A DNA stretch of 64,000 nt. Source: Phycisphaerales bacterium Planc_01. GTDB taxonomy: Bacteria; Planctomycetota; Phycisphaerae; Sedimentisphaerales; Anaerobacaceae. Positions within the stretch are counted from its first letter, which is position 1, and the number at the start of each line of letters is the position of its first letter. The DNA lies in NCBI GenBank assembly GCA_001603075.1, contig LVBB01000148.1, positions 62,001 through 126,000 on the forward strand. Reading direction: 5' to 3'. The position numbers and the translations under genes are program-made. This document shows positions 1-64,000 of this stretch, in pieces. The notes under the pieces were generated by a model, which was not told the origin of the DNA, ran no database searches, and saw nothing but the letters and a program-made list of their open reading frames with translations.

Positions 1-477
1 AGCGGCCTCGGGATCGTGCTCGTAATCGGCCAGATAGACCGTTTGGCCCGGGCGACGGAACTCGTCGAGCTTGCTGGCTCCGCGCTGTTCTTTGCCGATG
101 GTGTTGCCCGATTTGATGTCCCAGGCGTTGATGCAATAGTCTACCGTCTGTTCGCGGTCCGGGTAGCTGGGACAATCGTAGATCTTGACCTCGGAATAGT
201 GTTCAACCTTGTCCGACAACCCGCCGACGTATCGCATGAACAACACCGACCACAGGCCGTCCGTCTCGTCTCGCGGCACCTTCATGTCGTTGTCCTGGGC
301 GTACATGTGCATCGCCAGACCGATCTGTTTGAGGTTGCTCAGGCAGCGGACCGTCTTGGCCTGTTCCCTGGCCTTGCTCAGCGAGGGCAACAGGACCGCC
401 AACAGCAGTGCGATGATAGCGATGACGACCAGTAATTCGATCAGAGTGAAACCGACAGCACGTTTCTCGACTCGCAT
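1..477 (-). CDS. Type II secretion pseudopilin-like protein (3' end outside window)
   Basis: The frame runs open from an ATG at 477 to the window edge, giving 159 codons with no stop seen. The N-terminus is a class III (prepilin peptidase) signal: a short basic leader, then [19 protein letters not shown], whose Glu at position 5 after the cleavage site is the family hallmark, followed by [17 protein letters not shown]. This form is typical of the many pseudopilins of Planctomycetota. The rest looks like the soluble beta-rich domain and contains several Cys. Such proteins are membrane-inserted, processed after the Gly, and may assemble into secretion or surface pseudopili. Function beyond this is unknown. 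Confidence 0.9.
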
Positions 478-697
478 TGCACTGTTTCCCTGTTGAGTGT
501 CGATTTCAATCAAGCACACACAACCCTGTCTGAAATGTAGAAGACCGCGTCCGTGGCAACAATCCCATTCCGCGCAAAACCGCTGCCCAAAATGCACGGC
601 CCCCCCTCGGCGCGCAACGCCGAAGACATTCGCATCCTGATCGGAGTGGGCGTTGCGTCCCACTCATATGGATCGCAGGGCTTCCATTTTGCAGGGG

Positions 698-3442
698 TTA
701 AGGTGCGGCCACGGCACAGATGCAGGCCGGGTCGATGCCGGTGACGCCTCCCACCGGTGGCAGAATTGTGATCCCGAAGATCGGTTCATCAGCCGTAATG
801 ACGATGGCGCCGGCCGCCTGACCTTCGATTGTCAGGCCGGGCTTGTACCAGTCGCCTTGTGCAAATGCGGCCGTGCCACCCATCGGATTGCCGTCGGCGT
901 CCCATGGCTGGATCAGCCCCTGGTCGTTGCCGCCGCGTTCGACGATGAAGATGGTCGTCACCGGCACGGCAAACACAACCGTCACCAAGCTCGAATCGTC
1001 CAGGCTGGCATACGTGCCGAGATTGAAATTGTCCGCATCGACCGCCGGATGAGCGGCGTGCTTCTCGAAATCCGCCGAGGTCGTGCCCAGGATCAGGCCG
1101 CTGACATCAATCCCATTGATCGACAGGAGCATCCCGTCGTTGCCGGCGGCCTCAAGGCTGTTGGCGGGACCAATCGTGATCGCGGCCGCTGCGGTGGAAA
1201 CGCCGGGCAGGAGCCGGAAATCGTCCACGTACAGGACACCCGAACCACTGCCTTCCACGCCGATCGCCAGCGTCCTGACGCTTCGCAGGTTTGTGGCGAC
1301 GGAGGCGAGATCGATACTCCACTGGGTCCAGAAGGCCGATGTGATGGCGTCGGCATTGCCGTCGTAGGCGACCTTGACGCCACCGATCTTCACGTAAACC
1401 TGGCCACCCGTGTTGTCGGCGCTGCCCCGGAAGTACAGCGTTAGAATTGCGGCGCCGGCGCGCGTCCAGTCCTGAGGGGTCTCAAAGGTGATCTGGGCTT
1501 CGGAGTAGGCAACGCCGCCCATGTTGTTGTAGAACAGCGGCATCGACTGTCTTCCGCCGTTGATAATGGCCTTCTCGGCAAACGGGGCATCCAGGTAGCC
1601 AACCTGAGAACCGTTCGCGTCGTCCTCAAAGCCATCGGTCCAGCTCTGCCAGATGGTCCCGCCCGCGTCGACGTTGTCGGTGTAGCCCTCGAAATCCTCC
1701 ACAACAAAGAACGCCGGCGTGAAGAAGCTCCAGATGTCGCCTTCCCACGCGCCGATGCTCTCGGCCTCGTTCACTTCGTTGATCTTCCAGTAGTAGGTCG
1801 TTCCCAGCTTCAGGTCCAGATCGCTCAACGCGTAGCGGCTCTGGTCGACTGTGTCGATCAGAGATGTCCCGTCGGTTACCGCGGATCTCTTGTCGCTCAG
1901 ATAGACCTCGTGCGAAACGGCCTCCCGACCGGCGCGCCAGCTCAGAACGGCGTCCGGCGCAACGCCGGTCGCGCCATCGGCCGGCTGCGGCTCTTTCGCA
2001 TGCACGGGAATGCTGAAGAAGCGGACTTCGCTGAGACCGAATTGGCCGAGGACACCCCAGCCGCTGTTGACGTTCAGTCGAACGAATCTGGCAGCCACGC
2101 CTTGCAGATCGATCGTGGTGTTGGCGCTGTAACCGGCCATGGCTGTGGCCCGGGCGAGTTCGTAATCGCCCAGAGCCGTCCAGTCGGTCCCATCCGTGGA
2201 GTACTCCAGGATGACGTCTCTGGCGCCGAAGCCAAGCACCGCTTCGAACTGCACGTTGTAGTTCCAGACCCACAGTTCATGGAGCTTGTGGACGCGGTCG
2301 AACTCATACTGAATCCATACAGGCTCGCCGGCCGCCGGCGACGTCAGCCACATGTCGGCGGCATCCACCGAGTGTCGATTCTCCTCGTTGAGCCCCGAGC
2401 CATTGATCGTGTTCTCCGGACCCGCACCGGGATCGAAACCGGATGCGGTGGCCGTGATGTTCACAATCGGATACGCCAGGGACTCGACGATGAAGCTCCA
2501 GACCTGTCCTTTGAAGATGCTCCCGTCCGTCAACACTTCATCGACCCGCCAGTAATAGGTCTGGCCGAATTCCAGAACGCCGGGGTCATATTCGCGGGCC
2601 GCCTGGCCCTGGCCGATCAATACGCCGCGCGGGTCGGCTCTGCTGGCGCTCTCGACATCCTCGAATGAAGCCCCGAAATACACATCGTGGCTGCTGGCCC
2701 CCTCTCCCGGCATCCAGCTCAGGACCATCTTTCGGGGCGCATCGGTCGCGCCATCCTTCGGCTGCGGGTCACGACTCTGCCTCGGGTCCAGCCGAATGGG
2801 GACGGCTGAGATGCTCAGAGTGTCATGTCCCGACGCCGTGATTCGAAGCCCCATCACCGGCTCCTCGCTGGTGAAGACATATCCGAAGGCGTTCTGACCG
2901 CCCACGTTGACCCCTGTATTGGCATAGGGGACGCCATTCGCGGTAAGCGTCAGGGCCGTTCCCAGCGAACCGTCGGCCAGAATGGCCTCAACGGTGCCGT
3001 TGTCATTGCCTCCCCGCTCGAATACGAAGATCATCTTCGTCGGAAGCGGAAAGATCGTCTCCTGGAAATCGATCCCATCGATTGACGAGATGCCTCCGGC
3101 GGCACCCGAGACACCGAAGGTCCATGTGTCGGCTTTCGAGCCCACATCGGAGACTTTGGGGTCGGAGGTTCCGGTAACCGTTGCAGCGGGCGCCGCGGCC
3201 CCTTCGACCCACAGGGCTGGCACTCCTGTCGCGGCGGGGATATACCACCGGGTCGTTGTGCCGAGCATGAGGTCCTCGTTGGCCACCACATACTCGGTTC
3301 CATCGTAGCGGATACTGACGAGCGCACCATCAACTACGGTAATGTCCGATACGCCGGCCAGTGTGTCGGCCCGCGCCGTGGTGCACAACAACATCGAGAG
3401 CAAGACAACCACAGGAGAAGTTGCCAGAAATTGCGTCTTCAC
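698..3442 (-). CDS. Large secreted modular protein (FN3-like repeats, discoidin-like domain)
   Basis: A 914-aa protein. I chose the GTG at 3442 because GGAGG lies 7 bases upstream; the frame opens 30 bases earlier. The first 26 residues are a classic signal peptide ending ARA. Two FN3-like modules carry the signature SHDVYFG/SHEVYLS...TYYWRVDEV (near residues 230-320 and 490-570). Between them is an F5/8 type C (discoidin)-like domain with the sugar-binding-type core YEFDRVHKLHELWVWNYNVQ. Two beta-rich modules follow, one near 580-740 (FEGYTDNVDAGG...) and a C-terminal one repeating the N-terminal FVERGGND pattern. No catalytic motif is visible, so it is probably an exported carbohydrate- or matrix-binding protein. 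It is a domain-level relative of the protein at 49630. Confidence 0.85.
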   Translation of the reverse strand: MKTQFLATSPVVVLLSMLLCTTARADTLAGVSDITVVDGALVSIRYDGTEYVVANEDLMLGTTTRWYIPAATGVPALWVEGAAAPAATVTGTSDPKVSDVGSKADTWTFGVSGAAGGISSIDGIDFQETIFPLPTKMIFVFERGGNDNGTVEAILADGSLGTALTLTANGVPYANTGVNVGGQNAFGYVFTSEEPVMGLRITASGHDTLSISAVPIRLDPRQSRDPQPKDGATDAPRKMVLSWMPGEGASSHDVYFGASFEDVESASRADPRGVLIGQGQAAREYDPGVLEFGQTYYWRVDEVLTDGSIFKGQVWSFIVESLAYPIVNITATASGFDPGAGPENTINGSGLNEENRHSVDAADMWLTSPAAGEPVWIQYEFDRVHKLHELWVWNYNVQFEAVLGFGARDVILEYSTDGTDWTALGDYELARATAMAGYSANTTIDLQGVAARFVRLNVNSGWGVLGQFGLSEVRFFSIPVHAKEPQPADGATGVAPDAVLSWRAGREAVSHEVYLSDKRSAVTDGTSLIDTVDQSRYALSDLDLKLGTTYYWKINEVNEAESIGAWEGDIWSFFTPAFFVVEDFEGYTDNVDAGGTIWQSWTDGFEDDANGSQVGYLDAPFAEKAIINGGRQSMPLFYNNMGGVAYSEAQITFETPQDWTRAGAAILTLYFRGSADNTGGQVYVKIGGVKVAYDGNADAITSAFWTQWSIDLASVATNLRSVRTLAIGVEGSGSGVLYVDDFRLLPGVSTAAAAITIGPANSLEAAGNDGMLLSINGIDVSGLILGTTSADFEKHAAHPAVDADNFNLGTYASLDDSSLVTVVFAVPVTTIFIVERGGNDQGLIQPWDADGNPMGGTAAFAQGDWYKPGLTIEGQAAGAIVITADEPIFGITILPPVGGVTGIDPACICAVAAP

Positions 3443-3928
3443 TGCTGCACCTCCAAAGAGAGAATTCAACATCGGATTTGGTCGGATTGCCTATCGGTTC
3501 TTGCGATGGTTTCGATGAGATGGATGTGGTGGGAAACCCGCAGAAAAGCCCAACAATCGGCAGGCCAAGGTGCCGCGATCGGCTTCGAGACGCTTGCATG
3601 CACGAATCCTGCCTCCATCCAGCCGGGCGACATCACACGCCTCCGAATCCCGTGAATCGACGGTACAACATACCCGAACACTCTGTAAAGTAGTTTTCGC
3701 GTGGCTTGGGATCAATCCCATTACGTGCGGATTCCCTTCGCAAAACGCGCAACCGTTCCAAAGGGGAGACTGATAGGCATCTGCAGAACGGTTGGTCGGC
3801 AAGAGACAGAGGGTCAAGATGTGTTCCATCATTGCTGGAACATAATGTCCTCGCGATCAAGGTCCGCCCCGGCCTGTCTCGCCGCAATGCCTTCCTCTTG
3901 CGCCTGACTCAATTCACCGACCGTCTTG
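3443..3928. other. Intergenic stretch without a recognisable gene
   Basis: This stretch lies between two minus-strand secreted-protein genes. Short frames exist on both strands, but none has a convincing ribosome site, a family signature or a signal peptide. It presumably holds the promoter of the 698-3442 gene. I see no clear hairpin, tRNA or repeat. Confidence 0.5.
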
Positions 3929-5941
3929 TCAATCGGCGACTGACAACGGTGTCGGCCGGCCCTTCATCGAATTGAACAGGTCCATTTGCATGGCTTTCTG
4001 ATCGATCTGGCGGATGACCTGAACGGGCGTCGGTTGCTCGGCCCTGGTCCAGCGATATCCGTTCTGCGGTCCGGCCACGACCACCGGCTCGGTCTCCTTG
4101 ATCCAGCCGAGGCCGAGGTGCTCGCTGATGATCGCCGAGAGGCAACTGGCGTCATAGAGGGCCTTGTTCCTTGCGGGAACGATGCTCTTGAGATACTGCC
4201 CGAGCGGGTGCTCGGCGTACAGGTGACCTTCCTTCGTCTTGTCGATGGCGACGCGCGCACCGACCGGGGCAGGCATGATCCACGTCTCGACCCCGCTGTG
4301 GCAGACGACGTACATGGACCATGGGTCGTTGTTGCCGTTGAATTCGTTGATGATTTCGTTGTTGGAGCCGCCGAGCCACATGATACGGATGCGGCCCTTG
4401 AGCTCGAAGCCTTCACGCCGGGCCTGCAGAATCGCCGAGGCCGGATTGGTGCCGGGTCCGACCGGCACGATCCACACGGGATTGTCGAGCGATGCCCCCC
4501 GCGCCGCGGCCAGGATGGCCTCGCTGGCCTCGGTCGGGATCGGCTCGGTGTCGTACCACCGGCCGCTTTCAGGGATGGTCAGTCGCCGGTCGGCCCCGCG
4601 AAAAACAAATGGCACCCTGTGCTCCGGCAGGCCGCTCTGCCGCGACAGCTCGATGACGTGCTGAATCTCCGCGTGGTTGATCGGCTCCTGCCCGCCGCCG
4701 TGGTGCACGCTGTTGATCCCCAGGATGTCCAGCTCGCTGAACAATGCGTAACCGAGGTAATGCTGGTCGTCCTGTTCGTTCTTGGCATCGGTGTCGAGAA
4801 GAACCTGCGGCAGGCCGAGCGTCTGCTCGGTGTGAACGCGGACCAGGGACAGACAAGCGTCCTTGTAGGTCCCGTCGGTGACCGTCAGAACGACCTTGTA
4901 GATGCCCGGCTCAGCAAATACGTGTTTGCATTGCTGCCCGGAGACCTGAACGCCGTCCCCGAAATCCCACCGATACTCGCGGATCGCGCCGAGCGACCCG
5001 GCGGCTGAAAACGCTACCGGCTGCCCGGCCATCACGGCCCCCGTCAACGGCACGATGCGGGCCTCGACCGGCGGCAGCACCGTCACCGTCCGACGGATGC
5101 GATCGGTATGCTCGCCGTCGGAGAACTGAAGTCCAATCTCCACCTCGCCGGTACGGGTGAACATGTGGCGTACGGTGCGGCCGGTCGCCCGTGCATCATC
5201 GCCGAAGTACCAGGACCAGGTCCGGATGTCGCCCAGCGTGGGTACAGCCGAGAACTCTACCGGTTGGGTGGCCCGGAGGGGCGAGTCCGGGACCACGATG
5301 CGCGCCGCAATGGGCGGACAATAGGCCGCGATCCACGACTTGCCGGGCTCTCCCCGGAAATGAACGCTCCGGATGGGGCTCTTGTCGTCCCGGCTGAAGA
5401 TACTGACTCGCAACCCGTCCATCGTCAGCGGCTCGGTGCCCGGTCCGCCCCAGATGTAGTACCCTCGGTCATACCAACCTCCGACGCCGCGCGCATGGGT
5501 GATCCATTGCCCATCGCGGCGAAACTCGATCTTCCAGCCGGTCGTCGGTTGCGGCTGATTGTCGTATGTCCCGCTCAGCGCGATCAGATTGACCTGCACC
5601 GGCTGCGGCCATTCGGCCATCCACCAGACGGGACGCTCTTCGCTGACGACACCCAGGTCTTCACCGAATCCCACGCCGTATTCGTGCCACTGCGAGGCCT
5701 TGGCGAAAGCGCCCTGCTGGAGATCAAAGATCATCTGATCGGGTGCCCCGCGAAGCCCCTTGTCGAGAGACTCGATGTTGCCCGAACCCCTGGCGTCCAA
5801 CAAGAGGTTGCGGGCGGTTTGGGAGATGGGGGCCGCGCTACACGCGGGACTCATCGAGAGAATCCAGGCCACAATGGCAACGGCGACAAGTGAACACATG
5901 ATGACGGGTCGACCCCGATGTCTTGAGCGGTGTGTTGTCAT
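3929..5941 (-). CDS. Secreted PKD-domain protein with nucleoside-hydrolase-like C-terminal domain
   Basis: A 670-aa protein. The ATG at 5941 has GAGGAG 7-8 bases upstream. A basic N-terminus and one hydrophobic segment ending CSAAP indicate export. Residues about 40-210 form a discoidin-like beta domain (WWMAEWPQPVQVNLIALSG). Two PKD modules follow: WSWYFGDDARATG and YRWDFGDGVQVSG, each ending in an F/Y-x-D-G-x-hydrophobic pattern. From about residue 385, VLLDTDAKNEQDDQHYLGYA matches the Asp-rich Ca-binding start of inosine/uridine nucleoside hydrolases (DTD...DD), then IVPVGPGTNPA and NGNNDPWSM. The fusion suggests an extracellular N-glycoside hydrolase, or a hydrolase fold reused for polysaccharide. 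It is divergent from the gene at 6201. Confidence 0.8.
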   Translation of the reverse strand: MTTHRSRHRGRPVIMCSLVAVAIVAWILSMSPACSAAPISQTARNLLLDARGSGNIESLDKGLRGAPDQMIFDLQQGAFAKASQWHEYGVGFGEDLGVVSEERPVWWMAEWPQPVQVNLIALSGTYDNQPQPTTGWKIEFRRDGQWITHARGVGGWYDRGYYIWGGPGTEPLTMDGLRVSIFSRDDKSPIRSVHFRGEPGKSWIAAYCPPIAARIVVPDSPLRATQPVEFSAVPTLGDIRTWSWYFGDDARATGRTVRHMFTRTGEVEIGLQFSDGEHTDRIRRTVTVLPPVEARIVPLTGAVMAGQPVAFSAAGSLGAIREYRWDFGDGVQVSGQQCKHVFAEPGIYKVVLTVTDGTYKDACLSLVRVHTEQTLGLPQVLLDTDAKNEQDDQHYLGYALFSELDILGINSVHHGGGQEPINHAEIQHVIELSRQSGLPEHRVPFVFRGADRRLTIPESGRWYDTEPIPTEASEAILAAARGASLDNPVWIVPVGPGTNPASAILQARREGFELKGRIRIMWLGGSNNEIINEFNGNNDPWSMYVVCHSGVETWIMPAPVGARVAIDKTKEGHLYAEHPLGQYLKSIVPARNKALYDASCLSAIISEHLGLGWIKETEPVVVAGPQNGYRWTRAEQPTPVQVIRQIDQKAMQMDLFNSMKGRPTPLSVAD

Positions 5942-6200
5942 GGTGACTCCTCATTACGACCTACACCCTGTTCATACCGGGGATCGAGCCCACGATTCGC
6001 CTATGCTATTGCGCCCCCCCGAATCCAAACAACCGAAAAGCGGCCGTCGCCATAACCCCGGACGGTGCCGCCAGACGCTTGAAGTCAGTCCTTTCGCGAT
6101 TGACACCCCGCGACACTGCGCCCAGACTGTACAGTGATGTCTGACGACCTGAGCCCAATAGGCATCAAACTGTCCCATCATGATTCGGAAAGGGTACAGT

Positions 6201-8018
6201 ATGAAATCCGGCAAACCGTTCGGACGATGTGGTTTGAAACGATGCGCAGCGGCGATGCTTCTGCTGCTGTCTTCGACAGTCGGTTTCGGACGCGATCCCT
6301 TGCAGCAGCCGTTCGATTCTCAGAGCATCTGGAACGCGCCGATGATCGAGATCTATCGCAACGACGCCGCATGGGACGTCTGCGTGCTCGTCACGGAGTG
6401 GGGTCCGGCCGGACGTGTGACGGACGAGCTTGAGCGCGCCTGGGGTTTTGAGATCAATCCCCCCAGCCGGGACAATCCGTGGGCGCGGGACATGGATCGG
6501 ATCTTCACGAATCTGCACGTCGTGGTCAAAAACGGGCCCGACCACATCGCGGGCGGTGGCCGGCCGAAGGCCCCGCCTTCTGAACCTCTCGATGCGCCAA
6601 CCCGCCGGATCGACATGCGGCCGCACTGGAACGATCGCATCGCACTGGCGAACCCGCACAAGGGCTGGTTCCATCACTTTCCCGACAACCATATCAACAA
6701 GTATGTCATCGCAAGGGATGAGGACTTGACGGAATTCCCAGGCATGGATCATCTGTATATCCGTCTGGCGTGGGCCTATCTCGAACCGCAGGAAGGCCGC
6801 TTCGATTGGGACGTGATCGATCGGATCATCGACAAGTGGGTCGGACACGGGATGGGCATCGCCTTTCGCATCTCATGCAAGGAGACCAGCACCGACCGAA
6901 TCGAGCAGCAGTTCGCCACGCCCAAATGGGTGATGGAAAGCGGGGCCGAAGGCGGCTTCTATCGCAACGGCCAGGAGGTAGGCCCCGATGGCCCGTGGGA
7001 GCCGGTCTTCGACGACCCGATCTTTCTGGAGAAGCTGGAGAACTTCCTTAGCGCCTTCGCCGCCCGCTACGATGGCAAGCCGTGGCTTCGTTACATCGAC
7101 GTCGGCAGCATCGGCGATTGGGGCGAGGGCCATCTGCACTCGGGCAGCCGAAAACACTATGGGTACGAGCCAAGAAAGAGGCACATCGACCTGCACGTGA
7201 AGCGCTTCCCCAAGACGCAGATCGTCGTCTCGGACGATTTCGTCTACGCGATTTCGGACAAGCAGGAACGGCTGCGGATGCACCGCTACATCGTCGAGAA
7301 GGGCCTGACCTACCGCGACGACAGCATTCTGGTGGACTGGTTCATCACCGCGCACGCCGAGACGTCGACCGTTCGCAGCCCCGAGCTGTTCGCCGAAATC
7401 TGGCGCGATCGTCCGACGGTCCTGGAACTGGAGCACTACAGCCACGTCAAGCGCGGCGGCAACTGGCTCGGCGCGCCCGATTCGTCGCTGGCGAAGTTCG
7501 GCGGCGGCCGCAGCGGCGCCGACTTCTTTCGCGGCGCCCTGGCGACCCTGCGGGCCAGCTACATCGGCTACCACGGGGACGCACGCGACTGGTACACAGA
7601 CAACCCGGACCTCACAGTCGAACTGCTCAACCGCTGCGGGTACTGGTACTTCCTTCACCACGTCGATGCCCCCGAGTCCCTTCGTGCGGGGCGCACGCAC
7701 ACAATTCGTCTGGCATGGGAGAATCGCGGCGTGGCCCCGGCCTACCATCCCTACGCACTCCAGGTGCGGCTCGTCGGGCCCGAACCGGCCGAGTTCGAGT
7801 TCGACGCGGGGAACCAGCGTTGGATGCCGGGCCCGGAGAATACCATCTACACTCAAGATTACGCCCTCTCGCTCCCCAACCGCCTGGCCACCGGCCGCTA
7901 CGACCTGAAGATCCGACTCCATGCAAAGAAGAAAGACCGGACCGTGTTCATCGCCCTCGACCCTTCCTTGCTTGACGATCAAGAGTACTACACAGTCGGC
8001 ACGCTTGACGTGGAGTAG
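6201..8018 (+). CDS. Secreted TIM-barrel glycosidase-like protein
   Basis: A 605-aa protein. I chose the ATG at 6201 because AAAGGG lies 6-7 bases upstream; an in-frame ATG at 6180 has no such site. A signal peptide is visible (basic, then AAAMLLLLSSTVGFG). Around residues 140-380 the pattern fits a GH-A clan barrel: NPHKGWFHHF, then YIRLAWAYLEPQEGRFDWDVID (typical of DUF4832/beta-galactosidase-like proteins), FRISCKE, YIDVGSIGDWGEGH and LVDWFITAH. The C-terminal 110 residues look like a DUF4832-type beta-sandwich (TIRLAWENRGVAPAYHPY). The substrate is unknown. The gene begins a run of three co-oriented secreted-protein genes. Confidence 0.75.
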   Translation: MKSGKPFGRCGLKRCAAAMLLLLSSTVGFGRDPLQQPFDSQSIWNAPMIEIYRNDAAWDVCVLVTEWGPAGRVTDELERAWGFEINPPSRDNPWARDMDRIFTNLHVVVKNGPDHIAGGGRPKAPPSEPLDAPTRRIDMRPHWNDRIALANPHKGWFHHFPDNHINKYVIARDEDLTEFPGMDHLYIRLAWAYLEPQEGRFDWDVIDRIIDKWVGHGMGIAFRISCKETSTDRIEQQFATPKWVMESGAEGGFYRNGQEVGPDGPWEPVFDDPIFLEKLENFLSAFAARYDGKPWLRYIDVGSIGDWGEGHLHSGSRKHYGYEPRKRHIDLHVKRFPKTQIVVSDDFVYAISDKQERLRMHRYIVEKGLTYRDDSILVDWFITAHAETSTVRSPELFAEIWRDRPTVLELEHYSHVKRGGNWLGAPDSSLAKFGGGRSGADFFRGALATLRASYIGYHGDARDWYTDNPDLTVELLNRCGYWYFLHHVDAPESLRAGRTHTIRLAWENRGVAPAYHPYALQVRLVGPEPAEFEFDAGNQRWMPGPENTIYTQDYALSLPNRLATGRYDLKIRLHAKKKDRTVFIALDPSLLDDQEYYTVGTLDVE

Positions 8019-8248
8019 AACCTCTGTCATGGAGGCAGCAACCATGCGACGAAGGACCTTTGCAGGTCCGCTGGCTGGATATTCCTGACAGCACGTGGCA
8101 GGAGCCGCAAACCATGGATGGCGGCGAGACAATGGGTTTGAAAACGCCCGACAAGAACCACTGGACAGTATCAATCGACCGGCTGCAAGATTGATGACCG
8201 AATCAAATGTACCGGTCACGGGCGATATCAAGGAAAGGGATGATCGTG

Positions 8249-10474
8249 ATGAAGGTGTTGATGCTCTGGGTTCTCTCGATTCTCCTGGCAGGCCTCCCAC
8301 CGTCTCTTGGGGCTGCGTCGCCTCGTTTGGAGTACGAAAGCTCCTGGATCGGCAACTCCTATCCCGGCGGGCAGCGCTGGGTGCCACAGGATATCGATCA
8401 CATCTTCGTCACCGCCGACGGCACGGTCTATTCGAACGTCCACTGGGAGGAAGGCGGCGGCAACGTGACCGCCTTCAAGGACGGCGAAGTGCTCGGTCCG
8501 GCCCGTCGGACCCATGGCTGGGGCAATCAGGCCGGCTACGCCGTGGCTGCCAACGACAGGTATCTGTACATCGCCGGTCGCATGAACAACGAGGGCGGCG
8601 GCCTGAAGGACCCGGACACATGGCCGCCCAAGGGCTTCGATTGGATCGGTGTGTCACGGCGGCATCGCAGCGATATCCAGAAAGGCGTGCCCTTTCCCGG
8701 CGGGAAGGGAGGCAAAGGGGACACGCTGCCCCGCGCCTTTCTGGTCGTCGATGAAGTGCCTGCCGGTTCGGAGCCAGGCGAACGTCGTCTGCACAATATC
8801 ACAGGTCTGTGGGCCACGAAGGAACGGCTCTATGTGAGTTGTCCCTATGACGGCACGATCAAGGTCTTTGACGCCGAATCCATGGCGCAACTCGACGAAT
8901 GGTCGGTGGAGCATCCGGGGGTGCTGGCGATGGACCGTGGCGGCGTGCTCTGGACGCTGCTCGAACCGGGCGGCGCATCGCCTCAGGAGATCATCGCGCT
9001 GAACCCTCGGACCGGCGAGAGAACCGGACCAACGATCCGCCTGCAGGAAGGGGGCGACGCAAAGGCTATATGCTTCGCCGCCGACGGGTGTTTGCTCGTG
9101 GCCGACGCCGGGCCGGCGCAGCAGATCCACATCTATGACTTCTCGTCCGGCGAATCGCCCCGATTGGCCGGTACCTTTGGCGCTCACGGCGGCATCTATG
9201 CCCACCCCGCCGGCCGCTTCGGTGATCTTCGCTTCAATATGCCCGCGGGGGTGGCAAGCGATGCCGAGGGCAATATCTACGTCGCGCATCGCGGCAGTAC
9301 GGGGGGAGGCAGCACGGTACTCGAAAGCTATACCGCCAAAGGCAGACTGAACTGGCGTCTCCTCGGCCTGCACTTCGTCGATATGGCCGACGTGGATCCG
9401 GAGTCGGATACCGAGGTGTTCACGAAGGAAGAGCGTTTCATGATGGACTACTCGAAGCCGCCGGGACACCAGTGGAGCTACGAGGGATACACCGTGCATC
9501 CGTTCCGCTACCCTCAGGACCCGCGTCTGCACATCTGGTCGGCCGGGGCATGGGTACGCCGCATAGACGGAAGACGGTTTCTGTTCGTCAACGACATGAA
9601 CGCTCAGCACCTGCAGGTATACCGTTTCGACGCATATTCCGGGGATGAAACGGCGATTCCCTCCGGCTTGTTCGCAGGCCGCCCTATTCGCAACGGCAAG
9701 GGCTGGCCGCCGCATCAGCCCGGAGAGGGCGAATGGATCTGGCGCGATCGAGACGGAAATGGCGCCTTCGATCCGAGGGAATACGACCGCAACGACGGCC
9801 GGGACGCGCCTTCGTACCAGGGCTGGTGGGTGGACGATACCGGAACGGTCTGGCAGGCCACGCAGACCAACGGCATCCGCCGCTTTCGTATGCAGGGTCT
9901 CGATGAACACGGCAATCCGGTCTGGGACTATGCATCCATGACCGTCTTTGACCATCCGCGCGAATTCAAAGAGGTTAGACGCCTTCGATACGACCCGGCC
10001 AAGGATGTCATGGTTCTCGGCGGCACCGCCGCCGAAAACACCAATCAGCACTGGAAACCCATGGGACCAGTCATCGCACGATACGACAACTGGAGCGGAC
10101 CGGACCGCGCGCTCCGCTGGAAGATCGTCACCCCCTACCAGAAGGGATCGACCGGCCATCATTCCTGCGAACCGATGGGTTTCGACGTTGCCGGCGAGTA
10201 CCTCTTCGTCCCATACACAGGCGCATCCCGCGAGATGGGCTTCAGCACAGGCCATATCGAGGTGTTTCGACTCAACGACGGTGGCAGCGTGGGTCACATG
10301 GAGCCTGCCGAGGAAATCGGCGAGATCGGTCTGCAGGATATCCGCGAATGCCTGCGAGCCTACCGCCGCGCCAACGGCGAATACCTTGTCTTTCTGGAGG
10401 AGGATTACAGGGCCAAAATTCTGCTCTACCGCTGGATGCCACAAGCGATGCAGGCAGTGGGCGCAGGAGGATGA
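8249..10474 (+). CDS. Secreted beta-propeller-like protein
   Basis: A 741-aa protein. The ATG at 8249 lies 9 bases after AAAGGG, and upstream in-frame starts are less well placed. It begins with a clean signal peptide (MKVLMLWVLSILLAGLPPSLGA). The body shows repeated blade-like patterns: ITGLWATKERLYVSCPYDG, AMDRGGVLWTL, AICFAADGCLLVADAG and GVASDAEGNIYVAH. These resemble NHL/SMP-30 propellers. An Asp-rich DRDGNGAFDPREYD segment resembles a calcium-binding EF-hand-type loop. No enzyme motif is recognised. It follows the glycosidase-like gene by 230 bases and probably belongs to the same extracellular programme. Confidence 0.75.
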   Translation: MKVLMLWVLSILLAGLPPSLGAASPRLEYESSWIGNSYPGGQRWVPQDIDHIFVTADGTVYSNVHWEEGGGNVTAFKDGEVLGPARRTHGWGNQAGYAVAANDRYLYIAGRMNNEGGGLKDPDTWPPKGFDWIGVSRRHRSDIQKGVPFPGGKGGKGDTLPRAFLVVDEVPAGSEPGERRLHNITGLWATKERLYVSCPYDGTIKVFDAESMAQLDEWSVEHPGVLAMDRGGVLWTLLEPGGASPQEIIALNPRTGERTGPTIRLQEGGDAKAICFAADGCLLVADAGPAQQIHIYDFSSGESPRLAGTFGAHGGIYAHPAGRFGDLRFNMPAGVASDAEGNIYVAHRGSTGGGSTVLESYTAKGRLNWRLLGLHFVDMADVDPESDTEVFTKEERFMMDYSKPPGHQWSYEGYTVHPFRYPQDPRLHIWSAGAWVRRIDGRRFLFVNDMNAQHLQVYRFDAYSGDETAIPSGLFAGRPIRNGKGWPPHQPGEGEWIWRDRDGNGAFDPREYDRNDGRDAPSYQGWWVDDTGTVWQATQTNGIRRFRMQGLDEHGNPVWDYASMTVFDHPREFKEVRRLRYDPAKDVMVLGGTAAENTNQHWKPMGPVIARYDNWSGPDRALRWKIVTPYQKGSTGHHSCEPMGFDVAGEYLFVPYTGASREMGFSTGHIEVFRLNDGGSVGHMEPAEEIGEIGLQDIRECLRAYRRANGEYLVFLEEDYRAKILLYRWMPQAMQAVGAGG

Positions 10475-10555
10475 CGGCGGAAGGGCCTGGTTTCAATGCG
10501 GTATACTGTGCGGCTGTGTGAAAGCCATCGGACAGTTTCGGAGAAAGAGAACGAC

Positions 10556-13376
10556 ATGACAACACGCACATTGACTCGGAACAAGATACGATTGGCGGCC
10601 GGTCTCGCTCTCAGCCTTGCATGGCCCGCTCTCGCTCAGATGCAGACAGACGAGCGAATGAAAGACTATCACGCGGAACTGGGTCTTCATAAAGCGGCCG
10701 CATTCGAGGTGGTACTCCTGGAAAGCAACGCACCGGCCAACATCTTCTGGCCGGGAGAGCACCCCCAACTGCGGTTCCAGGTGCGCCATCGAGGTGTTGA
10801 GCCGTTGGGGGGATATGGACACGTCGAGGTGGTGGAGTGGGCCACCGAGGGCATTCCCGGTGATATCTGGCTTCCCCAGGTGCGCAAACGCGGGCACATT
10901 GCCCGCATTCCCATCGAGGTCCGTCTTCCCGCCGCCGAAGGCGAGACGCCCGGCTGGCAGAACCTGAGCGTTGCGTTCGACCTGCCGGATCGCAACCTCG
11001 GCTGGGCCGCGATTCTCGATCTGGGAAACCGGGGGCGTCACCTGCTGACGCCTGCCCGAAGAAGATCCCGCCTTTCGCGCAGAGGTCAAGCGTCTGATCG
11101 GTGAGTTCGGCTGGCCTCGCGGCCCGGTGACCGGCGTGATGCTCTGGAACGAGCCCTGGGAGGGCTCGAGCATCAGCGGCTGGCAGGCGGACATGCCGCG
11201 TTACCGCGACATCTACCGCATGATGGCCGAAGCCGTTCACGAGGCCGAAGCCCAGTTCGGCGTGCAGGTGCTCGTCGGCGGTTGCGATTCATCGAGCAAC
11301 ACCTGGGACAAGCTTTTTCCCGACGGCAGCGACGAGTTTCTCAAGTTCCTTGATTTCTGCTCGATCCATTACCAGGGACTGCATTCGCCCGCACACTTCA
11401 AGATGTGGCGCGAACGGACGCTGCGCGAGGGCCGCGTGCTGATCCTGGACACCGAATCCTGGGTGGCCAACACGGACGACCGTTTCGCCGGCGTGGTTGC
11501 CGCCAACCGCGCTGCGGGGTACGACCGTGCCATGGCCGTCTATGCCGGCTATGTCGTTAACGTGCTGAGCCATCGACGAGTGCATCAGCAGGATGTCTGG
11601 ACCGAACAAGGCCGGGTGCGGCAGGTGGCGCCTCTGCGGGCCTACCCCATGGCTGCTTCGGTGGCCGCCAACCAGCATTTCGTTGGCGAGCGACGGTTCC
11701 GCGAGGTCCTTTTCGATCGGGGTCTCCCGTGGGTCTTCGTCTTTGACGGGCTCGACGATCGCCCCGGCGATGGCACTGTGGTCGTGCTGGGTGACCTGGA
11801 CGCCCTGTTTCAACCGGGATGCGCGCTGTGGGCCAGTACCGCCGATCAACACGAGGCCCGCGCCCGGCTGACGCGGCTGGAGGACCTGCGCACGGCCACC
11901 GATCCGGCGCGCCAAGGCAAGCTGATCGACGGTCTGCGTACGCGCGGTCCGTACCGGGACGCCACACTTGTATTGTCTGCACCTGCAGATGCGTCTTACG
12001 GAATGTTCGATTTCACAGGCAATCCCGTAGCCCCAACGCCCGAGGGGACGATCGTCGTTCCGCTCGACCACCGCGGCTTCTACCTGCGCGCCAAGGACGG
12101 CCGGCAGGAGTCCTTCGAGGCACTGCTCCAGGCCCTGCACGAGGCGCGGACGGTGGGGCTGGAACCGGTCCATGTCGTTGCGCGGGATCTTCTCCACCGG
12201 GTCGAGGACGGTGCCACCTTGCGGCTGGAACTGACGAGCCACCATAATCAGGCGATAGAAGGACGCCTGCATGTTGCGGTTGAGGGTCTGAAAGTCGAAG
12301 CTCCTGAGCAGGTGCGTCTGGCGCCGCGCGAGACCGTGCGTCTCGAAATCCCCGTCCGGGGACCGGCGCGTCCCGACAACACGTATCCGCTGACACTGAG
12401 GTTCGATGCCGGTGCAGCCGGACTGGCCGTCCATTACGAGCCGCTGCACGTCAATCTCATCTCGCCCCGCTCCGTGACGGTGGATGGCAATCTCGACGAT
12501 TGGCGGGACGCGCTGCCACAGACCATCAGTGGACAAGGGGCGGCCACTCGCACGCTGACCGAGGAGGCCTGGCTACCCTTCGTGGAGTTCGAGCCGGAGG
12601 GTGACGGCGGGTTTGCCACCGCCTGGCTGGGATACGACGACGAGTACTTCTATTTCGCGGCGCGGGTCCTCGACGACCGTCCCGACCCCGGCACGCTGCG
12701 ATTCGCGAAGATGGACGAGGACATGTTCTTCTATCCCCAGGTCTCTTATCGGCGGACCGGCGGCGATTCGGACGAGTTGATTCCCATGCGCTGGCCGGAG
12801 GGCGTGCGGCGTTTCAGTTACCGACGCAATCCGATTCTGCCGGCCGGCAACGCGCCCCACTTCTCCAACATCCAGATCGCCTTCAACGTCCTTGCCCCGG
12901 ACCGGCAGGGTCCGAGCAGTTCGCTCGCCACGCTCCCGGGGTGTCCCGACCGATTCGTGCCGGTGGTTTGTACCGACCACGAGTACGCCCTCAATCACGT
13001 CGCCCCGGAATATGGCGGCGGATTCGAGGTGTGGCGTCTGAGCCATCCGACGCTGCCACGCAAGCACTTCTATCCCCGCCAGCCCAAGGCCCCCGGAGAA
13101 GGCGCGGTCGAAAACGCGCGAATGGTCACGGTCTACCGCGACGGTTGGCGCATTACGGAGGCGGCCATTCCATGGACGGAAATGCCCGCTGTCCGGCAGG
13201 CGATCGAGGCAGGGAAAACCGTGCGGTTCAGCTACCGCGTCAACCACCGCGGCGGCGGACCACTGTTGGAGTTGGCTGATCGTCGCAGCGTGTCGCGTAG
13301 CTCGCCCTTTGCCTTTCTGGTGGACTGGACGGCACACTGGGCCAACGAGTTGGAGTTCGCCGCCGAGGCGCCATGA
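10556..13376 (+). pseudogene. Broken secreted glycosidase-like gene (frame change, front of barrel missing)
   Basis: Two adjacent frames make one gene. The first begins at 10556 with a signal peptide (LAAGLALSLAWPALA) and a beta-domain of about 165 residues, and runs off into nonsense at 11104. The second is open from the TGA at 11046-11048, reads RLPEEDPAFRAEVKRLIGEF then GVMLWNEPWEG, and ends at 13376. NEP is the strand-4 acid/base motif of GH-A clan barrels, but no barrel strands 1-3 precede it. The simplest reading is an internal deletion near 11040-11050 that also shifts the frame. The second part continues with a barrel remainder, a beta domain and a C-terminal CBM9-like domain (VTVDGNLDDW...WLGYDDEYFYFAARVLDD). 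An assembly error is possible. Confidence 0.7.
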
Positions 13377-13647
13377 CCGCCGACGACCCGGCTGCATCGG
13401 GATTTCACGGCGTCGTTGACCTCGCCTGGTGCTTCCTTACTTGTGACTTGACGTAGTCTCTCAGGTCTCACTGCCAATGGCCGCCGATCTCCCACCCCTA
13501 TTGACGATCACAGATCAGTACCAGAGAAAAAGGGTTGGCAGAATGGGCCTGGGCTGTTAGGAATAGACGTTGGTGTGAATGCGGCTCAGCACAGGCTTGC
13601 CTTCTGACCGATGTATGGGTCCGCAGAACACGGAGAAAACAGAGGTT

Positions 13648-13732
13648 GGAGCAGTGGCCGAGCGGCTTAAGGCGACGGTCTTGAAAACCGTTTTACCGAA
13701 AGGTAACGGGGGTTCGAATCCCTCCTGCTCCG
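13648..13732 (+). tRNA. tRNA-Ser(TGA), target of element integration
   Basis: The acceptor arm GGAGCAG (13648-13654) pairs with CTGCTCC (13725-13731), with discriminator G. The anticodon stem ACGGT/ACCGT encloses loop CTTGAAA, giving anticodon TGA at 13682-13684. There is a long variable arm (TTACC/GGTAA around GAA) and a standard T loop, GGTTCGAATCC. No CCA is encoded. The 3' half is duplicated at 35705-35769, so the gene's 3' part was probably supplied by the integrated element. Confidence 0.95.
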
Positions 13733-15133
13733 TTGAGTGACAGACGGTGACATTGCGTCACTGTCTGTGCCTAAGTGACTGTGAGACAAGTCGTTATCGA
13801 AAGTCTCTTCGACAGATGCGCCGTGCATTTGTAGACCTTCACCAGAGACAATCGATGACGACCGAAGCGTATCGAAGTAGGCTGTTTTTGTAAGTTTTTT
13901 GTAAGCTGGTTTGTAAGCGCTTTCGCCCTGCTCCACGGGCAGATCATCCGTTCCGGTCTTTCTTGCCACAACCGAATTGCACTGATCCGTCGTCGAGTCC
14001 GGCAGGGACGGCAGGACACCCAACGCGGCCCTCTCGTCGTGCAGACCGATGTGGGTATAGGTGTCCATCGTCAGGCCGATGCTGCCGTGCCTGGCCAGAG
14101 ACTGAGCGATCTTTGGCGAGACACCCCCTCGCGTGAGGTTGCTGATGAACGTATGTCGAAGAGCGTGGAAATCCGCCACTCTGCCGGCCCCATCCTCATA
14201 CGGTATTCCGGCCGCCTCCAGATCTTTGCGGAGCATCTTCGCCGCCTTGTTCGGATTGAAGCCGGGAAAGACACTCGCACGCTGATCCGCATCCGATTCG
14301 CACCGCCATGCCAGAAGATGCTTGGCGAGATCCGCCCGCAACGGCAGCACATCGTCGCGCCGATGCTTCGAATACGCCGCCAAGACCCTCACTGAGGGCT
14401 CAGAATCGCTCAGGTTGAACGAACCCCACGTCAGGGAGGCCAACTCGCTCGCCCGAAGCCCGGTGCTCACAGCGGCCATATAGAGCATGACCCGTTCTTT
14501 GGACGTCATGCCGCTGTGATCCTGTCCGGTCCGGGTCGCCGCGACGAGACGCTGCAATTCATCTTCGCTCAACGCCCGTCGCTCATGCCGCAGATCGGTC
14601 TTGACGTTCTGGCCCTGCAAGTAGGCCAGCGGATTCTCGGCCGCCCTGCCGTCGGCCACAAGCCAACGACAGAACTGCTTGACCGCCTGGAGGTGAAAGT
14701 TGCTGGTGCGAACGCTCAAACCCGCTCGCCGGCGGTCGGCCAGGTACCCCTGGACCTTCGATGCGGATATGTCGGCGATGAAGGCGAACCCGCACGCAGT
14801 GATGACGGCCCTGGCCCGATTGTACACGAGGCACGCGTGTTTATCCGTGTTGCCCTTGTTGAGCAGGCTGGCCTTGTAGTCGTCCAGGTGGACGAGCAGC
14901 GGCTTTTTGCGGTGCTCCTTGTACCGGTCGATGATGCCGACGTGGGCCTGTTCGGCTTCTCGCTCCAATTGCGCCGCCCATTGAACCGTCGCCGCCTTGT
15001 CCTTGAAACCTTTGACCCGGCGTCTGACGCCATCGGCGTCCTTGTAGTCGATGTACCAGAACCGCGACTGCTTCCTCACCTTCCTGCCGTTCTTGTCTTT
15101 TGCGGTGTATTTCTGTTTGAAGATGCTCGCCAT
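13667..15133 (-). CDS. int: Tyrosine recombinase (phage-type integrase)
   Basis: A 488-aa protein with an N-terminal arm-binding region, a SAM-like core-binding domain (about 75-180) and a catalytic domain (about 185-375). The full catalytic set is visible: Arg227 (TGLRASEL), Lys256 (SKHRRDDVLPL), His323/Arg326 (HALRHTF), His349 (ARHGS) and Tyr359 (MDTYTHI). The last 20 or so residues (RSRRDSNPRYLSVKRFSRPS) are simply the antisense reading of the tRNA-Ser attachment site, and the stop codon (13667-13669) lies in the tRNA. The attachment core is thus inside the gene's 3' end. In the excised circle the frame would continue into the sequence now at 35704-35488. It should integrate and excise the element. 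Confidence 0.93.
   Translation of the reverse strand: MASIFKQKYTAKDKNGRKVRKQSRFWYIDYKDADGVRRRVKGFKDKAATVQWAAQLEREAEQAHVGIIDRYKEHRKKPLLVHLDDYKASLLNKGNTDKHACLVYNRARAVITACGFAFIADISASKVQGYLADRRRAGLSVRTSNFHLQAVKQFCRWLVADGRAAENPLAYLQGQNVKTDLRHERRALSEDELQRLVAATRTGQDHSGMTSKERVMLYMAAVSTGLRASELASLTWGSFNLSDSEPSVRVLAAYSKHRRDDVLPLRADLAKHLLAWRCESDADQRASVFPGFNPNKAAKMLRKDLEAAGIPYEDGAGRVADFHALRHTFISNLTRGGVSPKIAQSLARHGSIGLTMDTYTHIGLHDERAALGVLPSLPDSTTDQCNSVVARKTGTDDLPVEQGESAYKPAYKKLTKTAYFDTLRSSSIVSGEGLQMHGASVEETFDNDLSHSHLGTDSDAMSPSVTQRSRRDSNPRYLSVKRFSRPSP
13671..13735 (+). repeat. Attachment-site copy at the integrase end (tRNA 3' part)
   Basis: Starting in the anticodon arm, this copy runs through the variable arm, T arm and acceptor to CGTTG. 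Its first 22 bases (13671-13692) and last 29 bases (13707-13735) are identical to the distal copy. The five differences all lie in the variable arm. It lies within the last codons of the integrase gene, antisense to the tRNA. Confidence 0.85.
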
Positions 15134-15137
15134 GATA

Positions 15138-15380
15138 CTACCTCTTCTTTTTGATGGGCTTTCGCCCCGTCTTGACCGGCCTCAGTTCCAGGCCAAGGTA
15201 TTCGCATAGTCTGTCCAGCGTCTCCACACTGCAACTGCCGCCGTGTACGATCCGGTGGATTACGGTGTGGTCAATCCCACAGTCCACGGCAATCCGATAC
15301 CGGGTCTTGCCCGACTGCTCAATTGCACTGGCGATCCGCTTCATAATCATATACGCCATAGTAATGATATTGGACGACAT
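15138..15380 (-). CDS. Small XRE-type HTH regulator
   Basis: An 80-residue protein, almost entirely one helix-turn-helix (SGKTRYRIAVDCGIDHTVIHRI...LDRLCEYLGLEL), with a basic tail (GRKPIKKKR). It ends 4 bases before the integrase start and is probably co-transcribed with it, so a role in controlling integrase expression is likely. The start is uncertain: in-frame ATGs at 15380, 15359, 15350 and 15344 all lack a strong ribosome site. A 12-bp palindrome at 15459-15470 upstream could be its operator. Confidence 0.8.
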   Translation of the reverse strand: MSSNIITMAYMIMKRIASAIEQSGKTRYRIAVDCGIDHTVIHRIVHGGSCSVETLDRLCEYLGLELRPVKTGRKPIKKKR

Positions 15381-15516
15381 GTCAAATATATTCTTCCCAA
15401 TTACCTATCTATCGTGCCAGATTGATGAACTTGTCACGACAGGCGTCTTGGCACATCGAAATCGCGATTTTCACACTGATCTTCCAAAGATGCCAGGATG
15501 CCAAGTTCTCTGTATT

Positions 15517-17526
15517 CTATAGATTGTGGCACGTACCGTCGTCGTCTCTAACCTCCGGAGGCAACTTCCAGATCCACGCGCCTCCAAATTGGTGCCGATC
15601 CGGCTTGATACCGAGTTCATCCTTGGCTCGCTGAACGGTTCGCCAGGCATAACCTGCGTCTGTCGCCTCAATCTTGACCTTACCGGCTTCCATCGGCCCA
15701 GTCCGGAGTAGATCTCGTAGCCAATCGCGTGCCTTGTTCCGCGCTTCTGGCTTCGGCCCAGGCTTCTTCTCCTGACTGACGTTCTCTGACGCCAGAGCAT
15801 CGTCGGCCGTCATTGCGACAGGATCGCGTTCCCATGCGATGGTGGGTGGATCGCCGATGATGGTGAACGCCAGGCCATTACCCTCAGGGGCCAGATTGTT
15901 CTTGCCTGGCAGCAGGAGTCGGCGGCGTTTGTTTTCGCCGTCGCGTGCCAAATGCCACACCGCCCGTGCAATGCCGGTGAACGCGCGACTGCCCAGCGCC
16001 AGGTCGTCGGCGAAACCGCCGGCGCTCTTGCGACGATGGGCCACAACCACGACAGCGACGCCATGTTTCTCCGCCAGCTTCGCCAGCGGAGCCAGCACTC
16101 CTCGAACCTCATTGTCCCGATGGGCATCCGTCTTGACGCCAAGGAATGACCCGATAGGGTCGATCACGAGCAGCCTGCAATCAGGACGCTTCCTCAGAGC
16201 AAGTTCGAGCGATGCCAAGTCCGCCAACGTGAACATCACGTCCTGCTGCCGCCCGTCGGTCTCGATCTTGCGTACCATCGACAGAAGGTGAACACGCTTC
16301 ACATCGGCATAATGGGCATCCAATCGCGGCCGAATGGTATCGGCAGGATCGTCCTCTGCCGAGATAAGGACCACCGAACCCTTTGGACAGACGGTCCCAT
16401 CTGCCCACGGCGATCCGGTCGTGACCCGACTGGCCATGTACGTGGTCAGGAGCGATTTGCCTTCGCCCGGCCTGCCGACCAACAAGGTGATACGCCCCAG
16501 CGGGACCCGCCCCGGCCAAAGCCACCTGACCTCGACAGGCTCGACATCGGCCAGACAGGTGAGAATCGGGCCGCCGAGGACCTCGCTGGCGTCAATGGGA
16601 CTGGCGGCGTCAACCAGTTGCCCGACGTGCGCTTGTAGAGCGTCTGGCTCAGTCGCATCGCGGGCCTCCAGCCAATCGTAGATGTCGCCCTTGGTCGGAA
16701 GGTCGGGCAGTTCAACAACCCTTACCGTCGTCGCCGGGTCCAGCCCGAGGAGAATCGATGTCACGTCTCGTGCATATCCCTGGCCGGCGTCGTCGTTGTC
16801 CGGTAGGATGATTACGTCCCGGCCGGCAAGCGGCGTCCAGTCGGCCGTCTTCGCGCTCTCGCTGCCGTGTGGGCTGGTCGTTGCCAGCAGACCGATGGAA
16901 GCTGCCGCATCCGCCGCTTTCTCGCCCTCAGTGACGTATACGCATTCGTCCGGTCGTGCTAACAGTTCGGGCAGTTGGTACAGTGGTCGAGGTTCCGGCA
17001 TCCCGCCGATGATCCAGCCATTGGTGGTCTTGGCCAGCGGACGGATGTCCTTGTCGCCAGCGGTATTCCACCGCACGATCATGCCCACGGGCTCGCCGAC
17101 AGCATCGTGATAGGCCCATATCGCCGCACGCGGCCCATGCTCTCGTTCCAGCTCTGCGATGGCGTCCTGCGCCGTGGCGTAGACGGTCGGAGCATTCTTC
17201 TGATGTCTGCCACTTTTTTTGGCCCTGGTCGCCGCCCTTGGAGACGGATAAGGCCTCCGGTCGTGGCAAGGCATCAGATCCGCCAGTGTGAGCCCCATCG
17301 CCCCAGCGATGTCCTCTGGAGTGCAACCCGCATGGCAATGAACCAGCGCCCGGCCATCCTCTCCGACAGCGACAGACAGGCTCGCCCGTCCATCATCGTG
17401 GGCCGGGCATCGCACTATCCAGCCGCTACCGTTGGGCCTGGCATCCGGCAGCTTGGACAGGATCGAATCGACAGGCGTCATAACCTGTGCATCTGTCGTG
17501 CCATTCGCAAAGCGCGGGCCAGTCAT
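15517..17526 (-). CDS. Primase-helicase (zinc, TOPRIM and RecA-like ATPase domains)
   Basis: A 669-aa protein. Near the N-terminus CPAHDD...LVHCHAGC is a CHC2/zinc-type primase element. VTEGEKAADA and ILPDNDDAGQ (residues about 195-255) form a TOPRIM domain. From about residue 330 a RecA/RepA-like ATPase follows, with Walker A GRPGEGKS and Walker B LLVIDPIGSF, then VVVVAHRRKS. The C-terminus carries a winged-helix-like segment. This layout matches replication proteins of phages and integrative elements and could let the element replicate when excised. The start overlaps the preceding gene's stop by 4 bases, making it the third gene of an operon. Confidence 0.88.
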   Translation of the reverse strand: MTGPRFANGTTDAQVMTPVDSILSKLPDARPNGSGWIVRCPAHDDGRASLSVAVGEDGRALVHCHAGCTPEDIAGAMGLTLADLMPCHDRRPYPSPRAATRAKKSGRHQKNAPTVYATAQDAIAELEREHGPRAAIWAYHDAVGEPVGMIVRWNTAGDKDIRPLAKTTNGWIIGGMPEPRPLYQLPELLARPDECVYVTEGEKAADAAASIGLLATTSPHGSESAKTADWTPLAGRDVIILPDNDDAGQGYARDVTSILLGLDPATTVRVVELPDLPTKGDIYDWLEARDATEPDALQAHVGQLVDAASPIDASEVLGGPILTCLADVEPVEVRWLWPGRVPLGRITLLVGRPGEGKSLLTTYMASRVTTGSPWADGTVCPKGSVVLISAEDDPADTIRPRLDAHYADVKRVHLLSMVRKIETDGRQQDVMFTLADLASLELALRKRPDCRLLVIDPIGSFLGVKTDAHRDNEVRGVLAPLAKLAEKHGVAVVVVAHRRKSAGGFADDLALGSRAFTGIARAVWHLARDGENKRRRLLLPGKNNLAPEGNGLAFTIIGDPPTIAWERDPVAMTADDALASENVSQEKKPGPKPEARNKARDWLRDLLRTGPMEAGKVKIEATDAGYAWRTVQRAKDELGIKPDRHQFGGAWIWKLPPEVRDDDGTCHNL

Positions 17527-17867
17527 CGGCGGCCCCCCTTCATGGGGACACTGCTGCGATCAGAACACATCGCATGTTTGGACCTGCTACGGTCGTCTCG
17601 CATGGACTTCATCGATTCTGGCCGCCCAGAGTGGCCGTCATGGCCACTTTGCAGGCTCTCGCGGTAGGGTCGAACGGCATGCAGCGGACAGGCGATATCG
17701 GTGCAGTCGCGAATCTCCGGAATCTGCCAGCAGACGCATTCCAGGCAGAAGCTGTTGATGGCTGCCCGCAGGCTCTTGCCCGCGACCGCCCTGTCGTAGG
17801 TCGCGCGATACGCGCGAGGCATCTGAGCCCGCCGCTCGCCGATTTGCTGACGTCGTTGTTCGTTCAT
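17523..17867 (-). CDS. Small four-cysteine protein of the element's replication operon
   Basis: A 114-residue protein. Its start overlaps the AlpA-like gene's stop by 4 bases, and its own stop overlaps the primase start by 4 bases. The centre reads SFCLECVCW...RDCTDIACPLHAVRPYR: a Cys cluster of a type seen in many small phage and prophage proteins of unknown function, which could bind zinc. The N-terminal half is basic and helical; the C-terminal 40 residues are basic and low-complexity. No function is assigned. The overlaps argue for translational coupling and joint function with the primase. Confidence 0.75.
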   Translation of the reverse strand: MNEQRRQQIGERRAQMPRAYRATYDRAVAGKSLRAAINSFCLECVCWQIPEIRDCTDIACPLHAVRPYRESLQSGHDGHSGRPESMKSMRDDRSRSKHAMCSDRSSVPMKGGRR

Positions 17868-18127
17868 CCCTGCACCGCCTTTCGCGCCTGCCATGTCCGG
17901 CGGTCGGGACATCCGGCCTCGAACCACTCGATAATCTCTTGCCGGTTCCACCGAACGCTGCCGCCAATCCTCACTGGCCTCGGGAGCCTGCCGCTGGCAT
18001 TTAGTCGCCAGATCTGCCGGAGCGACACGCGGAGCATTTGCGCCAACTCCCGTGCCGAGATGGCCAGAGCCGTGTCCAGATCGCGACACTTGCACTGCTG
18101 CTTGGGTTGAATATTTTGGTCTGTCAT
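17864..18127 (-). CDS. AlpA/excisionase-like HTH protein
   Basis: An 87-residue protein. The ATG at 18127 is 7 bases after AAAGGG; another ATG at 18133 is adjacent to that site and less likely. The helix-turn-helix ISARELAQMLRVSLRQIWRLNASGRLP and the wing RIGGSVRWNRQEIIEWFEAGCP are typical of HTH_17/AlpA DNA-binding proteins, which act as excisionases or integrase regulators. It is the first gene of the three-gene operon with the Cys4 protein and primase. A paralogue with the same GCP-R-x-x-W tail is at 32185. Confidence 0.85.
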   Translation of the reverse strand: MTDQNIQPKQQCKCRDLDTALAISARELAQMLRVSLRQIWRLNASGRLPRPVRIGGSVRWNRQEIIEWFEAGCPDRRTWQARKAVQG

Positions 18128-18277
18128 TTCCATGCCCTTTCACATAGGTTTCGTTGTTCTGCCTTCGCAGGCATCTACTGGGCAGGAAATATGCACTTCT
18201 GACACACTTGTCGGGGGTAGACCCCATGATTCAGCAGGCTTTGGAGCAGTTGGGAGGGGAAGGCGTGTCTTATGCAG

Positions 18278-18307
18278 TTATGCACTTTCACCGACAAAAG
18301 TGCATAA
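18278..18307. promoter_or_regulatory. Perfect 11-bp inverted repeat, operator or terminator
   Basis: TTATGCACTTT (18278-18288) and its exact reverse complement (18297-18307) are separated by 8 bases. It lies about 150 bases upstream of the AlpA-like gene and just beyond the stop of the 237-aa gene. A similar half-site (AAAAGTGCACA) occurs at 32571-32581 in front of abiEi. There is no T-run, so an operator is more likely than an intrinsic terminator. Confidence 0.45.
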
Positions 18308-18314
18308 TCCGGTT

Positions 18315-19028
18315 TCACCGATAGGAATCGGCCTCTTGTTCTTCGCGAGGTGTGGGATGATGCGGCTGATAATGCACAGGTTCGATGGTGGTCACGTCTT
18401 CGTCCAATTTCGTCAAGACTCCGCGCAACGCGTCCGACTGGCAGTCTCGCTTGTACAGGGACCAGAACCCGGCCGGGAAACATCGCTTCAGGACTCGGGA
18501 CACCTTGGACTGCTTCCACTTCAACTTGCTGGCCAAACCCTCTTGAGTGGCTGGGGTCATATTGAGTTCCGCCGCCGACACGTCGTCGGAGAATCTGTGG
18601 TGGGCAAGCAGCGCGGCAATAAGCTGGTTCTTTTCCGTGGCGCTCTTGACCTGGCGGTTCTGTCGGGCCGGCGATCCTGGTTTACCCTCGCGATAGCCCA
18701 TCTGGGCCAGCTTGCGCTTGTTGATCTTCCATCGTCGCAGGCGATTCAGGTCGATTTCGATCCGGCCGCCGCCTTCCTCGGGCATACAGAGATGGACCCC
18801 AACCACTTTGTCGGTCCGGGGATCGGTTCTCCGCTGGGGTTCTATGGAACATCGTTCATGGCACTGGTCGCAGACCACGGTGCGCCCGGGCTCGATCTCC
18901 TGAAGAATGCGTTCGGCCACGAGTTCCTGGAGCTTGCCGTCCGGCCAGTCCCTGACCTCATCGCCCGTCACGATATCCCCATCGGGATCGCTCAGTCGCG
19001 CCGCCAGTTTTGCGAGCAGATCAGCCAA
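18315..19028 (-). CDS. Unknown protein with zinc-ribbon-like and HTH-like segments
   Basis: About 237 residues if the TTG at 19028 is used. That start overlaps the upstream gene's stop and has AAAGGTGGGG about 7 bases before it; the longer open frame to 19118 lies inside the upstream gene and is unlikely. CDQCHERC near residue 75 with a later HLC could bind metal. The middle is strongly basic (NRLRRWKINKRKLAQMGYREGK). The region about 150-205 resembles a winged helix (LNMTPATQEGLASKLKWKQSKVSRVLKRC). I do not recognise the family. Position suggests an accessory DNA-binding protein paired with the 389-aa gene. Confidence 0.6.
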   Translation of the reverse strand: MADLLAKLAARLSDPDGDIVTGDEVRDWPDGKLQELVAERILQEIEPGRTVVCDQCHERCSIEPQRRTDPRTDKVVGVHLCMPEEGGGRIEIDLNRLRRWKINKRKLAQMGYREGKPGSPARQNRQVKSATEKNQLIAALLAHHRFSDDVSAAELNMTPATQEGLASKLKWKQSKVSRVLKRCFPAGFWSLYKRDCQSDALRGVLTKLDEDVTTIEPVHYQPHHPTPREEQEADSYR

Positions 19029-20190
19029 CGACGAATCCCCACCTTTCAATGTACTTCCGGGCAATCTGGTCCGGCGGATCGTCCTTGAGCGTGCAGCGGT
19101 CCGGCGTGGAAATCTCAAACGTCAACGTCTTGCCCTTCTTGCCGTCCACCCCGGCAAACTCCAGTTTCAGCTTTGCCTTGGCAACCGTCACGATGCTCAT
19201 CGGAAGCCCCTTCTTTTCGATCACCCGCTCGATCAGCCGGTAGATGGCCTTGCCGTCGCTATCCGAGCTGGCCTCGAAGGTGATGCGCCGATTGCCGGAG
19301 TCGGGAAGATCGAAACGCAACATCCGGATGAACACGCCTTCGATGCCATCCTCCGGATCGGTGGCCAGGCTAAGGCTCGGGTCTTTGAGCGGCGCAAGGT
19401 CGTAACGCTCGCTCGGCTTGTCCGGCAGCCCATCCAGACCCAGAATCACCCGACAGAAGATGCCCAGCAGCTTCTCGATCTGGTCCTTCCGCCCTTTGGC
19501 GTTGGTCTCCAGGATGCCCGTCTGGGGCCGATAGACGAAGACGACCTCAAGAGCCGGCTTGCGTGCCCGCTTGATGAACTCCTCCTGCTCATTGAGTTCC
19601 ATATCTACCGTGCCGTAATCCTCGGGATACGCGAAATAGCAGTGCCGCTCCGGGTCTTCACGCAGGTAGTTGTCAACCACGCAGTGATAACCGCGTCCTT
19701 CTTGCCGATAGAACTCGCTTAAACCTGCCTCCAGGGCCTCCACGTCCTTCTTCTCGACAGCGGGCGTCAATCCGACGCCAACCTCCCGATTGCGCCAGGA
19801 ACTGACCCTGTCCATGTAGGCCAGATCCGCCGCGATGTCAAAGACCTCCCGATGATTCAGGAACATCCAGAACGCCCGCTCGTAGTGACTGCCCATGCCC
19901 CCGAACGTCTCGGCCAGATCAAGTCGGTGGAAGGGAGACTGGCCCTCTTCCAGCAGGACGCGAACGCCTTGCTCGTACGCCAACTCGTTGATCTGACGGA
20001 ACTCCTGCTCGATCTCCGTCCGCTTGCGAACGGGCAGGGCCTCCATCGCGGCGATCACAGGGTCAACCTGCGTCTCCCCCAGCTTCTCGAACGCGATCTC
20101 GCCCAGCACGCCCTTCGCGACAAAGTACTCCTTCAACAACGCGTTCGGCGTCTTCCTCAAAAATGTCTTGGGCGAATAGTTGCGTGACAT
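19021..20190 (-). CDS. Unknown 389-aa protein downstream of the defence operon
   Basis: The ATG at 20190 follows GGAGGG with 6 bases between. The protein is soluble, charged, mixed alpha/beta, with no signal peptide or membrane segment. I recognise no catalytic motif. Distinct stretches are HRLDLAETFGGMGSHYERAFWMF, YHCVVDNYLREDPERHCYFAYPEDYG and RKYIERWGFVVG at the C-terminus. It follows the SNF2 helicase gene by 141 bases in the same direction and overlaps the next gene, so it may be an effector, sensor or accessory part of the defence locus, or an independent cargo pair with the 237-aa gene. Confidence 0.7.
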   Translation of the reverse strand: MSRNYSPKTFLRKTPNALLKEYFVAKGVLGEIAFEKLGETQVDPVIAAMEALPVRKRTEIEQEFRQINELAYEQGVRVLLEEGQSPFHRLDLAETFGGMGSHYERAFWMFLNHREVFDIAADLAYMDRVSSWRNREVGVGLTPAVEKKDVEALEAGLSEFYRQEGRGYHCVVDNYLREDPERHCYFAYPEDYGTVDMELNEQEEFIKRARKPALEVVFVYRPQTGILETNAKGRKDQIEKLLGIFCRVILGLDGLPDKPSERYDLAPLKDPSLSLATDPEDGIEGVFIRMLRFDLPDSGNRRITFEASSDSDGKAIYRLIERVIEKKGLPMSIVTVAKAKLKLEFAGVDGKKGKTLTFEISTPDRCTLKDDPPDQIARKYIERWGFVVG

Positions 20191-20331
20191 GTGGTTCCCT
20201 CCAGTTGCAAACTCAATTCTTGTGCCCTACTGAGTCAATAGACAACTTCGTCATCTTTGAAAATGCGGGCCGCTGTAGGCGACGACCGTCTTGTCACGAA
20301 ACTGTTATCACCGCACCCTGCGCTTACCCCA

Positions 20332-23094
20332 TCATCGCAATTCGATCCAGGCGAGCATTTCCGCAGAGTAACCTCTTTCGCGTGTGGCGATGCCTCGATG
20401 GGTGAGTTCTCTCTGCAATGCAGGATTCACAAGATCGGTCAGTGTCTTCCGGCGCGCAACGGCATCGAACCTCGATTTCGAGGGTTTCCCGTGGAAGCAA
20501 TCCCCGAATCGTTTCTCGATCGCCGGTATTCTCTTCGCTTCTGGATCAAGGGCCAAAGCGATGATATACGTGCCGGCATCGGCTCCCTTGCCAAACGCTT
20601 GAACTAGCCATACTGTCAGTATGGCATCCTGCCCTAGTCCGACGTCTACGACCGTTCCTATCCCCTCCGGATTCGTCCTTCGCCATCGGGTGAAGAGCTG
20701 GTCCATGATGGGGTGGTCAATGCCTATCAGGTCCAGATCTTCTTCACTCTGGGCAAGCTCCCGGTCCAGCGTGCATATCAGAGGAACGTCCAATCCACGC
20801 ATACGCAAACGAAATCGTTTCTCGTCTATGGGATGGACTTCTCCACCCTCCACTTCCGTAGCCAGACGCAGAAACTCGATGATTCGGGTCTTGCTGGCAT
20901 CAATGTTTGAAAGCGGCTCGTAATCGTCCAGCGAGAAGCGGTCCAAATCCTGGAATAACTCGTACACGACCTTGCGTGCTTCGCTGGCGTTTGACATGGC
21001 GGCCTCAAGTTCCTGTCGCGTCCGTTTCAACTCGGGGTCGGACAGTGCATCCCGATACAACTGGTCGTAGCTGAGGCGTTCCGAAAGCTGGCCGAGAATC
21101 TGATCCTGTAGGTCTTCCGTGACGTTTCCATGCTCATCCACCTTGCCCAGGGTCCGCGCAATCTCGACAAGCTTGTCCGTCAGCAGGAGGAAGATCTTAC
21201 CTTCGATGGTGTCTGACAGGACCAGGTTATACACCTGTGCGGTATCCTTCTGGCCATAGCGGTGGATGCGGCCGATCCGCTGCTCCAGGTCCATCGGATT
21301 CCAAGGCAGATCAAAGTTAAACAGGATGCGAGCGAATTGCAGGTTGATTCCCTCTCGACCGGCGGCGGTACAGACAAGCACCTTTGGCCCTCTGGGATTG
21401 CGGAATCGCTTCTCTGCCGCCAGCTTCATACCGTGGTCGCCACCCCGCAGAACCACCACACCTTGTCCGGGATAGGCCGCGTCTATCTCGTGGGACAGCA
21501 GATCGACCGTCGCCAGGTAGGTCGCGAAGATAACGACCTTCTCCTCAGGATCCTGGCTCCACAGCGTACCCAGCCCGCGAAGCAGTTTGTTGATCTTCGT
21601 TTCCTGGCCTCGTGGGAATGCTGCGAGAAGGTCCGCTATGCGCAGCCGTTCCTCCGGCAAGGACAGCGATACGGCTGTTGCGGCCAGGTCTTCACCCTCC
21701 GCAGACATTGCCTCGCCGGAGTACGAAGACGCAGCCGACTCAAGGCGTTCCTCATCCAGCTTCTTGATCAGGCGTAGCTTCGCGTCCGCGAGAACACGAT
21801 CTGCTTCTCCACGCCCAATGGGATCGTCGGGCAGGTGCTGTTCCTCGTGGATAATCTTCCGTGCCTGATTGAGCAGTTCAACGTGACCGTCTATGTCGAG
21901 CGCCTCGTCCTTCAAGATCGCTTCGTGGATTGTCAGCATGAGCTGGCGGCGCCTGAGTGTGCTTCTCACGGCGGCAAAGCTCGACGCGGCGATCTTCTGG
22001 AAGATCGTCATCACAAAACCAAGAGCCCGTCCCTGATTGCCTTGGCGCTTGGCGAGATCAAAACCATCTTGCAGATACTCTCTGAGCTTGCCGTAGAACG
22101 TGGTTTCCTCGGGGGACATCGTAAACGATTCGGTATGAACCCACCGCCGTGCAAACAGAGGCGAGCCATCGGGGGTACATGCGTCAGCCTTGGTCCGACG
22201 AAATACAACCGAGTTCAAACGATGTCTTTGCTCTATCATCTCGGTGGGGTTGGCGAACAGCGTTGGATTCAGCAACTGCACCAGCATCCAGAAGCGAAAA
22301 TGGTCGCCCTGGTGCGGTGTAGCCGACAGGAGAATCATGTCCCTCGCATGCTCACGCAATGCCTCGGCCAGCTTGTAGTTCTCCGTCTTGCGGATCTTCT
22401 TGCCGTTGCGGTAGGCCGACAGATGGTGGGCTTCATCGAATACAACCAAGTCCCATGGCGGGGCCTCCTGCAAGCGTGTGATTCGTGCTCTCCGCTTAAG
22501 AGTATCGACACTGGCAATGAGACGATCGTGCTTCATGAAGGCATTGGATTTGCGGTCGGTCACGTCGCCTTCGCTGCCGAACACTTCGAAGTCGAGGTTA
22601 AAAACCTCGTTCAGCTCCCGATGCCAGTTGTTCACTAGGCCGGCCGGCACAACCATCAGCGCCCGGTTCAGCTCACCTCGGCTGGCCAACTCGCGCAGCA
22701 CAAGCGCCGTCTCAATCGTCTTGCCCAATCCCACCTCATCGGCCACCAGAAACCGCCGTGGCGATGCCGTTGCCACGCGATGCGTCAGGACCACCTGGTG
22801 GGGAAGCAAGTCGATCCTCGCCGCTGTCAGTGCGGCGGCGTTCTCCATTAAGGGTAGCGCATGAGCCTCAACGTGAAGCCATGCCCGGCGTAAGCGCTCT
22901 TCGCTGCCTTCGACGCTCGCCAGAATCTGATCGGTACGGCTCAGCGCCTCACGCAGAGCGTCCTGATGAACCTGTCGTTCACCCGACGGGAAGAACGCGC
23001 GCACGTACCCGTCCGGCGAAGCGCTGATAACGACCCCTTCGCCGAACTCCGGATGGTGTATACGCTGGCCTGGTTGGAACAACGCCTCCGCCAT
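20332..23094 (-). CDS. SNF2-family helicase of the PglZ-type operon
   Basis: A 920-aa protein. The ATG at 23094 overlaps the upstream stop (TGATG) and has AGGA about 8 bases before. An N-terminal Tudor-like segment (GQRIHHPEFGEGVV) precedes a superfamily 2 helicase. Motif I is ADEVGLGKTIETA, motif II is FDEAHH, motif III is LLSATPHQGD, and the C-terminal lobe has GREGINLQFA and QRIGRIHRYGQ. Architecture and length match RapA/HepA-type SNF2 translocases, which in BREX and DISARM-like systems act with a methylase. It is the last gene of the tightly coupled run that starts at 31920. Confidence 0.92.
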   Translation of the reverse strand: MAEALFQPGQRIHHPEFGEGVVISASPDGYVRAFFPSGERQVHQDALREALSRTDQILASVEGSEERLRRAWLHVEAHALPLMENAAALTAARIDLLPHQVVLTHRVATASPRRFLVADEVGLGKTIETALVLRELASRGELNRALMVVPAGLVNNWHRELNEVFNLDFEVFGSEGDVTDRKSNAFMKHDRLIASVDTLKRRARITRLQEAPPWDLVVFDEAHHLSAYRNGKKIRKTENYKLAEALREHARDMILLSATPHQGDHFRFWMLVQLLNPTLFANPTEMIEQRHRLNSVVFRRTKADACTPDGSPLFARRWVHTESFTMSPEETTFYGKLREYLQDGFDLAKRQGNQGRALGFVMTIFQKIAASSFAAVRSTLRRRQLMLTIHEAILKDEALDIDGHVELLNQARKIIHEEQHLPDDPIGRGEADRVLADAKLRLIKKLDEERLESAASSYSGEAMSAEGEDLAATAVSLSLPEERLRIADLLAAFPRGQETKINKLLRGLGTLWSQDPEEKVVIFATYLATVDLLSHEIDAAYPGQGVVVLRGGDHGMKLAAEKRFRNPRGPKVLVCTAAGREGINLQFARILFNFDLPWNPMDLEQRIGRIHRYGQKDTAQVYNLVLSDTIEGKIFLLLTDKLVEIARTLGKVDEHGNVTEDLQDQILGQLSERLSYDQLYRDALSDPELKRTRQELEAAMSNASEARKVVYELFQDLDRFSLDDYEPLSNIDASKTRIIEFLRLATEVEGGEVHPIDEKRFRLRMRGLDVPLICTLDRELAQSEEDLDLIGIDHPIMDQLFTRWRRTNPEGIGTVVDVGLGQDAILTVWLVQAFGKGADAGTYIIALALDPEAKRIPAIEKRFGDCFHGKPSKSRFDAVARRKTLTDLVNPALQRELTHRGIATRERGYSAEMLAWIELR

Positions 23095-23615
23095 CAACTA
23101 ATCCTCGGATGATGCAGCCCGGCCCAATGCTTGCCATCGTAATCGGCGTTAGGGTCGTCGGTATTCAGAATCCGCTCAACCTCATTCTCCGCGCCCGAGA
23201 ACAGCAGGCGGCCGATCGCGAGGCCATCTTTCCCGGAATCACGATGCCTCCAAAAGTACTGCTCGCTCGCGCCTTTCATCGAGATCCGGTTGCGGCCGGA
23301 CGGCAGCCAGAAGATCAGGCCCGCCTGGCCTTCGTAGTAATCCTGGAAGGACAGCACCGCTTCCTTCAGGTCCGTCTCGATCCACCGCTCGGCGTCCCTG
23401 GCATCGAGGACGTCGATAGAACCCTCCATACCCGACACGACCATCGCGTCACCATTGGCCGCCGGCAGATCATCCGGCCAGTCGTTGGCCAGCGCGAAGA
23501 ACTGTCGCATCGAGATCACCTGGGCCGGGTCGATCAACTCTGCGAGCGTCTGTGGGTCCCACAGCAGCGCCAGACCGCGACGAGGCCAGTTATGGTTGAA
23601 TCGCATACGTACCAT
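23094..23615 (-). CDS. Unknown 173-aa protein between methylase and helicase
   Basis: It starts directly after the methylase stop (adjacent, with GAGGATATC before the ATG), and its stop overlaps the helicase start. The protein is soluble, acidic and Trp-rich (WIETDLKEAVLSFQDYYEGQAGLIFWLP...QYFWRHRD), with no metal cluster or nucleotide-binding motif. I do not recognise the family. Its fixed place inside the operon suggests an adaptor or regulator of the methylase or helicase. Confidence 0.75.
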   Translation of the reverse strand: MVRMRFNHNWPRRGLALLWDPQTLAELIDPAQVISMRQFFALANDWPDDLPAANGDAMVVSGMEGSIDVLDARDAERWIETDLKEAVLSFQDYYEGQAGLIFWLPSGRNRISMKGASEQYFWRHRDSGKDGLAIGRLLFSGAENEVERILNTDDPNADYDGKHWAGLHHPRIS

Positions 23616-26600
23616 TTAGATATCCTCGTCTTCGAGCATGAATGGAAGCAGCGCTTCGACCTTTGGCTGGTTCTTGGCTTCCCAGTTGCGGTAGAGCTGA
23701 GCAGCCATGACGGCCGCATTTCGCGTCTTCGAATCTGCGCCATGCGTCTTGAACCATGTCAACAAGGCCCCCAGCGCCGGGTGCGGCTTGAAGTTTGGAT
23801 TGTTCAACGTGTCATTGGCGTTGATGCCGCTGCCTTCGAAACAGGCGCCGATGAAGAACATCGCCTGGTCATAGTCGCTGGTCATGCCCTTACGCTGCTT
23901 GCCGATCCAGCCCTGGGCCAACTCCAACGGCGAGATGAGGTAGAAGACCTTCTTCTTCTCTTCGATCCAGCCCCGGCTGACGAAATCAGACGGCCCGCTG
24001 CCCGAGCCTCGTAGGAATTTTTGCATCTGGTCGCGGGGCAGTTCCGCTTTGCCGTCGAACAATCGCAGCAGCATCCGCGTGAACGGTTCGGCGTTGTGCG
24101 GAGGGGCTTCCTTAATCCCCCCCGCTTCCTCATCGAGAAGCTGGTTGATGCCCAGCAGCGCCTCCAGCACCGTCATCGGCGTATCCTGATCTTTGAAGAC
24201 CTTGCCGTAGTGCCGGGAGAAGTACTCCAGCGCCTTGCCCCGCCGAATGACCTGGAGGTCTGCTTCGGGTAGCCCCTCTTCGCTGTGGTGTTCGAGCAGG
24301 TCCGTCAGATCGCGTACATCGTGCAGCACCTGCCGCCGCAGCTTGGCCCAGGAAATGGGCGTGGGCTCGGCTTGTCGCTTTCGACAGACGTGGATGATGT
24401 CGTACTCGATCATCTTCGAGCCGAATTGTCCCGTGCCCTTGGTCTCATCGCTGCGGATGGGGTATGTTGCTTCCAGGAAGAACCCTGCGTCAAAGAGCGA
24501 TTCGAGAACGGCTACCCACGGGGCGTCTTCGCTGTGGTGGAAGGTAAAAGCCAGCAGGCCACCCGGCTTCAGTATCCGGTCGGCTTCCTTCCAGCATTCG
24601 GTTAGAAGACGCTGGTAGAACTCATCCGGATTATCCTGGCGGGCTTTGTTGGCCACGGCCTCAAGGGCCTTGGGTGTGTACTCGGCGGTGAAGTATTCGG
24701 GGTACCGATTCTTCAGCACCAGACGCAGCCAGACGTGGAAGAAATCCGCCAACTCCGAGTAGTGCAGCAATCCGCCGAATGGCGGATCGGTGATCACCAG
24801 GTCATACGATTCCGGCTCAATCGTCGTCAGCTCGGTCGACGAGCCACAAGTCAGCTGCTCGGAGGCCGACTGGCACGCCAGCGCTTCACTGCCGCAGAGC
24901 GGGTCGCTACAGAACGTCTTCTCGCTTGTCCCCGTCAGAACATCGACTAGGTGGAGGTTGTTCTGGCCAAGGCTCTCATTATGGACCGTCTCCCACGGGG
25001 AACTCGACCACTCTAGTGCTGTAAACATGTTGCCATACTGCGACTGCCAGTTTCCGCGACCGAGGGTGGCAAATACGCAGTTCTCAACCGGCGTACTCTT
25101 CGGGTGATAGTTGTTGTTGCTCAAATGCGGGGCCATGCAGTCGCGGCTGATATCCCAGATGCAGAATAGGTTCTGATTCCGCAGATATTGTTGAAAAGCA
25201 CCAAGCACGAACTCTGCCACTGGCCATTGATCGTGCTCGGAGAGCCGTTTCAACAGGGCTGCATGCACGAGCAGTTGACGGGGGTTGAACATCTTCCACC
25301 AGTGGGTGAAACCATGGGCCTTACGGATATCTCCATTGGCCATACCCGTCATGAAGCCAAAGGGAACCTCACTGGTCGGCCAGTATCCCGCCAGGTCCGA
25401 GTCCCTGCGCTGGCCCCATTCCTTGATCGCGGCGTCGTAACGCACCGTATCGGCGACCGGGTCGAAAAATCGCCCGTTATAGGCTTCGCCTTCTTTGTCA
25501 CAATGCGGGCAATACCCCTGGACGGCGTACATCGCGATGGGGCCATTCTTGCCCGTCTCCGCAATAGCCTCACGAATATCATGGCTCTGTCCACAGGTTT
25601 CCGCCTGGCAGGTGAATGTGCTCTTGCCAGGAACCGTGCCGCCTTCCTTGCCGGTCTTGATCACAATATCCGTCTCGGGGCACTTGATCTCGTCAGGCAG
25701 CTTGCCCCGTACCTCAACCAGCTTGCAGGTTCTGGCCCGAACCTTGTTCCAGCGGATCGTGGCATCAATGTCATCGTCAGCGCTGCCGCCGTATGGCTGG
25801 CCCTGCGCATCCGTGGCCGGCTCGCCCTTAAGCCAATCCGGATGGACGAGAAGAGATAGCTCAATCTTCTTCTTGCTCGCTTTGGCCATCGACTTGGGCA
25901 GCCGGCCAATGACATCGATCTCGCCACACAGGGGACAGGTCGCAGACTCGATCCTGCCCCATTGATCGATCTGAGCCACTGCATAAGGACGCTCCGTTTC
26001 TGCAACAACCAAAGGCACGCCGGGTGCCATGCGGGCATCCTTCTCTTCCAGGTCGTACTGGGCACCGCAATGTCTGCACTTACGCTTCCACGCCTTGATT
26101 GAAATGGTCTTCACCGCCATGACGGGCGAGGACATGATCGGTGTGCGATGACCGCACCCGGTGACCGAACAGGGGCCATGCTTCGCCCAGAAAGTGTAGA
26201 TGACCTCTGGGCCTTCATAGGTGTAGTCCTTACGCTGTTCGGGCGTGAGGGTCAGCGGGGCGAAATCTTCCGGCATCGCCATGCCCGTGGTGACGTTCGT
26301 CCACTTGCCCTTATGGCCTCGCGGACAGTCGCAGGTGTAAAAGGGCATGATCTGCGGCTTGACCTCCGCCTCGATGTCCGCGAGCAAGGCTTCGACTTCA
26401 GCCTTGTCCACCTGCGCCAACTCGTTTTTCACGACGAACCACGCGATCGGGTTCAGGTCGTTACCGTACATCTGCATGCCCAGGCGTGAGCCCTCGACGA
26501 CGGTCGTGCCGCCGCCCATGAAGATGTCGGCCACCTTCAGGTCCTTGAAAGCGCCTTTGGCTTGATGGTTGCCATAGTAAACATTCCAGACGAGCTTGGC

Positions 26601-26915
26601 AGCCTCGGAAGGATCGTCCGGGGCCTTGATGGCGGCAGCGAGCAACAGCGAGCGGAAAACGCTACTGCGTCGGCGTGCCCACCATTTGGACATCTGATAG
26701 ATCGGCTTGCCCGCATTGCCCTCGATGGCGGCAATCTGGTTGATCGGGATGATCGGAAAGTCCACCTCCAGGCAGGTCAGCGGGCGGTTGGGGTCGGAGA
26801 AATCGACCGTCTCCAGATCCCACTGCTTACCCGCATTGACGGCCTTGGCGACCTCCCTGGCCACCCATTCCGCCTTGTTCATCCCCTCGTCTTTCCAAGG
26901 TTGCGCTTTCGCCAT
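23616..26915 (-). CDS. DUF1156-type (COG1743-like) DNA methyltransferase
   Basis: A 1099-aa protein. The N-terminus (PIIPINQIAAIEGNAGKPIY then MSKWWARRRSSVFRSLLLAA) is the DUF1156 start. VADIFMGGGTTVVEGSRLG and GNDLNP give the SAM-binding motif; DLVITDPPFGG and LKPGGLLAFTFHHS give the catalytic DPPF motif of amino-methyltransferases. Several Cys pairs between them (CRHCG, CPLCGE, CPHCD) form zinc ribbons. In BREX-like systems this family is the modification enzyme marking self DNA. It abuts both neighbours with no gap. The target base is probably adenine, but this cannot be read from sequence alone. Confidence 0.9.
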   Translation of the reverse strand: MAKAQPWKDEGMNKAEWVAREVAKAVNAGKQWDLETVDFSDPNRPLTCLEVDFPIIPINQIAAIEGNAGKPIYQMSKWWARRRSSVFRSLLLAAAIKAPDDPSEAAKLVWNVYYGNHQAKGAFKDLKVADIFMGGGTTVVEGSRLGMQMYGNDLNPIAWFVVKNELAQVDKAEVEALLADIEAEVKPQIMPFYTCDCPRGHKGKWTNVTTGMAMPEDFAPLTLTPEQRKDYTYEGPEVIYTFWAKHGPCSVTGCGHRTPIMSSPVMAVKTISIKAWKRKCRHCGAQYDLEEKDARMAPGVPLVVAETERPYAVAQIDQWGRIESATCPLCGEIDVIGRLPKSMAKASKKKIELSLLVHPDWLKGEPATDAQGQPYGGSADDDIDATIRWNKVRARTCKLVEVRGKLPDEIKCPETDIVIKTGKEGGTVPGKSTFTCQAETCGQSHDIREAIAETGKNGPIAMYAVQGYCPHCDKEGEAYNGRFFDPVADTVRYDAAIKEWGQRRDSDLAGYWPTSEVPFGFMTGMANGDIRKAHGFTHWWKMFNPRQLLVHAALLKRLSEHDQWPVAEFVLGAFQQYLRNQNLFCIWDISRDCMAPHLSNNNYHPKSTPVENCVFATLGRGNWQSQYGNMFTALEWSSSPWETVHNESLGQNNLHLVDVLTGTSEKTFCSDPLCGSEALACQSASEQLTCGSSTELTTIEPESYDLVITDPPFGGLLHYSELADFFHVWLRLVLKNRYPEYFTAEYTPKALEAVANKARQDNPDEFYQRLLTECWKEADRILKPGGLLAFTFHHSEDAPWVAVLESLFDAGFFLEATYPIRSDETKGTGQFGSKMIEYDIIHVCRKRQAEPTPISWAKLRRQVLHDVRDLTDLLEHHSEEGLPEADLQVIRRGKALEYFSRHYGKVFKDQDTPMTVLEALLGINQLLDEEAGGIKEAPPHNAEPFTRMLLRLFDGKAELPRDQMQKFLRGSGSGPSDFVSRGWIEEKKKVFYLISPLELAQGWIGKQRKGMTSDYDQAMFFIGACFEGSGINANDTLNNPNFKPHPALGALLTWFKTHGADSKTRNAAVMAAQLYRNWEAKNQPKVEALLPFMLEDEDI

Positions 26916-28196
26916 CTATTTGCCTCCCTCAACCGGCTGGGTCTGCGGCTCACGGCCCTCAATCCTGGCTTCAAGTTCAGAGAGCTTGCGTCTTAGTTCT
27001 TCGATGGTCTTCTGGTCCTGGAGTCGATCATTGGCTTGCTGGCGAAGCAGCTCAGCTTGGCCAGCGAGGATCGCATGGACCTGCTTGTCTTGTGTGACGC
27101 GATTGTGTTCTATTTGGGAGAGCAGAGCTTTGATCTCGTCGCTTGTTGCCTTCTGCTCTGATTCCACAGCATTGCCCAGGTCGTTAAGGCCGTTGGTCAG
27201 GTTTTCAGTCTGCCGTTGCGATTCCTTCACATCATCACGTGCCTGAATGCGATCTATGATCGAATAAACGAATCCTGCGAAGGTGAGGACAAACACCGCG
27301 ATAGTAACGTAGTATCCCCATCGCGTGACCTTCAGCGACTCTCTGCCAATCTTCGACGCTTCCTCACCAGATGCTTTGATCTCTGAGGCAATGGTAGTCT
27401 GCGTCTGGTTCATCTGCACCATGAACTCACTTGATTTTGCAGTGAGCTCTGCGAGTACATCGAGCCGTTCGTTGACCGCATTGAAGGGTGCCCAACGGGC
27501 TTTCTCTGCGTCCTTCGCGAGCGCGCCGTAGTCGACGGATGGAAGCGCGGGTGTCATCTCTATCGACCTCGGCTTCAGCTTCTCAGAGTCGAACACAGCG
27601 GATGGACGCATTGCTTCCAAGGCCTTAGACATCGAGTCGCCCATCAGTAACGTCTTCTTGATACTCTCTGTGAGGCCAGCAGAGAAATGGGCCGCCCTCA
27701 AGGAAGGTCCGAGCATCTTTTCCATCTGCCGCTTCAGTTCCTCCCTTTCGAGCACATAAAGGCGATGAAGGTAATCCACATTGCTCTCGCCCTCTTTTCG
27801 TGGATGCTCGATCTCTCCGTACGTCATTGACAAGACTCGTTTGCCTTCTTCATTCTTTGACGGATTCGATTCGAGCTTACGATATAGATGTTCCTGGTCC
27901 TTGATGAATAGATCTAGGATTGATTCGATCTCATCGGGTGACAGTGAGTTGACTTCTTCCATTGTCAAGCTCGGGGCATCAGGCTTACCCTCCTCCTCGC
28001 CGAGAGCGTCCGTACGATGGGCTATGTAGGGAATTAACCGCTGCGCAAGGTCAAGCGGCTTCATTCTTTCGACAGATCGAGATGTCTCGCCGAGAACCTT
28101 CGTTTGGTCGCCGTACGAGATAGTGAATACGGCAAGCTTGCCTAGTGAAGTGTCTACGTAGCCAATGGGCTTGAAGTTTCTACGACCGAACTTCAT
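26916..28196 (-). CDS. Membrane-anchored coiled-coil protein inside the defence operon
   Basis: A 426-aa protein. The ATG at 28196 has AGAGGT upstream and overlaps the pglZ stop by 4 bases; its own stop abuts the methylase gene. Residues 1-290 are soluble and charged. One membrane segment (about 294-314, WGYYVTIAVFVLTFAGFVYSI) follows. Residues about 320-420 are a long coiled coil rich in Q, E and K (LLRQQANDRLQDQKTIEELRRKLSELEARIEG). I recognise no family. It could be a membrane anchor, sensor or effector for the system. No equivalent belongs to the standard BREX core that I know. Confidence 0.8.
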   Translation of the reverse strand: MKFGRRNFKPIGYVDTSLGKLAVFTISYGDQTKVLGETSRSVERMKPLDLAQRLIPYIAHRTDALGEEEGKPDAPSLTMEEVNSLSPDEIESILDLFIKDQEHLYRKLESNPSKNEEGKRVLSMTYGEIEHPRKEGESNVDYLHRLYVLEREELKRQMEKMLGPSLRAAHFSAGLTESIKKTLLMGDSMSKALEAMRPSAVFDSEKLKPRSIEMTPALPSVDYGALAKDAEKARWAPFNAVNERLDVLAELTAKSSEFMVQMNQTQTTIASEIKASGEEASKIGRESLKVTRWGYYVTIAVFVLTFAGFVYSIIDRIQARDDVKESQRQTENLTNGLNDLGNAVESEQKATSDEIKALLSQIEHNRVTQDKQVHAILAGQAELLRQQANDRLQDQKTIEELRRKLSELEARIEGREPQTQPVEGGK

Positions 28197-29197
28197 CTGG
28201 ACCTCTCTGAATGGCTGATCTCAAGCCAAGGTACGACGACTTCGAGGACACTCAGCCCACCATGGGTCAGGGTTGGATAGCCACCGGCACTCTTCCATTT
28301 GCGTCGGCCGTTGACGAACAGATGCCTGCCATGCTTACTATCGATGGCCAGATCGATTGGCGGCACCCAGGAGCCGGCGCCCTGCGTCTCGCTGTCCCAC
28401 CGCCCGCTCTTGAAAGTCCTCTTGAGGTATTCCGTCTGTTCTTTGGTGGAATCGGGGAAAAGGCCGGAGGCGGCGTAACCGTGGTCCGCTGTGATAATCA
28501 GACGTCGCCCGGTCGATAGGCGTTCCACCAATGCCCAGAAGTCATCGCCGATCAGGTGTTGCTCAACTTCCTGCGTCAGCGACGACAGCCCCTTGCCGGG
28601 GTCATCGTGGTCATGCAGGCGGTGGTCAGGCCAATGGTGCCAGAAGACCCAGTTCGGCTGGGAGCCGATCAGATTGGCGCAATCCCGCCAGGCGATGTCC
28701 GTCGATTCCGTGGTTGCGCCGCTGAGGCGATGAGTGCCGCTTGCACCATTATTGCTGAGGGATGAACGCTGAGCAAAGCCGAGCGCTTTGGCGAATGGCG
28801 TGGTATCGGCGGGCAATTCGGCGCAGGTGGGCCTGGCAGTGTGGATCGTGTAGCCGCGCGCCTGCGCGCCGGCCAGCAGCCATGGTGATTCCCGCAGAGA
28901 CAGCGCGTCGAGGATCAGAACGGCCCGCCCACCGGATTGGGCATCCCACCATTGCACCAACGCATTCGATGTCAGCGGCGCACTGGATTCATAATGCGGC
29001 CACAGATCCCACCCGGCAGTAGCTAAATACAGATCGGTATCGCCAATCGCCCGATCGCGTCGAGCCACTTCGGCATCGGCCTTTCCATCGAGGATAGGCT
29101 GCGAGCAGATGGACCAGGCGTGCTCCAGAATTGCCGCCCATGCTTCGAGAGGCTCAGCGTGCTGGAGCTTGTGAACGAGGTCGTAGGCCAGCGTCAT
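28193..29197 (-). CDS. pglZ: Short PglZ-domain protein (alkaline-phosphatase superfamily)
   Basis: A 334-aa protein. The ATG has GGAG 8 bases upstream and overlaps the ATPase stop by 4 bases. PglZ signatures are AVLILDALSLRESPWL (metal-binding Asp near residue 97), RLIITADHGYAASG (Asp-His pair) and GYPTLTHGGLSVLEVVVPW (His-Gly). These are the metal-site positions of the alkaline-phosphatase fold. PglZ of BREX and Pgl systems is usually much longer (700-900 aa), so this is close to a bare catalytic domain. PglZ is the hallmark of BREX-type defence. Confidence 0.9.
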   Translation of the reverse strand: MTLAYDLVHKLQHAEPLEAWAAILEHAWSICSQPILDGKADAEVARRDRAIGDTDLYLATAGWDLWPHYESSAPLTSNALVQWWDAQSGGRAVLILDALSLRESPWLLAGAQARGYTIHTARPTCAELPADTTPFAKALGFAQRSSLSNNGASGTHRLSGATTESTDIAWRDCANLIGSQPNWVFWHHWPDHRLHDHDDPGKGLSSLTQEVEQHLIGDDFWALVERLSTGRRLIITADHGYAASGLFPDSTKEQTEYLKRTFKSGRWDSETQGAGSWVPPIDLAIDSKHGRHLFVNGRRKWKSAGGYPTLTHGGLSVLEVVVPWLEISHSERSR

Positions 29198-31920
29198 TGC
29201 GTCTGCTCCTTTTCCACGCCGAGTTCATAGGTCATCCCGTCAGGCAGTTTCTTGATGATGTCCTGAAGCTGGGCCCCGGTGAGTTTGTCAACTCGCAGGT
29301 TCAGTGCCTTCAGTTGCGAGCCGGGCGTGATGCCATTTGACTCGATCTTACCCAGCAGATTCAGCGCGGAGGTGGCGGGGAAGTTGAGAGGGATGTACGG
29401 GCCACCGCCGCCGAAGATGCTTCCCGGCTGGGAGCCTCCCGTGGGCGTCATGCCGCCATCGCCACCGACGGGCGAAATTGGTGTGGCACCTCCGGTTTGG
29501 GTCGGCGTTGTCACGCCACCGCCTGGGAAGAGCGTTCCCTGTTGGCCGCCATCCAGCGTTCCGACGCCACCCGTCGCAGGGACGTTCTGGGGCAGAAGCA
29601 CATGGGTTTCGTCCAGATGCTTGCCGGTTCCGAGCTTGCCGCGCATACGCTTCCACGCGACGTCCTCAGTCTCACCGTCCTCGACCTGCAGATACTCCAT
29701 GCCGCGCAGATTGATTGCAATCAATCCACGGGCGCAGAGGCGGATGATACGCTCCTTTACCAGTGTCTCGCCCAGCCACGCAATGCAGTCCTTGCCGCCC
29801 GGACGGGGCTCCTTGAGTTCCTTCATGAGCTTGCCCACAGGTTCATTGTTCGGTGCGGCCGTCAGAATGAAGTCTTCGAAGTCCTCCGGAATGAACAGAT
29901 GGTCGATGATGTGCTTGTCAATGGCGTCGGGAATCTTGGTGCCTTCAGCCTTGTGGCTTTCTATAGTGAAGCGGCAGTTTTTGGGCTCTTGGAAGTTCCA
30001 GTTGGAGATGATGGCAAAGCGGTCAAACCGTGCCTTGAGGATATCTCGAAGCTCGCGCTGATACTTCGTCTGGAGCCTGCCGTACTCGGGGTTCTGCGCC
30101 TTCCACTTCTCGGCCAGAAACACACATCGAGCCAGGACCACCAGGTCGCGATCCGCGAACACATTGGTGCTGCCGTCCTGAGGCAGAAGAAATCGAACGG
30201 TGTTGCGCAAGCTCTGAAGATTGTCTCGCAGCCACTCGCCAAGGGTAGCGTCGATCTTCGATGGAGGCTCGGGGACAACAAGAAGTGGGATGCGGTCGTC
30301 CCAATGAGTTGGATTCTCCGATTCATCGATCTTCGACCAAGGGTCGGACCTCCAGTACTGCGGAAGAACGATTACCCGAAAACGCGTTGCGACATCGGTG
30401 TTGCCGCCGATGACGTAACGAACCTCTTTCGCAAGGTGCGTTTTGTCTTCATCATCCTTGAACAGCTTGTCGTTGCGGGCGCTGGCGATGAGCTTGGCCT
30501 GCGGATTTTCCTCTTCCTTGAAGATGTAACGATTGCCGTCCTCGTGGATGTTGAAGCTGTTCTCCACGATAGACGCAAGCTCTACCTGAAAGGCATTATC
30601 GTCTACCTTCTTGTCACGTGTCACGTCGATCTGGAGGGTAGCTTGGTCTGCGCCGGCTTGGTTTACCTCCGCCAGTGAGCGAAGCCACAGGGCCGCGATA
30701 ATCTCTTCAAGGTGAGGTAGGCCTTGGCCGGTTCCTGCTACAGCGTCCTTCACGGCCTCCAGGTTACGGATCGCTTTCTCTCGGAGCTTGGCATGATGCT
30801 GGTTGGCGACCGAGTCCAGGAGCGCTGCAATGCCGCTATCCTCGTCGTCCAGACGGAAATCGGCGGCGGTGATGATCGCCGCGTTCTCGCCTCGCCGCTT
30901 GTATAGGTCTGCCAGGACGCGAATAAGATCCCGGGTTTCCTGAGCGTGTGTGGCCATCAGCACTTGGTCTTCAAGGAGTTGCATCAGGTGCGGCGCAAAT
31001 GGCCAAGCCTCGACGAACTCCGTCCGCATGCGGTCCTGTTCCGCCGGTGCCGTGTCTCTTAGGCGGAAGAATTCGGCTATATGCTCAGAGATTAAGCTTT
31101 CGATCTGGGGATTGCCGACCTGAAGGCGATTCTCGAATAGACGATGCAACAGCAGGCGAAGTCTGTCATGCTTGGCGGATGGCCCTTTGAAATCGATGAT
31201 GATGGGGTTCACGCGTTGGATCTGCTGGAAAGCATCCGTGTTGCCGTTGCGAACCGAGACAACAAGGACAAGCAAATCCGGGTGTTCCTTGGCGATCTCC
31301 GACAAGATCTGGATGAAATTGAATGCCCATGATCGCCACGGATATTGCTTCGTATTGGTAAGGCCGTCGTACCACGTCTGAAACTCATCGAGAATCAGCG
31401 CTGTGGGTGTATGTCGAAAGAGTTCCAGTAGGATCTCGTCGCTCGGGATATCAGTCTTCTTGTCTCCGGCAGATTCCCATTTCCCCTTGCAGTAAGCGCC
31501 CTGGGGGTGGTTGTCGAATACCAGATCCCATAAATGCCTGTACCGCTGACGGTGGAGGCTCTCGCTGATAACGTGAAGGCCGCTACGAAGCGGGATCGAT
31601 TTCAGCTTGTCATTCTCCAACAAAGTCGCCCAATGATCCAACCATTGCCGTGTGGCCGGATTGTCACTGAAGGCGTGATAGAGGGCGGCCATCAGGTGGG
31701 ATTTGCCCTGGCCTCGCTCCCCCTTCAGAGTGATCGGCCGGCCTTGGCTGGGCCCAGCCGCTTCGATTGTCTTCAACACATCTGCGGTAGGATACGTGAT
31801 CCTGAGAAACTCAGATGCCGCAATCTGGGTCGCCCCAGTGTTGTTTTGGTTGGTCAGTTCAATGGCCGTGCCTTTCAGCCGCCGCCCTTTGAACTCGCTA
31901 CGCAGGGTCAATCCCAGCAT
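29194..31920 (-). CDS. DUF499-type AAA ATPase, first gene of the defence operon
   Basis: A 908-aa protein. I chose the ATG at 31920 (GGAG 6 bases upstream) over a GTG at 31959. Walker A is GERGQGKS near residue 67; ALILDEFQTWYDG is Walker B; LVVSVRNG may contribute sensor 1. The length and VADLYKRRGENAAIITAADFRLDDED core match large DUF499/COG1483 ATPases, which take the PglY/BrxC place in PglZ systems. About 60 Gly/Thr/Pro-rich residues (near 760-820) link a 75-residue C-terminal domain. The upstream 264 bases (31921-32184) separate it from a divergent AlpA-like gene and should hold the operon promoter. Confidence 0.88.
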   Translation of the reverse strand: MLGLTLRSEFKGRRLKGTAIELTNQNNTGATQIAASEFLRITYPTADVLKTIEAAGPSQGRPITLKGERGQGKSHLMAALYHAFSDNPATRQWLDHWATLLENDKLKSIPLRSGLHVISESLHRQRYRHLWDLVFDNHPQGAYCKGKWESAGDKKTDIPSDEILLELFRHTPTALILDEFQTWYDGLTNTKQYPWRSWAFNFIQILSEIAKEHPDLLVLVVSVRNGNTDAFQQIQRVNPIIIDFKGPSAKHDRLRLLLHRLFENRLQVGNPQIESLISEHIAEFFRLRDTAPAEQDRMRTEFVEAWPFAPHLMQLLEDQVLMATHAQETRDLIRVLADLYKRRGENAAIITAADFRLDDEDSGIAALLDSVANQHHAKLREKAIRNLEAVKDAVAGTGQGLPHLEEIIAALWLRSLAEVNQAGADQATLQIDVTRDKKVDDNAFQVELASIVENSFNIHEDGNRYIFKEEENPQAKLIASARNDKLFKDDEDKTHLAKEVRYVIGGNTDVATRFRVIVLPQYWRSDPWSKIDESENPTHWDDRIPLLVVPEPPSKIDATLGEWLRDNLQSLRNTVRFLLPQDGSTNVFADRDLVVLARCVFLAEKWKAQNPEYGRLQTKYQRELRDILKARFDRFAIISNWNFQEPKNCRFTIESHKAEGTKIPDAIDKHIIDHLFIPEDFEDFILTAAPNNEPVGKLMKELKEPRPGGKDCIAWLGETLVKERIIRLCARGLIAINLRGMEYLQVEDGETEDVAWKRMRGKLGTGKHLDETHVLLPQNVPATGGVGTLDGGQQGTLFPGGGVTTPTQTGGATPISPVGGDGGMTPTGGSQPGSIFGGGGPYIPLNFPATSALNLLGKIESNGITPGSQLKALNLRVDKLTGAQLQDIIKKLPDGMTYELGVEKEQTQ

Positions 31921-32184
31921 GGTAAACTCCAGCGATGTTGTCCTATTCGCCCCAAACACCTAAGCTATCGCACCGCACTGATGGCCGTCTTGTCGCCCCG
32001 ATTGTCAATAATGACCGGCAGTCTCTCCGCCATATCGCCCTCTCGAAAAGCACCACGGGTCTTCACCCGGCCCCATAATACTATCGGCCAATCGATGCCT
32101 CAACTTGATTTTCACTGCCGGGAAGGGCCAGACGCGGGTCAAAGCCTTGCATCCCCTGCATTCTGGCCAGTAGAATCCGTCCTC

Positions 32185-32475
32185 ATGCTGGAGAACATCC
32201 CTGAAAGGTCCGATACGAAGAGCCAAGCCGATGTCGGCCCTCTGCTGCTCGACGCCAAGGCCGTTGCGGCGGTGCTGTCGATCAGCCGCTCCATGCTCTA
32301 CCAGATCAGCAACACCGGCGAGCTTGGCCCCATGTTCATCAAGCTGGGGACGCGAAGCCTGTGGCGGTACGACGAACTCTCCGCGTGGGTCCGCGCCGGC
32401 TGTCCGCCGCGTGGAGTGTGGCTGACGATGGCCCAGAACCAGGGGTTCGGACGTCAGGACGGCCGACGATTCTGA
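32185..32475 (+). CDS. AlpA-like HTH regulator
   Basis: A 96-residue protein. The frame is open further upstream, but the ATG at 32185 is where protein-like sequence begins; no clear ribosome site is visible. The HTH is LLDAKAVAAVLSISRSMLYQISNTGELGP, followed by the wing IKLGTRSLWRYDELSAWVRAGCPPRGVW. It is related to the protein at 17864 (same RW-x-x-x-E and GCP-R-x-x-W ends). It is divergent from the defence operon, so it is a candidate regulator of it. Confidence 0.78.
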   Translation: MLENIPERSDTKSQADVGPLLLDAKAVAAVLSISRSMLYQISNTGELGPMFIKLGTRSLWRYDELSAWVRAGCPPRGVWLTMAQNQGFGRQDGRRF

Positions 32476-32546
32476 ACCCTTGTGGTCTGGTGGGTGAGAG
32501 GTATGGGGAGGGGCCGTGGGGAAGTGTTTCCCAGAGGGAACAAGGG

Positions 32547-32575
32547 TTGACAGCCATGACCCTGCTGTGTAAAAG
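32547..32575 (+). promoter_or_regulatory. Candidate promoter/operator of abiEi-abiEii
   Basis: TTGACA at 32547-32552 lies 17 bases from TAAAAG (32570-32575), ahead of abiEi (32646). The following bases to 32625 hold overlapping GTGCACAC, AAGTGTGGAC and GTTGTACAC half-sites. AbiEi proteins are known to bind inverted repeats at their own promoter, so these are candidate operators. Confidence 0.4.
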
Positions 32576-32645
32576 TGCACACATATACTAATAAGTGTGG
32601 ACAGTTGTACACAGGCGTTAGGGTGCTGGTAATGGGAGTGGCGAA

Positions 32646-33245
32646 ATGCCAGACAAGCAAGACAAGATACTGGCCCTGGCGAAACGCAAGGGCATCCTAC
32701 GGGTGAAGGACGTGCGGGCCGCCCATATCCACCCGGAGTATCTGCGCCGGCTCTGCGAGAAGGGCACGCTCATCAGGGTTGGCCGGGGGCTCTACATGCC
32801 GGCAGATGCGCAGCCCACCGCCAACGTCAGTCTGGCCCAGGCTGCCCGGCGAGTCCCGCATGGCATCGTCTGCCTGCTGTCTGCTCTGCGCTTCCATGAG
32901 ATCGGGACGGCGAACCCGTTCGAGGTCTGGATCGCTCTGGCCCGGGATGTGCGCCGCCCACAGGTCGAGTACCCGCCATTGCGGACCATGCGATTCTCTG
33001 GGAAGGCTCTTACAGAAGGTGTCGAGCGGCATCGCATCGAGGGCGTTCGCGTCACGGTCTACAACCCGGCCAAGACCGTAGCGGATTGTTTCAAGTACCG
33101 CAACAAGATCGGCCTCGACGTAGCCATTGAAGCACTGCGGGACTGCCTCCGCAGCCGCAAGTGCACGCGCGATCAACTCTGGCAATACGCCAAGGTGTGC
33201 CGCGTAACCGAAGTGATGCGGCCGTACCTGGAGGCCGTTTCCTGA
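32646..33245 (+). CDS. abiEi: AbiEi-type antitoxin / transcriptional repressor
   Basis: A 199-residue protein. The N-terminal winged helix (KILALAKRKGILRVKDVRAAHIHPEYLRRLCEKG...GRGLY) and the antitoxin domain with PHGIVCLLSALRFHEIGT and YNPAKTVADCFKYRNKIGLDVAIEALRD are characteristic of the AbiEi/COG5340 family. Such proteins repress their own operon and neutralise AbiEii without direct binding (type IV system). The stop codon overlaps the abiEii start (TGATG). Confidence 0.92.
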   Translation: MPDKQDKILALAKRKGILRVKDVRAAHIHPEYLRRLCEKGTLIRVGRGLYMPADAQPTANVSLAQAARRVPHGIVCLLSALRFHEIGTANPFEVWIALARDVRRPQVEYPPLRTMRFSGKALTEGVERHRIEGVRVTVYNPAKTVADCFKYRNKIGLDVAIEALRDCLRSRKCTRDQLWQYAKVCRVTEVMRPYLEAVS

Positions 33246-34159
33246 TGGCACGGTCCGGTCTCAATCTCGCCCAATCAGTCCATCATCGCCTCCTGAATAG
33301 GGCCAGAGAACAAGGGGAAGACTTCAACCTCGTTCTCATACGGTACATGCTGGAGCGATTCCTGTATCGGCTGGGATGCTCCCGGCATAAGGACCGATTT
33401 GTCTTGAAGGGAGCCATGCTCTTTGCCGCATGGACCGATCTGCCACACCGGCCTACCCGCGACCTTGATCTGCTCGGAATCGGCGATTCTTCGGATACCG
33501 CATTGCGACAAGTGTTCCGTGAGATTGTCCGCACCGTCGTCGAGCCGGACGGCCTGGAGTTCGATGACAGCGGCATCAGCATTTCCGAGATCCGAGAGGC
33601 GCAGGACTATCCGGGCAAGCGGATCAAACTGCCGGCCCGGCTCGGCAATGCCAGGAATGACCTCCAGATTGATGTCGGTTTCGGGGATGCTGTGATGCCG
33701 GAGCCGGCGGAGATCGATTTTCCGACTCTGTTGGATTCATCCGCTCCTCGGATCAGGGCCTATCCCTGTGAAACGGTGATTGCCGAGAAATGTCAGGCGC
33801 TCGTGGCATTTGGCATGGCGATCAGCCGCATGAAGGACTTCTACGACCTGTGGGTTCTGTCGAAGCAGTTCCCGTTTGAGGGAGCGTCTTTGTCAGCAGC
33901 CATCGCCGCCACATTCGAACGCCGAAGCACCCCTATCCCCAGCGGTGTGCCGACGGCCTTGACCGACGAGTTCGCCAATGATCGCATCAAGCAGACCCAG
34001 TGGACCGCCTTCCTGAAACGCAATGGCCTCACCGATTCGGCCCCCGATCTATCGAGCGTAATCCGCGACCTCCGGGCCTTCCTCCTTGCACCGTTGCAGG
34101 CTGCTACTGAAGGACAAGCCCTCCTGAAATCCTGGAAACCCGGAGGCCCGTGGGCATAA
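33245..34159 (+). CDS. abiEii: AbiEii-type nucleotidyltransferase toxin
   Basis: A 304-residue protein. The ATG at 33245 shares a base with the abiEi stop; the frame extends 84 bases further upstream inside abiEi but that part is unlikely to be used. FVLKGAMLFAAWTDLPHRPTRDLDLLG holds the nucleotidyltransferase D-x-D motif; IAEKCQALVAFGMAISRMKDFYDLW is the second family signature. Family members transfer nucleotides to tRNA or similar targets and cause abortive infection or growth arrest. All key residues appear intact. Confidence 0.92.
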   Translation: MARSGLNLAQSVHHRLLNRAREQGEDFNLVLIRYMLERFLYRLGCSRHKDRFVLKGAMLFAAWTDLPHRPTRDLDLLGIGDSSDTALRQVFREIVRTVVEPDGLEFDDSGISISEIREAQDYPGKRIKLPARLGNARNDLQIDVGFGDAVMPEPAEIDFPTLLDSSAPRIRAYPCETVIAEKCQALVAFGMAISRMKDFYDLWVLSKQFPFEGASLSAAIAATFERRSTPIPSGVPTALTDEFANDRIKQTQWTAFLKRNGLTDSAPDLSSVIRDLRAFLLAPLQAATEGQALLKSWKPGGPWA

Positions 34160-34305
34160 ACAGGCGTGTTCCGTTGCACGGTATAGGGTGGATAATCCCC
34201 TCACAAGGTATTATCTCAGAAATGGTATGCACACGCGTACAAAGCCGCCCCCCTCTCCCTGATCCGTCAAGCCTGCGCAGGCGTATCTCACCTACAGGAG
34301 CCCTC

Positions 34306-34900
34306 TCAACCTCCGCAACAGGCATCCAGGCGGGCTTCAAGGATACGCAGTTTCTTGGCCTTCCTGGTGGGGCGGCCACGATAGGTCCAGCGATGGACCT
34401 GGCCATAGAGGTCTTCATACTGCCTCTCAAGAACGAGTGGGTAGCCGATACCACCGGGACGGGCCAGACGAGGTTCGTTCCGGCTCTCATAGGACAGGTC
34501 GTAACAGTGCCGACAGCCGTAGTAGACCCCACCCGGCGGCAGGTAGAGCTTGCCCACCCTTCGGCCGCAATAGACGCCGTACCGGCTCAACGGGCAGAGG
34601 AACCACCAGCGGACGCCGCCGAAGTGACAGGGTGTCGTCACGAGCGGGACCTTGTAGTCGCATTGGGTCTCTTCGCCCGTGGACCGGTGCGTGTGGGTGT
34701 ACTGAAATTGGGCGTGGCCTTCACCGTCATGCGCACAGACAGTCACGCCGATGCTGGCCGTCTGTTCGCCCCAATGGTTCGTCCAGGTAATCACGCCGGA
34801 GCAGTGACCGCAAAAAGTAGTCATGCTTCCGTAGAAACGCGACGCTCACACTGTGGGATTCCTCAACCGTGTTTTTCTGGTCCCAGTAGTACCGCCCCAT
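34306..34900 (-). pseudogene. Zinc-ribbon protein gene with a one-base frameshift
   Basis: Two frames make one protein. MGRYYWDQKNTVEESHSVSVAFLRKHDYF starts at 34900, with GGAG 7 bases before it. The reading then must shift to CGHCSGVITWTNHWGEQTASIG, which continues to 34306. At the junction is a run of five A (34812-34816; T5 on the coding strand), and four would restore the frame. The second part has GGVRWWFLCP...YCGRRVGKLYLPPGGVYYGC and CRHCYDL. I know this family of conserved hypotheticals with Cys-x2-Cys ribbons from phage-like regions. Mutation, slippage or sequencing error are all possible. Confidence 0.72.
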
Positions 34901-35002
34901 CGTCATTCTCCGTCCAATTGCCGAAATTATTAGGGATTCTGCATGCTTTCTTGCCAGGGATCTGCCTCGATCCACGGTTGCGTTTCTCGTCACAGGTGGA
35001 AT

Positions 35003-35154
35003 TGTCGCCACTTACCGCGCACACGCGCGCGTATGGCGCGGAAAACTCCCCAGCCGACTGTCGAGCATTGCCGGATGAAGCATTGCTTGGGGTACTGGCT
35101 CCGCCTGAGAACGTCGATCCCCACCCCAGCACAATCCCTTTTTAAGTGGCGACA
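35003..35154. repeat. Segment bounded by a 12-bp perfect inverted repeat (MITE-like)
   Basis: TGTCGCCACTTA at 35003-35014 recurs as its exact reverse complement at 35143-35154, and the match extends imperfectly outward (AAT/AAA). The 152-bp segment holds no convincing gene. No clear target duplication is seen. It may be a small non-autonomous element or a solitary regulatory repeat. Confidence 0.4.
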
Positions 35155-35173
35155 TTTCGGCTTTGCCGCCGAT

Positions 35174-35488
35174 TCAGCCGTAGCCTCTCCGTGACCAGAA
35201 CGCACGCTTCTCACGTCGCCTGGCCGCCCATGCATAGACCCAGGCCGGACACCGGCGAACCCGCTTCGATTGGCGACGACACCATCGTTGCAGCGTTCGG
35301 CGTGGAATCTCCAGAATCCGTGCAGTCGCCCGGACACCGTATTGATCGATGAGCTTGAGGGCGTAGTTCTTCTGATGTCGGTTGTACCAGCCCCCAGCAC
35401 CCATCGCCTCAAACTGCCCGCGCATGTCATCGTAGGCCATCTGCTGCGCCAGAGGGATTCGCTTGTGAGCGCTCCTGCGTCCCATCAT
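35174..35488 (-). CDS. Small HTH protein at the distal end of the element
   Basis: A 104-residue protein. The start (MMGRRSAHKR, ATG at 35488, GGAGGG before it) shares one base with the stop of the integrase-tail frame. KLIDQYGVRATARILEIPRRTLQRWCR is a helix-turn-helix; the C-terminus is very basic and Trp-rich (RVRRCPAWVYAWAARRREKRAFW). Coupling to the integrase tail means that, in the excised circle, it would lie directly behind a complete integrase gene, suggesting a role in recombination control. Confidence 0.65.
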   Translation of the reverse strand: MMGRRSAHKRIPLAQQMAYDDMRGQFEAMGAGGWYNRHQKNYALKLIDQYGVRATARILEIPRRTLQRWCRRQSKRVRRCPAWVYAWAARRREKRAFWSRRGYG

Positions 35489-35811
35489 CACTTCCCTCCT
35501 TTGCCGTGGGCCTGCACGAGCGTAGTGATCGCCGCCTTGATGTGGTCCGGCAGGTCCGGCCAACATGTCACGACCTCGGCCAAGTCTGGAGGCAGTTCGG
35601 GCGCTGGAATATCGACCGTTTTCGAGTTTCGTTTGTAAGCAGGTTTGTAAGCGCCGGACAGCCCTTGCTCTAAGTCATTGCCAGGGCAAGGCTTATCGTT
35701 TTGTGGCGACGGTCTTGAAAACCGTTGTGTCGAAAGGCACCGGGGGTTCGAATCCCTCCTGCTCCGTTGCGGATCCAGCGCTGCTGACGGCGGGCGTTTC
35801 GTGCCGCACAC
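35488..35811 (-). pseudogene. Integrase C-terminal tail cut off by integration
   Basis: The frame begins in chromosomal sequence and passes through the attachment copy in the same frame as the integrase (RSRRDSNPRCLSTQRFSRPSP). It then continues 71 residues: QNDKPCPGNDLEQGLSGAYKPAYK...ELPPDLAEVVTCWPDLPD...AITTLVQ and a stop. The AYKPAYK element also occurs inside the integrase (residues about 406-412), and LPPDLAEVV-x-x-WP-x-LPD is a C-terminal pattern I associate with planctomycete integrases. It has no start of its own that makes sense. It is best read as the 3' end of int as present in the circular form. Confidence 0.65.
35705..35769 (+). repeat. Distal attachment-site copy (displaced tRNA-Ser 3' part)
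   Basis: This is a partial tRNA-Ser(TGA): anticodon arm, variable arm (GTGTC-GAAA-GGCAC), T arm and acceptor 3' strand are present, but no 5' half precedes it. It is therefore not a gene. It marks the far boundary of the element and is most simply the original 3' end of the host tRNA gene. Confidence 0.85.
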
Positions 35812-35829
35812 ACGGGCAACGTCACGTGC

Positions 35830-36723
35830 TCAATGGGATTCGATGCCGGCGGCGCGTTTGGCGGACAGGACGGTGTTGACCATGAGCATGGTGATGGTCA
35901 TCGGTCCGACGCCGCCGGGGACGGGGGTAATCAGGGAGGCTTTCTCCTTGACCGCCTCGAAATCGACGTCACCGACGAGGCGATAGCCGGACTTCCTGCC
36001 GGCGTCCTCGACGCGATTGACGCCGACATCGATGACCACCGCGCCGTCCTTGACCATGTCAGCGGTGATGGTGTTTGGCCGGCCGGCGGCGGCGACGAGG
36101 ATGTCGGCCTGTCGCGTGTGCCAGGCGAGGTCCTTCGTCCGCGTGTGGCAGACCGTGACCGTCGCGTTACCGGTAGGGCTCTTCTGGACGAGCATGTTGG
36201 CCAGGGGCTTTCCGACGATGTTGCTGCGGCCGACGATCACGACGTGCGCGCCGTCGATCTTCACGCCGCTTCGGATCAACAGGTGCAGCACGCCGTGGGG
36301 AGTGCACGACAGGAACGCCTTCTCGCCCACCACCATTTTGCCCACGCTGACCGGGTGGAACCCGTCGACGTCCTTATCGGGATCGATGGCGAAGAGCACC
36401 TCGGACTCGTTCATGTGCTTGGGCAGCGGCAACTGGACCAGGATGCCGTTGATCTTCGGGTCGGCGTTCATCCTGCCGATCAACGCCATCAGCTCGTCCT
36501 GCGACGTCTCGGCCGGGAGCCGATTGTCGTCGGAGTAGATGCCCAGCTCTTCGCAGGTCCGCTCCTTGGCGGTCACGTACGAGTTGCTGGCGGGGTCGTC
36601 GCCGACCAGGATGACGCCCAGACCGGGCACGATGCCTTTGGCCTTAAGAGTCGCCACCTCCGCTTTGAGTTCGGCCCGAATGTCGGCCGCCACCTGCTTG
36701 CCATCGATAATCGTCGCGGTCAT
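35830..36723 (-). CDS. folD: Methylenetetrahydrofolate dehydrogenase / cyclohydrolase FolD
   Basis: A 297-aa protein, of normal family length. I chose the ATG at 36723 (AAAGGAG 6 bases upstream). [15 protein letters not shown] contains the catalytic Lys; [27 protein letters not shown] and [11 protein letters not shown] are the FolD signatures. It interconverts methylene-, methenyl- and formyl-tetrahydrofolate in the cytosol. It lies 296 bases downstream of fhs on the same strand, which supplies its formyl-THF partner reaction. Its 3' end lies 61 bases outside the element boundary. Confidence 0.97.
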
Positions 36724-36861
36724 TGACGCTCCTTTACAGACGTTGCTTTGGCCTGGTCGATTCGCCCCGGCCGAGCCGGAGATTCCGATTTTCAACGGTT
36801 GGCGACAGATGTCAAGGATGTTCCGGACAAGTACGCCGCGAAGGCGGTGTTTAGAAGGGAC

Positions 36862-36899
36862 GGGTGGCATCCTCAAGGCCGCAGGGCTTGGGGATGGCG
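36862..36899 (+). repeat. REP-like palindrome, family 2, copy 1
   Basis: It begins GGGTGGCATCCTCAAG and ends CTTGGGGATGGCG with a short GC-rich centre; the CCTCAAG and CTTGGGG arms can pair. It lies between fhs and folD. It is inverted relative to copy 2, 42 bases away. Confidence 0.6.
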
Positions 36900-36941
36900 G
36901 GTGATGGCAACCTCGCGAAACCGACCTGACAGACCCATTCA

Positions 36942-36979
36942 CCATCCCCAAACGCTGGCGCGTTTGAGGCTGCCACCCC
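36942..36979 (-). repeat. REP-like palindrome, family 2, copy 2 (inverted)
   Basis: Read on the minus strand it begins GGGTGGCAGCCTCAAACGCG and ends TTTGGGGATGG, matching copies 1 and 3. With copy 1 it forms a head-to-head pair that could fold into one large hairpin between fhs and folD. Confidence 0.6.
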
Positions 36980-37019
36980 TATGCCAGGAGGTCTCCGCAG
37001 ACGCGGCGAGAAGGGGTGT

Positions 37020-38783
37020 TTAGAAGAGGCCGCGGACCTTGCCGGTCTCGACGTCAACGTCGATGCGGCGGAAGGCGGGGTTGGAGCCGGTGCCGGGCAT
37101 CAGCCGGATCGAGCCGGCCACGGGGACGACGAAACCCGCCCCTTTGTATACGAGGATGTCGTTGATGGGCAGCACCCAGTCGGTGGGTCGGCCCTTCAGT
37201 TCGGGATCGTGCGACAGGCTGAGCTGCGTCTTGGCCATGCAGGTGCCCAGCCGCGTCCCGTAGGATTCCGCTTCCAGCCGCTTGGCCTTGGTCAGTGCCT
37301 CGTCGGTGTACGTCACGCCCTTGGCCCCATAGACCTCTTTGGCGATCAGCTCGATCCGCTGCCGCAGGGGCATCGTCAGGTCGTAGAGAAACTGGAAATG
37401 GCTCGGCTCGTTGCAGGTCTCGATGACTGCCTCCGCCAGTTCGAGGGCCCCTTGGCCGCCTTTGAGCCAGTGCTCCGAGCAGACGGCCCGCGCCCCGGCG
37501 GATTCGGCGATCCGGCGGACCAAGTCGATCTCGGCCTGGGCGTCAGTGTGGAAGCTGTTGATGCAGACGATGGGCCGCACGCCGCTCTTCCTGACGATGT
37601 CGATGTGAGCGAGGAGGTTCTCGCAGCCGGCCTCGACCAGGCCGAGGTTCTCCGTGACGTACTCGCCGGCCAGAGGCACGCCGGCTTTGACGGCAGGACC
37701 GCCGCCGTGCATTTTCAATGCACGAATCGTAGCGACGAGCACCACGGCGTCGGGCGAAAGTCCCGACATGCGGCACTTGAGGTTCCAGAATTTCTCGAAG
37801 CCGATATCGGCGCCGAAGCCGCTCTCGGTGATGTGGTACTCGCCAAGCCTGGTCCCGAGGCGGTCGGCGATGATGGAACTTTGGCCGATGGCGATATTGG
37901 CGAACGGTCCGGCGTGAACGAAGACGGGCTGGCCTTCCAGCGTCTGGACGAGATTCGGGTTGACCGCATCGACGAGCCAGGCGGTCATGGCGCCGTCGAC
38001 ATCGAGAGCGCCGGTGGTGACCTCGTTGCCCTGCTTGTCGTACGCCACAACCATATGGGCGATCCGCTCGCGCAGGTCCCGCAGGTCCGTCGCCACAGAC
38101 AGGATCGCCATCACCTCGCTGGCCACCGACATCTGGAAGCCGGAGTCCATCTCGAAGCCATCCATCTTGCCCCCGCGACCGATGCGGATGCTCCGCAGGC
38201 TCTGGGCGCAGAAATCCATCGCCCAGCCGATCTGAACGCGGTCGGGGTCGATGTCGAGGCGCCGCAGACGGCTCTGGGCCAGGCGGGCGTCGTCGTAGTT
38301 TCGCTCGTGCTGCATCCGGGCGGTCATGGCGACCATCGCCAGATTGTGGGCGTTGGTCACGCAGTCGATATCGCCCGTGAAGCGAATCGACAGCGGGGTC
38401 AGCGGAATGCACTGGGCCAGCCCCCCGCCGGCGGCCGAGCCCTTGATGTTGAACGTCGGCCCGCCGCTGGGCTGGCGAATCGCCCCGCAAACGCGCTTAC
38501 CGAGGACGCCAAGCCCCTGAATCAGGCCGAGCGTCGTGGTGGTCTTACCCTCGCCCAGAGGGGTGGGCGTGATGGCGGTCACATCGATGTACTTGGCGCG
38601 GGGCGCGCCGTCCAGGCGTTCCAGGGCCTTGGCGTAGTCCACCTTGGCGAGCTTGGCGCCGTAGGGGACCAACTCGTCGTCACGCAGGCCCAACTCGGCC
38701 GCCAGGCGCCCGATCGGCTTCATCTGCTCTTCGGCGGCCTCGGCGATCTGCCAGTCCTGCATTCGTCGCGGGTCGAGTTCCAT
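37020..38783 (-). CDS. fhs: Formate-tetrahydrofolate ligase
   Basis: A 587-aa protein. The ATG at 38783 follows GGGAG closely; a TTG three codons earlier is the alternative. The N-terminal P-loop region reads [56 protein letters not shown] and a C-terminal [14 protein letters not shown] are all family signatures. It makes 10-formyl-THF from formate, THF and ATP. Together with folD it supplies C1 units for purines or, if present elsewhere, a Wood-Ljungdahl-type route. Complete and intact. Confidence 0.97.
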
Positions 38784-38912
38784 AGCTCCCAATCACAACC
38801 CCGTTCTTCATACGTCCGCCCCCTTGCGTGGGCCCGGCCCCGTATTATACCAGAAAACTGGCAAAATAGGTAATATTTCACGGCTGCTTTTCTGGCGCCG
38901 TGTCTGCGATGG

Positions 38913-39463
38913 TCAGAGGACGATTCGCTCGGCGGCCGGGTCGAAACGGGCGACTTTGCCCTGCGTCCAGCCGAGCATGCCCATCTGCAGGGCCGTCTGG
39001 ACGTGGTAGGCCAGGTCCATCGGGCTGGCGGTTTCGGTCGTTCGAGACCGGCAGCAGGCCAGGAGACCCCGCCAGTACTCGACGAAGTCCTCGCCGTGCT
39101 CGATGGCCACCCGCAGCGGCCTCTTCTTGGACTCCTGAGCGGGCGCAAAGACGATCTCGTTGCCTTGGACGGTCAGGGTCCCCTCCCAGCCCCGGATCGT
39201 GGGGACCCGTCCGCCGGCGTAGTCCTCGTACATCCGCCAGCGGAAGAACCGACTGACGTCGAACGGCCGCTTCGGCGCATCGCCTGGAAGTGCGCCCCGC
39301 TGCGCCCGCCGCAACCGATGAAGCCCACACCGATCCGGTCGTTGGCCCCACGCACCCGCCCCGGAGCCGGCTCGCGCGCGGATGCCACAAACACCGCTGC
39401 CGCCAGCGCGCCGGCCCCACGCATGAACCCTCACCGCGTCACCCTCGAACTGCTGTCGCTCAT
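38913..39463 (-). pseudogene. Gfo/Idh/MocA-family oxidoreductase remnant
   Basis: From an ATG at 39463 the sequence reads SDSSSRVTR, an in-frame TGA, then GFMRGAGALAAAVFVASA, which together look like a Tat-type signal interrupted by a stop. NDRIGVGFIGCGGRSGAHFQAM is the start of the NAD-binding Rossmann fold. Near 39280 the frame changes and sequence resumes with the C-terminal part of such proteins (RFFRWRMYEDYAGG...VAIEHGEDFVEYWRGLL). Only about 170 of an expected 400 or more codons remain, so this is a decayed gene with an internal deletion. It is the last of a three-gene minus-strand run with the PmoA-like and isomerase-like genes. Confidence 0.75.
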
Positions 39464-39477
39464 GCCAGGTCACTCCT

Positions 39478-40419
39478 CTATCGGTTGGACTCGCTCGTGT
39501 GTGTCGATACCCATTGTCGGTATATCGCATCGATTTCATCGACCTGTGCCCGTCGGTCCCACAGGACCACGGCGTACCGAAGATCGAGGCGACTGCCTTC
39601 GACCAGTTCCAAGGGTCCTTCGTGGAGCCCGAGCGTTGCGGAAAGATAGGCGAAAGGCTCGGTCATCGTGAACCACATGGTGGGGTGTCTCGGATTGCTC
39701 GGATGACCGAACATCGCGACCGTCACATCGTCGCCGTCGACGCCAGCGGTGTAGGCGCACCAATTGGAGCGGATGAGGCGTTCTTCGCCTCGAAAGACGA
39801 CGCCCGGCTTGTCGTCGGCGTTGCGGAACTGCCCATTGGCATCCATGGCCCGAATGAACCGCATGCCCAATCCGAAATAGTGCGCCCCCGTCAACGTAAC
39901 CGCGCCTTTGCCTGTCGGCACGGAAACGCGACTCTCCCAGGTCAGCATGGTCACCCGTGGCACAACAGGACGTGACACGACGATCGCGCGCTGCTCGGCC
40001 AACAGTCGCTCGCCGGATGGATCGACCCAGTCCAGCCGGTCCATGAAGCCGACGTGGGGCAGTTCGTCTGCAAGCTCGGCGAATCTGACGTGCTTCTGCC
40101 GCCCCGCGGCCGGCATCTCTTCCCAGAAATTCACGCCGTCCACCCCTACGGCGAACATCAGCGCATGGTGGTGCAGATGGTCGTGCGGCGCATCGAGCAG
40201 GACGTTCAGGCCGTTCGGCGTGAACAACCGCTTGACGTACGGCTTGAACGGAACGTCGCCGTAGCGATACTCCGCAATCTCAACATCGCCCGCCTTCACC
40301 AACACGCTGTTGGCGTCCACGATGGCCCGCATCGGTTGACCGGCCGGCACGCTATCCGCTATCGCCGACAGAGTCAGCGAGCCAAGAACAATGGCGTACA
40401 CAGTGCTTCGCCCGCACAT
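39478..40419 (-). CDS. PmoA-like family secreted protein
   Basis: A 313-aa protein. The ATG at 40419 is preceded by GGAGG with 7 bases between. Signal peptide: TVYAIVLGSLTLSAIADS. LDAPHDHLHHHALMFAVGVDGVNFWEE and PSNPRHPTMWFTM are signatures of the PF14100/PmoA family, common in Planctomycetota and Bacteroidota genes for polysaccharide use. Despite the family name there is no evidence of methane oxidation. It follows the isomerase-like gene by 19 bases and precedes the Gfo/Idh remnant. Confidence 0.82.
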   Translation of the reverse strand: MCGRSTVYAIVLGSLTLSAIADSVPAGQPMRAIVDANSVLVKAGDVEIAEYRYGDVPFKPYVKRLFTPNGLNVLLDAPHDHLHHHALMFAVGVDGVNFWEEMPAAGRQKHVRFAELADELPHVGFMDRLDWVDPSGERLLAEQRAIVVSRPVVPRVTMLTWESRVSVPTGKGAVTLTGAHYFGLGMRFIRAMDANGQFRNADDKPGVVFRGEERLIRSNWCAYTAGVDGDDVTVAMFGHPSNPRHPTMWFTMTEPFAYLSATLGLHEGPLELVEGSRLDLRYAVVLWDRRAQVDEIDAIYRQWVSTHTSESNR

Positions 40420-40438
40420 CCCTCGTCCTCCAGTGCCC

Positions 40439-41263
40439 TCAGACAAACTGCTTGAGATGCTTGATGCTGCGTTCGGCCTGCTCGACGGTGCCGCACTCGA
40501 CGCTCAGGACGATGTTGCGCGGCGCCTTCTTGCAGATCGCCACGACCTTCTTCCAGTCGACGACACCGTCGCCGCACGCGCAGCCGGCCGGCGTGCCGGT
40601 AACCTTGCCACGTTCGGCCCTGGAGTGTTGGATCGAGATGTCCTTGGCGTGCAGGTGGACGAGCCGGTCCCTGATACGTTCGAGCCAGACGATCGGGTCG
40701 TGTCCGCTGAGATAGGAGTTTCCGGTGTCGAAGTTGACCCCGATGGCGGGCGAATCCACAAGGCCCGCGATTCGATCCAGGCCGGCCGGCGTCTTGCTGT
40801 ACTGCTGATGCGGCTCGATCCCGATCAGAACGCCCCGGTTTTCGGCAAATGCCGCTGCCTCGGTCAGCGTGTACTTCATCAGGACGTGGTCCTCCTGTCG
40901 TGTGGTCCATGAAGGTTTGGGGCCCTCGTCTGTATTGACCACGGGCGCACCGCACTCGGCGGCGAAGCGAATCGCCTGCTTGAGGTAGTTGCCGCTGATG
41001 TCGGGCTTGCACAGCGGCGTGTGCGCCGAGAGACCCGACAACTTCACACCCGCCTTCTCGCAAATCTTGCGAATCCGAATCGGGTCTTCCGACATCGAGA
41101 TGGTCGCAAAGTACCCCGCCTCGCTCATCAGTTCGCGTCCGAGATGCACCCAGGGCTCAACGTACTTGTAGCCCAATTCGGCCGCCTTGGCGACACCCCA
41201 CTCGAAGGGCTTATCCTCGTGACGCACGAATTCCATGTTGACCCCGATCGACACCTTGCCCAT
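40439..41263 (-). CDS. Sugar phosphate isomerase/epimerase-like TIM-barrel protein
   Basis: A 274-aa protein. The ATG at 41263 has GGAGG 7 bases upstream. Xylose-isomerase-like barrel (AP endonuclease 2 superfamily): metal-ligand positions are visible in IGIEPHQQYS (Glu), GVNFDTGNSYLSG (Asp), VHLHAKDI (His) and VLSVECGTVEQ (Glu). These proteins isomerise or epimerise keto-sugars and inositol derivatives. The context of PmoA-like and Gfo/Idh genes fits a carbohydrate catabolic cluster. The substrate cannot be deduced. Confidence 0.85.
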   Translation of the reverse strand: MGKVSIGVNMEFVRHEDKPFEWGVAKAAELGYKYVEPWVHLGRELMSEAGYFATISMSEDPIRIRKICEKAGVKLSGLSAHTPLCKPDISGNYLKQAIRFAAECGAPVVNTDEGPKPSWTTRQEDHVLMKYTLTEAAAFAENRGVLIGIEPHQQYSKTPAGLDRIAGLVDSPAIGVNFDTGNSYLSGHDPIVWLERIRDRLVHLHAKDISIQHSRAERGKVTGTPAGCACGDGVVDWKKVVAICKKAPRNIVLSVECGTVEQAERSIKHLKQFV

Positions 41264-41330
41264 TGCATTACCTCCTTGGCTGTGCACCTGTTTATAGTGT
41301 GCCCGTCAGGGCATATGGGAACATAACGCC

Positions 41331-42656
41331 TCACGGCGTCGCTACGAACCACTCGATCAGACCCGGCAGTTGCTCGAGACTGAGAAACGTCACCGACAGG
41401 ACCGCGATGACCCACATGGCGGGCTTGACCTGCCGGGCCCGGCCCGAAACCAGATGGATCACGACGAACGAGACGAAACCGAACGCCAGGCCCGTGCTGA
41501 TGCTGTAGCTCAGCGCGATCATCACGATGAGGATGAACGACGGGAACGCCTCCGCCAAGTCGCTGAAGTCGATGCGCTTGACCTCTTTAACCATGAACAG
41601 GCCGACCATGATCAGCGCCGGCGCCGTGGCGTACTTGGGGACCATCGCAACGAGCGGGATGAACAGCAGCGCTGCGAGGAAGAGCACCCCGGCCACCACC
41701 GCCGTCAGGCCGGAGCGGCCGCCCTGCTCGATGCCCGAGGCCGACTCGGCGAACGACGTCGTCGTGGACGTGCCCAGCAGAGCGCCGACCATCGTGGCGA
41801 CCGCATCGACGCCCAGCAGCCGGTCCAGGCCGCGAATCTTGCCGCGTTCGTCGAGCATGTCCGCCTTGTGGCAGCAGGCGACCAGCGTCCCGATGCTGTC
41901 GAACATATCGACGAACATCAGCGTGAAGATGCTGCCCATGAACCCCCACTTCAGCGCGCCGAGAACGTTCAGCTTGAAGGCGATGGGACGGATGTTCACA
42001 TCGAGAGAGATCACCCGCTCGGGCAAAGCCACCTGGCCGGTCGCCGCCGCCAGCAGGGTCGAGACGGCGATGCCGATCAGCAGTGAGCCGCGCACGTTGC
42101 GGCTCTCCAGAAAGACCATCGTCAGCAGGCCCGCCAGACCGATCAGCACCTTGGCTGTGATCGGGCCGGCCGAGACCATCGTGAACGGATCGGCCACGAC
42201 GATGCCCAGGTCGGTCAGGCCGATGAACGTGATGAACAGCCCGATTCCGACGCCGATGGCCGCGATCAGCGAGCCGGGGATCGCCTCGACGATCCGCTGG
42301 CGGAGCCCGACCAGCGTCAGCACCAGAAAGAACACGCCCGACAGGAACACCACGCCCAGCGCCGTCTGCCAGTCCATCTTGCCCGAGACCACCAGCACCG
42401 TGAAGATCGAGTTGAGCCCCAGGCCCGGCGCCATCGCGATCGGCGCCTTGCCGAACAGGCCCGTCGCGATCGTCGCCAGCGCCGAAATCAGGCACGTCAC
42501 CGCGATCAGCGCCGTCTTGTCCATCCCGGTCGGTTCGAGGATGTTCGGGTGCGTGAAGATGATGTAGGCCATCGTCAGGAAGGTGGTGATCCCCGCAACC
42601 ACCTCGACCCGCACGTTCGTCCGCCGCTTGTCGAGCTCGAAGTAATCCCTTGGCAT
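41331..42656 (-). CDS. NCS2-family purine permease (AzgA-like)
   Basis: A 441-aa protein. The ATG at 42656 follows GAGG by 6 bases. It has about 12-14 membrane segments. Family signatures: RVEVVAGITTFLTMAYIIFTHP near the N-terminus, APGLGLNSIF, LGTSTTTSFAESASGIEQGGRSGLTAVV and MFVDMFDSIGTLV. The set is typical of the hypoxanthine/adenine/guanine transporter (AzgA/PbuG) group. It imports purine bases by proton symport. tRNA-Leu and a palindromic repeat lie directly upstream. Confidence 0.93.
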   Translation of the reverse strand: MPRDYFELDKRRTNVRVEVVAGITTFLTMAYIIFTHPNILEPTGMDKTALIAVTCLISALATIATGLFGKAPIAMAPGLGLNSIFTVLVVSGKMDWQTALGVVFLSGVFFLVLTLVGLRQRIVEAIPGSLIAAIGVGIGLFITFIGLTDLGIVVADPFTMVSAGPITAKVLIGLAGLLTMVFLESRNVRGSLLIGIAVSTLLAAATGQVALPERVISLDVNIRPIAFKLNVLGALKWGFMGSIFTLMFVDMFDSIGTLVACCHKADMLDERGKIRGLDRLLGVDAVATMVGALLGTSTTTSFAESASGIEQGGRSGLTAVVAGVLFLAALLFIPLVAMVPKYATAPALIMVGLFMVKEVKRIDFSDLAEAFPSFILIVMIALSYSISTGLAFGFVSFVVIHLVSGRARQVKPAMWVIAVLSVTFLSLEQLPGLIEWFVATP

Positions 42657-42686
42657 TTCGCCCCTCGCATCGCGCGTCGTCTGCCC

Positions 42687-42710
42687 GTAGGGGCGAATCA
42701 TCATTCGCCC
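42687..42710 (-). repeat. Palindromic repeat, family 1, copy A
   Basis: The core is GGGCGAATSATSATTCGCCC followed by CTAC, read on the minus strand. It lies between tRNA-Leu and the permease start. It is one of four copies within 3.8 kb. Confidence 0.75.
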
Positions 42711-42718
42711 CCACCCAA

Positions 42719-42801
42719 TGCGAGCGAGAGGAGTCGAACCTCCACGTCCGAAGGACACCAGGACCTAAACCTGGCGCGTCTGCCAATTCCGCCACGCTCG
42801 C
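42719..42801 (-). tRNA. tRNA-Leu(TAG)
   Basis: On the minus strand, acceptor GCGAGCG (from 42801) pairs with CGCTCGC ending at 42720, with discriminator A at 42719. The anticodon stem CCAGG/CCTGG encloses loop TTTAGGT, giving anticodon TAG. A long class II variable arm (TGTCC-TTC-GGACG) and T loop GGTTCGACTCC are present. No CCA is encoded. Confidence 0.95.
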
Positions 42802-42886
42802 AACGGACGGTCCCATTATGCCCCCGCCGGCGGCGCCAGGCAACCGAAATTCGCCGTCTCCGCGTTTGGCGCAACATGTGGGGCGC

Positions 42887-42910
42887 GGGCGAATGATGAT
42901 TCGCCCCTAC
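42887..42910 (+). repeat. Palindromic repeat, family 1, copy B
   Basis: Same core as copy A, plus CTAC. It contains the TAG stop codon (42909-42907) of the membrane protein gene ending at 42907. Confidence 0.8.
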
Positions 42911-43695
42911 GGGGTTCGGCGGCGGTCGCGCGAGGCAAAGATGCCGCGCAGCAGATGCGACAGGATGAGCAGCAAAGGCAAGGCGGCGATACCGAGGAAC
43001 GTCAGCAACGGCGCCGGCACGCGTCCGACCGCCTGCAAGATGAGGCCGCCCACGACGACGTAGGCGTTGCCCCAGGCCTCGGCGCGGAAGAAGGCCACGG
43101 GCGCCTCGGGATTGCCGATGAACGGCCGCAGGACCCAGCCCATCTGGACGCCCACAAAGGCATACAGAACAAACCATGCCCAGAGCAGACGCCGATGCCT
43201 TGGCTCGCGGGCGATCAGCGGGCGATAGTAACGCCGGACGACGATCTGGGCGGCCAGGGTAGCGACGCCGAATATGACCATGTTGAACAGCAGCACCAGG
43301 CCGTAGTCCCGACACGAGACGTACCACAACGCCGTGATCGGCGCCAGGGCGGCCAGCACGACGGTGACACAGGACTGCGTCGCGACGAGCGCCCGCAGGA
43401 CCTGCCCGAAATCGTCGCGCAGCCCCGCCAGAGTGTTGATCACGAAGAAGCTGGGCAGACACAGCACGAACGTCGCCAGCAACAGGAGGGGCACCTTCAC
43501 GCCGGAGTAGAGCAACTGGTGCAGCCGCCCCGCCTTCAGCCCGCTGAACGTCCCCATCACCGCGCCGTAGAACAGTCCGCAAACGAGCATGAGAACCAGC
43601 AGCCAGCGCAGACGTCCCATCAAGGGCGCATCGACCGCGAAAACGCCCCTGCCGCGTAGAAAATCGTCAGCCGCCCGGAAGAACGCGCGCATCAC
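42907..43695 (-). CDS. Integral membrane protein, tandem paralogue 1
   Basis: A 262-aa protein with about 6-7 hydrophobic segments; unknown function. It shares with the next gene the motif Y-x-F/L-VG-x-QMGWVLRPF-x-G-P near the C-terminus and the K-x-P-LLLL...LPSFFVIN region. The start overlaps the upstream paralogue's stop by 4 bases. The stop codon is supplied by repeat copy B. Confidence 0.75.
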   Translation of the reverse strand: MMRAFFRAADDFLRGRGVFAVDAPLMGRLRWLLVLMLVCGLFYGAVMGTFSGLKAGRLHQLLYSGVKVPLLLLATFVLCLPSFFVINTLAGLRDDFGQVLRALVATQSCVTVVLAALAPITALWYVSCRDYGLVLLFNMVIFGVATLAAQIVVRRYYRPLIAREPRHRRLLWAWFVLYAFVGVQMGWVLRPFIGNPEAPVAFFRAEAWGNAYVVVGGLILQAVGRVPAPLLTFLGIAALPLLLILSHLLRGIFASRDRRRTP

Positions 43696-44483
43696 GCACC
43701 GAACAGAGCGGCGATCGTACGGAACAGATCGACGAAGATGTTGGCTTCACGATCGCGAAACCACTCGAACGCGAGGTTGGGGGCCCCGACAAACGGCCGC
43801 AGCACCCAGCCCATCTGGGCGCCCACCAGACCGTAGATCACCAGCCAGACGCGAAATGTGGTCCCCAGGATGTCGCCCGAGGGCGATAGCGCAACAGGCA
43901 CGACTGTCACAGCGGGCCCAGGACCGTCGGTGGGCTTGACGGCAGGCGCGGAGTCTTGCGTTGCTTTCGTCGGTCCGGCCTGCGCCGCATCGAGTCGCGC
44001 CAGCATGGTCAACAGGACCTTGAGCCCGATGACGCCCGAGATCGCGAAGAACAGGAAGTTCAGCAGTTTCATGAACGGATAGCTCGACGTGCTGAGCGTG
44101 AAGAACGCGGTGATCGGTCCGAGCGAGGCCAGGACGGCCAGATTGGCCGAGACCGGGGCCAGGATCAGCCGCAGCGTGTCTTTCGGGCCCAGTCGAACGC
44201 CCAGCAGCGCGCTGAAGACGTACAGTGACGGGAATGCGATGATGAGCGTCAGGATGAACAGGATCGGCACCTTAATGGCTGAAGCGAACATCTGGGCGAA
44301 ACACGGAGGCGTTCGCGTCAATACGGCGTAGAGCCCCATGCACAGACCGTAGACGATCCCCAGCACGATCGACACGGCTACGAGCGGCTTGATGCGGATG
44401 TGGGACGTGCCGCCTGCCAGAAGCTGCGGATCGCCCTTGTGCCCGCGCAGAACCTCATCCAACTCCTTCAACCACTGAATCAT
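43692..44483 (-). CDS. Integral membrane protein, tandem paralogue 2
   Basis: A 263-aa protein with about 5-6 hydrophobic segments and a Pro/Ala-rich soluble loop (about 165-200). It shares IYGLVGAQMGWVLRPFVGAP with its neighbour (42907). Both are probably products of a tandem duplication and may form a heteromeric membrane complex. No enzymatic or transport motif is recognised. Confidence 0.75.
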   Translation of the reverse strand: MIQWLKELDEVLRGHKGDPQLLAGGTSHIRIKPLVAVSIVLGIVYGLCMGLYAVLTRTPPCFAQMFASAIKVPILFILTLIIAFPSLYVFSALLGVRLGPKDTLRLILAPVSANLAVLASLGPITAFFTLSTSSYPFMKLLNFLFFAISGVIGLKVLLTMLARLDAAQAGPTKATQDSAPAVKPTDGPGPAVTVVPVALSPSGDILGTTFRVWLVIYGLVGAQMGWVLRPFVGAPNLAFEWFRDREANIFVDLFRTIAALFGA

Positions 44484-44662
44484 CGCTGTCGTCCCCTTCC
44501 CTTCTTACCCGATTCAAGCCGTCCGCAACGGCCGCCGTGTCACGCGTAGACGTCTCCCCGCCGCGACACTTCCCATCGGAGAGAATTGTCACCGACCCCA
44601 CAGGAGCATGCAAGAGAAAAACCAGCGGCCCGACCTCTCGCGGGGCGAAGATTCCCATGCAT

Positions 44663-44702
44663 GGGGTGGCAGCCTCAAGCGCAGTAGCGCTTGGGGATGG
44701 CG
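44663..44702 (+). repeat. REP-like palindrome, family 2, copy 3
   Basis: It begins GGGGTGGCAGCCTCAAGCGC, then AGTA, then GCGCTTGGGGATGGC; CAAGCGC and GCGCTTG pair exactly. It lies just beyond the xseB stop codon. Confidence 0.65.
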
Positions 44703-44716
44703 AATCGGACTGCCGC

Positions 44717-45004
44717 TCAGAAGAGAGCTTCTTCGTCGGTGGGGTCGGGCGTTTCGTCGGCGGGTTCGGATGGCGGGACGGCCGGCTCGTCGTCCGTCTT
44801 GGAGATCTTCTCGATTCGCTTCTCGGCCTTCTGGAGGATCTGCCGGCAGTGCTGGATCAGGGCCATCCCCTGCTCGTACTGTTCGAGACTGTCCTGCAGC
44901 GGGATCTGGCCCTGCTCGATCTTGTCCACGATGGTTCGGAGCTGCTTGATCGCGTCTTCAAAGTTCAGTTTGCTGATATCGTCTTCGGTCTTCTTCTGGG
45001 CCAT
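44717..45004 (-). CDS. xseB: Exodeoxyribonuclease VII small subunit
   Basis: A 95-residue protein. LNFEDAIKQLRTIVDKIEQGQIPLQDSLEQYEQGMALIQHCRQILQKAEKRI is the diagnostic XseB helical hairpin. The acidic tail (residues about 70-95) is longer than usual. It lies 47 bases downstream of xseA, the subunit it binds. It degrades single-stranded DNA as a complex. Confidence 0.96.
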   Translation of the reverse strand: MAQKKTEDDISKLNFEDAIKQLRTIVDKIEQGQIPLQDSLEQYEQGMALIQHCRQILQKAEKRIEKISKTDDEPAVPPSEPADETPDPTDEEALF

Positions 45005-45044
45005 GGTATCGTTTCCTGTCGCGTCTGGATGTCGTCATCCATGA

Positions 45045-45068
45045 GGGCGAATCATGATTCGCCCCTAC
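45045..45068 (+). repeat. Palindromic repeat, family 1, copy C
   Basis: Same core with CTAC. It supplies the last codons (RGES) and the TGA stop (45054-45052) of xseA. Confidence 0.8.
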
Positions 45069-46413
45069 ACACCTTGCTTTCAATGACGGCCTTGCCGGCC
45101 AGTTCCGTGAGCATTGCATCGCCGACCCGGACGTCGTTGAGCGTGCGGACGACCTTGCCGGTCGTCTTGTTCGTCGTGATCGTATAACCGCGCGCCAGCA
45201 CGCTGCGCGGGTCGAGCGCCGCCAGACGGCCTTCGCGTGCGGCCAGGTCCATCTTCCGGGCGTTCACGACGGCGGTGATCGCCGCCCGCGCCCGGCTCGT
45301 CAGTTCGTTGAGCCGGACCGCCATCGCGCCGAGCAGCCGGTGCGGCTCGATCCGCGCGATATGCTCGTGGCAGTCCTGGAGCATCGCCCGCCGCTGCGCC
45401 AGAAGGGATTGGACCGATGCGGATAAGTCCGACGCCAGTTCATCAACGTGCTGCTCCCGCATCCGCACGGCCAGCAGCGGGTTGCGGAACGCCGAGCTGG
45501 CCAGGATCGTTTGCAGATACTCGCCGCCCAGCTCGACGCGGGACCGGACGCTGCGCATCAGGCGGCTGCCCTGATGGTCCAGATCGCTCAGCACGTCCCG
45601 CATGTCGGGCACCGCGACCACGCCGGCCTTCGTCGGCGTCGAGGCCCGACGGTCCGCCACGAGGTCGGCGATCGTCGTATCGACCTCGTGCCCGACGGCG
45701 CTGATGATCGGAATCTTCGACGCGAAGATTGCCCGCGCGAGTACCTCCTCGTTGAACGCCCAGAGGTCCTCCAGCGAGCCGCCGCCGCGACCGACGATCA
45801 GCAGATCGAGCCTGAGCTTCGCGTTGCGCCGGTTGACGTCGGCGATGGCGGCGGCGATCTGCCGGGCCGCGCCCTCGCCCTGGACCGGAACCGGATAGAG
45901 AGCCAATCGCGTGCAGGGCCAGCGGTTGTGCACGCTGTCGGCGATGTCGTGGACCGCCGCGCCGGACTCGCTGGTCAGGATGCCGATCCGCTGCGGATAC
46001 GTCGGGATCGGCTTCTTGTGCTCGTCGTCGAAGAGGCCCTCGGCCCGCAGCTTGCGGACCATCTGCTCGAACGCCAGTTGCAGCGCCCCGACGCCCTCCG
46101 GCGTCATCTCCTCGACGACCAGCGAATAGCGGCCCTGCGGGACATAGACGCTGACGAAGCCCGTCGCGATCACCGCCAGGCCGTTCTCCGGGCGGAACCG
46201 CACGCGGGCGAAGTTCGGTTTCCACATCGCGCAGGGAAGCACCGAGCCTTCGTCCTTCAGCGAGAAATAACAGTGGCCGCTTCCGTGCTGCTTCCAGCCG
46301 GTGATCTCGCCCTTGACCATCACCCGGGCGGGGAGGCTCGTCTCCAGGACCTCCTTGACCAGGGCGTTGACCTGGCTGACCGTGTAGATCGTCGGCGTTG
46401 TCTTCGTTTGCAT
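45052..46413 (-). CDS. xseA: Exodeoxyribonuclease VII large subunit
   Basis: A 453-aa protein. The N-terminal OB fold (VMVKGEITGWKQHGSGHCYFSLKDE) is followed by the catalytic domain: RIGILTSESGAAVHDI, LLIVGRGGGSLEDLWAFNEE and ISAVGHEVDTTIADLVADRRASTPTKA, all XseA signatures, then a long helical domain. It degrades single-stranded DNA with XseB. The final residues come from a palindromic repeat rather than from conserved sequence. Confidence 0.96.
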   Translation of the reverse strand: MQTKTTPTIYTVSQVNALVKEVLETSLPARVMVKGEITGWKQHGSGHCYFSLKDEGSVLPCAMWKPNFARVRFRPENGLAVIATGFVSVYVPQGRYSLVVEEMTPEGVGALQLAFEQMVRKLRAEGLFDDEHKKPIPTYPQRIGILTSESGAAVHDIADSVHNRWPCTRLALYPVPVQGEGAARQIAAAIADVNRRNAKLRLDLLIVGRGGGSLEDLWAFNEEVLARAIFASKIPIISAVGHEVDTTIADLVADRRASTPTKAGVVAVPDMRDVLSDLDHQGSRLMRSVRSRVELGGEYLQTILASSAFRNPLLAVRMREQHVDELASDLSASVQSLLAQRRAMLQDCHEHIARIEPHRLLGAMAVRLNELTSRARAAITAVVNARKMDLAAREGRLAALDPRSVLARGYTITTNKTTGKVVRTLNDVRVGDAMLTELAGKAVIESKVCRGES

Positions 46414-46436
46414 CCGTCCTCCCTGACCTCTTGTGT

Positions 46437-46460
46437 GGGCGAATGATGATTCGCCCCTAC
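46437..46460 (+). repeat. Palindromic repeat, family 1, copy D
   Basis: Same core with CTAC. It supplies the TAG stop (46459-46457) of the apiosidase-like gene and sits 24 bases upstream of the xseA start. Confidence 0.8.
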
Positions 46461-47833
46461 GGGCGCACCAGGACCACCCAGTAGTCCTTCGAGGGACACT
46501 CCAGCGTCAGCACGCCGGGCTTCTCTACGCGCTGCGGCTCGGACCATTCGGACTTGAGCACGTTGAGCCACTGCACGGTCGCCGGGCCCTTCAGCGCGCG
46601 GGCATCGAGCGTCACTTGACCGCCGTCGGGGAAGCAGACCGCGTACTCAGTCCCCGGATTGGCGAAGCAATAGGCCTCGTTGGCTTCGCGCTCGCCGAGC
46701 AGGTCGTTGTGCGGCTCGCACGCAAAGACCCGCATCCGATCCGTGATCATTCGCATGCTGCGGATGTTGGCCTGGGCCTTGTCCCCCAACCCCAGCCCGG
46801 AGTCGGGCCGGTGGAACCGGGCCGAGGCCAGTCCGCCGAAGATGTTGCGCCAGAAGCGCTCCATCGCGTCGCGGTCGTTGCCGAAGGGGCCGGTGTCGGC
46901 GCCGTAGATCTTCGTGTTGTTCAGCGGTCGCGGCCGGTCGGCGATCCGCGCCCGCTGCTTCTGGGCGTTGTCCCAGTGGGCCTGGCCCTTCTGGTGGTTG
47001 TTCTGCGAGATGTCGATGAAGGAGTACAGCTCCGGATGGTCGAACGTCGCGCGGTGCGAGGCGTGCGCCAGGTCCCAGGCGTCCCACATCTCGGTGGTGT
47101 GGACCTTCACGCCGGCGGCCTTGGCCTTGGCCTGGATGTAGCGGGCCCAGTAGGCGCCCCAGGCGGGCTGGCCGGAGGTCTCGTTGTCCATGCAGTACAG
47201 CACGTTGCCGCGCTTCAGCGAGTGCGAGAGCATCTTGTCCACGAACCGCTGCTGGTACGGCAGCACGACGGCGTTGTTTCGCTGTTCGGGCGTGGTGAAG
47301 AAGAACGGCTGCTCGTTGCTGCCCGGATGGTTCGGATACCGCTCGGCCAAGCCCGAGGCCTCGAACGTGTAGTTGACGTTGTTCTTCGGATTGTGCGGGC
47401 TCACGTCCCAGTGCTCGCGCGAGTAGTCGAAGCGGTCCCAGACCTCGATCTGGACGATGATGTCACGCTCTGCCGTCAGCGCCAGCAGGCTCTCGAACCG
47501 CCGCCAGTACTCGTCGTTCCAGCGGTCCAGGTCGTACTTGCCGTCGGGCCGCTTGGCGAACGCCTGGACTTCGAAGCCCCGGTCGATCCGCGCGCTCATC
47601 GTGTTGCGGATGTAGTTGCCGCCGGCGCTCTGGAGCAAGTCGAGGTGATCTTTCAGGTCGGGAATCTGAAACAGGTTGTCGTCCTTGCTGCCCCCGATCA
47701 GCAGGACCGGCTCGCCCTTGTACTGCCAATAGCGCGGATTCGCCGGATAAACGTCGATCGCTCCTTCGGCGAAGACAGCGCCGCAAACGCAAAGCAAGAC
47801 GACAATCCACATGGACGAAGATCGAGATGCCAT
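46457..47833 (-). CDS. Secreted apiosidase/DUF4038-like glycosidase-fold protein
   Basis: A 458-aa protein. The ATG at 47833 has GGAGG about 8 bases upstream; the longer open frame is unlikely. Signal peptide: SMWIVVLLCVCGAVFA. The body resembles GH140/DUF4038 putative barrel enzymes: YWQYKGEPVLLIGGSKDDNLF, IVQIEVWDRFDYSREHW, VLYCMDNETSGQPAWG (a candidate catalytic Glu in NETS) and TKIYGADTGPFG. The C-terminal 90 residues form a beta-sandwich (GGQVTLDARALKG). It probably hydrolyses or binds a plant-type polysaccharide; the substrate is not known. Confidence 0.75.
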   Translation of the reverse strand: MASRSSSMWIVVLLCVCGAVFAEGAIDVYPANPRYWQYKGEPVLLIGGSKDDNLFQIPDLKDHLDLLQSAGGNYIRNTMSARIDRGFEVQAFAKRPDGKYDLDRWNDEYWRRFESLLALTAERDIIVQIEVWDRFDYSREHWDVSPHNPKNNVNYTFEASGLAERYPNHPGSNEQPFFFTTPEQRNNAVVLPYQQRFVDKMLSHSLKRGNVLYCMDNETSGQPAWGAYWARYIQAKAKAAGVKVHTTEMWDAWDLAHASHRATFDHPELYSFIDISQNNHQKGQAHWDNAQKQRARIADRPRPLNNTKIYGADTGPFGNDRDAMERFWRNIFGGLASARFHRPDSGLGLGDKAQANIRSMRMITDRMRVFACEPHNDLLGEREANEAYCFANPGTEYAVCFPDGGQVTLDARALKGPATVQWLNVLKSEWSEPQRVEKPGVLTLECPSKDYWVVLVRP

Positions 47834-48068
47834 GGGCGTTTCCTCCAAGACACGATTCCATTGACGACGGCTCAACAATCCCATGACGCCGATTATACGG
47901 GCCGCCACCGCCCGCATCAATCCCGTTTGCCGGACCGAATCCCTCCGGCGCACGATTGGGCTTCACGTCTTCGACGCAGGCGAGTATCATGCCGGCGTCG
48001 CGGACGGCGACCGTTCGGGAGTCCCCGGAGTTGCCGGCAGTGCGACAGGACGGAAACACAGAGCCGAT

Positions 48069-49163
48069 ATGAGCGAATCTGAGCGATTGGGCGACGGCGC
48101 CGGGCCGCCGTGGAAGCCGCCGCGGCGGCCCCGGTATCGCGGCACACATCCCCGGGACTTTCGCGAGAAGTACAAGGAGCGAAACATCGAGGCCCATCCG
48201 GAGATGGCGATGCACCTGCGCGCCAAGGGCAAGACGCCGGCGGGAAGCCACGTGCCCGTCATGATCGAGCAGGTCGTCGCTCACCTGCATCCGGCCCCGG
48301 GCGAAATCGTCGTCGATTGTACGCTCGGCTATGGCGGCCACGCCCTGGAATTCGCGCGGCGGATCGGGCCGGGCGGCCGGCTGATTGGCCTCGACGTCGA
48401 TCGGATCGAGCTGGAACGTACGCGAGAGCGACTGAGCGGGATCGGCGTACCTGCAAGCTTCCACCGCAGCAACTTCGCCGGTGTGGACGCCGTTCTGGCA
48501 AAGGAAGGGCTCGACGGCTGCGATGTCCTTTTCGCCGACCTCGGGGTTTCGAGCATGCAGATCGACGATCCCGATCGCGGCATGAGCTACAAGCACGAAG
48601 GTCCACTCGATCTGCGGATGGACGACCGCCTCCAGCGGACCGGGGCGGACCTCGTCCGGACTCTGGGCGAAGGAGAGCTGGCCGAGACCCTGCGCGACCT
48701 GGCCGACGAGCCGGACGCCGAGAAGATCGCAAGAGCCATTGTCGTGCGACGCGCCGCAGAGCCGCTGACGCGCACCTCGCATCTCGTCGAGCTGGTCCTG
48801 GCGGTCAAGGGCTTGACGACTGCGAGTTGGCACAAGCAGCGGGCCTCGCACCCCGCCCTGCTGCACCCGGCCGCACGTACGTTCCAGGCGTTCCGCATTC
48901 TGGTCAATGACGAGTTGGGCTGCCTCAAGAGGCTGCTGGGCCTGGCCCCCTACTGCCTGCGTCCAGGAGGCCGCATCGGCATCATCACGTTCCACAGCGG
49001 CGAAGACCGTCTCGTCAAGCGGTCGTTTCGGGAAGGCGTACGGACGGGCCTGTATTACGCCGCCGCCGAAGAGGTCATCGTACCGCAGCGCGCCGAGGTC
49101 GCATCGAACCCCCGCAGCGCCTCCGCCAAGTTCCGCTGGGCCGCCACAGAGCCCACCCGTTGA
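48069..49163 (+). CDS. rsmH: 16S rRNA (cytosine-1402-N4)-methyltransferase RsmH
   Basis: A 364-aa protein. The frame opens upstream, but MSESERLG (48069) is the first plausible start. Residues about 55 onward match RsmH: HVPVMIEQVVAHL, VVDCTLGYGGHALEFARR, GLDVDRIEL, FADLGVSSMQIDDPDRGMSY, LHPAARTFQAFRILVNDEL and IITFHSGEDRLVKRSF. A basic 55-residue N-terminal extension (PPRRPRYRGTHPRDFREKYKE) is unusual compared with E. coli. It methylates C1402 of 16S rRNA. There is no mraZ, ftsL or mur gene beside it, which fits Planctomycetota lacking a standard divisome. Confidence 0.95.
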   Translation: MSESERLGDGAGPPWKPPRRPRYRGTHPRDFREKYKERNIEAHPEMAMHLRAKGKTPAGSHVPVMIEQVVAHLHPAPGEIVVDCTLGYGGHALEFARRIGPGGRLIGLDVDRIELERTRERLSGIGVPASFHRSNFAGVDAVLAKEGLDGCDVLFADLGVSSMQIDDPDRGMSYKHEGPLDLRMDDRLQRTGADLVRTLGEGELAETLRDLADEPDAEKIARAIVVRRAAEPLTRTSHLVELVLAVKGLTTASWHKQRASHPALLHPAARTFQAFRILVNDELGCLKRLLGLAPYCLRPGGRIGIITFHSGEDRLVKRSFREGVRTGLYYAAAEEVIVPQRAEVASNPRSASAKFRWAATEPTR

Positions 49164-49629
49164 TCCGCAGCGTCCCCGATCTGTCAGGGTAGAGCCCGCC
49201 AGATGTCGAGGCCGCAACCAGGAATCTGGTTGAACGGGAACCGCCTGTCTGCTATAAAACGAAAAGGGTTGGCATGTGCACTCCGTGGGAGGATGCCCCG
49301 ACTCCACGCGAGGCACGTCTCAGACCCGGACATCGGAGGCCCTGATGCAGGGTGTGGTTGCTGACACACGCTTCAGGGGGGAACCGAGTGCCCAGTTCAC
49401 GCGGCATTCGTCAGATCACCTCTTCCTTCATTGCGCTATACGTATTTCTACGTAGAAAGGAGGTCTCGGGCAGACTCTGCATGCCTTCGTCGCGGGACGA
49501 AACGGTTCGAGCAAGGAGCAACGTACGATCGTCGTAAAGAAGGACTGCGCCGAGTTGCACGAGAAAGGCCCGTCCCGGCGCGGTGCCGAAGCATCGGTGT
49601 TCTGAGTCTTTGCTGAAGGAGGAACCGCC
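49164..49629. other. Intergenic region upstream of the LamG/discoidin gene
   Basis: No convincing gene on either strand. It must hold the promoter of the 49630 gene; TATAAA occurs near 49254 and GGAGGA precedes the start codon. The region from 49290 to 49400 is GC-rich with short inverted segments, but I recognise no riboswitch or ncRNA. Confidence 0.45.
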
Positions 49630-52509
49630 ATGTGTAGAAGACCGATCCATCTGGTTGCCTGCGTCCTGCTGCTGGGTTTGGCCGGCAGGGTCTGCGCCAA
49701 TCTGATGGCATACTGGAATCTTGACGAGGGTGCAGGCACGGTGGTCCGAGACCGCTCCGGAAACGGCAACCATGGCACGGTCCATGGGGCGACCTGGACC
49801 CAAGGCAGATACAAGGGCGCCCTGGAGTTCAACGGCGTAGACAACTATGTTGAAGTGCCCGCGTCCGAGAGTCTTGCGATCGAGGGCCACGTGACAATCG
49901 CGGCGTGGATCCGGTGGCTCAACGCCGGCGACGTCTGGCTGTGTATCATGGCGAACGGCCAGCAGAACGGACCATGGGAGAACTACGGCATGTTCGTCAA
50001 CCGAGACTCGCGCTTCGTCTACTTCACCCTTTCGTTGGACGGCGGCCATGTGGTGCAACAGACGCCGAACAATATGACAGAACCGGACCAATGGCAGCAT
50101 GTCTGCGCCTCCTGGGATGGCGCTGCTGCCAGGGTCTATGTGGACGGAGAGATGAGGCTGGAACAGGCCCAGGCCGGATCGCTCGTTCCTCCGAGGCTCC
50201 CGCTTCGCATCGGGCATCGCACCGGCAGCTCCCATTACTATCACGGGATGATCGACGATGTCGCCGTCTTCGACCACGCACTGACGGAGCAGGAAGTCCA
50301 GAGAATTATGGAGGGCCTGGCACCGGCTGAACTGGCCTCCGACCCTCGACCAGAGGATGAGGCGGTCGATGTGCCGCGGGACGAAGTTCTCCGTTGGGCC
50401 CCCGGCGAGTTCGCCGCGACCCATGACGTGTACTTCGGGACCTCGTTTGACGACGTCAACGATGCCAGCCGAAGCGATCCGAGGGGTACGCTGGTCAGCC
50501 AGGGCCAAACCGCCGCCGGCTACGATCCGGCCGGCCTTCTGGACTTCGGCACGACCTACCACTGGCGAATCGACGAGGTCAACGCCCCGCCGAGCAATAC
50601 GATCTACACGGGCGAAGTCTGGAGTTTTACCACCGAGCCATTCGCCTATCCGGTGACCAACGTCCTGGCCAGCAGCAACGGTGTTTCCGAGGCGGCAGCA
50701 GGCCCGCAGAACACGGTCAACGGCTCCGGCTTGAACGCCGCCGATCAGCACTCGACCAACAGTGCGGACATGTGGCTGGCCAGACCCGGCGACGAACCGC
50801 TCTACATCCAGTATGAGTTCGACCGCGTCTACAAGCTCCACCAGATGCTCGTCTGGAACTACAACGTCCAGTTTGAGCTGCTCCTGGGCTTCGGGCTCAA
50901 AGACGTAACCGTCGAGCACTCCATAGACGCAGAGGACTGGACCGTATTGGGCGACGTCGAACTCGCCAGGGCCACTGCAAGCGCCACGTACGAGGCCAAC
51001 ACGACCGTCGCGTTTGACGGTGTGGCCGCCCGATACGTCCGTCTGACCGTCAACAGCGGCTGGGGCACGATGGGGCAGCTCGGACTCAGCGAGGTCCGGT
51101 TCCTTTTCGTCCCGGCGCAGCCCCGCGAGCCCAAGCCGGCCGACGGCGACGCGGACGTGGAGGTCGGCAGCTCGCTGAGCTGGCGAGCCGGTCGTGACGC
51201 GATCTCGCATGAGGTCTACCTCGGTGAGGATGCCGACGGCCTGGCCCTGGCCGGTACGGTCGCCGGCACGGCCTTCGCTCCGGGCAATCTGGAGTTCGGC
51301 AGCACCTATTACTGGAAGGTCGATGCGATCAACCCGGCGGATGCGAACCCGGTCTGGAGCAGCGCGACGTGGAGCTTCTCGACGCAGGAGTACGCATGGA
51401 TCGACGGGTTCGAGACCTACGACGACGACGTCGATGCCGGCACGGCGATCTTCGACACATGGCTCGACGGCTGGGTCAACAACACCGGCTCGACGGTGGG
51501 GTATCTCAACTCGCCGTTCGCCGAGCAGACCATCGTTCGCACCGGCCGCCAGTCGATGCCGTTGCAGTACGACAACACGAACTCGCCGTTCTACTCGGAG
51601 GCCGAGAGAGCGTTCGATACATCCCAGAACTGGACCGGCAACGGAGCCGATACGCTGGTGCTGTACGTGCACGGCAATGCTCCCGGTTTCCTGGAAACCG
51701 CTGACGGCATCATCATGAACGCCATCGGCGCCGACATCTGGGACAGCGCCGACCAGTTCCGCTTCGCATACAGAAGCCTCAGCGGCGACGGCTCGATCGT
51801 GGTGCGGGTCGACAGCGTGGTTCGCAGCCACGAATGGGCGAAGGCCGGCGTGATGATCCGCGAAACGCTGGAGCCCGGGTCCAGGCACGCCTTCGTGGCG
51901 GTGACGCCGACACCATCGCACGGGATTTCGTTCCAGCGTCGCCCGGTCGCCGCCGCGGCCAGCGCCAATACGGACGTGGCCGACATCGCGATCCCGCACT
52001 GGATCCGACTGACCCGCACCGGCAACGTCTTCACGGCGCAACAGTCGGAAGATGGCGTGAACTGGGTCGAAATCGCGGTCAGTCCGGCCCTGGAGATTCC
52101 GATGGCCGCCAACGTCCATATCGGTTTGGCGCTGACCAGCCACGACACAGCGATCTCGACGGCGGCGGAGTTCTCGAACCTGACGATCACCGGCGCCGCA
52201 ACAGGCGACTGGCAGACGGCGGAGATCGGCGCGGTTCAGCCTGTGGGAAATTCGGCCGAGTCGATGTACGTTCACGTTGAAGACGCCACGGGCCAGAGCG
52301 CGACGGTCGTGAGTGCGGATGCGGCAATCACGGCTCGCCCGTCATGGCAGCAGTGGAGAATCCCGTACGGTTCTTTGGCGGGCGTGAACCTGAGCCGGGT
52401 TCAGAAAGTGTTCATCGGCGTGGGCAGCAAGACCAATCCGACGGCCGGCGGCAAGGGCACGGTCTACGTGGACGACGTCGGCTACGGCCGCCCCGCCGAG
52501 ACCGAGTGA
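49630..52509 (+). CDS. Large secreted LamG/discoidin modular protein
   Basis: A 959-aa protein. GGAGG lies 7 bases before the ATG. Signal peptide: LVACVLLLGLAGRVCA. Residues about 25-220 form a LamG/concanavalin-like domain (AYWNLDEGAGTVVRDRSGNGNHG...GMIDDVAVFDHALTEQEV). An FN3-like module follows (THDVYFGTSFDDV...TYHWRIDEV), then a discoidin-like domain (YEFDRVYKLHQMLVWNYNVQ), a second FN3-like module, and C-terminal beta domains (FETYDDDVDAG, SGDGSIVVRVDSV, KGTVYVDDVGYG). No catalytic motif; probably a surface or exported glycan-binding protein. Its module order overlaps that of the 698-3442 protein. Confidence 0.87.
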   Translation: MCRRPIHLVACVLLLGLAGRVCANLMAYWNLDEGAGTVVRDRSGNGNHGTVHGATWTQGRYKGALEFNGVDNYVEVPASESLAIEGHVTIAAWIRWLNAGDVWLCIMANGQQNGPWENYGMFVNRDSRFVYFTLSLDGGHVVQQTPNNMTEPDQWQHVCASWDGAAARVYVDGEMRLEQAQAGSLVPPRLPLRIGHRTGSSHYYHGMIDDVAVFDHALTEQEVQRIMEGLAPAELASDPRPEDEAVDVPRDEVLRWAPGEFAATHDVYFGTSFDDVNDASRSDPRGTLVSQGQTAAGYDPAGLLDFGTTYHWRIDEVNAPPSNTIYTGEVWSFTTEPFAYPVTNVLASSNGVSEAAAGPQNTVNGSGLNAADQHSTNSADMWLARPGDEPLYIQYEFDRVYKLHQMLVWNYNVQFELLLGFGLKDVTVEHSIDAEDWTVLGDVELARATASATYEANTTVAFDGVAARYVRLTVNSGWGTMGQLGLSEVRFLFVPAQPREPKPADGDADVEVGSSLSWRAGRDAISHEVYLGEDADGLALAGTVAGTAFAPGNLEFGSTYYWKVDAINPADANPVWSSATWSFSTQEYAWIDGFETYDDDVDAGTAIFDTWLDGWVNNTGSTVGYLNSPFAEQTIVRTGRQSMPLQYDNTNSPFYSEAERAFDTSQNWTGNGADTLVLYVHGNAPGFLETADGIIMNAIGADIWDSADQFRFAYRSLSGDGSIVVRVDSVVRSHEWAKAGVMIRETLEPGSRHAFVAVTPTPSHGISFQRRPVAAAASANTDVADIAIPHWIRLTRTGNVFTAQQSEDGVNWVEIAVSPALEIPMAANVHIGLALTSHDTAISTAAEFSNLTITGAATGDWQTAEIGAVQPVGNSAESMYVHVEDATGQSATVVSADAAITARPSWQQWRIPYGSLAGVNLSRVQKVFIGVGSKTNPTAGGKGTVYVDDVGYGRPAETE

Positions 52510-52559
52510 CCGGCGGCTGTGCCAATGGCCGAAGCGATCCACCTGTGAACGTGGCAGGA

Positions 52560-52584
52560 GGGGCTGCAAGCCGCTTGCAGCCCC
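52560..52584 (+). terminator. Intrinsic-type terminator hairpin
   Basis: GGGGCTGCAAG (52560-52570), loop CCG, and CTTGCAGCCCC (52574-52584) form a perfect 11-bp stem, followed by TTCTGT. It lies 50 bases after the LamG/discoidin gene. The T-tract is weak. Confidence 0.65.
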
Positions 52585-52733
52585 TTCTGTCATACGACGA
52601 GACGGGAATGGGCCGCCGGGCACCGGATCGAATCCGCCAGTCGATTGCGGTTGTCAGGCGGGCGAAATCGTGGTATGTATGGATTTGTCGGGAGAAACGA
52701 ACGCGTTGTCGATCGGTCGATAAGGAGATGATG

Positions 52734-53087
52734 ATGCCGTTGATTCAGCTTGCGACCTCGTGCGATCTGTCGGACCGCAGCAAGAAGGAGTCCATCGCCA
52801 AGGGCCTGTCGCGTCTGGCGGCCGAAGGGACGGGCAAGCCGGAGCAATACGTCATGGCGTGCGTTCAGGACAAGGCGACCATGACGATGGCGGGCGAGAG
52901 CGGCCCCTGCGCTCTGGTGGCCGTCAAGGGGATCGGGGGACTGAGTCCGTCGGTCAATCAGAACCTCACCAGCCGGATCTGCCAGATGCTCCACGAGGAG
53001 CTGGCGATCCCGACAGACCGCATCTACGTGACATTCGAGGAGCTGGCCGCCACCGCCTGGGGCTGGGACCGTCACACCTTCGGGTAA
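52734..53087 (+). CDS. MIF/tautomerase-superfamily protein
   Basis: A 117-residue protein, normal length for the family. I chose the third of three consecutive ATGs (52734), 6 bases after AAGGAG, because the encoded MPLIQL puts the catalytic proline directly after Met, as the family requires. KPEQYVMACVQDKATMTMAG and IPTDRIYVTFEELAATAWGWDRHTFG match macrophage-migration-inhibitory-factor-like tautomerases. It probably tautomerises keto/enol acids; the natural substrate is unknown. It is convergent with the methyltransferase gene, stops 2 bases apart. Confidence 0.9.
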   Translation: MPLIQLATSCDLSDRSKKESIAKGLSRLAAEGTGKPEQYVMACVQDKATMTMAGESGPCALVAVKGIGGLSPSVNQNLTSRICQMLHEELAIPTDRIYVTFEELAATAWGWDRHTFG

Positions 53088-53089
53088 GG

Positions 53090-53899
53090 CTATGCGCTCT
53101 TCACGGCGACGGCCTTGAAGAAGGTGTAGCAGAAGACGCCGTCGGGCTCGGTCGTGCGGTAGAGATCGCGAACGCCTTCGTCGAAATCCGACGCATCCAC
53201 GAGGCCGGCCTCCAGCGCCGCCGCTCGCACGCCCTCGACCATCGCAGTGAACGTCTTGCAGGTGAAGCCGTCGACCAAGTCGGGCCGGCTCGCATCGACG
53301 TACACCATCCGCGGCGAGACCCGGACACCATCGAAGCCGGCCTCGGTGAGCAGCGGAAATAACTGGCGGCCGATGTTCGCGTTGCCTCCCGCCTGTCTCT
53401 GCAACTCGACCTGGCAGCGAATCGCGGCGTGGGCCTTGGCGCTATCAGGATGGAAATACGTCGAGCCGTGGTCGCCTTCGATCGCGGTCATCGAGCCGCC
53501 GACCTTGAGCAGCTTCTTCAGTTCCACCAGGGCGCGAACGGGCTCGGCAAGGTGTTCGAGCACGAAGCAGACGAAGACGTGGTCGAATGACTCCGGCTCG
53601 AACGGCAGGCCGAAGATGTCACCCTGGCGGAACGTGACGTTCGTCAGGCGGGCCGCCGCCACCGCCGCCTGCGCCTGGGCGATGGAATGCTCGGAAATAT
53701 CAACGGAGATGATCTGCGCGCCGGGGCTGTTTCGCGCCAAGGTCACCGTCTGGGCCCCGACGCCGCAGCCGGCCTCCAGGACGGTGGTCCCGGCGGCATA
53801 GGCGGTGTCACCGTGCAGCAGTTGCACCAGCGTCGAGGCCTGGTCCTGCAATCGCGTGTTCTCGCGTGGATCATATCCGTGTACGTACCTTCGTGCCAT
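53090..53899 (-). CDS. Class I SAM-dependent methyltransferase
   Basis: A 269-aa protein. The ATG at 53899 has AGGAAG 7 bases upstream. VLEAGCGVGAQTVTLARN is SAM motif I; IISVDISEHSIAQA, FDHVFVCFVLEHLAEP and LLKVGGSMTAIEGDHGS complete the UbiE-like fold. The substrate is not inferable. Its start lies 13 bases downstream of the GT9 gene's stop, so the two are probably co-transcribed. Confidence 0.88.
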   Translation of the reverse strand: MARRYVHGYDPRENTRLQDQASTLVQLLHGDTAYAAGTTVLEAGCGVGAQTVTLARNSPGAQIISVDISEHSIAQAQAAVAAARLTNVTFRQGDIFGLPFEPESFDHVFVCFVLEHLAEPVRALVELKKLLKVGGSMTAIEGDHGSTYFHPDSAKAHAAIRCQVELQRQAGGNANIGRQLFPLLTEAGFDGVRVSPRMVYVDASRPDLVDGFTCKTFTAMVEGVRAAALEAGLVDASDFDEGVRDLYRTTEPDGVFCYTFFKAVAVKSA

Positions 53900-53912
53900 C
53901 GATTCGCTTCCT

Positions 53913-54953
53913 TCAGGAGCCAAGTTGTTCGGCTGCACGCGCGTAGACCTCTTCGAGCGTGATGTGCTCGATCGCGTGGGCGGGATCGGCGCTGCGGACG
54001 GCCATGCCGCGAGCTTCGACGTCGCAGCCGACGACGCATTCGGGCCGGCGATAGGGGCCGACGCGGAGCGGGTTGGACCAACTGAACATCATCACGAGCG
54101 GCCGGCCGAGGGCGGCGGCGATGTGGCCGGGCCCGGTGTCGTTGGCGACAACGAGCCGGGCGGATCGGAGCACCTCGACCAGTTCGGGCAACGAGGTCCG
54201 ACCGGCCAGGTTCACGACCCGGCAGGCGGCGTGGGTCTGGATCCGTTCGACCATGATGCGCTCGGCCTTGCTTCCGATCGCGACGACGGCCAGACCGTGG
54301 TCCGACGTCAGCCGGTTGGCCAGGGCGGCGAACCGTTCGGCGGGCCAGCACTTGCTGACCTGGGCCGAGCCGGGGATCAAGACGGCATATCGCAACGGCG
54401 TCAGATCGTTCTGCGCCAGCAGCGTGGCCGCTGAGGCGACCGCATCGGGCTTCTGGGGCAGGACGAACTCGACGCCGAGATCGCAACCGCCCATCGCCTC
54501 GACGAGTTTCATGTAGTAGTCGATCACGTGGACCCACTCGATGCGTCGCGGCACGGTCGTGGTGTAGAAATGGTGGGCGAACTCGCGGCCCCAGACCGGG
54601 CCGAACCGCTGCGGGCAGCCGGACAGCCATGCCAGCGAAGCCGTGCGAAGCAGGCCCTGGAGGTCGAGCGCCGCGTCGAAGTGCCGACGGCGCAGGTCCG
54701 CGATCAGTCCCACGAGGGCCTTCATCGCGCCCGGATGGTACCAGGCCTTGCCCAGCGTCTTGCGGTCAAAATGAACGATCTCGTCGAGGTGCGGGTGGCC
54801 CTCGATCAGCGGCGCAAACGCCGGACGCACCAGCCAGGTGATCCGCGCGGCCGGAAAGCTGCGACGCATCGCTGACAGCGCCGGCAGCGCCATCACGATG
54901 TCACCCAACGAGCTGGGCTTGATCAGAAGAATGTCGTTCCATCCATCAGACAT
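53913..54953 (-). CDS. Glycosyltransferase family 9 (heptosyltransferase-like)
   Basis: A 346-aa protein. ILLIKPSSLGDIVMALPALSAMRRSFP at the N-terminus and the C-terminal VANDTGPGHIAAALGRPLVMMFS are GT9 signatures (ADP-heptose:LPS heptosyltransferases WaaC/WaaF/RfaQ). LIPGSAQVSKCWPAERFAALA is the nucleotide-sugar region. It probably acts at the cytoplasmic membrane on LPS core or another glycolipid, consistent with a Gram-negative envelope. Confidence 0.92.
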   Translation of the reverse strand: MSDGWNDILLIKPSSLGDIVMALPALSAMRRSFPAARITWLVRPAFAPLIEGHPHLDEIVHFDRKTLGKAWYHPGAMKALVGLIADLRRRHFDAALDLQGLLRTASLAWLSGCPQRFGPVWGREFAHHFYTTTVPRRIEWVHVIDYYMKLVEAMGGCDLGVEFVLPQKPDAVASAATLLAQNDLTPLRYAVLIPGSAQVSKCWPAERFAALANRLTSDHGLAVVAIGSKAERIMVERIQTHAACRVVNLAGRTSLPELVEVLRSARLVVANDTGPGHIAAALGRPLVMMFSWSNPLRVGPYRRPECVVGCDVEARGMAVRSADPAHAIEHITLEEVYARAAEQLGS

Positions 54954-55090
54954 AAGTTGCGGATTGTACGCCGAACGCGGCCCTTCGGCAACGGCGATCC
55001 GGCATCGGCGGTTGAAATGTCGCTGCGGGGCGATAGAATGGCGGCCGATGCGCAGAGACGCGTCGAAGTGAGCGATAGAGAGGGCATCGC

Positions 55091-55588
55091 ATGGTGAAGA
55101 AGGGCAAGTACGTATATGAGTGGCCTCGGCCGATGGTGACGGTCGATGCGGCGGTGTTTCGCCTGTCGGGCGGCAAGGCCCGGCTGCTGCTGGTCGAGCG
55201 GAAGAAGGACCCGTACAAAGGCCGTTGGGCGGTGCCCGGCGGATTCATCGAGATGGACGAGGAACTGGAGGACGCCATCGTCCGCGAGCTCGAAGAGGAA
55301 ACGGGTCTGACGGGGGTGGCGCTGGAGCAGTTGCGGGCGTTCGGCACGGTCGGGCGCGACCCGCGCGGGCGGCAGATCACGGTGGTCTTCACAGGAATCG
55401 TCGAGGGGCCCGTCCGCCTCCGCGCCGGCGACGATGCGGCCAAGGCGCGATGGTTCGATATCGACCGCCTGCCCGCCAATCTGGCCTTCGACCACGACCG
55501 GATCGCTCGCGTTGCCATCCGGCGGCTCAAACGCACGAAGGCCTACCGGCACTTGGTGACGGCCTACGGCGGCAAGCGGCGCGCCTGA
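55091..55588 (+). CDS. Nudix hydrolase
   Basis: A 165-aa protein. The Nudix box is complete: GGFIEMDEE then REL-EEE-TGL with the catalytic glutamates (Gx5Ex7REUxEExGU). VTVDAAVFRLSGGKARLLLVERKKDPYKGRWAVPGG and the C-terminal KARWFDIDRLP are typical of ADP-ribose or (d)NTP pyrophosphatase-like members. It is a single cytosolic domain. Substrate is not determinable from sequence. Confidence 0.93.
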   Translation: MVKKGKYVYEWPRPMVTVDAAVFRLSGGKARLLLVERKKDPYKGRWAVPGGFIEMDEELEDAIVRELEEETGLTGVALEQLRAFGTVGRDPRGRQITVVFTGIVEGPVRLRAGDDAAKARWFDIDRLPANLAFDHDRIARVAIRRLKRTKAYRHLVTAYGGKRRA

Positions 55589-55760
55589 CCGGCGGCGGCC
55601 GGGCGAGTCATCAGGAATGATGATCCGCTGTCGGTGTTTTCCACGATTGCACAGAGCGAGAGATTCTGCTAAGGTCTCATGTATATGCTTGGATCGTCGC
55701 GAGCCTCGCGACGAAGGCAATGGAAGCCGCGACAGGCACCCGGAAGGAGGATGGGAAAAG

Positions 55761-56141
55761 ATGCGCACGATCATGGAGGATGCCGTCTGGTCGGACGGAC
55801 CAGAGGCTTGGCAGGCGCCGCGGAGCTTGCTCGATCAAATCGGATGGAAGGGCCTCCTGGCCGTGGGGTGGCGCTCGACCCCCCTGCTGCTGCGACCGAT
55901 CGCCCTGCCCTACACACTCATCGCCTACAGGAGACTCCTGGCGGCCAGCGACTGTCCCGAGCGTCTTCTGACGCTGCACAGCCGGCAATACCAGGCGTCG
56001 CTCCTGTTCCGCACGCTTCGGCCGAGATTTCGCAAGACCCACGCGCTGCTGCGGTCTTTCGAGGCTAACTGCCCGCGTACGATGACACCGCCGGAACCGC
56101 AGCAGGACCAGGCGTCTCTGGCGCAACTGCGGTTTGCGTAG
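55761..56141 (+). CDS. Hypothetical 126-aa protein
   Basis: GGAGG lies 10 bases before the ATG at 55761. One weakly hydrophobic stretch (LLAVGWRSTPLLLRPIALPYTLIAYRRLLA) is followed by a basic region and a Gln/Pro-rich tail. There is no recognised domain. The opposite strand is also open here, but lacks a ribosome site. Moderate support as a real gene. Confidence 0.45.
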   Translation: MRTIMEDAVWSDGPEAWQAPRSLLDQIGWKGLLAVGWRSTPLLLRPIALPYTLIAYRRLLAASDCPERLLTLHSRQYQASLLFRTLRPRFRKTHALLRSFEANCPRTMTPPEPQQDQASLAQLRFA

Positions 56142-56265
56142 CCGCTCGCGGGCGCGCCCGACTCGTCGGACAATCGCAGGCAACGGATTGACAGGTTGCC
56201 CCGGCGGCCCTACGCTGGCGCCACGTTGCGGCACCCAGTGGAACGGTCGATAGCAGGAGCATCCG

Positions 56266-56538
56266 ATGAGCAATGAGGCACCCGAAGACTTCCTGACGCC
56301 GGCGGCATTGAAGCAGGCGATGAAGGCATTCAAGAAACGTCTGAAGCTGACGCGGCTGGACGCCGAGTCCACGCTGGGCGGAGGGCCTTTCAGCGGGGGC
56401 CGCAGTTGCGATATCGTGGCGATCCAGCCGCCCAACCAATACCCCCGCCAGGTCTGGGACAAACTCGTCGAGATGGGCAAGCTCCGGCACGCCGGCGGCG
56501 GCCTCTATGAGTTGCGTCAGGACCCCAACGTGCGTTGA
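56266..56538 (+). CDS. Hypothetical 90-aa protein
   Basis: GGAG lies 6 bases before the ATG. It is a soluble basic protein: helical N-terminus (TPAALKQAMKAFKKRLKLTRLDAES), then GGGPFSGGRS and a QYPRQVWDKLVEMGKLRHAGGGLYEL end that resembles a small winged helix. I think similar short proteins occur in other Planctomycetota but have no function to assign. Confidence 0.6.
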   Translation: MSNEAPEDFLTPAALKQAMKAFKKRLKLTRLDAESTLGGGPFSGGRSCDIVAIQPPNQYPRQVWDKLVEMGKLRHAGGGLYELRQDPNVR

Positions 56539-56574
56539 CGCTCGCCTCGCAGGGCCGGCGGACCGCAGGGGCAA

Positions 56575-58509
56575 TCACTCGGCCGCGCCGGGAGCAGGCT
56601 TTCTTACCTGCTGGTTGAACATCCGCAGCCGAACGGCGATCGCGCCGAGGGCCCACTCGATGTAGTGCAGGGAATGCGCGGGCTGGCGATGGCGCTCGAT
56701 CATCAGTCCGTATTGGGCGGCGTTGAGGAACTTGGCGATGACATGGGAGCTGATCTGCGTCGGATCGGCAGCCCAGACCTTCAACTGCTCGTACTGCCGG
56801 CGCAATCGTGCGCTGCCGCGTAGCTGTTCGGCGCTGAGGTAGTCGCCGGGGTTCAGGGCCAGTTGCAGACCCTTGAGGCACAGGATCAGCGGCTCGTAGT
56901 TGGCCCTCCTCTCCAGCCGGATGAACTTGTACTGCTGAATGTATGTCGTCGCCTGGGCCGGTGCCTTGTCGCCGATGTCGTCATGCCCGAGATACCAGTT
57001 GCGCCGGCTGCGTCGGGCGAAGACCAGTTCGTGGCCGAGGCGCTCCTGTGTGATCTCGTCGCGGCCCATGCGCGAGACCCACAGACCGCCCGGTTTGCGT
57101 TCGGAGCCCCCGCCCAGGGCCAGCAGACACTTGACGAACCCAATCGGCAGGACGTTCTGCTCCCCGATCCGGCTCTTGAACAGTTGGAGCGACAGATGCA
57201 GGCTGTGCGGACGGACCTGGAAGAAGCCGACCAGTTCGTGGATCAACTGGTTCATCAGCCAGGGATCGGATGTGGCCGGGCGCGACAGCTCGCCGGCGAT
57301 GCTCAGCCGTCCAGGCGCCAGTTCGAGGAAGCCCGAACTGCGCCGCCGCTGTCCGGAGCCGGTGTGGTCGTCGATATAGCCGCCCAGCTTCCAGCAGAGG
57401 ACATCGAGACAGAAATCGTAGAAATAGCGGAACCCGTCGTAGGCCGGATCGGACGCCCTGCTGGCGCTGCGTCGGGGCTCGACGGCGTCGGCCCCGAGGT
57501 TGCTCAGCTCCAGTTCGAAGCCAAGCGGCACCAGACCCGGCTGACGGTTCGAGCGAATGCGGCTGAGGTTGGCCTCGGCCACGCGTGGATCGAAAATACT
57601 CCGGGAGGCGCGGACGGCGTACTTGACGTAGTCGATCAAGTCGAACTTGTCGGGCGGCATCGTCAGGCCGCGTTCGACGATCCGTTCCACGTCGCTGCGG
57701 CTGGCGTTGACCATCTGCAAGGCGGCCAGCAGACTGACCGAGCGGGCAAAGTATCGCTCACTCGTCCGCAGGTGCTCGAGATCGAAACGGTGCCGGCTCT
57801 GGATCTGCTCGTCGAACTCGTTGAGCAGCACTTGCCGCAGGACCAGTGCCAGATAACTGCCCAGATACGGAGCGGCTGCCGGTTCGGTGAGGAGGTGCCG
57901 GATGCTGGGACGCGGACGGTCCAGCTCGCGTTCCAGATAGTAGTCGCTCATCGCCTCGCTGTGGTAGTGGCTCATCACCAGATCGCGTTCGGTCGTGCCC
58001 AGAAGTTCCCGCTGGGCCCGGCGCTCGATCTCAGCGTCGGCCGTCCGCTCGCCGGGACGCGTGTGCCTCTGAAGGAACCGTTCGATCCGTTTGCGGAGCC
58101 ACAGTTCGTGGATGAGGTTGACGTGAAAGCGGTCGCCGAAGTGTTTTCGCATCGACTCGGGTGTCACCAGAAAAGCCTGCGCCTCGACCTTGCCGTGCGC
58201 GGTGTAGATATGCACCGTCTCCCGCCGGTATCGCTTGCCCTCGTACCGGTCCACCTCGGCCATCGCCGAGCCGGGCACGTCATAGATGACCAGCCCTTCG
58301 ATCCGGGCGTCAGGCGTCTTGACGCCATAGTAGTAGACGTTATCCGGACTGACCCGACGATGCCCCGGCAGGAAGGCCGGCTCGGCAAAGAGTACCTTCT
58401 CGTCGATCTTCGAGGGCTTTCGCGTGAAGGCAATGCCGCTGACCGACTTGAAGATGCGACTGTCTCGCAGCGATCCATAGACGAAGAGATTGACTTTGCG
58501 TTTGGGCAT
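56575..58509 (-). CDS. GGCT/AIG2-like domain fused to a large domain of possible amidoligase type
   Basis: A 644-aa protein. Residues 1-115 are a gamma-glutamylcyclotransferase-like (AIG2) domain: LFVYGSLRDSRIF, then IEGLVIYDVP and VDRYEGKRYRRETV, including the acidic residue near the active site. The remaining 500 residues are unusual for a GGCT protein. GFELELSNLGADA (near 325) resembles the first motif of amidoligases, and RPHSLHLSLQL (near 430) could be their second motif. No membrane segments or signal peptide. A peptide-bond-forming domain joined to a glutamyl-cyclising domain is a plausible but unproven reading. Confidence 0.7.
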   Translation of the reverse strand: MPKRKVNLFVYGSLRDSRIFKSVSGIAFTRKPSKIDEKVLFAEPAFLPGHRRVSPDNVYYYGVKTPDARIEGLVIYDVPGSAMAEVDRYEGKRYRRETVHIYTAHGKVEAQAFLVTPESMRKHFGDRFHVNLIHELWLRKRIERFLQRHTRPGERTADAEIERRAQRELLGTTERDLVMSHYHSEAMSDYYLERELDRPRPSIRHLLTEPAAAPYLGSYLALVLRQVLLNEFDEQIQSRHRFDLEHLRTSERYFARSVSLLAALQMVNASRSDVERIVERGLTMPPDKFDLIDYVKYAVRASRSIFDPRVAEANLSRIRSNRQPGLVPLGFELELSNLGADAVEPRRSASRASDPAYDGFRYFYDFCLDVLCWKLGGYIDDHTGSGQRRRSSGFLELAPGRLSIAGELSRPATSDPWLMNQLIHELVGFFQVRPHSLHLSLQLFKSRIGEQNVLPIGFVKCLLALGGGSERKPGGLWVSRMGRDEITQERLGHELVFARRSRRNWYLGHDDIGDKAPAQATTYIQQYKFIRLERRANYEPLILCLKGLQLALNPGDYLSAEQLRGSARLRRQYEQLKVWAADPTQISSHVIAKFLNAAQYGLMIERHRQPAHSLHYIEWALGAIAVRLRMFNQQVRKPAPGAAE

Positions 58510-58549
58510 ATCCCGCCTGATTCATCGCGTCGGACTGCTTCGACTTCGG

Positions 58550-59293
58550 CTACGGGTCGCGCACGATGCGGCCCCGCAATCGCCAGAGCTCCCGAAAGGC
58601 CCGCAGGACGACGCGGAGACTGGCCCCGGTTTGCCGGCCGGCCGTGCGCGGATAGTGATGCACCCCCTTCTGCGTAATCGTATACCCTTTCCGTACGGCC
58701 CGCGCCAGGATCTCCGTATCGATCAGCGCCCCGGTGCTTTCCATCGTGATCCGATCGAAAAGGCTTCGCCGATACAGCTTGAAGGCGCAGTCCACATCGC
58801 GGACCTTCATTGAGAATACCAGGCCGGTGACCTTTGTCCAGAGCCATCCGTTGATCTTCCGCACGAGGTTGTCCCGCCGGTCGATCCGATAGCAACTGAC
58901 GATGTCGTAGTCGGCCATCAGAGGCAGCAGAGCCGGCATCTCGCCGATGTCGAACTGGCCGTCGCCGTCGGTATAGAAGACCAACTCCTTGCGCGCGGCG
59001 CGAAACCCCGACTGAAGGGCCGCGCCGTAGCCCCGATTACGCTCGTGGCGGATCACACGAACGCGGTCGTTGCCGGCGGCGATCTCATCGGCGATCCGCC
59101 CGGTCGCATCGACACTGCCGTCATCGACGATGATGACCTCGTAGTCGGCCCCCAGCCCTTCGAGCACGCGGATCGCCTGCTCAGCCACGCGACGGACGTT
59201 GTCCTGCTCGTTATAGCAGGGAAAGAACACCGAGATCGACACGGCCGATGGAGAAACGCCGTCGGGTGACACAGGGCTGTCCGCCTGGGCCAT
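58550..59293 (-). CDS. Glycosyltransferase family 2 (dolichol-phosphate-mannose-synthase-like)
   Basis: A 247-aa protein. ISVFFPCYNEQDNV, VIIVDDGSVDATG, ERNRGYGAALQSGFRAA and the D-x-D motif YTDGDGQFD are GT2 signatures; DVDCAFKLYRRSLFDRI and GVHHYPRTAGRQTGASLRV fit DPM1-like or undecaprenyl-phosphate glycosyltransferases. There is no membrane tail. It starts 3 bases after the large membrane protein gene ends, so the pair is probably one operon for a lipid-linked sugar donor and its acceptor enzyme. Confidence 0.92.
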   Translation of the reverse strand: MAQADSPVSPDGVSPSAVSISVFFPCYNEQDNVRRVAEQAIRVLEGLGADYEVIIVDDGSVDATGRIADEIAAGNDRVRVIRHERNRGYGAALQSGFRAARKELVFYTDGDGQFDIGEMPALLPLMADYDIVSCYRIDRRDNLVRKINGWLWTKVTGLVFSMKVRDVDCAFKLYRRSLFDRITMESTGALIDTEILARAVRKGYTITQKGVHHYPRTAGRQTGASLRVVLRAFRELWRLRGRIVRDP

Positions 59294-59296
59294 GGC

Positions 59297-62293
59297 TCAC
59301 CACCTCTTTCGATTGGAGATGGAGTCCCGTTCGGCCAGGTACTGCTGCATCTGTCGGGCATAGGTTTCGGACGCCTCGCGGTTGCCCTGAGCATCGGCCA
59401 GTTGCTTGAGCCGCACCATCGCCAGGCGCGCCGCTTCGAGGCGCAGGTTGTAACCGTGATGGCCGGCGTAGCTCGACTTGTTGGCCTCGAAATGCGTGGT
59501 GTACTCGACACAGATTTCGTCGACGCGAGGTCGCAGTTCCGCGAACTGCGCCGCGATCAGCAGCAGGTCGAGCATCGGCCCCGGCGACGGATCGAGGTGA
59601 AACGCCTTGATCAACATGTCGAGCCCCTGTTCCTTCTGGCCGCTCTCTCTGAGCACCAGCAGGTTTCGACCGACAGAGAAGTTGGCGGTGAACTCGTCGG
59701 GATAGGTCGTCTGACCGGTGAACATGCCGTCGAACAGCTTCTTGCCCTTCTCGGTTGAGACGTTGACGAACAGTTTCTGCTTGTTGTTGATGAAGACTAT
59801 CCGCCAGTTGGGGTCGTATTCCAGGCCGTAGACAAAACCTTTGTCGAACTGATTGGCCGGCATCAGGACCACCCAGACGTCGAACGTGTCGAGCTGCTCG
59901 GTGACCCACGCGCCGATCTCGCGGTACTCGGCGGCGGTCAGGTTGCGTCCTTCGTAGGCGGCCCTGCGTGCGGCCGGCCCGCCCGTGAGGATCTCCGTCC
60001 ACAGGTCGAACGTCCGGGTGTCGTAGGCCGCCTGGGCCCGACCGTCCATGAACAACTGCAGCGGCGTCCGCCCGGTCTCGGGATCGGGGTCCTGGCCCCA
60101 GGCGATGAACCCGCCTTCCGTCCAGTAGTTGAACATATTGCCGGAGAGCTTGTTCTCACGGATGAACTGGCAGGCGTAGAACGGCTTGGCGTCGGAGGCG
60201 GTCATTCGCATGAAGATGGACGTCAGCCTCGGATCGGCCGGCCAGTAGTCCAGGTAGATTTGCTTGAACCTCAGCCCCACCCACAGGCCGAATCCAAGGA
60301 CGGCGCCGGTCACGGCCAGCGCCGCCACCGGCCAGACCAACGCGACAGGCGGCAGACCAGCAGTTCCCTGCGAACGCTTGCGGTCGCGAGAGAAGACCGC
60401 CATCAGCGGAAAGCCCGCAAATGCCAGGAGCACTCCAAACGCCAGGAGCCAGAAACGAGGCTGGATTTGGCCGGCATGGCCCGGCACCGGCAGAAACAGC
60501 CAGGGCCAAAAGACCAAACGCCACAGTCCCAATACGACCAGCGCCGCCGCCATGCCGAGCAGGACCGTGCGGTCAACGGCCTCGCGAAGGCCGGAATCGG
60601 CCGGCTGGGCGGTGCCGCGACCCTTCGCCGTCGTCAGCACGAAGCCAACGATCCGCTGCACCAGCAACGCCAGCACGGGACAGGCGGCGAATGCGGCGAC
60701 GGGAATGAACCGGCGAGATCGGATCGCCATGTAGACCGTCAGTGCCGCCACGAGCAGCAAGGCGATGTCGATCCTCGGCCCCACGGTCGTATCATCGTCT
60801 GCGGCCCGCTTCCTTGGGGAACGCTCCGCCACCAAAGCACGCACGGACAGGACCGCCCACAGACACACAGCCAGCCAGAGAAGGACGTACATCACCAGGA
60901 ACGGAATCGCGGTGCCGACGGGATTGGCCCAGTCCAGCGCCCGATGCCATTCGTGCACGTCGCGCCATCGCTCGGCATGCTCGCTGACCGAGATGACGAA
61001 GGTGTGCGTCAGGTTGGTCAGGTGGAACGGATTGAACAGGACCATCGCAACGAACGCGACCGCCCCAGCCCCGACCGTGTGCAGCAGCGCCCGGCGTTCC
61101 AGGACGCGAATCGTCTTGTCCCTCGACGAGAGCACCACCGCCGCGAGCGCCACGGCCAGGACGAACATGCCCAGACAGGTCAAACGTCCGCCGGCCGCGT
61201 GGTCGGCGAAGATCTTCAGCACGCGCTCGTTCATCGTATTGGGCGGCGCCGGGAAGTAACGCACCAGCAGCAGCAGAAACACCACGCCCGTCGCCACGGC
61301 GTGCAGGGCCGTCACGGCAGCGTCGCTGATCCGCCGGTGGAAAACCGCCGCGACACTGCCGCCGGCAGCCAGCAGCAGGAACGCGACCATCCAGTCGTTT
61401 CCTGCGCTCGGCGCAACGGCGTGACGCTGCGGGAAATACTCGTTGGTCAGCTCGGCCAGGCGACCGAGAAACTGGTGCGTCAGGCCGTAGAGGACCATCC
61501 ACGTCAGGATGCTGTAGACCGCCACCAGCCAACGTCTCGGCAGTCGCACGATCAGGTGCCAGCCCACGAACGGGACCAGCACGATGAATGCGTAGATGTA
61601 CCCGCCGTGGACGTTGGACCAGAAGACAATCACCGGCACGATCAGCCAGACGTAGAGCGCGTTGCGGTGGCTCGTCAGCGCCAGGATCAGGATGAAAACC
61701 GCCACGAGAAGATTGGAGAAGCCGGCCGGACGAATATCGAAGAACGACCGGCCGATGAACAAAGCGAAGCCCGATGCCGCGGCCGCCGGCGCGGGGGCCA
61801 CGCCCATCAGTCGGGCGGTCAAGTAGATCGCAGCGACCGCCAGGAAGTAGACAGCGAACTTCCAGATCACCAAAGCGTTGAAACAGGGCTCCGCCGCCGA
61901 GCCCAGCATCGTCGTGAGCCGGTAGAAGATCACATGCGTCAGCCAGTTTTGGTTGATCCAGCCGGTCGGGTGCCATTTGCGGACGGTTTCGAGGCCCACC
62001 TTCTCGGTGATCCATCGGGCCCAGCCCGGCCAGGTCTCGACCTCGGCCTCCGTCGGGCCGGCGTCGTGGCTGTTGGCGCTGAATGGCTCGACCGTGTCCA
62101 CACCGTGGTTGACGAAGTGCCGCCCGCACGCCATCGCCACCCATGTGTCGCCGGCGGCCACCATGTGCGTGCAGGCGTGAAACGCGAAGATCAGCATCGC
62201 CAGCCAGCCGACTACCACCGACAAGCGGGAGAGCGTCGAGCGTCCCTGCGTCGTGAGCAATGTGCCTGCCTCGCCGGTCTGGTTTTCCGCCAT
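59297..62293 (-). CDS. Large multi-pass membrane protein, GT-C-like
   Basis: About 998 residues. The ATG at 62293 has GGAAAG 7 bases upstream; the earlier ATG at 62323 lacks one. About 12-14 hydrophobic segments occupy residues 20-660. The first periplasmic loop has HFVNHGVDTVEPFSANSHD and GWINQNWLTHVIFYR, patterns seen in large planctomycete and bacterial GT-C-type or O-antigen-ligase-like proteins. The C-terminal 330 residues are soluble, with TPR-like helices near the end. Pairing with the GT2 gene supports a glycosyl-transfer role at the membrane. The function is inferred. Confidence 0.75.
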   Translation of the reverse strand: MAENQTGEAGTLLTTQGRSTLSRLSVVVGWLAMLIFAFHACTHMVAAGDTWVAMACGRHFVNHGVDTVEPFSANSHDAGPTEAEVETWPGWARWITEKVGLETVRKWHPTGWINQNWLTHVIFYRLTTMLGSAAEPCFNALVIWKFAVYFLAVAAIYLTARLMGVAPAPAAAASGFALFIGRSFFDIRPAGFSNLLVAVFILILALTSHRNALYVWLIVPVIVFWSNVHGGYIYAFIVLVPFVGWHLIVRLPRRWLVAVYSILTWMVLYGLTHQFLGRLAELTNEYFPQRHAVAPSAGNDWMVAFLLLAAGGSVAAVFHRRISDAAVTALHAVATGVVFLLLLVRYFPAPPNTMNERVLKIFADHAAGGRLTCLGMFVLAVALAAVVLSSRDKTIRVLERRALLHTVGAGAVAFVAMVLFNPFHLTNLTHTFVISVSEHAERWRDVHEWHRALDWANPVGTAIPFLVMYVLLWLAVCLWAVLSVRALVAERSPRKRAADDDTTVGPRIDIALLLVAALTVYMAIRSRRFIPVAAFAACPVLALLVQRIVGFVLTTAKGRGTAQPADSGLREAVDRTVLLGMAAALVVLGLWRLVFWPWLFLPVPGHAGQIQPRFWLLAFGVLLAFAGFPLMAVFSRDRKRSQGTAGLPPVALVWPVAALAVTGAVLGFGLWVGLRFKQIYLDYWPADPRLTSIFMRMTASDAKPFYACQFIRENKLSGNMFNYWTEGGFIAWGQDPDPETGRTPLQLFMDGRAQAAYDTRTFDLWTEILTGGPAARRAAYEGRNLTAAEYREIGAWVTEQLDTFDVWVVLMPANQFDKGFVYGLEYDPNWRIVFINNKQKLFVNVSTEKGKKLFDGMFTGQTTYPDEFTANFSVGRNLLVLRESGQKEQGLDMLIKAFHLDPSPGPMLDLLLIAAQFAELRPRVDEICVEYTTHFEANKSSYAGHHGYNLRLEAARLAMVRLKQLADAQGNREASETYARQMQQYLAERDSISNRKRW

Positions 62294-62502
62294 TCGCCTA
62301 CTTTCCAACAGGTTTCGACTCATAATATCGCAGAAGGATACGTTCTTCTGCTTCTATCGTCAAGAACGGCCCCCCGGCTGTTGCCCTTTGTCGAAAACTC
62401 TGCGTGGACCGCGAATAGGGCCGTGGCGGCGCGTGCGACAGCCTTTGCCAGAGGACGCGATGCTCCAGCCCCCGCCGCTTGCCTATCGATGGGCGTGACG
62501 GC

Positions 62503-63696
62503 TCAGCGAGCCAGCCACTGCTCCAGTCGGTCGAGGCCCTTGGTGATATTCTCCATCGAGCAGGCGAAGCTCAGCCGAACGTTGTCGTCGCAGCCGAATG
62601 GCAGGCCGGGAACCAGAGCCACGTTGGCCTGTTCGAGCAGGGCCGTGGCGAATTCCATGCTGCTGGTGATCTTCGCGCCGCCGATGGTCCGTTCGAAGTG
62701 GACGCTGACGTCCGGGAAGCAGTAGAACGCCCCGGCCGGCTCGGCACACTGAAGCCCCTCGATGGCGTTGAGCCGCTCGGCCATGTACCTGCCGCGCTTC
62801 TCGAACTCGACCCGCATCGCCTCGATCGTCGCATCGGCCTCCGGGCCCATCGCAGCGATCGCCGCGTATTGGGCGAACGTCACCGGGTTGGAGGTCATGT
62901 GGTCCTGGAGTCGGGACATCGCCTTGATGATGTCCAGCGGCCCGGCGGTGTAGCCCAAGCGCCAGCCGGTCATCGAAAAGGCCTTGCTCAGGCCGTTGAG
63001 CGTCAGGGTCCGGCCGAACGCGTCGTCACTCAGCGCCGCGAAGCTGATGAACTTCGAGTCGCCGAAGATCAGCTTCTCGTAGATCTCGTCGCTCATCACG
63101 CAGACGTTCGTGCCTTCGAGCACCTTGGCCAGCGCCCGCAGCTCGTCGGGGGTGTACATGAAGCCGCCGGGGTTGCTGGGCGAGTTGATGATGAGCATCG
63201 CCGTCTTGGGCGTGATGGCGGCCTTGAGCTGCTCCGGCGTGATCTTGTAGCTGTTGGCCTTGTCCGTCTCGACGATCTTCGTGACGCCGCCGGCCAGCTT
63301 GATCGCCTCCGGATACGTCACCCAGTACGGCCGCGGCAGCAGCACCTCGTCGCCCGGATCGAGCACCGCCTGCATCGCCTCGTAGACCGAGTGCTTGCCG
63401 CCGATGTTGACGACGACCTGCTCAGGGGCGTATTTCAGCCCGTTCTCGCGTTCGAGCTTCCTGGCGATGGCGGCCCGCAACTCGATGATGCCCGCGGCGG
63501 GCGTGTACTTGGTCTTGCCCTCGTTGAGGGCCTTGATCGCGGCGTCCTTGATGTACTGCGGCGTATCGAAATCGGGCTCGCCCGCCCCGAAACCGACCAC
63601 ATCGATCCCCTGCGCCTTCAGTTCCTTGGCCCGGGCCGTCACCGCGATCGTCGCCGAAGGCGGCACGCTCTTCGCTCGCTGACTGACTTTGATCAT
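62503..63696 (-). CDS. aspC: Class I aminotransferase (aspartate aminotransferase-like)
   Basis: A 397-aa protein, of normal length. GAGEPDFDTPQYIKDAAIKA, INSPSNPGGFMY, MSDEIYEKLIF, LNGLSKAFSMTGWRLGY (PLP lysine in SKAF) and NVRLSFACSMENI are the class I fold-type I signatures. It belongs to the AspB/thermophilic aspartate aminotransferase subgroup; prephenate or other activity is possible. It uses PLP to interconvert aspartate and oxaloacetate. It is divergent from the gene at 63907. Confidence 0.92.
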   Translation of the reverse strand: MIKVSQRAKSVPPSATIAVTARAKELKAQGIDVVGFGAGEPDFDTPQYIKDAAIKALNEGKTKYTPAAGIIELRAAIARKLERENGLKYAPEQVVVNIGGKHSVYEAMQAVLDPGDEVLLPRPYWVTYPEAIKLAGGVTKIVETDKANSYKITPEQLKAAITPKTAMLIINSPSNPGGFMYTPDELRALAKVLEGTNVCVMSDEIYEKLIFGDSKFISFAALSDDAFGRTLTLNGLSKAFSMTGWRLGYTAGPLDIIKAMSRLQDHMTSNPVTFAQYAAIAAMGPEADATIEAMRVEFEKRGRYMAERLNAIEGLQCAEPAGAFYCFPDVSVHFERTIGGAKITSSMEFATALLEQANVALVPGLPFGCDDNVRLSFACSMENITKGLDRLEQWLAR

Positions 63697-63761
63697 CCAA
63701 ACACCTTTCTCACAGGGTTCTCATTCCAACAACAGCCGCGTCATTAAACCCAAATCCGCCC

Positions 63762-63804
63762 CCCCGTCAAGCGAATTCGCCCGGGGGGACGACCCTTGAC
63801 GGGG
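63762..63804. promoter_or_regulatory. Inverted repeat in a divergent promoter region
   Basis: CCCCGTCAAG (63762-63771) and CTTGACGGGG (63795-63804) are exact reverse complements, separated by 23 bases that include the palindrome GCGAATTCGC (63771-63780). It lies between the divergent aminotransferase and the membrane protein starting at 63907. It is a candidate operator or a stable hairpin. Confidence 0.4.
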
Positions 63805-63906
63805 CGAAGGATAGCGGTAGGATGGGCCGCGGATGAACGATTTCACTGCTGATAGCCGATCTCCACATGCCCCCCGGGAAGCCGGTGGCAGCGAGAGGCA
63901 CCGTCA

Positions 63907-64000
63907 ATGAAATGGACATTACGCACGAAGATACTCTTGGGCTATGGTATCGCCCTTGCCCTGATGGTGGTCATTCTTGCGTGGTCCTACGCCAATCTGC
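63907..64000 (+). CDS. Membrane protein start, probable signal-transduction protein (3' end outside window)
   Basis: Thirty-one codons are visible. MKWTLRTKILLGYGIALALMV then VILAWSYANL is a short basic N-terminus plus one membrane helix, the form typical of histidine kinases and chemoreceptors with a periplasmic sensor. GAGAGG lies about 9 bases upstream of the ATG. The family cannot be confirmed from this fragment. Confidence 0.65.
   Translation, partial: MKWTLRTKILLGYGIALALMVVILAWSYANL

Follow-up and report, generated by a model that had tools for sequence, protein, structure and literature searches.

A lineage-specific planctomycete protein joining an AIG2-type cyclotransferase domain to a predicted glutamine synthetase-like ligase domain

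The fusion gene and its cyclotransferase domain

The window is the whole stretch of planctomycete DNA analysed here, 64,000 nucleotides long. A 644-codon open reading frame with an ATG start runs from 58509 to 56575 and fills positions 56575-58509 exactly. The initial annotation had not given the strand of this gene, which is the minus strand. An overlapping 604-aa open reading frame with a TTG start lies on the opposite strand (56863-58677, plus). The gene, its domains and its upstream neighbours are as follows.

56575-58509, minus strand: fusion protein of 644 aa with GGCT/AIG2, helical and glutamine synthetase (GS)-like domains (open reading frame and full-length homologues)
58159-58488, minus strand: GGACT/AIG2 domain, residues 8-117 (PF06094, E 9.4e-12; VIA Z 14.2 to 2g0q)
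57556-58152, minus strand: helical domain, residues 120-318 (invariant at 48 of 199 positions; no family matched with confidence)
56587-57555, minus strand: GS-like domain of carboxylate-amine ligase type with C-terminal helices, residues 319-641 (predicted structure)
58550-59293, minus strand: family-2 glycosyltransferase, 40 nt upstream of the fusion gene (PF00535, E 2.2e-31)
59297-62323, minus strand: 1008-aa protein, hydrophobic by eye and a conserved neighbour (no Pfam or NCBIfam match)

Conservation was assessed over alignment A1, which holds 41 full-length proteins, namely the window's own and 40 from a set of 49 related loci. Left out of it were a near-duplicate (L001), L041-L043, L048 and the fragments L045-L047 and L049. 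Alignment A3, restricted to residues 120-641, has 46 rows, consisting of A1 together with L001, L041-L043 and L048.

The N-terminal domain was matched by the Pfam family GGACT (PF06094) at 46 bits, against a curated cut-off of 22.8. GGACT and AIG2_2 were all the Pfam families matched by the window protein, and GGACT alone scored above its cut-off. The same family was matched in 40 of the 41 aligned members (limit E <= 10). On the GGCT part of the full-length structural model, the Arabidopsis AIG2-like structure 2g0q aligned over 108 residues at 2.3 A. The active site of GGACT consists of a Tyr7-Gly8-Thr9-Leu10 loop and Glu82, according to the excerpted text of PMC2954230, and both elements have counterparts in the fusion protein.

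58468-58479, minus strand: Y11-G12-S13-L14, counterpart of the GGACT Tyr7-Gly8-Thr9-Leu10 active-site loop (invariant in 41/41)
58240-58242, minus strand: Glu90, counterpart of GGACT Glu82 in the catalytic site (invariant in 41/41)

Both features of AIG2/GGACT membership, the profile match above the cut-off and the Tyr-Gly-Thr/Ser-Leu loop with the catalytic-site Glu, are thus present, and by its sequence the segment of residues 8-117 is a genuine AIG2/GGACT domain resembling the gamma-glutamylamine cyclotransferases. Among the matches listed, the AIG2/GGACT chains of solved structure are mostly short proteins, whereas here the domain makes up the first 18% of 644 aa. The open reading frame and the PF06094 match bear out the view of the initial annotation that a GGCT/AIG2 domain is fused to a large C-terminal part of about 500 aa.

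Distribution, selection and gene neighbourhood

The fusion gene is lineage-specific and usually present in a single copy. Within the window's order, 120 of 161 genomes gave a match. The whole model was spanned in 108 of these, 10 matches were partial (four of them starting at most 3 bases from a contig end), and two (G373 and G374) were short separate cyclotransferases. By family, f1 contributed 82 matches, f7 36, and f3 and f6 a single one each. Among the genomes listed as lacking a match, at least 7 belong to f1 and at least 3 to f7, and the fusion was absent from the genomes of families f2 (0/6), f4 (0/5) and f5 (0/6).

A phylum-wide sample contained the fusion in 6 of 294 genomes, all from this order. 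The C-terminal profile matched 14 of 392 genomes of the phylum sample at E <= 1; seven of these are the family itself, again in this order, and the remaining seven matched weakly, at E 5.6e-4 to 0.53. Three of the weak matches (L125, L126 and L131) were considered as distant homologues and judged to be chance, their open reading frames showing nothing GS-like by eye. A scan for patterns in 84,980 species genomes of bacteria and archaea, an approach that reaches only close relatives, yielded the 49 loci, whose best segments are 56-97% identical. Of these, 46 are recorded as Planctomycetota or an order of that phylum, and the remaining loci (L041, L045 and L046) as uncultured bacterium. One locus from a MAG record (L049) appeared to hold a naturally split gene, which we rejected, as a run of N, where the GGCT fragment ends, accounts for the apparent break. 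The dN/dS of the fusion gene was about 0.07, 0.13 and 0.18 against three relatives, indicating purifying selection.

Searches of mobile elements gave no match among 50,697 phage records, no confirmed match in viral contigs and no match in plasmid records. The single PHROG match (E 0.09) was to cyclotransferases. On these grounds, we rejected the gene as phage cargo and as a plasmid gene, and it was likewise rejected as a defence protein, with no PADLOC match.

The surroundings of the gene are conserved to differing degrees. Among the 44 loci with at least 900 nt of upstream sequence, 39 have the glycosyltransferase upstream in the same orientation (about 1.2 kb away in three); the other five of the 49 loci were too short to be counted. 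The 1008-aa protein, probably a large membrane protein, is found in 29 of the 31 loci with at least 4500 nt upstream, in one case 4.3 kb away. Its family occurs in 153 of 159 genomes of the order, including members of f2, f4 and f5, which are families without the fusion, so that its tie to the fusion is loose. Downstream, a NUDIX gene on the opposite strand is found in 22 of 43 loci. No small open reading frame (35-170 aa) is conserved beside the fusion gene, the largest cluster covering 9 of 49 loci at a distance of about 4-6 kb. A possible link to envelope glycan assembly is hinted at by the neighbouring genes only.

Predicted fold and conserved residues of the C-terminal part

No Pfam or NCBIfam family matched residues ~325-641, and an NCBIfam search of the whole window protein returned nothing. 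Amidoligase_2 (PF12224), GCS2 (PF04107) and Pup ligase/Dop (PF03136) were matched neither by the window protein nor by any of the 41 members at E <= 10, a limit at which the HMMER filters discard most matches above 0.1. Comparison by hhalign of a C-terminal profile (A2, of low diversity, Neff 2) with five single Amidoligase_2, GCS2 and Pup-ligase proteins gave probabilities below 1%, Amidoligase_2 being represented by two planctomycete members as single sequences. A weak Pfam match to Thoc2 (PF11732) recurred in 23 of 41 members (best E 0.0014), and we take it for a helical chance match. Besides GGACT and AIG2_2, eight further Pfam families were weakly matched, each in one or two of the 41 members. 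With no sequence profile pointing to kinship, the C-terminal part is by membership not an Amidoligase_2, GCS2 or Pup ligase protein, and it is assigned to no named family.

The full-length structural model had a mean pLDDT of 79.5 and a pTM of 0.74, and residues 120-641 folded alone reached 80.2 and 0.84. Strand 2 was poorly predicted in the full-length model, where the blocks of residues 361-390 average 49-55, against 70-85 in the 120-641 model. In the VIA comparison of the full-length model, 29 of the 50 listed rows were GS-superfamily chains aligned on residues of about 260-644, and the other 21 fell mainly on the GGCT part. Over residues 325-644 of this model, the scores were Z 11.1 for Dop (256 residues, 4.4 A), 11.0 for PafA (255 residues, 4.7 A), 10.7 for GshF (252 residues, 5.1 A), 10.6 for 1tt4 and 10.2 for YbdK (both about 244 residues, 4.9 A), 9.6 for glutamine synthetase (239 residues, 4.8 A) and 8.4 for GshA (262 residues, 4.7 A).

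With residues 120-641 alone, 50 rows were listed, of which the best 26, with Z from 12.1 down to 6.4, were all Dop, PafA, GshF, gamma-GCS or glutamine synthetase, and the row that followed these GS-superfamily chains was an unrelated chain at Z 5.8. Dop led with Z 12.1 (249 residues, 4.4 A), followed by bifunctional glutathione synthetase (11.9), PafA (11.5), E. coli gamma-GCS (9.2) and glutamine synthetases (at most 9.1). On the VIA scale, models without a clear match typically reach Z 7-8, so values of 11-12 are higher, not overwhelming. The two models are not independent, since they have the method and most of the aligned sequences in common. We accept the prediction of a GS-like fold because the unrelated rows are clearly separated and several groups of GS-type enzymes agree.

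The Foldseek results were weaker. With the full-length model, AIG2/GGCT chains ranked first and were the only two matches under E 0.001; Dop at E 0.021 (prob 0.99) and PafA at E 0.025-0.031 (prob 0.97-0.99) came after them, among other chains. With the 120-641 model, no match reached an E below 0.001, and the 50 rows listed include a single GS chain, at rank 45 (E 5). The matches listed among viral models include one named amidoligase, a protein of 489 aa (E 3.1e-3, prob 0.69) with a loose superposition (rmsd 24.9).

The excerpted description of the carboxylate-amine ligase superfamily (PMC2588565) places a GhExE (Ex[EH]) motif on strand 1 and [HD]x[NH] on strand 4 ([HQ]x[NH] in PafA). Strands 2 and 3 carry acids, strand 5 an arginine, as does the loop that leads into it, and strand 6 carries Ex[RK]x2D ([QH]x4D in PafA); helices follow strands 3 and 6. 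The predicted models contain, in the same order, the six core strands of that description (329-335, 378-380, 394-397, 434-442, 498-504 and 521-531) and its helices after strand 3 (416-430) and strand 6 (539-552), together with its four C-terminal helices. Residues were assigned to motifs from these predicted strands rather than from a superposition, with the following result.

57508-57522, minus strand: GFELE, the GhExE motif, residues 330-334 on strand 1 (329-335); G330, E332 and E334 in 41/41
57367-57372, minus strand: Asp380-Asp381, acids at strand 2 (378-380, of low confidence in the full-length model); both in 41/41
57322-57324, minus strand: Glu396, acid on strand 3 (394-397); 41/41
57196-57207, minus strand: H435-S-L-H438 on strand 4 (434-442); H435 and H438 in 41/41
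57070-57072, minus strand: Arg480, candidate loop arginine before strand 5; 41/41
57001-57003, minus strand: Arg503, candidate strand-5 arginine (498-504); 41/41
56917-56934, minus strand: Q526-Y-K528-F-I-R531 on strand 6 (521-531); Q526, K528 and R531 in 41/41

The GhExE motif of strand 1, the acids of strands 2 and 3, and the arginines of strand 5 and its preceding loop are all present, the second position of GhExE being hydrophobic in 40 of 41 homologues and Thr in one. Read strictly, the motifs [HD]x[NH] of strand 4 and Ex[RK]x2D of strand 6 are not. On strand 4, H438 is invariant but the second position (440) is Ser in 40 proteins and Thr in one, against the expected Asn or His. On strand 6, Gln526 and Lys528 fit but an invariant Arg531 stands where Asp is expected. 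Phe529 had been considered as the strand-6 ligand position and was dropped in favour of Gln526 on the motif as excerpted from PMC2588565.

Shuffling residues 120-644 2000 times gave a GhExE string in 6% of cases, so by itself the string is weak evidence; the weight lies in its invariance and in the fold. Across residues 319-552, 56 of 234 positions are invariant. The probability that nine pre-named positions would all be invariant by chance is about 1.5e-6, which serves as a guide only because the positions were partly picked after the alignment had been seen. The GS-like part has the highest mean conservation of any segment (0.81, against 0.77 for the GGCT part).

Collectively, residues ~325-641 are predicted to adopt the fold of glutamine synthetase, gamma-glutamylcysteine synthetase and Dop-PafA. 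This agrees with the initial annotation, which had suggested comparing residues 120-644 with a glutamine synthetase-like fold and aligning two stretches resembling metal-binding motifs. Both stretches are there (residues 330-342 and 433-443), and G330, E332, E334, H435 and H438 are identical in all 41 proteins. Its term "possible amidoligase" holds as a class of fold and mechanism, on the predicted fold and the motifs, and fails as membership of Pfam Amidoligase_2, for which there was no profile match. On the models, the label should be loosened from amidoligase to a GS-like carboxylate-amine ligase fold. We regard the C-terminal part as a divergent protein which, in its predicted fold and in the larger part of its catalytic frame, agrees with these ligases and probably works like them. 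It is too divergent for the Pfam and NCBIfam models used, which suggests that the superfamily has unrecognised branches.

Possible function and related systems

The closest structural parallels differ from the fusion protein in several respects. Most Dop chains, and PafA 4bjr, align with the predicted fold of residues 325-641 at Z 11-12 (~250 residues, 4.3-4.7 A), and Dop and PafA resemble it further in GhExE and in a polar Gln on strand 6. In contrast to them, the window protein has no PF03136 match and no Pup partner that we found, and is fused to GGCT and helical domains. YbdK/GCS2, GshA and GshF likewise resemble it in fold (Z 8.2-11.9), in GhExE and in the acids on strands 2 and 3, but the window protein has no PF04107 match, is about 10% identical to them, and carries QxKxxR in place of the strand-6 Ex[RK]x2D.

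A parallel in function pairing is found in the neighbourhoods of Amidoligase_2 and AIG2 genes in phages and Firmicutes, where the two functions lie in separate adjoining genes (excerpts of PMC2588565 and PMC3890496). In Firmicutes, a gene of the carboxylate-amine ligase family adjoins an Aig2-type cyclotransferase gene without being fused to it (PMC2588565, in the excerpted text). The linkage cited in the initial annotation thus exists, in the form of gene neighbours rather than a fusion. Available excerpts also place amidoligase and AIG2 genes in one phage gene table (ORF23 and ORF29; PMC3890496) and both among the auxiliary genes of a planctomycete phage (PMC10945688). Of 97 phage amidoligase records found, we examined four loci. 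A separate cyclotransferase adjoins the amidoligase in two (Arthrobacter phage Laroye and Geobacillus phage GR1), no annotated cyclotransferase adjoins it in the other two, and the amidoligase is a gene of its own in all four. The protein described here differs in being one chain, in the lack of a PF12224 match in 41 members, and in the absence of the fusion from phage records. Our literature search found no report of such a fusion; a 2009 comparative study of amidoligases may contain one. Functions known from neighbouring genes, those of a ligase and a cyclotransferase, would here be combined in one conserved chain.

Based on these findings, we propose, with about an even chance of being right, that the protein is a bifunctional ligase and cyclotransferase for gamma-glutamyl-type amides. 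The GS-like domain would bind Mg-ATP through GxExE, Asp380/381, Glu396, His438 and Gln526, phosphorylate a carboxylate and join the acyl phosphate to an amine; the carboxylate would most likely be the gamma-carboxyl group of glutamate or a glutamyl compound. The GGACT domain would recognise a gamma-glutamyl amide via its YGSL loop and, with Glu90, cyclise the glutamyl group to 5-oxoproline, releasing the amine. One protein would thereby make a gamma-glutamyl-type amide and free amines from such amides, as a protect/deprotect pair or a turnover cycle; synthesis and release had likewise been put forward in the initial annotation. Butirosin BtrJ/BtrG is a precedent for gamma-glutamyl protection. 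We favour this proposal because of the GGACT domain, the fold matches to the GS superfamily, the invariant residues, the full-length span in 108 of 120 matching genomes, and the gene pairing in two of four phage loci. It is less certain because of the strand-4 Ser/Thr and Arg531, the weak Foldseek matches, the empty profile comparison and the lack of PxpA in 61 genomes.

The Pup and glutathione pathways, as searched for here, do not account for the protein. A Pup-conjugation system was rejected, with the Pup ligase family in 1 of 159 genomes of the order and no conserved Pup-like small open reading frame beside the gene. The glutathione cycle was also rejected: GCS2 (PF04107) was found in 1 of 41 genomes searched, with 0 matches in the window's own genome, and PxpA, one of two 5-oxoprolinase types and one route of 5-oxoproline recycling, in 0 of 61.

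Could the GS-like domain, then, act other than as a ligase? If it were a Dop-like hydrolase or deamidase, the whole protein would do no more than cleave gamma-glutamyl or isopeptide bonds, and the cyclotransferase would complete the processing of the product. The nearest folds are indeed Dop chains (Z 11.1 and 12.1), and strand 6 begins with Gln, as PafA-type proteins allow. However, the ligases GshF and PafA align equally well, within 1 Z unit of Dop, and the missing Pup-like partner and the near absence of Pup ligase from the order also tell against this reading, which we consider unlikely. Alternatively, Ser440, Arg531 and the extreme lineage restriction could reflect a non-catalytic domain with a binding site for a glutamyl compound or nucleotide and a regulatory role towards the cyclotransferase. 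This is also unlikely given that E332, E334, D380, D381, E396, H438, Q526, K528, R480 and R503 are invariant in 41/41 and that the most conserved segment is the GS-like part.

The upstream genes raise the idea that the glycosyltransferase and the 1008-aa protein, neighbours in 39/44 and 29/31 loci, respectively, make a sugar or lipid carrier, which the ligase would then amidate or aminoacylate. We find glycan or lipid modification of this kind quite improbable, as the wide occurrence of the 1008-aa family, fusion-less families included, means that the pairing is not obligatory, and gene order can be kept among relatives in the absence of a common function. That the fold match is an artefact of prediction and the C-terminal part an unrelated domain would fit with the lack of sequence-level kinship and the non-significant Foldseek result for the 120-641 model, but both predictions give one superfamily with a clear gap to unrelated chains, and the motif positions published in PMC2588565, as excerpted, fall on the right strands; we hold it to be extremely unlikely.

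Under the proposed ligase and cyclotransferase pairing, a bolder version, improbable in our estimation, is that the protein represents a new GS/GCS/Pup-ligase branch in which one and the same chain both attaches and strips off a gamma-glutamyl isopeptide-type mark, carried for instance by lysine side chains, polyamines or an amine of an envelope glycan. Addition would fall to the ligase and removal, as 5-oxoproline, to the fused cyclotransferase; if true, this would amount to a reversible system of conjugation restricted to a single order of planctomycetes. That the gene is frequent and strongly conserved in two large families within the order suggests a core function, one left unexplained by GCS2 or Pup pathways. 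As ligase and cyclotransferase would reside in one conserved chain, their functional pairing is testable with a single purified protein.

A conserved neighbour and other frames in the window

A conserved gene upstream of the fusion gene encodes a protein that appeared hydrophobic by eye.

59297-62323, (-), 1008-aa protein

This protein had no match in Pfam or NCBIfam, and its family was found in 153 of the 159 genomes of the order. We regard it as a conserved gene without an assigned function, whose product is probably membrane-bound. Two further frames of the window lie on the opposite strand:

56266-56538, (+), 90-aa ORF on the downstream side of the fusion gene
52344-53087, (+), 247-aa frame with a match to MIF-type tautomerase (PF01187, E 3.4e-21, residues 142-246)

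The 90-aa ORF had no family match, and homologues of it occurred in only two of the 49 loci that hold homologues of the fusion protein (L001 and L002). Among the 49 loci, the homologue of the fusion protein in L049 seemed truncated after residue 149; this break is only apparent, as the record contains a 100-N gap at L049:8448-8547.

Amidoligase and Pup-ligase genes at other loci

In a planctomycete genome, a DEAD/ResIII helicase and an Amidoligase_2 domain share a single open frame (L078:1261-3495, (-)). At another locus (L077:976-3101), a stretch resembling Peptidase_C26/class-I glutamine amidotransferases comes after an Amidoligase_2 gene, a pairing close to the proteobacterial one described in PMC2588565. 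Two Pup-ligase-family ORFs lie side by side at L113:325-3392, in the sole genome of the order (1/159) carrying this family. Arthrobacter phage Laroye encodes a cyclotransferase, an amidoligase and a glutamine amidotransferase as three separate, successive genes (L133:3195-5771).
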